DNA from: a virus
Length of the DNA: 21,024 nt
IMG/VR virus record: IMGVR_UViG_3300025769_012299
Location: 1 to 21,024 of that record
Strand: one strand, 5' to 3'
Numbering within the stretch: position 1 is the stretch's first letter; the number at the start of each line of letters is the position of its first letter. A program made the position numbers and the translations under genes. The notes beneath the pieces are model-generated. The model saw only the letters and a list, made by a program, of their open reading frames with translations, ran no database searches and was not told the DNA's origin. Below, piece by piece: positions 1 to 21,024 of this stretch.

Positions 1-1
1 A

Positions 2-178
2 AAGTGGAAATTCGAAAATCCAACAGATTTGCAGAGAGCAGTAAAGATCTGTGAGCGTCGATTACCAGTAAGAAGCTGGCGAGTAATAGAAGAGAAGAAT
101 ATGATTGAGTTTGAGAGTGTAAAAGCGGAAGAAATGTATTCGATTGCAAAAGCAGTAGCGGGGTCAAGGTGGGATTGA
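2..178 (+). CDS. 3' end of an unrecognised gene (partial)
   Basis: An open frame enters from the left edge and ends at TGA 176-178, giving 58 residues with no start inside the window. The visible C-terminus is mixed and charged (it begins KWKFENPTDL and ends VAGSRWD), with no transmembrane segment or recognisable motif. It shares the TGATG stop/start with the next gene, so it belongs to the same plus-strand operon. Codon use and coupling support real coding, but no function can be given. Confidence 0.6.
   Translation, partial: KWKFENPTDLQRAVKICERRLPVRSWRVIEEKNMIEFESVKAEEMYSIAKAVAGSRWD
157..165 (+). repeat. repeated strand-biased motif (A)GCGGGGTC
   Basis: By eye, the 8-mer GCGGGGTC occurs five times on the plus strand: 158-165, 1570-1577, 5869-5876, 6616-6623 and 13691-13698. 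Four are preceded by A. No copy was found on the minus strand. Copies fall in different reading frames and one lies in a terminator, so protein coding does not explain them. Confidence 0.6.
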
Positions 179-318
179 TGGACCTAGTATTGACTGCAGT
201 AGTTCTACCATTTCAAGTGGTATTATTCTCGATCGCAGGCTGGATGTTCATGATGGCGTGTCTACTGCCAATTATAGCTGTACGCGACATAATTCATCGT
301 AAATTAGACGGAAATTAA
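178..318 (+). CDS. small membrane protein, 46 aa
   Basis: The ATG overlaps the upstream TGA by one base (TGATG), typical of translational coupling. The 46-aa product is almost entirely one long hydrophobic stretch (residues about 3-36, including FQVVLFSIAGW) and ends in a basic tail (RDIIHRKLDGN), so a single-span or hairpin inner-membrane protein is likely. No family is recognised. It is one of at least six tiny membrane proteins in the first 1.8 kb, and a holin-like role is possible but unproven. Confidence 0.6.
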   Translation: MDLVLTAVVLPFQVVLFSIAGWMFMMACLLPIIAVRDIIHRKLDGN

Positions 319-383
319 TACACACTTTTACGGGGTTTAAAAAATTTTGGGTCGGACATAATTGTACGAAATTAAAAGAAATT

Positions 384-518
384 TTGAGTAAGATTGTTGT
401 AGAATTGTTAATTATTCTTATTGTTATTCGGTTGTATTTGGTTATCATGGTCATATGTAATCGTCATGATGAACCAAGTAAAAAACACATTGCGTGTTGG
501 GGATTGAAGTGCAGATAA
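384..518 (+). CDS. possible 44-aa membrane peptide (TTG start)
   Basis: A TTG-initiated frame encodes a hydrophobic helix (residues about 4-22, IVVELLIILIVIRLYLVIM) and a basic tail rich in His, Arg and Lys with three cysteines. An internal ATG at 435-437 would drop the helix. Shine-Dalgarno support is weak (AAAAGAAA upstream), and its 3' end overlaps the hairpin at 513-605, so this may be chance. The helix plus positive tail is the only reason for listing it. Confidence 0.25.
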   Translation: MSKIVVELLIILIVIRLYLVIMVICNRHDEPSKKHIACWGLKCR

Positions 519-605
519 TCGGTTTCATTATGTGCTTCGTGTTAGCACCCTTACGGCTGGCGCCGACGGGTGACAGACGAAACGCACACATTCAAACGAT
601 TATCT
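513..605 (+). ncRNA. candidate structured RNA (long interrupted hairpin)
   Basis: The segment folds into one long arm. 513-521 plus 523-525 pair with 594-605 (12 bp, G522 bulged). 531-535 pair with 584-588 and 536-540 with 577-581, with A582/C583 bulged. 546-550 (CACCC) pair with 568-572 (GGGTG). 554-557 (CGGC) pair with 562-565 (GCCG) around a TGGC loop. About 31 bp form in 93 nt, in an interval without a confident gene. The basal stem is AT-rich and the apex GC-rich, unlike a simple terminator, although TTTT follows at 605-608. It matches no RNA family I can name and is not a tRNA cloverleaf. The strand is assumed from the flanking genes. Confidence 0.55.
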
Positions 606-624
606 TTTAGCTTGGTGAGAAGTT

Positions 625-717
625 ATGATTGACTATATTGTCCATCAAATATGGATTTATTTTACCACATTTTTTGGCACAATAAAAGTATTATTTTTGA
701 GTAGGTATATGGTTTAG
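625..717 (+). CDS. possible 30-aa hydrophobic peptide
   Basis: An ATG preceded by GAGAAG could start a 30-aa peptide (MIDYIVHQIW... ending SRYMV) dominated by aromatic and aliphatic residues, consistent with one membrane helix. The length is close to random expectation in AT-rich DNA. It is listed because neighbours include other tiny membrane proteins and it has a plausible purine-rich site just upstream. Confidence 0.25.
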   Translation: MIDYIVHQIWIYFTTFFGTIKVLFLSRYMV

Positions 718-770
718 TTGATAGAGTGGTGTGAACTAAACAAAATAAAGTGCATTATTGGAAGGTAGGA

Positions 771-1082
771 ATGGAAAAAGACGGAAATAAAGGAGTTGGA
801 AATCCTATGGTACGTGCTCTCGGTAAAACGAAGCCAGACCGTAATTGGTACACTGAGGATTTTCAGTGGTATTTAAAATGGGGTGCATCGGTGATAATAC
901 TGTTTAGCCTCGCTATGAGAGCTGCTGGTATTGAGTACCGAATGTACGATTTATACTTTGGTTGGGTGGGCATTCTCTTGTGGATTTGGGTGTCCGTAAT
1001 TTGGAGAGATCGAGCGTTAATCATGTTGAACACAGTATCATGGTTTATGCTTACAGTAGCAATTATGAAGGAGTGGGCATAA
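771..1082 (+). CDS. three-span membrane protein, 103 aa
   Basis: ATG 771 was chosen over GTG 750 because GGAAGG sits about 6 nt upstream of it. The protein has a hydrophilic N-terminus (residues 1-32, with a WYTEDFQWYLKWG stretch) and then three hydrophobic segments at roughly 33-48, 58-76 and 82-98, separated by short loops with Arg, Asp and Glu. It should be an integral inner-membrane protein. I know no characterised family for it. It is followed by a TAATG overlap with the next small membrane gene. Confidence 0.7.
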   Translation: MEKDGNKGVGNPMVRALGKTKPDRNWYTEDFQWYLKWGASVIILFSLAMRAAGIEYRMYDLYFGWVGILLWIWVSVIWRDRALIMLNTVSWFMLTVAIMKEWA

Positions 1083-1165
1083 TGTTAGAAACAGCATTTT
1101 TATTAATCGCAACAGCAGTAGTATGTTTTTGGCTCGCAATGGGTGGAGAAGGAGAGGACGAATGA
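1082..1165 (+). CDS. 27-aa single-span membrane peptide
   Basis: The start overlaps the previous stop (TAATG) and its own stop overlaps the next ATG (ATGA). The product is one hydrophobic helix (residues 4-20) followed by an acidic tail, GGEGEDE. Tight coupling on both sides is the main argument that it is translated. Function unknown. Confidence 0.5.
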   Translation: MLETAFLLIATAVVCFWLAMGGEGEDE

Positions 1166-1248
1166 ACGAAGCAATAACAGTAGGACACTTTCTACTCTTT
1201 ATGGTTATACTACAGGCACAGTTGTTTACAATGTGGTATCTGAGGTAA
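1162..1248 (+). CDS. 28-aa single-span membrane peptide
   Basis: It starts within the preceding stop (ATGA) after GGAGAGGA, an adequate ribosome-binding site about 4 nt upstream, and ends in a TAATG overlap with the next frame. The peptide is a single hydrophobic helix (about residues 6-26, HFLLFMVILQAQLFTMWYL). The downstream frame could be extended leftward through this region (from 1143), but the coupled tiny-gene arrangement fits the neighbourhood better. Confidence 0.45.
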   Translation: MNEAITVGHFLLFMVILQAQLFTMWYLR

Positions 1249-1409
1249 TGTACAAGTTGAATACAGATTTTATTTATTATATCGAGCTGAATGGCGTGCT
1301 CTTTGCAGATCAGCCATTTGAAACTTATGAAGCAGCCTATGAATACATCATGGAAAGTGGAATGTACTACGAAGGTGAGTGGGAGATAATGGAATGGCCC
1401 GTAGATTAA
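1248..1409 (+). CDS. small soluble acidic protein, 53 aa
   Basis: It begins at the ATG of a TAATG junction and gives a 53-aa acidic, aromatic-rich protein (MYKLNTDFIYYIELNG at the start, EWEIMEWPVD at the end) without a membrane span. The frame stays open upstream to 1143, but that extension overlaps the 28-aa membrane peptide and reads as low-complexity Arg/Ser/Thr sequence, so the shorter form is preferred. A strand-like N-terminus and a helical middle (ETYEAAYEYIMESG) suggest a small alpha/beta fold. No family is recognised. Confidence 0.5.
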   Translation: MYKLNTDFIYYIELNGVLFADQPFETYEAAYEYIMESGMYYEGEWEIMEWPVD

Positions 1410-1594
1410 GTCATCTGCATGAAGCAGGAGAAACCTATTTTGAACATCTGCGATTTGCTTGGTCAGTAGGATTTGTAATGATAGTACACGGACTATTACC
1501 CTGGGTGTGGGAATATCGTGCTACAGAGATGATGGCAAGACGAGACATACAACGTCGAGAAAAAACGCGGCGGGGTCAGAGCGGCTATGAGTAA
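1394..1594 (+). CDS. DUF6356-like small membrane protein, 66 aa
   Basis: ATG 1394 follows GGGAG at about 9 nt; a GTG at 1379 is the alternative start. The sequence HLHEAGETYFEHLRFAW followed by a hydrophobic span (about residues 19-40, ending LLPWVWEY) resembles the DUF6356 pattern of a short His/Glu amphipathic segment plus one membrane helix near the end, found in proteobacteria and their phages. The C-terminus is strongly basic (MMARRDIQRREKTRRGQ). The biochemical role is unknown. It overlaps both neighbours. Confidence 0.6.
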   Translation: MARRLSHLHEAGETYFEHLRFAWSVGFVMIVHGLLPWVWEYRATEMMARRDIQRREKTRRGQSGYE

Positions 1595-1778
1595 GTATAG
1601 AGTAGTAGATGAACGAAAGTGGTGGCGCATCTGGGCTCAATCTCTCGGAAACAAAGTAGGAAATGATAAAGAGGCGGATATCGTGGCAGGTATTCGCACT
1701 TTTTGGTGGCTAGTACATATTGTAACGTGCTTTTTCATTATTGCACACAACGGTATGAATATGGGACTTTGGCTATGA
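1587..1778 (+). CDS. small single-span membrane protein, 63 aa
   Basis: The start lies 8 nt inside the previous gene and the stop overlaps the metallophosphoesterase ATG (ATGA). The N-terminal 35 residues are hydrophilic with a WWRIW motif, followed by one hydrophobic segment (about 38-53, FWWLVHIVTCFFIIAH) close to the C-terminus, a tail-anchored layout. Function unknown; it completes the run of tiny membrane proteins. Confidence 0.6.
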   Translation: MSKYRVVDERKWWRIWAQSLGNKVGNDKEADIVAGIRTFWWLVHIVTCFFIIAHNGMNMGLWL

Positions 1779-2476
1779 AAACATTACTTATGAGCGATCT
1801 TCATATTGGATTTCGCTTTTCTCGTGCATCTGACATATTGAAAGTATTAAACACAGAGAAGTTTGACCGTCTCGTGCTGGTAGGAGATATATTCGATATT
1901 GCACAGATGATGAAACGTCCATACTGGGACGAGCATCATACTGCAGTGCTGAAAAAAATACTCAAGATTGCAAAGAACAAAGAGGTTGTGTACGTTATCG
2001 GAAATCACGACTATCCTCTCTACTATCTACAAGAGTACACGAATCGACTTGCAGGGTTAAAACTCTGTAGAGAGTACGTGTACAAAAGTGGAAAACAGAA
2101 AATACTCTGCATACACGGAGATCAGCTCGACCGTGTAAGTAGAAGTACACAGTTGGTAGGCGATTATCTCTATCATATCGGACTGCATCTAAACAAGTAT
2201 GTAAACTTTGTTCGCAGTGCGTTTGGCTTTTCATACTGGAGTTTTTCAAAGTGGGCAAAAGACCGAGTAAAAAAGTTAATTGCAAAAGCATTCAACATGG
2301 ATGCTGTACTCGAGAATTATAGAAATGAGTACAGTGCAAATGTAATTGTATATGGTCACACGCATATGCCGATGATAACAGAGAGTGTAGTAAACACAGG
2401 AACATTTGTGGAGATTGCTACATATGTAACAGAAGAAGGTGGAGTATTTACTCTACACGATTTGGACAAGGCATAA
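1775..2476 (+). CDS. calcineurin-like metallophosphoesterase, 233 aa
   Basis: All dimetal-site motifs of the calcineurin-like phosphoesterase fold are present in order: D8-x-H10, G37-D38-xx-D41, G76-N77-H78-D79, H113-G114-D115 and G193-H194-x-H196. Length and motif spacing resemble the UDP-2,3-diacylglucosamine hydrolase (LpxH-like) branch and phage-borne relatives. The sequence cannot tell a nucleotide, nucleic-acid or lipid-A precursor substrate. ATG 1775 was chosen because it overlaps the upstream stop (ATGA) and the SDLHIG motif starts 6 residues later; an upstream start would run through the preceding gene. It is the last gene before promoter 2489-2518. Confidence 0.9.
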   Translation: MKTLLMSDLHIGFRFSRASDILKVLNTEKFDRLVLVGDIFDIAQMMKRPYWDEHHTAVLKKILKIAKNKEVVYVIGNHDYPLYYLQEYTNRLAGLKLCREYVYKSGKQKILCIHGDQLDRVSRSTQLVGDYLYHIGLHLNKYVNFVRSAFGFSYWSFSKWAKDRVKKLIAKAFNMDAVLENYRNEYSANVIVYGHTHMPMITESVVNTGTFVEIATYVTEEGGVFTLHDLDKA

Positions 2477-2477
2477 C

Positions 2478-2518
2478 AAAAATAGTTCTTGACAAAAATT
2501 GGTAGTAAATGTTACAAT
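2478..2518 (+). promoter_or_regulatory. sigma70-type promoter P2489
   Basis: An A-rich block ending AAAAATAGTTC leads into -35 TTGACA (2489-2494), then an 18-nt spacer and -10 TACAAT (2513-2518). Transcription should start near 2525 and serve the secreted-protein gene at 2598. Confidence 0.85.
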
Positions 2519-2524
2519 ATTATT

Positions 2525-2591
2525 ACAGTCGAGTACTGTTTTAAAATTCATACGCTGTGAAGCGACAGAGATCGTCGTGAGACGATAGGAG
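2525..2591 (+). promoter_or_regulatory. structured 5' leader with three hairpins
   Basis: From about the predicted transcript start, three consecutive hairpins can form: ACAGT/ACTGT (2525-2529 with 2535-2539), CGCT-GTGA-AGCG (2553-2564) and ATCGTC-GTGA-GACGAT (2571-2586). The last two carry the same GNRA-type GTGA tetraloop. The third ends directly against the AGGAG ribosome-binding site (2587-2591), so it could influence translation or mRNA stability. Confidence 0.5.
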
Positions 2592-2597
2592 AATACA

Positions 2598-2834
2598 ATG
2601 AAATATCTAATAGGTATGGCAGCCTTGTTGCTGTCTGTAAGTGCATATTCTCAGGAGATTGTGGTAGTCGAAAAACGAGGAAAAACGTACGCGCTTGTTA
2701 CAAGCTGCACGACTACAAGTAGACCTACGGCCATTCAAGTACGGGGGCGGCCAGAGAAAGGATCAACCGTGATACTCAAAACACGGAAGAAAACACATAG
2801 ATGTGAAGTTACTAAAGCTGTAGTAATCACATAA
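2598..2834 (+). CDS. secreted small protein, 78 aa
   Basis: The ATG follows AGGAG at 6 nt. Residues 1-19 (MKYLIGMAALLLSVSAYSQ) form a classical signal peptide with likely cleavage near S16-Q19; no lipobox cysteine is present. The mature part is about 60 residues, basic, strand-rich, with two cysteines (C37 and C69) that could form a periplasmic disulfide. No family is recognised. It has its own strong promoter, structured leader and immediate terminator, so it is probably made in quantity as a monocistronic message. Confidence 0.75.
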   Translation: MKYLIGMAALLLSVSAYSQEIVVVEKRGKTYALVTSCTTTSRPTAIQVRGRPEKGSTVILKTRKKTHRCEVTKAVVIT

Positions 2835-2836
2835 AG

Positions 2837-2861
2837 AAAAAGGGGCTTAGGCCCCTTTTTT
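2837..2861. terminator. bidirectional intrinsic terminator
   Basis: A-run, GGGGC (2842-2846), TTAG loop, GCCCC (2851-2855), T-run. It is symmetric in A and T, so it can end the plus-strand gene at 2598 and the converging minus-strand operon. The minus-strand 61-aa gene has its stop codon inside the hairpin loop. Confidence 0.9.
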
Positions 2862-3032
2862 GTGTCTTACATATGGCGGACAACGCTCGTTGACTCCAAT
2901 GTAGAAATTATATTTTTTATCACTCTCTGTATGGTATTCTTTATATCTACATAAAGTAACAGGAGTGACTTTTCCAGAAGAGTATATAACTGTGCTGCTC
3001 TCGAGTACGAGATACAGCCAGATCACGGTCAT
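2847..3032 (-). CDS. small protein with hydrophobic N-terminus, 61 aa
   Basis: The start overlaps the iscU stop (ATGA on the minus strand), indicating coupling. The first ~16 residues (MTVIWLYLVLESSTVI) are hydrophobic and could be a weak signal or anchor; the rest is polar, basic and Tyr-rich, with cysteines C28 and C51. Its stop codon lies in the loop of the terminator at 2837-2861. No family is recognised. Position after iscU hints at a shared expression unit but not necessarily a shared function. Confidence 0.55.
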   Translation of the reverse strand: MTVIWLYLVLESSTVIYSSGKVTPVTLCRYKEYHTESDKKYNFYIGVNERCPPYVRHKKGA

Positions 3033-3418
3033 TGATTGTTGGCCGTGTGCTCCTTTTGATTATAGTCTGCGATTGCAGCTTTGATGGCATCCTCTGCAAG
3101 TACTGAGCAGTGTATTTTTACTGGAGGTAGTGTAAGTTCTCGTGCGATGTCTGTATTAGTGATTCGCCCGGCTTCTTCAAGACTTTTACCTTTGACCCAC
3201 TCGGTGAGTAAAGAACTAGAAGCAATAGCACTACCACAGCCATAGGTCTTAAATTTTGCGTCCTCAATGATTCCATCCTCAACTCTTATTTGAAGTTGCA
3301 TGACATCACCACAAGCAGGTGCTCCCACCATACCTGTACCAACATCCTTATCCTCTCTATCCATCTTTCCAACATTGCGAGGATTTTCATAGTGATCTAT
3401 TACTTTATCTGAGTACAT
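3029..3418 (-). CDS. iscU: Fe-S cluster assembly scaffold IscU, 129 aa
   Basis: The protein reads almost like bacterial housekeeping IscU: MYSDKVIDHYENPRNVG at the start, GAPACGD with C36 and D38, YGCGSAIASSS with C61, and LPPVKIHC with H103 and C104. Those are the cluster ligands and the LPPVK site recognised by the HscA chaperone (97-101), so it should accept sulfur from host IscS and use host HscA/HscB. Length equals the family norm. ATG 3418 follows AGGTGG at 8 nt; a GTG at 3430 would add four residues. No iscS, hscA or fdx is nearby, so it must plug into the host machinery. It is the fifth gene of a minus-strand operon with bS21 and MazG. Recent capture from a gammaproteobacterial host is inferred from the resemblance. 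Confidence 0.95.
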   Translation of the reverse strand: MYSDKVIDHYENPRNVGKMDREDKDVGTGMVGAPACGDVMQLQIRVEDGIIEDAKFKTYGCGSAIASSSLLTEWVKGKSLEEAGRITNTDIARELTLPPVKIHCSVLAEDAIKAAIADYNQKEHTANNQ

Positions 3419-3540
3419 TGCTTTTTCCACCTATCTAAAGTTTCTTTGTGTATAGCCTCATGTGAGTAGTACATTGTAATACCCCCAAATACCATCGGAC
3501 ACATAAAGACTGCGAGCAACCCTAGTAAGCCTATATCCAT
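3400..3540 (-). CDS. small membrane protein, 46 aa
   Basis: ATG 3540 shares one base with the mazG stop (TAATG on the minus strand), and the 3' end overlaps the start of iscU by 19 nt. Residues 1-22 (MDIGLLGLLAVFMCPMVFGG) are a hydrophobic span followed by a basic helical tail (HKETLDRWKKQCTQIK). A single-pass inner-membrane protein is likely; the role is unknown. It fills the gap between mazG and iscU that would otherwise look empty. Confidence 0.55.
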   Translation of the reverse strand: MDIGLLGLLAVFMCPMVFGGITMYYSHEAIHKETLDRWKKQCTQIK

Positions 3541-3923
3541 TAGGCTTCTACTAGAATATCTTTTAGATTGGGCTCAAAAAAGTTTGGCCCCTTGATGACT
3601 TTGCCGTCTTCTCTTTTCATAGGTCTGCCATCTGCACCGAGCTTACTCATATTGCTCCGGTGAACTTCAAGATAGCATTCGTCAAGGTCAATACCAAATG
3701 CATGACCAGCACCATAGATAACGTATAACAAATCTGTAAGAGCGTCGGCAACCTCCACGAGGTCACGGTTCTCAATAGCTTCTTCCAGTTCTTCATATTC
3801 TTCTCGAATCAACTCCAGGCGTAATTCACGTGTACTAAAGTCAGGCCAAGTCGGATGAACTTGTACCTCTTGACCAAAGGCCTCCATGAAATCGCCTGCA
3901 AGTTCAAAATTGCTTGGTATCAT
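3540..3923 (-). CDS. mazG: MazG-like nucleotide pyrophosphohydrolase, 127 aa
   Basis: The all-alpha NTP-PPase signature is visible as E41-E42-xx-E45 in an EEYEELEEA helix and E57-xx-D60 in VEVADALTDLLYV, the acidic Mg-binding set of MazG/PRA-PH enzymes. The C-terminus GPNFFEPNLKDIL is typical of phage and bacterial single-domain members. Such enzymes hydrolyse (d)NTPs, and phage versions have been discussed as trimming nucleotide pools or alarmones; the substrate here cannot be read from sequence. The start overlaps the bS21 gene by 20 nt. It fits the nucleotide-economy theme of a lytic phage. Confidence 0.9.
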   Translation of the reverse strand: MIPSNFELAGDFMEAFGQEVQVHPTWPDFSTRELRLELIREEYEELEEAIENRDLVEVADALTDLLYVIYGAGHAFGIDLDECYLEVHRSNMSKLGADGRPMKREDGKVIKGPNFFEPNLKDILVEA

Positions 3924-4113
3924 ATTTTTTCCTTTCCTGTTCTAGTTTCTTTCTCGCTCGAGCGATTCCGGCCTTCTTTGCCTTCCTACGCTTTTCCGAG
4001 GGTTTAGTATAAAATTCTTTTTCGCGGACTTCCCACAAATGATCTGTGCACTTTCTTTTCAAAACGCGAAGTGCTGAGTTTACGTTGTTATTTCTTACTT
4101 TTACTGATGGCAT
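3904..4113 (-). CDS. rpsU: 30S ribosomal protein bS21, 69 aa
   Basis: MPSVKVRNNNVNSALRVLKR followed by REKEFYTKPSEKRRKAKKAG is the bS21 pattern: a short N-terminal strand, then two long basic helices rich in Lys and Arg. Length (69 aa) matches the bacterial protein (~70 aa). An in-frame upstream extension to 4206 exists, but the family start MPSVKVR fixes the ATG at 4113. bS21 sits near the anti-Shine-Dalgarno end of 16S rRNA and affects initiation; phage copies are known and are thought to replace the host protein and bias translation to phage mRNAs. It overlaps both neighbours. Confidence 0.93.
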   Translation of the reverse strand: MPSVKVRNNNVNSALRVLKRKCTDHLWEVREKEFYTKPSEKRRKAKKAGIARARKKLEQERKKYDTKQF

Positions 4114-4279
4114 TAAATGTCCAGCCTTTTTTTCGTAAATACGAAACTTGCTTACGCACAGAGTTATACGTCCTATCTGGAAAGTGTTCACGTAGCTGTT
4201 CTTCATTTGAACTTCCGTAAACCTCTTTCAGCAGTTGACGCTCCCTTTGCGACCACGGTTTTTTACTGTATATTTTCAT
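4088..4279 (-). CDS. SANT/Myb-like DNA-binding protein, 63 aa
   Basis: MKIYSKKPWSQRERQLLKEVYG starts a Myb/SANT-like three-helix unit: W-S-x-R-E-x-x-L-L-K, then LREHFPDRTYNSVRKQVSYLRKKGW as the helix-turn-helix and recognition helix. The protein is strongly basic. ATG 4279 lies only 7 nt beyond the -10 element 4287-4292, so the mRNA is probably leaderless; an ATG at 4315 lies inside the -35 and cannot be used from this promoter. It is the first gene of the minus-strand operon and a candidate transcriptional regulator, related in type to the HTH proteins at 12110 and 15028. Confidence 0.75.
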   Translation of the reverse strand: MKIYSKKPWSQRERQLLKEVYGSSNEEQLREHFPDRTYNSVRKQVSYLRKKGWTFNAISKSKK

Positions 4280-4286
4280 ATTGATT

Positions 4287-4325
4287 ATTATAAGGGAAAT
4301 GAAATCAAAAGTCAAGCATTATTTT
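4287..4325 (-). promoter_or_regulatory. sigma70-type promoter for the minus operon
   Basis: Read on the minus strand: an A-rich block ending AATAATGC, -35 TTGACT (4315-4310), a 17-nt spacer and -10 TATAAT (4292-4287). The ATG of the SANT-like gene begins 7 nt after the -10, so the transcript should start at or beside the start codon. Confidence 0.9.
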
Positions 4326-4340
4326 TTTAATGAGGTCGTC

Positions 4341-4380
4341 AAAAAAATATCTTGACATTCGTTTCATTTTTCTGTATAAT
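4341..4380 (+). promoter_or_regulatory. sigma70-type promoter P4352
   Basis: An A-tract (4341-4347), -35 TTGACA (4352-4357), 17-nt spacer, -10 TATAAT (4375-4380). It is divergent from the minus promoter, with -35 elements about 37 nt apart. It probably drives the operon from 4391 through the M15 peptidase. Confidence 0.9.
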
Positions 4381-4390
4381 GATGTCATTG

Positions 4391-4429
4391 ATGAGTGCAC
4401 TTCTGCGCTTTGTAAGGAGATCATTTTGA
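4391..4429 (+). CDS. possible 12-aa leader peptide
   Basis: An ATG 10 nt after the -10 element opens a mini-ORF, MSALLRFVRRSF, whose TGA overlaps the next gene's TTG (TTGA). Inside it lies the AAGGAG site (4414-4419) used by that next gene. The same TTGA coupling occurs at 9329 and 18116. It could act as a coupling or attenuating leader; coding is not proven. Confidence 0.35.
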   Translation: MSALLRFVRRSF

Positions 4430-4572
4430 TTGAGTTATATCTAATTTTTGGAATTTGTATGTTTGGCTGTGCCCAGACTGCATTTCACTTAGGTCGGCGT
4501 GATGGTATAGAAGCTACTGTCGACTATTTTATTAACACCGGAGCAATAGAGGTAGATGAACCAAATGACTAA
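4426..4572 (+). CDS. small membrane protein, 48 aa (TTG start)
   Basis: TTG 4426 follows a strong AAGGAG at about 6 nt; the frame is open further upstream, but that lies across the promoter. The product starts with a hydrophobic span (residues 2-21, IELYLIFGICMFGCAQTAF) followed by an acidic C-terminus (YFINTGAIEVDEPND). As a short membrane protein directly preceding an endolysin-like gene it could be a holin or lysis accessory, but no family match supports that. It overlaps the next gene by 17 nt. Confidence 0.6.
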   Translation: MIELYLIFGICMFGCAQTAFHLGRRDGIEATVDYFINTGAIEVDEPND

Positions 4573-5083
4573 TGAAGTTGCCAAAACATTTGAAGATGTC
4601 GATTATTCTGGAAGACAGTTTTACCTGTCAGATGCTAGCCTAGAAAAGCTAGAGGGCATAGATAAGCGATTGGCTGAGTGCGTACACAAAGTATCTGGTA
4701 TGTGTTCAGACCTAAATATTCAAGTAATTGAAGGTAAGCGAACAGAAAAAGAGCACGAATGGCTGTGGCAGAAAGGAGCTGCACGAGCGTCAGGGCACTC
4801 TGCACACCTATACGGATATGCTGTAGATCTTGGAATTTTTATCGGAAATCGTCTCTGTTTAGAAGTAGAAGTTTATGACGAACTCACTCAGGGTATGATT
4901 TATGCAGCCCGAGAAGTTGGAGGATTTAAACTTCGTTGGGGAGGCGCTCCCTTAATTGATGATTTGTGTACTTTGGATATTACATTCATTGAAGATATTA
5001 CAAATGATTACATCGACACTTGTCGAAGACAAGATAAAAGACCTATGCTTGACTACCATCATTTTGAGATAGGCACAGAATAA
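4556..5083 (+). CDS. M15-family peptidoglycan peptidase (endolysin-like), 175 aa
   Basis: The zinc-peptidase M15 signature is clear: S79-G-H-S-A-H84-L-Y-G-Y-A-V-D91 (SxxHxxGxAxD), followed near the C-terminus by HHFEIG (H168/H169), which supplies the last ligand and catalytic region. M15 enzymes cleave stem-peptide bonds of peptidoglycan; the T5 endolysin is an M15 L-alanyl-D-glutamate peptidase, so a lysis role is likely. There is no signal peptide, so access to the wall would need a holin. ATG 4556 is used; ATG 4565 is possible. A second cell-wall enzyme, a T4-type lysozyme, lies 0.8 kb downstream. Confidence 0.85.
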   Translation: MNQMTNEVAKTFEDVDYSGRQFYLSDASLEKLEGIDKRLAECVHKVSGMCSDLNIQVIEGKRTEKEHEWLWQKGAARASGHSAHLYGYAVDLGIFIGNRLCLEVEVYDELTQGMIYAAREVGGFKLRWGGAPLIDDLCTLDITFIEDITNDYIDTCRRQDKRPMLDYHHFEIGTE

Positions 5084-5108
5084 ACGGCCCGGGGGAGCCT
5101 ACAATCCC

Positions 5109-5176
5109 TTATTTTTATAAACCGGTGGTATCGAAAGAACCCCAGCGTACCGAAAGGACGCAATTCATAAAAGGAG
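5109..5176 (+). promoter_or_regulatory. candidate RNA thermometer (fourU-like) before hsp20
   Basis: The U-rich strand 5109-5118 can pair with 5167-5176, which contains the AAGGAG ribosome-binding site of hsp20: 9 of 10 positions pair, two or three as G-U, with one A/G mismatch. The 48-nt loop can itself fold weakly (CGGT/ACCG at 5123-5126 and 5149-5152). Such weak, SD-masking, U-rich pairing is the design of fourU thermometers, which often control small heat-shock genes. Confidence 0.4.
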
Positions 5177-5182
5177 AACTTT

Positions 5183-5599
5183 ATGACTAAGCAGTTAGCT
5201 ATGGCTGACCTGCAGAAATATCTGTTAGGTTTTGACCGATTCATGGACACAAACTTATTTGCCGGAACTCTTGACGGCGGCTATCCTCGTTTTAATATCC
5301 TAAAAGTTGGAGATACAGGTTTTCGTATCGAATTAGCTGTGCCTGGGTGGAACAAAGAGGACATCGAAATTAGCCTACACAAAGGAGTTCTAAAAGTAGA
5401 AGGACTTACAAAGCAAGCATTGCCTGCTGAAGAAGCCTATGTCTACAAAGGACTGAGTGGTAAGTGTTTCACACGAACGTTCGGAGTAAGCGAACACGTC
5501 ATTCTTGATCGAGCTTACATGGAACGTGGTCTGCTATGCATCGACTTGCATGAAGAAATCCCTAAGGAGTTGCAACCAGTTAAGGTTACTATTTCATAG
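5183..5599 (+). CDS. small heat-shock protein Hsp20 (IbpA-like), 138 aa
   Basis: The alpha-crystallin domain spans about residues 34-130: PRFNILKVGDTGFRIELAVPGWNKEDIEI at the start, then GLSGKCFTRTFGVSEHV and GLLCIDLHEEIPKELQPVKV near the end. These match the bacterial IbpA/HspA class, an ATP-independent holdase that keeps unfolding proteins soluble. Length is normal. The SD AAGGAG lies 7 nt before ATG. Hsp20 genes occur in several marine myoviruses, where a chaperone role in capsid assembly or host stress is suspected. It follows the endolysin gene after a 99-nt gap that may form an RNA thermometer. Confidence 0.92.
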   Translation: MTKQLAMADLQKYLLGFDRFMDTNLFAGTLDGGYPRFNILKVGDTGFRIELAVPGWNKEDIEISLHKGVLKVEGLTKQALPAEEAYVYKGLSGKCFTRTFGVSEHVILDRAYMERGLLCIDLHEEIPKELQPVKVTIS

Positions 5600-5606
5600 G
5601 AGATAT

Positions 5607-5861
5607 ATGAAACAGCTAGTAGTACTTACAGCTCTTGGAGTTGTACTATTTGCTCAGACGGGTCTGGCAACAGAAAAGAAAGAAACAGGGCCAGGACGGA
5701 GAGCACAAAAAATGGAAGAAGTACGAGTTTATGGCATTGATCTAAGGAAGCCCACTCCATTTAGGGCAGGGCTAACCGATGTTGTACTTGTACATGAATA
5801 CGATAAAAGAAAGAAGGAGTGGCGCTTTGTCGGCACTAAGTCTGCGAGTAAAGAATCGTAA
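5607..5861 (+). CDS. secreted small basic protein, 84 aa
   Basis: ATG 5607 follows AGGAG at about 6 nt. Residues 1-21 (MKQLVVLTALGVVLFAQTGLA) are a signal peptide with an AxA-like cleavage site; there is no lipobox. The mature part is charged and lysine/arginine-rich, with a strand-like core (VYGIDLRKPTPFRAG and VVLVHEYDKRKKEWRFVG). It has no cysteines in the mature part. Family unknown; a periplasmic role is inferred only from the signal peptide. It is followed directly by a hairpin terminator. Confidence 0.75.
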   Translation: MKQLVVLTALGVVLFAQTGLATEKKETGPGRRAQKMEEVRVYGIDLRKPTPFRAGLTDVVLVHEYDKRKKEWRFVGTKSASKES

Positions 5862-5868
5862 AGCATTA

Positions 5869-5894
5869 GCGGGGTCTTCGCGCCCCGCATTTTC
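5869..5894 (+). terminator. intrinsic terminator (weak U-tract)
   Basis: GCGGGG (5869-5874) pairs with CCCCGC (5883-5888) around an 8-nt loop containing TTCG, followed only by ATTTT. It should be leaky, because the lysozyme gene 11 nt downstream has no promoter of its own. The 5' arm is part of a repeated GCGGGGTC motif. Confidence 0.75.
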
Positions 5895-5904
5895 GGAGAA
5901 TTAA

Positions 5905-6351
5905 ATGAACAGAGAAGCAGTTTACGAACAGCTCAAAATTGATGAAGGAGTAGTGTATGAAATTTATTTGGACCATCTTGGGTACAAAACCTTCGGAGTG
6001 GGACATCTCGTGCTTGAGTCAGATCCAGAGCACGGATATGACGTCGGAGAACCAGTCTCAGTTGAGCGAGTCATCGAGTGTTTTGAAAGCGATCTCGATG
6101 TGGCTGTAAGCGAATGCGTTGCACTCTATGGCCCAGACGTCTGGGAAGGCTTCCCTGGCGAAGTACAAGAAATACTCGTAAACATGATGTTCAACCTCGG
6201 TCGCCCAAGACTTGGCAAATTCAAAAAAATGAATGCCCATCTTGTGGACGGCGAATGGTCTCAAGCAGCTATCGAAGGGCGAGACTCACGCTGGCACAAG
6301 CAAGTAGGCAATCGAGCAGAGAGGTTAATGACAAGACTTGAGAATGTCTAA
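5905..6351 (+). CDS. T4-type lysozyme (GH24), 148 aa
   Basis: The N-terminus LKIDEGVVYEIYLDHLGYKT followed by FGVGH carries the T4 lysozyme catalytic triad at expected spacing: E14, D23 and T29. Further support comes from the middle segment VNMMFNLGRPRLGKFKKM and the C-terminal SRWHKQVGNRAERLM. It hydrolyses the MurNAc-GlcNAc bond of peptidoglycan. There is no signal peptide, so export would depend on a holin. Length is close to T4 gpE (164 aa). CGGAG precedes the ATG. Its stop overlaps the start of the alternative oxidase gene, so lysis and respiratory genes share a message. Confidence 0.93.
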   Translation: MNREAVYEQLKIDEGVVYEIYLDHLGYKTFGVGHLVLESDPEHGYDVGEPVSVERVIECFESDLDVAVSECVALYGPDVWEGFPGEVQEILVNMMFNLGRPRLGKFKKMNAHLVDGEWSQAAIEGRDSRWHKQVGNRAERLMTRLENV

Positions 6352-6913
6352 CAAAATTGTTGCAAAATCTATGACCAAGTTTTTTCGCTTTACTGCGGAT
6401 ATGTTCTTTCGAGAGCGGTATGGTCATAGAGCTGTAGTTCTGGAAACCATTGCTGGAGTACCGGGAATGGTTGCCGGAATGCTTACACACCTGTCGAGCC
6501 TGCGCGGGCTAAAGAAAGGACAGGGTAGTAAGATTCACGAAATGCTTGCGGAAGCGGAGAACGAACGTAAGCATTTGATGTTTATTATGGAGGTAGTACA
6601 GCCTACAAAGCTGGAGCGGGGTCTTATCATACTTGCACAGTTTATATTCTGGCACTACTACCTTCTCATGTATCTAGTAGCGCCTCGTACAGCGCACCTT
6701 ATGATACATTACTTTGAAGAAGAAGCAGTACAAAGCTATACTGCCTACCTGGGGGAAATTGATGCAGGACGTATTCAGAATGTTCCTGCTCCTCAAATTG
6801 CTATTGAATACTATAATCTCTTACCGGATGCTACCCTGTACGAGATGTTGAAGTACATTCGGCAAGATGAACAACATCATGCACACACTAACTTAATTTA
6901 CAGCGAGGCTTAA
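6344..6913 (+). CDS. aox: alternative oxidase (quinol:O2 oxidoreductase), 189 aa
   Basis: All diiron carboxylate motifs of the AOX family are present: LETIAGVPGMVAGMLTHLSSLR (E34, with the preceding RAVV), EAENERKHLM (E74 and H77), EEEAVQSYT (E125-E127 region) and DEQHHAH (E176 and H179). A hydrophobic stretch, residues about 93-113, fits the interfacial membrane-bound nature of AOX. The enzyme oxidises ubiquinol and reduces O2 to water without proton pumping, bypassing the cytochrome chain. The protein lacks a long N-terminal extension, as in bacterial members. ATG 6344 is inside the lysozyme gene's end; TTG 6338 is an alternative. The peroxiredoxin gene follows directly. Related plastoquinol oxidases (PTOX) are known in cyanophages; this one reads as the ubiquinol type. 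Confidence 0.95.
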   Translation: MSNKIVAKSMTKFFRFTADMFFRERYGHRAVVLETIAGVPGMVAGMLTHLSSLRGLKKGQGSKIHEMLAEAENERKHLMFIMEVVQPTKLERGLIILAQFIFWHYYLLMYLVAPRTAHLMIHYFEEEAVQSYTAYLGEIDAGRIQNVPAPQIAIEYYNLLPDATLYEMLKYIRQDEQHHAHTNLIYSEA

Positions 6914-7495
6914 ATGGCTATTTATTGTACCGAACACGAGCGCCACGAATACGAAGAGCGTGGCTACTGGCGCTCACTACCAGAACTTATTCCAGCAGTA
7001 ACATTTCAAACTCGTATCTACGATGGTACACGAGATCAATATGACTGGAAAGCAGTAACTACGTGGGACTTGTTTTCTAACAGTCGAGTTCTACTTTTTT
7101 CACTTCCTGGAGCCTTTACTCCAACTTGCTCTACCTACCAACTTCCTTCATTTGAACAGTTAGCGCCCGAAATCTATGCAGAAGGCATTGACGCAATCTA
7201 CTGCTTTACAGTAAATGATGCGTTTGTATGCAATGCTTGGGCGAAAGCAAACAATCTGAAAGAAGTACAGGTTATTCCTGACGGAAATGCAAACTTTACC
7301 GAAGCAATGTCAATGGTTGTAGATAAAGACAATCTTGGCTTCGGTCGTCGATCATGGCGTTATGCAGCCGTAGTAGATAATGGACATATTACAGATTGGT
7401 TCATTGAAGAAGGTCGAGAAGATAATCACAAGAAGGATCCTTATATGTTTACAGATCCTGCATACATTTTAAATAAGCTGCGAGAGGGTAATTAA
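6914..7495 (+). CDS. peroxiredoxin (Prx5/PrxII type), 193 aa
   Basis: The peroxidatic motif PGAFTPTC (C72), the following YQLPSFEQLAPE and the VNDAFVCNAWAK segment define the Prx5/type II peroxiredoxin class, which reduces H2O2 and organic peroxides using thiols such as glutaredoxin/GSH. C97 and C106 are possible resolving cysteines. A ~35-residue N-terminal extension (MAIYCTEHERHEYEERGYW) precedes the thioredoxin fold and is unusual. ATG follows the AOX stop without a gap, so the two are co-expressed: an oxygen-consuming oxidase paired with a peroxide scavenger. Confidence 0.92.
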   Translation: MAIYCTEHERHEYEERGYWRSLPELIPAVTFQTRIYDGTRDQYDWKAVTTWDLFSNSRVLLFSLPGAFTPTCSTYQLPSFEQLAPEIYAEGIDAIYCFTVNDAFVCNAWAKANNLKEVQVIPDGNANFTEAMSMVVDKDNLGFGRRSWRYAAVVDNGHITDWFIEEGREDNHKKDPYMFTDPAYILNKLREGN

Positions 7496-7527
7496 TTCTT
7501 GACATTTAGTTGTGTTTCAAGTATAAT
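7491..7527 (+). promoter_or_regulatory. sigma70-type promoter P7499
   Basis: -35 TTGACA (7499-7504), 17-nt spacer, -10 TATAAT (7522-7527), preceded by AATTAATTC. The next ATG (7534) is 6 nt past the -10, so the message is probably leaderless. It drives the isocitrate lyase operon. Confidence 0.9.
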
Positions 7528-7533
7528 TACATC

Positions 7534-8133
7534 ATGAACTTATTTTATCTTGACAAAGACCTAGACAAGTGTGCTGAGTATCACGTAGACAAGCACGTCA
7601 ACAAAATGATACTCGAAGCTGCACAGCTTTTGTGTACTGCCATTTGGGTAGACCGCTTGCTAGGTTTTATACCACGAGCTCTTGAAAAAGACGAAGCTGC
7701 AGTTCTCAATGAATACAAGAAAGTTGAGAAGCCTCTAAAACCCGAAGAGCGTAAACTTACACCGTATCTCGGCATGATGTACAATCATCCCTGCACGATA
7801 TGGACTCGATCATCACTAGATAACTATGAGTGGACATGGTGCTATGCTCATGCACTCGCAGAGGAATTTCGGTATCGCTACGGCAAAGAACACAAGTCAT
7901 TCTGGCAGGTCATCAACAAACTACCTGACCCAGTCAATCTTGAACGAGTGGGGTTTACCACGTTTGGACTTGCGATGCCTGACATACTCAAGAACTATGA
8001 TGATCCAATACAGTCTTACCGTGACTATTATCATCTTGACAAGGCTACTTTCGCCAGTTGGTCTCATCGACCAACTCCCCCTTGGTGGGATGAGTCTCTT
8101 GCTGACTACGAACAGAGGATTACAGCAAAGTGA
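7534..8133 (+). CDS. conserved phage protein of unknown function, 199 aa
   Basis: [20 protein letters not shown] then [16 protein letters not shown] resembles a conserved protein I have seen in phages and large DNA viruses (pattern MNIFxLDxDPxxAAxxHxDKHVxKMILExxQLL), with later blocks [33 protein letters not shown] and [10 protein letters not shown]. Conserved His, Asp and Lys in the first block, and the NHP and WTR segments, suggest an enzyme or nucleic-acid binder, but no activity is known to me. The in-frame start at 7510 lies inside the promoter spacer, so ATG 7534 is the start. It overlaps the isocitrate lyase start by 4 nt (GTGA). Confidence 0.8.
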
Positions 8134-9332
8134 AAAAACGAAACTACAGCCGTGAAGATGTAAGAAAACTTCAGGGCACAATGGATATTGAACATACACT
8201 TGCAAGAAAAATGGCAAACAAAATGCGTATGCTTCTTGCAGAAAACCCTTACATTCACACATTTGGAGCGTACAATGGTCAGCAGGCTGTACAGCACGTC
8301 AAAGCAGGGCTTAAAGCAATTTATTGTTCAGGCTGGCAAGTCGCTGCATCAGCCAATACAAATAATGAGGTGTATCCTGACCAGTCTCTTTATAGTGTAG
8401 ATTCTGTACCCAATGTTGTGCGTAACATTAACAACGCTTTCCGTCGTGCTGACCAAATCCAGTATGCAGAAAGTGGTACTGGCTTTGAGTTTGCACCGAT
8501 TATTGCAGACGCAGAAGCAGGATTTGGAGGAGTACTAAACAGTTATGAATTGGCTAGAAACCTCATCGAAGCTGGGGCAGCTGGTGTCCATTTTGAAGAC
8601 CAGCTTGCGTCCGCCAAAAAATGCGGTCACCTTGGAGGAAAAGTCCTTATACCTCTTAGTGACGCTATCCGCAATCTTAACGCCGCTCGTCTTGCTGCTG
8701 ACGTTGCTGGGGTTGATACTCTGGTCGTCGCTCGGACTGATGCCGAGTCAGCCAGACTCCTCTCTAGCGACTACGACCAAGCAGACTACAAGTGGATGTC
8801 CGGAGATCGTACTGCTGACGGATTTTGGCAGATCGAAGGCGGACTTGAAATGGGATGTGAACGTGGGGCTGCATATGCAGAATACGCAGACCTCGTGTGG
8901 TGTGAAACAAGCAAGCCTTGTCTCAAAGAAGCTCGACGGTTTGCTGACGCGGTAAAAGGATCTTGTCCTGACGCAATGTTAGCATACAACTGCTCTCCTT
9001 CTTTCAACTGGAGAAAGTCTATTCCTGGAGATCAGGAACTACAGGACTTTCAGTATGAGCTTGGAAAAATGGGCTTCAAGTTTCAGTTTATTACACTTGC
9101 AGGATTCCATGCTACAAACTATGGCGTATTTAACTTTGCTCGTCAGTACAAAGATCGAGGAATGTTTGCTTACTCTCAACTACAAGAAGCAGAGTTTGCA
9201 GCAGAACAGTTTGGATACACATCAACTCGACACCAACAGGAAGTGGGTGTTGGATACTTTGACGCAATCACCACAGCTCTTGGTAGTAGTACCGCGGCTA
9301 TGGCAGACTCAACGGAGGCAGATCAGTTTTGA
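8130..9332 (+). CDS. aceA: isocitrate lyase, 400 aa
   Basis: The isocitrate lyase signature KKCGHL (catalytic C165) follows [10 protein letters not shown], and the Mg-binding DAEAGFGG (from D127), [17 protein letters not shown] (about residue 288) and [10 protein letters not shown] blocks are all present. The end THQQEVG-like block [16 protein letters not shown] and the terminal STEADQF equal the bacterial AceA C-terminus. At 400 aa it is slightly shorter than the E. coli enzyme (434 aa), mainly at the N-terminus. It splits isocitrate to glyoxylate and succinate, opening the glyoxylate shunt. No malate synthase or isocitrate dehydrogenase kinase is in view. GTG 8130 overlaps the previous stop, and the gene's stop overlaps a TTG start, so it is embedded in a phage operon rather than inserted host DNA. 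Confidence 0.97.
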
Positions 9333-9652
9333 GTAACTTACCAAAAGAATCTAAATTACCAGAGGGTTGGACGAGATCTAATGGAGGTGACGGTCTGAGC
9401 TACAGAAGTCCAGGCAAGCTAGTTCACGATCCAGTAAACAGCCCTGCACATTATAATCGCGACGGGGTCGAGTGTATCGACGCAATGCGACAGATTACTT
9501 CAGCCGAAGGCTTTGAAGAGTATTGCCATCTCAATGCATTCAAGTACATCTGGCGCTGTAAGAACAAGCAGAACAAAAAGCAAGACGTAGAAAAAGCCAT
9601 TTGGTATCTACGCATGATGATAGGAGATGATCCACGTGAGCAAGGGCAGTAG
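9329..9652 (+). CDS. DUF3310 protein, 107 aa
   Basis: [20 protein letters not shown] followed by [20 protein letters not shown] and WYLRMMI is the DUF3310 motif, very common in tailed phages (the type includes T7 gp1.1-associated proteins). It is a small helical domain with a conserved HY...G.E.ID and FKY.wR..K. pattern, sometimes grouped as a nucleotide kinase-like or replication accessory protein, but with no proven activity. The TTG start overlaps the isocitrate lyase stop (TTGA). GGAG lies upstream at about 11 nt. Confidence 0.88.
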
Positions 9653-9863
9653 ATCGCGAGTAGAAAACACACGACAATTTTACGAAAACTGGGAGCAGAT
9701 CTTTGGTACGAAGAGTAAAGAAGAAAGACCACGAGAATTTATCGGAAACGAACATACAGAAAGTAATTTCTCTTTTGAATGGAAAGCAACCAATTTCCAA
9801 GAAGGAAGCATGCAGTATGCTGAATATAGCATACAATACCACGCGCCTACAGAGAATAATTGA
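9636..9863 (+). CDS. small phage protein with SKGS...IFG N-terminus, 75 aa
   Basis: GTG 9636 follows AGGAG at 9 nt. The N-terminus [20 protein letters not shown] then QIFGTK resembles tiny phage proteins of the SKGS-x-RP-x(n)-NW-x-x-IFG type, which normally end soon after IFGxK. Here the frame continues to 9863 and overlaps the HTH gene (start 9703) for 161 nt in another frame. The tail therefore may be a run-on created by a lost stop rather than selected sequence. Function unknown. Confidence 0.55.
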   Translation: MSKGSRSRVENTRQFYENWEQIFGTKSKEERPREFIGNEHTESNFSFEWKATNFQEGSMQYAEYSIQYHAPTENN

Positions 9864-10398
9864 TGATTACCAAGATAAAGTCGAGTATCGTGAATTACGT
9901 AAAAAACAAAATCGCGGACGAGGAGCGACAAATGAAGAAATTCGTGAAACAGTTGAACGATACCTATCAGGAGAATCTATCGCTGAGATCGCGTCAGGAT
10001 TATTTAGATCGAGTGGCTTCATTAGATCTATCATTGAGCGAGTCGGAGTGCCGAGAGTTGAGAGAGAAAGCGGAGTCGCTGTACTCCCTGAGTCTTGCGT
10101 TGCGGAATCGTTCTCGCCAGGAGAAATCGTCTGGTCAGCCGTCTACCAAAAACCCGCAAGAGTAGACTATGAACTCTCAGTAGACTACCAAGCAGAAAAA
10201 GCAGGCTTTATAGATGTCAACTACGAAAAGAAGTACGGAAGTAAATGCTATGCGATATATGTTATGGAAGAGGTTAGAGACGATACAGAAAAATGGGCTA
10301 ACGTGGAAACAGGTGGGTACGCTGCTTACTCTCTCGCGTATGACCTTGGAAAACTATCACACTTAGAAAAATATGGAGTCGACCTTAGTCGAATTTAA
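9703..10398 (+). CDS. double helix-turn-helix DNA-binding protein, 231 aa
   Basis: TTG 9703 follows GGGAG at 7 nt. Two HTH-like units are visible: residues 31-55 (ISKKEACSMLNIAYNTTRLQ and on), and 76-117 (SGESIAEIASGLFRSSGF then IRSIIERVGVPRV), the latter resembling resolvase/sigma-type HTH segments. The C-terminal half (about 125-231) is a strand-rich domain with SPGEIVWSAVYQKPARV and YAIYVMEE of unknown family. It is likely a phage transcription or replication regulator. Its stop is immediately followed by the helicase ATG. Confidence 0.8.
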   Translation: MVRRVKKKDHENLSETNIQKVISLLNGKQPISKKEACSMLNIAYNTTRLQRIIDDYQDKVEYRELRKKQNRGRGATNEEIRETVERYLSGESIAEIASGLFRSSGFIRSIIERVGVPRVERESGVAVLPESCVAESFSPGEIVWSAVYQKPARVDYELSVDYQAEKAGFIDVNYEKKYGSKCYAIYVMEEVRDDTEKWANVETGGYAAYSLAYDLGKLSHLEKYGVDLSRI

Positions 10399-12045
10399 AT
10401 GAAACTGATTAAAAGTACTACAAGTCCTTTAGACGCAGATAAGCACCCACTAGCTTTAGAAATAGTAACAAATGTAGTTGCTGTAATATCTGAAGAATGT
10501 CAATCAGGAAAAACAACTTGGGTTATAAATAGTATCCTTGATAAACAAGACTGCGATCATTTTCTTTTTACTTACGATAAACACGTAGTAAAACAAGATG
10601 CTTTAGAAAAATTTAATGTAGAAGCAAAAAAGCGCAGTTTGTCGCCTACTATTATTACAAATAAAAAAGATTTAAAGGTTGTATATAAAGACCGACTAAA
10701 AGGGGACTACTATCCTATAATATGTGTTCTTTTAGGAAATATATCTAACTTTGCTGCAGCAAAAAGTCTTCTGTCTATGAGTAAGAAAACAAATATACCT
10801 CAGCACGTATACTTAGATGAAATACATAGATATACGTTAGGCGAGGAGATAGCTAGCACGGTACAAATAGATAATTTTGTAAATGAGTTATTAAAAAATA
10901 ACCAGTGCGATCATTTATGGTGTATAAGTGCGACCGCCCACGATCTATTACATACAAAATTAGTGTTAGGAAAGCAATCTCTAGTACTTACTCCATATCC
11001 CGGATTCAAGGGCTTGAAAGACGCTCAGTGGCATCTAGTAGATCGTTCAATTTTTGAAGAAGTGCTTTCTAAGTATAAAGCATACAAAAATAATGGAATA
11101 GACTCAGACTTACCCGAGGAACTAAAAGATATTATTGATGTTTTTGCAGCACAAGATATGCTAATAAACTTACATCCTGAACAAGCTTTTCACGAGTGGA
11201 TGGCTAAAAAAATCGTAGATGGAGGAGCGTATAACGGTTCTGTAAAAAGTTTATTAGGTAATTTTATAGGCAAGTATTCTATGTCTATGAGTACAACTTT
11301 TCCTAACCACAATAAAATAATATACTATAACAAAATGACGCGCTCCGCACAGATAGGTGCAATTGTACAAGAGCTAGGCAGAGTCAATGGTAGGAAAAAA
11401 CCTGTTATTATAACAACGCAAGAAGTAAAAGATGCAGTGCTTGATTACTTGTTGTACAACAAGTGTATTGTTGAAGAAGAAGTATATAAAATGGCTCCTA
11501 AACACCGAGATACTTGGCTGTCTTCGTACTTCCATAGAAACCCTAATATTATTCCAGGGTCCAAACACAGACAAAATCGAGTTATAACTACTTTCAGTGT
11601 AGAAGAAGAAGGAACTGTAGAAACCTGTAATGAGCTTTACACAAAATTATATATACCAGATATGTATGATATAAGATGGGAAGGCAAAGGTATAGGAGCT
11701 AAAATATTAAAAAGAATAAAAGAAACAGACCCAGAAATTTATAACTCTATAGAAGGTATGAGCTATATAACAGATACTGATACTCGAGACGATGGAGACA
11801 TTTGGCACAAACAAAGAGAAGGTAAGTTTCAAGTTAGATTTGGAAAAGCTTACCTCACTCCAGGGTATGTTGCTATTGTAGTAAGAAAAACTATGGAAAA
11901 AGGGTTTAAATCTTTTTATGACGTAAATGGAAATCTTTTTACTAATAAAGTAATACCTATGGGATTTGTTCAAAGCGTTGAGCATCACCAAAAAATGAAA
12001 GAAGTAGAAGCAAGAGTACATGCAGAACTTCAACTACTTAACTAA
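10399..12045 (+). CDS. SF2-like helicase/ATPase, 548 aa, AT-rich
   Basis: Helicase motifs occur in order: a Walker A-like EECQSGKTT (K38; the usual leading Ala/Gly and first loop Gly are replaced), Walker B LDEIH (D140-E141), motif III-like CISATA (S177-T179), and motif VI-like IVQELGRVNGR (about 322-332), typical of SF2 ATPases. About 200 residues beyond motif VI form a C-terminal domain of unknown fold with no obvious nuclease motif. Base composition is visibly more AT-rich, with heavy AGA, ATA and AAA use, than the genes on either side. ATG abuts the previous stop, so it is still part of the operon. Replication, recombination or anti-defence roles are all possible. Confidence 0.75.
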   Translation: MKLIKSTTSPLDADKHPLALEIVTNVVAVISEECQSGKTTWVINSILDKQDCDHFLFTYDKHVVKQDALEKFNVEAKKRSLSPTIITNKKDLKVVYKDRLKGDYYPIICVLLGNISNFAAAKSLLSMSKKTNIPQHVYLDEIHRYTLGEEIASTVQIDNFVNELLKNNQCDHLWCISATAHDLLHTKLVLGKQSLVLTPYPGFKGLKDAQWHLVDRSIFEEVLSKYKAYKNNGIDSDLPEELKDIIDVFAAQDMLINLHPEQAFHEWMAKKIVDGGAYNGSVKSLLGNFIGKYSMSMSTTFPNHNKIIYYNKMTRSAQIGAIVQELGRVNGRKKPVIITTQEVKDAVLDYLLYNKCIVEEEVYKMAPKHRDTWLSSYFHRNPNIIPGSKHRQNRVITTFSVEEEGTVETCNELYTKLYIPDMYDIRWEGKGIGAKILKRIKETDPEIYNSIEGMSYITDTDTRDDGDIWHKQREGKFQVRFGKAYLTPGYVAIVVRKTMEKGFKSFYDVNGNLFTNKVIPMGFVQSVEHHQKMKEVEARVHAELQLLN

Positions 12046-12083
12046 AAATAGTTCTTGACTTTTATCGCTCATACAGGTATAAT
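12044..12083 (+). promoter_or_regulatory. sigma70-type promoter P12055
   Basis: AAAAATAGTTC, -35 TTGACT (12055-12060), 17-nt spacer, -10 TATAAT (12078-12083). It lies directly after the helicase stop and serves the gene at 12110. Confidence 0.9.
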
Positions 12084-12109
12084 ACATAGTATTGAAACTG
12101 AGGAAACCA

Positions 12110-12556
12110 ATGGGCGACCGATTTTATTTATCACAACTACAGGCTACGGGTAATTGTCCCGGAGCACCACTAACAACTAACAGAAGGAAACGTAAAATGG
12201 CGTGGACAGACGAACAGAAGGCGGAAGTTATCGAAGCATACGAGGCCGCTAACCCAACTCCAGAAAACAGCATGGAGATCGTCGCAGAGATCGCAGAGCA
12301 ATTCGAGCAGTCACCAAACGGTGTTCGTATGGTTCTGACTAAAGCTGGTGTATATGTAAAGAAAGCTCCAGCAACTAAATCAGCTTCATCAGGCGGTAGC
12401 ACAGGCGGTGGCCGTGTATCTAAAGCAGCCGCTATTGAAACGCTCACAGCAGCACTGACTGATGCTGGTCAAGATGTTGACGAAGAGATCGTTAGCAAGT
12501 TGACAGGTAAAGCAGCAATGTACTTTGCAGGTGTTATTTCAGCAGTAAATAGCTAA
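12110..12556 (+). CDS. SANT/HTH-like phage protein, 148 aa
   Basis: From ATG 12110 (GAGG about 6 nt upstream) the product has a basic N-terminal arm (residues 1-29), a SANT/HTH-like unit (31-82: AWTDEQKAEVIEAYEAANPT and on to SPNGVRMVLTKAG), a Gly/Ser-rich linker (92-102) and a helical C-terminal domain (104-148). A second start, ATG 12197 (residue 30), has an even better AAGGA site, so two in-frame products are possible. The W-T-D-E opening matches the repeated units of the 15028 protein. Likely an abundant DNA-binding protein: it has its own promoter and terminator. Confidence 0.75.
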   Translation: MGDRFYLSQLQATGNCPGAPLTTNRRKRKMAWTDEQKAEVIEAYEAANPTPENSMEIVAEIAEQFEQSPNGVRMVLTKAGVYVKKAPATKSASSGGSTGGGRVSKAAAIETLTAALTDAGQDVDEEIVSKLTGKAAMYFAGVISAVNS

Positions 12557-12561
12557 TTCTT

Positions 12562-12578
12562 GGGGCGTAAGCCCCTTT
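12562..12578 (+). terminator. intrinsic terminator, short U-tract
   Basis: GGGGC (12562-12566), GTAA loop, GCCCC (12571-12575), then TTT. Five GC pairs but a short U-run, so partial readthrough into 12640 is expected; no promoter is seen between them. Confidence 0.75.
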
Positions 12579-12585
12579 CGCATTT

Positions 12586-12634
12586 CTAGTAAGACGGCAC
12601 GGAAGAAGATTCTGCCAACCCGCTTCACTAGGAG
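12586..12634 (+). promoter_or_regulatory. possible structured leader masking an RBS
   Basis: CTAGT (12586-12590) can pair with ACTAG (12627-12631), enclosing GGCA/TGCC (12596-12599 with 12613-12616) and GAA/TTC pairs. The closing stem overlaps the first bases of the AGGAG site (12630-12634) for the gene at 12640. The pairing is short and could be chance. Confidence 0.3.
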
Positions 12635-12639
12635 TTATT

Positions 12640-12906
12640 GTGAAAAAAGAAGAACTAGCAGACTTGGTAAGAGAGCAGGGCGACTCTGTTATTACTTACC
12701 GTAGTGAAAATAGTAATAAACTAAAATACAATGTCTGCACATTAGATTTTAGCACACCTTACATACAGCAAAAGAAAAATAGAGCTAAGGAGTCCGATGA
12801 TACTATCCTAATGTTTTGTTGGGATACGGATTCTTATCGCCTGTTAAAACCTGCCAATGTAACAAGTGTGGTCCCATTATCTTCCGTGTTGAAGAACGAG
12901 GCTTAG
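12640..12906 (+). CDS. conserved phage protein, 88 aa
   Basis: GTG 12640 follows AGGAG at 5 nt. The C-terminal half, DDTILMFCWDTDSYRLLKPA followed by VTSVVPLSSVLKNE, resembles a phage family of unknown function that recurs beside replication genes. The N-terminus is helical and charged. The fold looks like a small beta barrel or RAGNYA-type unit, but this is a guess. One base separates it from the PC4-like gene. Confidence 0.7.
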   Translation: MKKEELADLVREQGDSVITYRSENSNKLKYNVCTLDFSTPYIQQKKNRAKESDDTILMFCWDTDSYRLLKPANVTSVVPLSSVLKNEA

Positions 12907-12907
12907 T

Positions 12908-13210
12908 ATGGAATTATACCAAGCCCCAGAAATCTACGAAAAGATAATACACTACGATGAAGTAAAAGAAGTACAGGTTCGCCTTACTATCAACTCATTT
13001 CGAGGAGTAGAGTACCTACATTTACGTAAGTACTACCTTGACTTTGAGGAAGAATGGAAGCCAAGTAGCGAGGGCATTGCTATGCCTTTAGACTTTGACA
13101 ACTCTCGTAATATGTTCGAGGGATTGACAGAGATTATATCACTTGCAGAAAGTAAGGAAATTATTGAAGAGCACTTCGCAGATCTCATCGAGGGCCTTTA
13201 TACAAAATAG
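12908..13210 (+). CDS. PC4-like single-stranded DNA-binding protein, 100 aa
   Basis: Residues 20-78 follow the PC4/Sub1 pattern: VQVRLTINSFRGVEYLHLRK, YY, then WKPSSEGIAMPLDF and a C-terminal helix FEGLTEII. This matches the R-x-F-x-G-x-x-y-v-x-I-R-x-Y-Y and kPtkkGI-x-L blocks. PC4 proteins dimerise and bind ssDNA; phage T5 encodes one. A second helix (81-98) extends the C-terminus. Position immediately before the ligase and replication genes fits a role in replication, recombination or transcription-bubble handling. The stop codon lies in the upstream element of promoter 13214. Confidence 0.8.
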   Translation: MELYQAPEIYEKIIHYDEVKEVQVRLTINSFRGVEYLHLRKYYLDFEEEWKPSSEGIAMPLDFDNSRNMFEGLTEIISLAESKEIIEEHFADLIEGLYTK

Positions 13211-13242
13211 TTCTTGACTTTTGTTCCTTCTTTCTGTATAAT
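13203..13242 (+). promoter_or_regulatory. sigma70-type promoter P13214
   Basis: AAAATAGTTC, -35 TTGACT (13214-13219), 17-nt spacer, -10 TATAAT (13237-13242). The PC4 stop codon TAG is part of the upstream block. It drives ligA. Confidence 0.92.
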
Positions 13243-13267
13243 ATACTTTATTCAGTGAGGGAACTTT

Positions 13268-14215
13268 ATGCATCATTTTTTGGAAAAAGCATCTGCAATG
13301 TATTATAACGGTAATCCGATTTTGTCGGATGAAGAGTTTGATGCGCTTGCAAGAAAGTATAGATATGAAGAGGTTGGTTATCAGGTTACTGATGGCATTC
13401 CTCATATGTATCGTATGTACTCTCTACAAAAGGTGTTTAATCTAGAAGATATAGAAAGTAGTACGGCACCTATGGTGCGTACACCTAAACTAGATGGGGC
13501 AGCAGTGTCGTTGCAATATGTTAACGGCCATCTAGCACAGGCTTTGACTCGAGGTGACGGCCAGCTTGGTCGTGATATCACGTTGAAGATGGAAGAGCTA
13601 GTCCCAAATGTAGTCGGCATCAAGGGCAACCTTCAGATTACCGGCGAGGTCGTAGCGCCCGATACGATTCCAAATGCTCGCAACTTTGCAGCGGGGTCGC
13701 TTAATCTTAAAGATTATATGGAGTTTCGTGAGCGTTGTAAGGAACTACGCTTTGTTGCGTATGATATACAAGGCGACGTATCTTATGAGCGTCTCTCCGA
13801 AGCAATGAATCATTTGGCCCAGCAAGGATTTCATACTATCACTCACTTCGATGCAACTGGCTATCCAACAGATGGCGAGGTGTTTAGAGTAGATAGCTAT
13901 GATGCCTTTTATAAGCTGGGATATACAGCTCACCACCCTCGAGGGGCTTTCGCTCTTAAAGAGCAGAAAGATGGGGTTATTACAGAATTACTTGATGTTG
14001 TGTGGCAGGTTGGCAAGTCGGGAGTTGTGAGCCCAGTTGCTATCCTACGCCCAGTCGAAGTGGGAGATGCGCTAGTGAGCCGTGCAACTCTACACAACAT
14101 CGAGTACATTCGCTCCCTCAACCTAGAAATAGGTTGTTCAGTTGAAGTTATACGCAGTGGTGAGATCATTCCACGGATCGTCAGACGAGTGGACGTCGAG
14201 AAAAATAGTTCTTGA
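13268..14215 (+). CDS. ligA: NAD-dependent DNA ligase, N-terminal part (adenylation + OB), 315 aa
   Basis: The nucleotidyltransferase motif TPKLDGAAVSL holds the adenylated lysine K74 (KxDG). ALTRGDGQLGRDIT, ITGEVVAP, NPRNFAAGSL-like NARNFAAGSL, VAYDIQG and VWQVGKSGVVSPVA follow, the last opening the OB fold that ends with HN.EYI and GEIIPRIV. An NAD-binding domain Ia remnant (MYYNGNPILSDEEFDAL, residues 11-27) is present but shorter than in bacterial LigA. Bacterial enzymes are ~670 aa; this half stops after the OB fold, and the missing zinc-finger, HhH and BRCT parts are in the next gene. Phage T5 also splits its ligase in two. The TGA stop is inside the -35 element of the next promoter. 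Confidence 0.95.
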   Translation: MHHFLEKASAMYYNGNPILSDEEFDALARKYRYEEVGYQVTDGIPHMYRMYSLQKVFNLEDIESSTAPMVRTPKLDGAAVSLQYVNGHLAQALTRGDGQLGRDITLKMEELVPNVVGIKGNLQITGEVVAPDTIPNARNFAAGSLNLKDYMEFRERCKELRFVAYDIQGDVSYERLSEAMNHLAQQGFHTITHFDATGYPTDGEVFRVDSYDAFYKLGYTAHHPRGAFALKEQKDGVITELLDVVWQVGKSGVVSPVAILRPVEVGDALVSRATLHNIEYIRSLNLEIGCSVEVIRSGEIIPRIVRRVDVEKNSS

Positions 14216-14241
14216 CATTTAGGTCAATTCTGTCGTATAAT
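14201..14241 (+). promoter_or_regulatory. sigma70-type promoter P14212 at the ligase split
   Basis: AAAAATAGTTC, -35 TTGACA (14212-14217), 18-nt spacer, -10 TATAAT (14236-14241). The last residues of LigA (KNSS) and its TGA are encoded by the promoter's upstream block and -35. It drives ligB. Confidence 0.92.
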
Positions 14242-14267
14242 ATCTTTTCACTTTTTCGGAGTAGTCC

Positions 14268-15026
14268 ATGTTTCAAGAAATCAACTTCCCTACTAACTGT
14301 CCTTCTTGCGACAGTGAGTTAGAATGGGTAAATGATTCTTTGTACTGCCGTAATCATCTGTGCCCTGCACAAAATGCTAAAGCAGTGGAGCATTTTGCCA
14401 AGACTATGAAGATCAAAGGCCTCGGCCCTGCATCTATCAAGAAACTTGGTTGGACGTGCCCGTCCGAAATTTACACCTCTACGGAGGAGAGTATCTTAGC
14501 ATCGTTGGGCTCTGAGAAAGTGACCTCTAAGCTCATGTTGGAGATATTGAATTCGTTCGATGCTCCACTTGAGCGCCTTTTACCTGCCTTTGGTATTCCA
14601 TTGATTGGAAATACGGCAACACGGAAGCTGTCTGAGACTATATCACATATTTCTAATATCAATGCAGACACTTGTGAGCGTGCCGGATTGGGCCCAAAGG
14701 CTACACACAACTTGCTTGAGTGGATAGAAAATGAGCTGCCATACTTTCAGGAGCATATTCCTTGTAGTTGGTATTTTTCTGATACTCCTTCATTGCCGCT
14801 TGCGAGTAAAGGAACCGTATGTATCTCAGGTAGACTGAAGAGTTTCAAGTCTAAAGCCGAAGCTACAACGGCCTTGAACGCGGCTGGATATGAAGTAAAG
14901 TCCAGTTTAACTAAGCAAGTCACACACCTCGTTAATGAGGGCGGGCAAGAGTCCGCAAAAACTAGACAAGCCAGAGACACTGGCGTAACTATAGTTACAG
15001 ACCTAATTTCTTTTTTGGAGAACTAA
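14268..15026 (+). CDS. ligB: NAD-dependent DNA ligase, C-terminal part (Zn finger, HhH, BRCT), 252 aa
   Basis: A four-cysteine zinc finger (C11, C14, C27, C32) opens the protein, followed by helix-hairpin-helix repeats (IKGLGPASIKKLG around 49-61; FGIPLIGNTATRKL around 108-121; GLGPKATHNLLEW around 140-152) and a BRCT domain (about 180-252: GTVCISGRLKSF, LTKQVTHLV, TGVTIVTDLISFL). These are the C-terminal modules of bacterial LigA, here as a separate chain expected to associate with the upstream LigA chain. GGAG lies 8 nt before ATG. Confidence 0.95.
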   Translation: MFQEINFPTNCPSCDSELEWVNDSLYCRNHLCPAQNAKAVEHFAKTMKIKGLGPASIKKLGWTCPSEIYTSTEESILASLGSEKVTSKLMLEILNSFDAPLERLLPAFGIPLIGNTATRKLSETISHISNINADTCERAGLGPKATHNLLEWIENELPYFQEHIPCSWYFSDTPSLPLASKGTVCISGRLKSFKSKAEATTALNAAGYEVKSSLTKQVTHLVNEGGQESAKTRQARDTGVTIVTDLISFLEN

Positions 15027-15027
15027 T

Positions 15028-15744
15028 ATGGCACTTCCTAAGTGGACCGATGAGCGTACTGAAGCGCTCACTAACTTTGTGGGTTCTGAGAGCCCCGTTT
15101 CTCAGGCTACTGTTGCAGAAGCAGCAGACCAGCTTGAAACATCTGCTCGTTCTATCTCTAGCAAACTGCGAAAGATGGGATTTGAAGTAGAACTCGCTTC
15201 AGCAGCTGCTGGCAAATCTTTCAGCGAAGCTCAAGAAGCTACCCTCCGTACCTTCGTTACTGACAACTCTGGTCAGTACACTTATGCTCAAATTGCTGAG
15301 CACTTTGAAGGCGGTTCTTTCTCAGCCAAGTCAATTCAAGGCAAAATCTTGTCTATGGAGTTGACTGAGCACGTCGCACCTGCTCCTAAGGCTGAATCTG
15401 TGCGTACCTACACGCCTGAAGAAGAGGCTACTTTCATCGGCATGGTGAATGATGGCGCTTTCGTTGAGGCTATTGCAGAGGCTCTTGGCCGTTCTGTAAA
15501 CAGTGTTCGTGGTAAGGCTCTTAGCCTTCTTCGTTCTGGTGATATCCAAGCGATCCCTCGTCAGGAAAACACTAAGGGCCCAGCAAACGCTGACCCTCTC
15601 GCTGATGTAGATGTTGCTTCTATGACTGTAGAAGCTATTGCCGAGTCTATCGGTAAAACTGCACGTGGAGTCAAGACTATGTTGACTCGTCGTGGCTTGA
15701 CTGCCGCTGACTATGACGGCGCAGCTAAGTCTGCAAAAGCTTAA
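15028..15744 (+). CDS. multi-repeat HTH (SANT-like) protein, 238 aa
   Basis: At least three, probably four, repeats of a ~48-residue helix-turn-helix unit can be read. They span residues 5-53 (KWTDERTEAL to SARSISSKLRKMG), 64-112 (SFSEAQEATL to SAKSIQGKILSME), 127-172 (TYTPEEEATF to SVNSVRGKALSLL) and a shorter 195-224 (MTVEAIAESI to TARGVKTMLTRRG). Each ends in a basic recognition-type helix. Codons are strikingly skewed to GCT, CGT, GGT, ACT and GTT, unlike the neighbours, suggesting high expression. GGAG precedes the ATG 1 nt after ligB. It is probably an abundant, multivalent DNA-binding protein (nucleoid-like or transcription factor). Confidence 0.8.
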   Translation: MALPKWTDERTEALTNFVGSESPVSQATVAEAADQLETSARSISSKLRKMGFEVELASAAAGKSFSEAQEATLRTFVTDNSGQYTYAQIAEHFEGGSFSAKSIQGKILSMELTEHVAPAPKAESVRTYTPEEEATFIGMVNDGAFVEAIAEALGRSVNSVRGKALSLLRSGDIQAIPRQENTKGPANADPLADVDVASMTVEAIAESIGKTARGVKTMLTRRGLTAADYDGAAKSAKA

Positions 15745-15762
15745 TTTTTTTATGCTGTAGGC

Positions 15763-15793
15763 GGCTGACCTCTACATAGGGGTCGGCCTTTTT
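15763..15793 (+). terminator. strong intrinsic terminator
   Basis: A 10-bp stem (15763-15772 with 15779-15788, two G-U pairs), a TACATA loop and a T5 run. It lies between the HTH-repeat gene and dnaB, and no promoter follows it, so dnaB must be read by partial readthrough or antitermination. Confidence 0.92.
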
Positions 15794-15809
15794 ATGTTCG
15801 GGGGAACTG

Positions 15810-17165
15810 TTGAATATATCTAGTGCTTTGTTGAAGCAGTGTATTACTGTGGGAGACTTTGAGACGTGGAGCTATCTGCGTAAAGAGTATCTTCCTACAG
15901 AATATCATCTGTTATATGAGGCAATTGATAAACATTGTGAAACTCACCACCAGTTCCCTTCATTCGATGATCTCAAGCTAAACATACGTCATCCTGCAAC
16001 TAAGAGTAAGGTCTATGCCTTAGAAGATGTTGACGTAGATGTAGATCCAGCTACACTACTTGAGTATTTGAAAAATGAGTATACACAAAAAGAGATATTA
16101 AACTCTTTGGATAGGTATATCGACAATACGGTGTTGTTTGCAGATGCAGAAGAGTCAGTTGATGAGCTACATCAGTTGGTTCTGGATATAGAGACTAAAG
16201 TAGACCTAGAAGCTCCTCAAGAAAGTATGCAACGCATCAACTTGTTGGAGCCCGAAGAAGATCGTGCCAAGCAAATAGGCTTGGGTCTAAATCTCGATTA
16301 CGATCAGGATATCACTTTCAGCCCTCGAGACCTTATTCTTGTCGGCGGTAGAAGAGGTTCTGGTAAATCTATTACTTGTGCAAATGTTGCAAACAACGTC
16401 TTTCAGTCTGGGCATTCAGCTATTTATTTCACTATTGAGATGGATAGTAGAGCGATATTGCAACGATGTTGTTCTATTGCTACTGGCGTACCTTTTTCGA
16501 GAATCCGTTCTGGAAACCTTACCAACACTGAGTGGGAAAAGGTTGCAGGATGGCAAGCCGCTCGATTCCAAAATGGTCAGGATCGCTTACAGGAATATAG
16601 AAACAGTCAGTCTAGAGACTACAACGAGTTCCATCGTAAACTAACTACTCAACATGAGCTTCTCCCGACTCAGCAGTTGGACGTTGTTTATGATCCTAGT
16701 CTTACTATTGCGAAGATTAGAGCAGAGCTTGACAAAAAAGTTCATAGACTGGACGCTCGCGTCATTATTGTTGACTATATCAACCAGGTTAAGCGGTCCC
16801 ACCTACCTTCCCGGGGAGGTCAGTACGACTGGACAGAACAGATTGAAGTAAGTAAAGCATTGAAATCCATGGCACAAGAGTATGAGTGTGCTGTTTTCTC
16901 TCCGTATCAAACTGATGCTACGGGAGAGGCGAGATTTGCTAAAGGCATCCTTGATGCGGCAGACGCGGCTTACACTCTTGATACATGGGACCAAGAGGAT
17001 CAATGCATTAGTTTTAACTGTGTAAAAATGAGATCAGCTAGTATGAAGCACTTTACTTCTACTATGGATTGGGAAACTCTAAAGATTGGACCTGATACAG
17101 CTCTCACTCCAAAAGAGAAAGAGAGTTCATCTCATAAAACAGAAGAAGATGTATACGACCTTTAA
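15810..17165 (+). CDS. dnaB: DnaB-type replicative DNA helicase, 451 aa
   Basis: The RecA-like motor has Walker A GGRRGSGKS (179-187, K186), an H1a-like ETxx segment IYFTIEMD (E after about residue 208), and Walker B VIIVDYINQV (D322), followed by SKALKSMAQEYECAVFSPYQ, the DnaB motif H3 region. The N-terminal ~150 residues are helical, as in DnaB-like phage helicases. It should unwind the fork together with the separate primase at 18116. The TTG start follows GGGGAA by about 5 nt, right after the terminator. The C-terminal ~25 residues are acidic and low-complexity. Confidence 0.9.
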   Translation: MNISSALLKQCITVGDFETWSYLRKEYLPTEYHLLYEAIDKHCETHHQFPSFDDLKLNIRHPATKSKVYALEDVDVDVDPATLLEYLKNEYTQKEILNSLDRYIDNTVLFADAEESVDELHQLVLDIETKVDLEAPQESMQRINLLEPEEDRAKQIGLGLNLDYDQDITFSPRDLILVGGRRGSGKSITCANVANNVFQSGHSAIYFTIEMDSRAILQRCCSIATGVPFSRIRSGNLTNTEWEKVAGWQAARFQNGQDRLQEYRNSQSRDYNEFHRKLTTQHELLPTQQLDVVYDPSLTIAKIRAELDKKVHRLDARVIIVDYINQVKRSHLPSRGGQYDWTEQIEVSKALKSMAQEYECAVFSPYQTDATGEARFAKGILDAADAAYTLDTWDQEDQCISFNCVKMRSASMKHFTSTMDWETLKIGPDTALTPKEKESSSHKTEEDVYDL

Positions 17166-17166
17166 C

Positions 17167-17206
17167 AAAAATAATGCTTGACATTCCCTGCTGATTGCTG
17201 TATAAT
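17167..17206 (+). promoter_or_regulatory. sigma70-type promoter P17178
   Basis: AAAAATAATGC, -35 TTGACA (17178-17183), 17-nt spacer, -10 TATAAT (17201-17206). Its upstream block (AATAATGC) matches the minus-strand promoter at 4315 rather than the AATAGTTC class. It drives the cytochrome-primase-polymerase operon. Confidence 0.92.
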
Positions 17207-17236
17207 ATTACTTCAATCAGTGGGGATTTTTTATTT

Positions 17237-17530
17237 ATGGGAATGATATATGGATCACTTCGACATACAACTAGCGGTAGAAAAAAGAAAAGCAGTACTA
17301 AGAGCTCTCGACGAACTATCCGAGCAGTTCAATCAAACTCTCCAAAACCTTATAGACGAGAAACACCTGAGTACAGAAGTGCCTCCGACACAACTGGAGT
17401 TGCCGCTCGGCACGACCCGATGCAGTATACAGGACAGTTGGTTAAAGGGATAGGGACTATGCACAAGTCGAATGCAGTACCGATTATTGACGAACAACAC
17501 ATGAAAGACATCGCAAGGATGAGAAGATGA
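17237..17530 (+). CDS. basic conserved phage protein, 97 aa
   Basis: From ATG 17237 the protein is very basic in its first 40 residues (LRHTTSGRKKKSSTKSSRR), then YTGQLVKGIGTMHKSNAVP and IARMRR at the end, a C-terminal pattern that I associate with a recurrent phage protein of unknown function. Another frame (17250-17453) is open here but lacks such a pattern and is treated as a shadow. GGGG lies about 10 nt upstream. Its stop overlaps the cytochrome start (ATGA). Confidence 0.65.
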   Translation: MGMIYGSLRHTTSGRKKKSSTKSSRRTIRAVQSNSPKPYRRETPEYRSASDTTGVAARHDPMQYTGQLVKGIGTMHKSNAVPIIDEQHMKDIARMRR

Positions 17531-17838
17531 AAAAAGTTTTATTCACCACAGCATTACTAATGCTGGCACCCGCAGTAGAAGCAGAAGATCGCTTTGAAAA
17601 TATTCGAGAGGAGTGGAAGATGTGTACCACTTGTCACGGCGCTCAGGGGCAGGGCGGTATTGGGCCTCAACTTGCAGGACAGTCTGCCGATGATATTATT
17701 AGCAAGCTACTACATTATAGAATGGGTCATCCTATTGGTGCTCAGTCTGCTATGATGTATCCTTGGGCACAGGCCTTGACAGAGGGACAGATAGGCACTA
17801 TCGGCGTATTTGTTCAAGAAGGATTCCCAGAAAAATGA
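17527..17838 (+). CDS. periplasmic class I c-type cytochrome, 103 aa
   Basis: Residues 1-19 (MKKVLFTTALLMLAPAVEA) are a signal peptide with AxA cleavage. C33-TT-C36-H37 is the haem c attachment motif, followed by GAQGQGGIGPQLAGQ and, near the C-terminus, M76/M77 in SAMMYPWAQALTEGQI, a candidate axial methionine. Spacing and wording match single-haem c553/c4-type cytochromes, which carry electrons in the periplasm. Haem attachment would need the host Ccm system. The start overlaps the upstream stop, and its own stop overlaps the next ATG, so it is locked into the replication operon between the helicase and primase genes. Confidence 0.93.
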   Translation: MKKVLFTTALLMLAPAVEAEDRFENIREEWKMCTTCHGAQGQGGIGPQLAGQSADDIISKLLHYRMGHPIGAQSAMMYPWAQALTEGQIGTIGVFVQEGFPEK

Positions 17839-18119
17839 ACCGAAGACTGAAGCCAAAAATTACAGAACTCTTTGATATCCTAGAAAAAGATATGGATATC
17901 GGAGACTATGAGCACGCTGATGTAATTTTGACACGCTTATCAAAGTACTTTCACCTGTTTGATGATGAGCATACAGACTATTATCAGTATGCTCAAGATG
18001 TCTGCGACTCTATGCTACACGGAGAGAATGACGATTACTATGATGGTGAAAACTATTTAGATGACTGGGATGGAGATGCTTTAGCCTCTGCTGGCTGGGG
18101 CGTAGATGAAAACTATTGA
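17835..18119 (+). CDS. acidic small protein, 94 aa
   Basis: ATG 17835 overlaps the cytochrome stop (ATGA); the TGA overlaps the primase TTG. The N-terminus is basic (MNRRLKPK), followed by a helical region and a highly acidic Asp/Glu/Tyr-rich C-terminal half (ENDDYYDGENYLDDWDGDAL). No cysteine pair, membrane span or family is recognised. A DNA-mimic or binding partner role is conceivable from the charge pattern, but nothing else supports it. Confidence 0.7.
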   Translation: MNRRLKPKITELFDILEKDMDIGDYEHADVILTRLSKYFHLFDDEHTDYYQYAQDVCDSMLHGENDDYYDGENYLDDWDGDALASAGWGVDENY

Positions 18120-18949
18120 ACGTAGAAGATTTACTTAACGCAAAAAATATTCCATATATTCCGAAAGGCAAAGACTTTGTTGTCAGTTGTCTTAATCCTG
18201 AGCACCCTGATAAAAATCCAAGTATGCGTATTGACCAGGTAACAGGCATATTCAACTGTTTTTCGTGTGAGTATAAAGGTAACTTGTTTACTCACTTCGG
18301 ACAAAAAGCAAATAAAATGGAGATCAAGCGTCAGTTGTTGAAAAAGAAAATTCAACAAGTGCGGGAGGAAAGCAGCGGTATAGAACTTCCTCGTGACGCT
18401 ACTACTTTTATGGGCACTTGGCGCGGTATTAGCCAGAAAACCTATAGACAATTTGAAGCATTTATGAGCGGACAGAAAGAATTTAGTGGTCGCATTTGTT
18501 TTCCTATTCGTGACAGAACAGGAAAGATAGTTGCAATTCAAGCCAGAACTCAGACTACTCAGATGCCTAAATACTACAATGCTCCTGTTGGAGCAAAGAT
18601 GCCTTTATTTCCCACTGTTTCTACAATACAGAACAGTGTTATTTTAGTAGAAGGAATATTCGATGTTCTAAATCTACACGATAAGGGCTTGACCAATGCA
18701 GTATGCTGCTTTGGCGTAAAAAACTTTACAGACGAAAAGTTAGAAATGTTATCCGTTCAGGGAGTTACAAACATAGATATCTTTCTTGACAATGACGAAG
18801 CCGGTCAGAGCGGGGCCGCAAGAGTTAAAGAACAGTGCGAGAAATTTGGTCTCAATACCCGTAACATTGCATTTGGAGACAAGTACATAGATGCCGGGGC
18901 ACTGAATCAATCTCAGGTAGACAGCCTAAGGAGACAATTATATGCCTAG
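18116..18949 (+). CDS. DnaG-type primase, 277 aa
   Basis: A zinc-binding domain occupies residues about 20-55 (C25, H30, C48, C51 in SCLNPEHPDKNPSMRI and FNCFSCEYKGN). The catalytic Toprim fold follows with ILVEGIFDVL (E179, D183) and FLDNDEAGQSG (D225, D227), and a GRICFPIRDRTGKIVAIQAR segment typical of the DnaG/Twinkle-type core. It makes RNA primers and lacks a fused helicase, the helicase being at 15810. TTG 18116 overlaps the preceding stop (TTGA). It overlaps the polymerase start by 8 nt. Confidence 0.93.
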   Translation: MNVEDLLNAKNIPYIPKGKDFVVSCLNPEHPDKNPSMRIDQVTGIFNCFSCEYKGNLFTHFGQKANKMEIKRQLLKKKIQQVREESSGIELPRDATTFMGTWRGISQKTYRQFEAFMSGQKEFSGRICFPIRDRTGKIVAIQARTQTTQMPKYYNAPVGAKMPLFPTVSTIQNSVILVEGIFDVLNLHDKGLTNAVCCFGVKNFTDEKLEMLSVQGVTNIDIFLDNDEAGQSGAARVKEQCEKFGLNTRNIAFGDKYIDAGALNQSQVDSLRRQLYA

Positions 18950-21024
18950 AGTTGCATTAGTAGAAACTAAACCAAGTAGAACTAATTTTAAACAAGAATT
19001 TGACAATGCTTTTGAGTTTGATCAGTATCAGTTATGCTCTAATCCTGATCTCAAGAAAGTATTGAAACGAGACTGCGACATCGACATGAGCCCAGATGAT
19101 TATGACTGGGTTATTCTTGTTGGATCGGACGCGCTCAAGTATTACACAAAAGTTAATTCAGTAACAGAATATTCGGGTAAGAAGATCGAAGGCAAGTTCT
19201 TACCTGTTATCAATCCTGCAATGCTTGCCTTTAAGCCAGAAGCTAAAAGAACATGGGACGACTCTAAGGAGAGTATTAAGAACTATATCGCTGGTGACTT
19301 TGAGGATATAACCGTCAATGAAGACGTTGCTTTTGGCATCCAAGATACGGAGAAAGCAAATGAATTTATTCAGGCCGCCATCAGAGAAGAATGTGAATAT
19401 GTTGCACTCGATTCTGAGACAACTGGGTTATATCCCCGTGATGGTTATATGCTTGGTATTAGTCTGTCTTATAATAATAAGTTCGGTGCTTATATTGATA
19501 CCGATTGTTTTAATGATGAGACTGAAAGACTTCTGCAAGAGTTATTTAACAAGAAGATCGTAGTATTTCACAACGCTAAGTTCGATATGGCGTTTTTCGA
19601 GTATCACTTTCACTTCAAGTTTCCTCGTTTTGAGGACACCATGCTGCTCCATTACCTCATAGACGAGAATCCCGGAGGGCACGGCCTAAAGACTCTATCA
19701 CTAAAGTACACTCCCTACGGAGACTATGAAAAGCCCATGTATGACTGGATTGACCAGTATCGTAAAGAGCATGGCATTCTGAAAGGTGACTTTCAGTGGG
19801 GAGCTATTCCCTTTGATATTATGAAAACTTATGCAGCAATGGATGCTTTATGTACTTTCTTGCTGTATGAGAAGTTTAAGAAAATTAAACAAAACAAAAA
19901 ACTCAATTCTGTATATGAGAATATTCTTATTCCAGGTACTCGATTTCTGACAGATATACAGGACAATGGAGTGCCTTTTGACAAGAAACGCTTGTATGTT
20001 GCACAAGACGCAATGCAAACTGACATTGATACAGCAATCGCCAAGCTCTATGAAAATCCAAAAGTACGGAGGTTTGAGGAAATAAATGCAAAACCTTTTA
20101 ATCCTAATTCTACTCTGCAGTTGCGTAAGTTACTATTTGACCAACTTGGCCTTAAACCGACTGGAAAGAAAACTGGGACGGGCGCAGATTCTACGGATGC
20201 GGAAGTCCTCAAGGAACTCGCAATTCAAAGCGATGTACCTAAACTCATCTTGGATATCAGACAAAAATCCAAAATCAAGAATACTTACCTTGACAAAATT
20301 ATACCTCAGTTGGATAGAGACTCTCGTCTTCGCACAGGCTTTAATCTGCACAGTACTACTTCTGGTCGCCTTAGTTCTAGTGGTAAACTTAATATGCAGC
20401 AGCTTCCTCGGGATAACCCTACTGTAAAGGGGTGTATCAAGGCAGCTCCAGGCCACAAGATTGTTGCTATGGACCTGACGACTGCCGAAGTATACGTTGC
20501 GGCAGTTCTTGCAAATGATGTAGCCTTAATGGATGTGTTCCGATCTGGAGGCAACTTCCACAGTACTATTGCTCACAAGGTGTTTCGACTTCCTTGCGAA
20601 GTAGAAGAAGTAGCAGAGTTATACTCAGATCGTAGACAGGCTGCAAAAGCCGTTACCTTTGGTATTATGTACGGAGCTGGCCCTGCAAAGATCAGTGAAC
20701 AAGTAACAAAAGACAGTGGTAAGTATTTTTCAAAGAACGAGGCCACAGAAGTAATTAATGAATATTTTGGCACATTCCATAGTCTAAAAGCGTGGATTGA
20801 AGATAGGCAAAAGTTTATCGAACAGAATGGATATGTGTACAGCTACTTTGGCCGAAAGAGGAGGCTACCTAATGTTGAAAGTACCGATAAAGGCATCAAG
20901 TCTCATAGCATTCGCTCTGGTCTTAATTTTTTGGTCCAGTCCGCTGCTTCTGATATTAACCTTTTGGGGGCCATAGATATGCAAGACTTTATACAACAAA
21001 ACAGTATGAAGTCAAGAATCTTTG
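18942..21024 (+). CDS. polA: family A DNA polymerase with 3'-5' exonuclease (3' end outside window)
   Basis: 694 codons are visible and the frame is open at the right edge. After a ~145-residue N-terminal region, the DEDD exonuclease is present: LDSETTGLYP (D157, E159), VVFHNAKFDMAF, and YAAMDALCTFLLY. Polymerase motifs follow: motif A AMDLTTAEVYVAAV (D511, E516) and motif B RQAAKAVTFGIMYG (Phe573 at the position equivalent to E. coli Pol I F762), then YGYVYSYFGRKRRLPN-like and QSAASDINLLGA. Motif C (HDE) lies beyond the window. GGAG lies about 9 nt upstream. There is no 5'-3' flap nuclease domain in this chain. It completes the replisome with DnaB, primase, PC4 and ligase. Confidence 0.95.
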   Translation, partial: MPRVALVETKPSRTNFKQEFDNAFEFDQYQLCSNPDLKKVLKRDCDIDMSPDDYDWVILVGSDALKYYTKVNSVTEYSGKKIEGKFLPVINPAMLAFKPEAKRTWDDSKESIKNYIAGDFEDITVNEDVAFGIQDTEKANEFIQAAIREECEYVALDSETTGLYPRDGYMLGISLSYNNKFGAYIDTDCFNDETERLLQELFNKKIVVFHNAKFDMAFFEYHFHFKFPRFEDTMLLHYLIDENPGGHGLKTLSLKYTPYGDYEKPMYDWIDQYRKEHGILKGDFQWGAIPFDIMKTYAAMDALCTFLLYEKFKKIKQNKKLNSVYENILIPGTRFLTDIQDNGVPFDKKRLYVAQDAMQTDIDTAIAKLYENPKVRRFEEINAKPFNPNSTLQLRKLLFDQLGLKPTGKKTGTGADSTDAEVLKELAIQSDVPKLILDIRQKSKIKNTYLDKIIPQLDRDSRLRTGFNLHSTTSGRLSSSGKLNMQQLPRDNPTVKGCIKAAPGHKIVAMDLTTAEVYVAAVLANDVALMDVFRSGGNFHSTIAHKVFRLPCEVEEVAELYSDRRQAAKAVTFGIMYGAGPAKISEQVTKDSGKYFSKNEATEVINEYFGTFHSLKAWIEDRQKFIEQNGYVYSYFGRKRRLPNVESTDKGIKSHSIRSGLNFLVQSAASDINLLGAIDMQDFIQQNSMKSRIF

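Follow-up and report, generated by a model that had tools for sequence, protein, structure and literature searches.

A phage-borne class I cytochrome c within a replication operon: a probable periplasmic electron carrier of a respiration and glyoxylate module

The DNA analysed here (the window) is a linear 21-kb IMG/VR virus record, IMGVR_UViG_3300025769_012299, taken over its full 21,024 nucleotides; it is a fragment. Its replication genes are T5-like and comprise a D5-like regulator, a D6-like helicase, a primase, a polymerase and an NAD-dependent DNA ligase encoded as two separate genes with a perfect promoter between them (Table 1). For the D5-like regulator, D6-type helicase and T5-type primase the PHROG matches are phrog_323 (2e-49), phrog_19 and phrog_47, and matches to T5-like phages lie at 30–41% identity. 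The combination of these three genes fits a T5-like (Demerecviridae-type) phage, and the window's standing as a genuine phage genome is given by the occurrence of these genes in an IMG/VR record and of the same cytochrome in several phage types. The window also encodes a 548-aa protein that has no confident PHROG match and is read by eye as a helicase-type ATPase; at the corresponding position in L003 and L005 no homologue came to light.

Table 1. Positions of the genes and promoters of the window that are discussed in the text
Feature	Position	Strand	Remarks
Small membrane protein, DUF6552	750..1082		Pfam 4.4e-16
IscU Fe-S scaffold	3029..3430	-	
Perfect promoter	4352	+	
Alternative oxidase (AOX, quinol oxidase)	6344..6913	+	PF01786 5.5e-63; iron-ligand motifs ERKH, EEEA, DEQHH
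Peroxiredoxin-like redoxin	6914..7495	+	Adjoins AOX
Perfect promoter	7499	+	
Isocitrate lyase (ICL)	8130..9332	+	NF011645 1.5e-189, above cut-off, equivalog-level; KKCGH active-site motif
548-aa protein	10399..12045		
NAD-dependent DNA ligase, first gene	13268..14215		
Perfect promoter	14212..14241	+	Between the ligase genes
NAD-dependent DNA ligase, second gene	14268..15026		
T5 D6-like DnaB-type helicase	15810..17165	+	Upstream of cytochrome
Perfect sigma-70-type promoter, TTGACA-N17-TATAAT	17178..17206	+	Precedes the gene run from basic gene through cytochrome, acidic gene and primase to polymerase
Basic protein, function unknown	17237..17530	+	97 aa, pI 11.0; phrog_27048
Class I monohaem cytochrome c	17527..17838	+	ATG to TGA, 103 aa
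Acidic protein, function unknown	17835..18119	+	94 aa, pI 4.1; start overlaps cytochrome stop (ATGA)
DnaG-type primase	18116..18949	+	TTG start overlapped by acidic gene
DNA polymerase I-like	18942..21024	+	Runs off the window

The initial annotation described overlapping start and stop codons on both sides of the cytochrome gene, in the company of a basic protein, an acidic protein, primase and polymerase. This is borne out by the pI values of the two flanking products and by an ATGA overlap at each end, where the TGA of the basic gene meets the cytochrome ATG and the cytochrome TGA meets the ATG of the acidic gene. Perfect promoters occur four times on the plus strand of the window (4352, 7499, 14212 and 17178), against 0.02 expected. 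Eleven relatives, some having the cytochrome and others not, keep the copy at 17178, in some with one change in the first hexamer. Those at 4352 and 7499 stand upstream of gene runs holding AOX-redoxin and ICL. Perfect sigma-70 promoters allow early transcription by the host RNA polymerase, and because they lie upstream of all three gene runs such transcription is likely for the cytochrome, AOX-redoxin and ICL alike; the early expression first proposed for the cytochrome is likely in view of its conserved promoter sequence. A T4-like phage, L022, has ten exact TTGACA/TATAAT promoters on its plus strand.

The cytochrome protein reads MKKVLFTTALLMLAPAVEA up to a cleavage site placed by eye and continues as EDRFENIREEWKMCTTCHG...SAMMYPWAQALTEGQIGTIGVFVQEGFPEK. 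Residues 1–20, also read by eye, resemble a signal peptide, the haem motif CTTCH provides Cys33, Cys36 and His37, and two methionines follow in succession further along the chain. Across an alignment of 22 phage homologues, Cys33, Cys36 and His37 are invariant, so that a gene retained with its motif lost, which the annotation had named as grounds for rejecting its reading, is never seen. Met77, the second of the pair, is invariant while Met76 varies and is therefore the likely axial ligand; it aligns with the methionine of known c552/c546 sequences. Both the CTTCH and the candidate axial methionine of the annotation accordingly stand.

Database matches agree with this assignment. The protein matches the Pfam models Cytochrom_C (1.2e-4, above the model cut-off) and Cytochrome_CBB3 (3.5e-5, just below that model's own cut-off), and against the PDB it finds 8yts at 4e-11 as a single sequence and reaches 1e-21 to 1e-22 in a profile search, with solved c552, c553, c554 and c4 cytochromes as its sequence matches. 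An AlphaFold2 model built from the alignment of phage homologues predicts four helices with a mean pLDDT of 87.5, rising to at least 92 over residues 21–100. The best Foldseek matches of this model in the PDB are c546/556, c554, c553 and c552 at a TM of about 0.8 by target length, and the all-helical cytochrome c fold is recovered in the model at about 0.8 to 8yts, 2zzs, 1c53 and 1cno. The predicted viral proteins of BFVD gave no structural match to the model, NCBIfam no subfamily above cut-off, PHROGs no family for either the cytochrome or ICL, and the INPHARED isolates no cytochrome relative at a tblastn E of 0.01.

Against its relatives the gene has a dN/dS of 0.08–0.20 in the comparisons that allowed an estimate of dS. 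The profile E-values, together with purifying selection across relatives, exclude a random ORF with a chance motif. The ORF is a genuine class I cytochrome c gene under selection, with intact haem-site residues. The signal-peptide c-type cytochrome of the annotation is thus upheld by the Pfam and PDB matches, the invariant ligands and the AlphaFold model, with the signal peptide itself read by eye. Three export or anchoring designs occur among the phage homologues: a soluble signal peptide, a lipobox LxGC (L029, L071 and L084) and an N-terminal membrane segment (L021/L022). The lipobox and membrane-segment variants agree with a periplasmic placement. In the cytochromes of L007, L011, L018, L019, L035 and L036 an additional short segment (LQEWSVF/LQEWTVFP...) separates the signal peptide from the mature domain; it is common to phages with the gene at differing places.

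Scanning viral contigs with the cytochrome itself gave 21 contigs, and the gene was found between the basic and acidic genes of the replication operon in five of these; in most of the remainder it is located near ICL and/or AOX. ICL and/or AOX homologues lie within the fetched sequence in 14 of the 21. The arrangements are varied, with ICL-cytochrome-AOX in L008 and L009, ICL-basic gene-cytochrome in L006, L011, L018 and L019, cytochrome-IscU in L010, and ICL, a 112-aa membrane protein (TM112), a lipoprotein cytochrome and AOX in L071 and L084. In L135 the cytochrome is on the opposite strand near AOX, and in the T4-like L022 it follows mazG. Three contigs with a 90% identical primase (L024–L026) have no cytochrome in the replication operon, and in L037, which otherwise belongs with L007 and L036 in one subgroup, the cytochrome is left out and an identical ATGA links the basic gene directly to the acidic gene. 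The description of a cytochrome locked inside the replication operon does not survive this comparison, as a survey of related phages finds the gene at that locus in one subclade and elsewhere in most phages.

A tree built from 63 domains unites the phage cytochromes in 88% of bootstraps. Within them the copies from the replication operon make up a single subclade, and the closest outgroups of that subclade are copies located near ICL. Given a short domain, a small number of alignment columns and weak deep forks, a single origin of all phage copies is rated as likely. In this tree the replication-operon placement is derived, from within copies that adjoin ICL/AOX. What comes after the C-terminus of the basic protein (phrog_27048) differs between genomes: the cytochrome in two unrelated settings and other genes in others, in most cases joined through ATGA, which suggests recombination at the 3' end of the basic gene. 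A fixed tie to replication is not supported by these observations. The role offered in the initial annotation, “energy supply during genome synthesis”, is a plausible hypothesis, with the qualification that the steady partners of the cytochrome are ICL and AOX, not primase and polymerase.

AOX and ICL are also encoded in the window, and it is with these that the cytochrome travels in its relatives. Another frequent neighbour is TM112, a conserved membrane protein (MFKSIGFWIYDLYNFFF...WDLEKEG) that immediately follows ICL in many phage contigs and frequently adjoins cytochrome, AOX or Cox genes (L071:8997-9335, L084:9073-9411, L090:9591-9929, and on the minus strand L135:2035-2373 and L332:3379-3714). 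It has no Pfam match and a marginal PHROG match (0.0076), and may be regarded as a module partner of unknown function. The DUF6552 protein of the window has relatives in several other ICL/AOX contigs.

Other viral contigs, akin to these in gene content, carry genes of cytochrome oxidase itself. CoxA is present in L337–L340: in L337 (3584-6472) with AOX, a CoxB bearing the CuA motif CTELC, and CtaG, with phage protease, nuclease and endolysin genes nearby; in L338 (7965-9530), from a 194-kb record, near tail fibre genes; in L339 (43-1658; 7358-8794) with CtaG-like and peroxiredoxin-like genes and a di-haem peroxidase (CCP_MauG, two CxxCH motifs); and in L340 (1-1338). The 6-kb contig L332, with the order ICL-AOX-TM112-CoxB-CoxA-CtaG, was binned in a bacterial genome (G063) but looks viral, tentatively in view of its short length, because a further CoxA, 70% identical, is present in that bin and a viral contig matches at 90%. 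Cytochrome and CoxA occur together in none of 19 whole records checked (cytochrome in eight, CoxA in four); for so small a set, of our own choosing and largely fragmentary, the pattern is suggestive.

The best bacterial match to the phage ICL, at 71% identity, comes from a 1.5-Mb gammaproteobacterial MAG, the next reaching 61%. In another genome of the same genus (G070) a cytochrome homologue sits directly after an oxidase operon led by coxB-coxA, with two small genes in between that are read by eye as coxC and coxD. Somewhat stronger monohaem cytochrome matches occur in other genomes in a class-wide search. Scanning genome contigs with the cytochrome alignment gave no confirmed bacterial relative, and whole-genome profile searches gave distant ones. 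Of the ten genomes of the genus, nine have CcmF and nine have cytochrome c1; a search for AOX gave nothing in any of them but did detect it in other genomes of the order. We have not adopted this genus as the phage host, since no AOX was found there and ICL similarity was the sole support; on that similarity it is a candidate donor or host.

We propose, with a probability of about 0.62, that the cytochrome is a phage-borne periplasmic electron carrier between the bc1 complex and cytochrome oxidase, acting within a respiration and glyoxylate module and expressed early by virtue of its operon position. The gene, its motifs, predicted fold and selection, its co-travel with ICL and AOX, its derived position and the promoter sequence are the basis of this proposal; export, haem loading, redox partners, benefit to the phage and host identity are what we infer from them. 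The protein would be exported, loaded with haem by the host Ccm system, and would carry electrons as a soluble periplasmic cytochrome from the host bc1 complex to cytochrome c oxidase, with the lipoprotein and membrane-anchored variants holding the same domain at the same membrane face. The position of the G070 homologue and the oxidase genes of L337–L340 favour this reading, although partnership with a viral oxidase is only a candidate, as no contig was found with both cytochrome and CoxA. The module would consist of cytochrome c, AOX and ICL, sometimes joined by IscU, peroxiredoxin, CoxBA-CtaG or a di-haem peroxidase. AOX would provide a second, non-pumping exit from quinol and ICL would open the glyoxylate shunt, so that together they may keep electron flow to oxygen high and carbon precursors available, retuning central carbon metabolism during phage replication. 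AOX takes its electrons from quinol, sidestepping bc1 and cytochrome c, and its pairing with a cytochrome c in one phage therefore needs argument; the argument made here is that of two parallel electron exits. A wider proposal, which we hold tentatively and at a little under even odds, is that phages of marine heterotrophs possess interchangeable genes that substitute for the terminal part of the respiratory chain, with cytochrome c, CoxBA-CtaG, AOX or di-haem peroxidase in varied combinations with ICL and TM112, which may rewire host respiration in infection.

The cytochrome could instead mainly feed a periplasmic di-haem cytochrome c peroxidase, of host or viral origin, and with peroxiredoxin and AOX remove H2O2 during infection. 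The gene content of L339 and the redoxin adjoining AOX in the window fit such a role, which we nonetheless consider unlikely: no peroxidase gene stands beside the cytochrome in loci read gene by gene, where ICL and AOX are the steady neighbours, and in the candidate genus it is a cytochrome oxidase that accompanies the homologue. Diversion rather than supplement is less likely again. Here the cytochrome would compete with the host carrier and slow or uncouple the proton-pumping branch, leaving respiration to the phage AOX; the AOX family are non-pumping quinol oxidases, and AOX does co-travel with the cytochrome, but the haem motif, axial methionine and fold are kept under purifying selection as for an active carrier, and the CoxBA-CtaG of other contigs would boost the same branch. 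A host-derived passenger gene with no function in the phage might be expected from its mobility between positions and its cassette-like behaviour behind the basic gene, yet this is highly improbable and contradicted by the selection data, the invariant ligands, the spread through T5-like and T4-like phages and the repeated association with ICL/AOX. A direct role in replication, or service to replication proteins, is suggested by the two ATGA overlaps and the shared promoter and is the least credible of all, being already largely refuted by the putative signal peptide, the absence of the gene from the same operon in close relatives and its placement elsewhere in most phages.

For the electron carrier that we favour, the replication-operon site would offer a strong early promoter for the host RNA polymerase and translational coupling. 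The position would imply no role for the cytochrome in replication, its early expression following from where the gene landed.

Auxiliary electron carriers are already known from phages; what is described here is a cytochrome c in a putative respiration and glyoxylate module. Cyanophages encode plastocyanin (petE), suggested to feed cytochrome oxidase, and PTOX (PMC5083919). By analogy, both systems would pair a phage-coded soluble electron carrier with a diiron quinol oxidase of the AOX/PTOX family, and the AOX of the window matches the PHROG for PTOX weakly, at 2.7e-4. They differ in that the cyanophage carrier is a copper protein in photosynthetic hosts, whereas here it is a haem protein of ICL-bearing phages with probable heterotrophic gammaproteobacterial hosts. 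Plastocyanin and cytochrome c have unrelated folds. With bacterial class I monohaem cytochromes c (c552 of Pseudomonas nautica, c554 of Vibrio, c553 of Desulfovibrio, and the domains of dihaem c4) the phage proteins share the predicted fold, CxxCH, axial methionine and a signal-peptide-like N-terminus, but they form a group of their own, most with a conserved VFVQEGFP tail and DRFxxIRxxW before the haem motif. Another c-type cytochrome among phage auxiliary metabolic genes is SoxD, reported with SoxC in sulfur oxidation (PMC8190135); it has CxxCHG and CMxxC motifs, in contrast to the free carrier found with ICL/AOX here.

Marine viromes have been reported to contain aceAB (ICL/malate synthase; PMC4053976) and cbb3 oxidase genes (PMC3474794), and ICL is recorded in viruses under an ice shelf (PMC10721903). 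The aceAB and cbb3 reports are gene or sequence counts, while here cytochrome c, ICL and AOX are linked on phage contigs. Cellular contamination can mimic such genes in viromes, as one account cautions (PMC3877843); linkage on contigs with phage replication genes answers this concern for the cytochrome, and less fully for the Cox genes. In the literature searched, which took in a minority of subscription journals, no description of a phage cytochrome c-ICL-AOX module was found.

The location of this gene illustrates that operon position alone can mislead on function, and that here it most likely reports the timing of expression and not partnership. Cyanophages, in which plastocyanin and PTOX divert photosynthetic electrons, supply most of what is known of how phages control electron transport in their hosts. 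From the sequence evidence assembled above, the phage probably retunes host respiration while it multiplies. If so, phage control of electron transport would extend to the aerobic respiration of heterotrophs, the hosts being probably non-photosynthetic marine bacteria, with consequences for the share of carbon that an infected cell respires or channels into biosynthesis.
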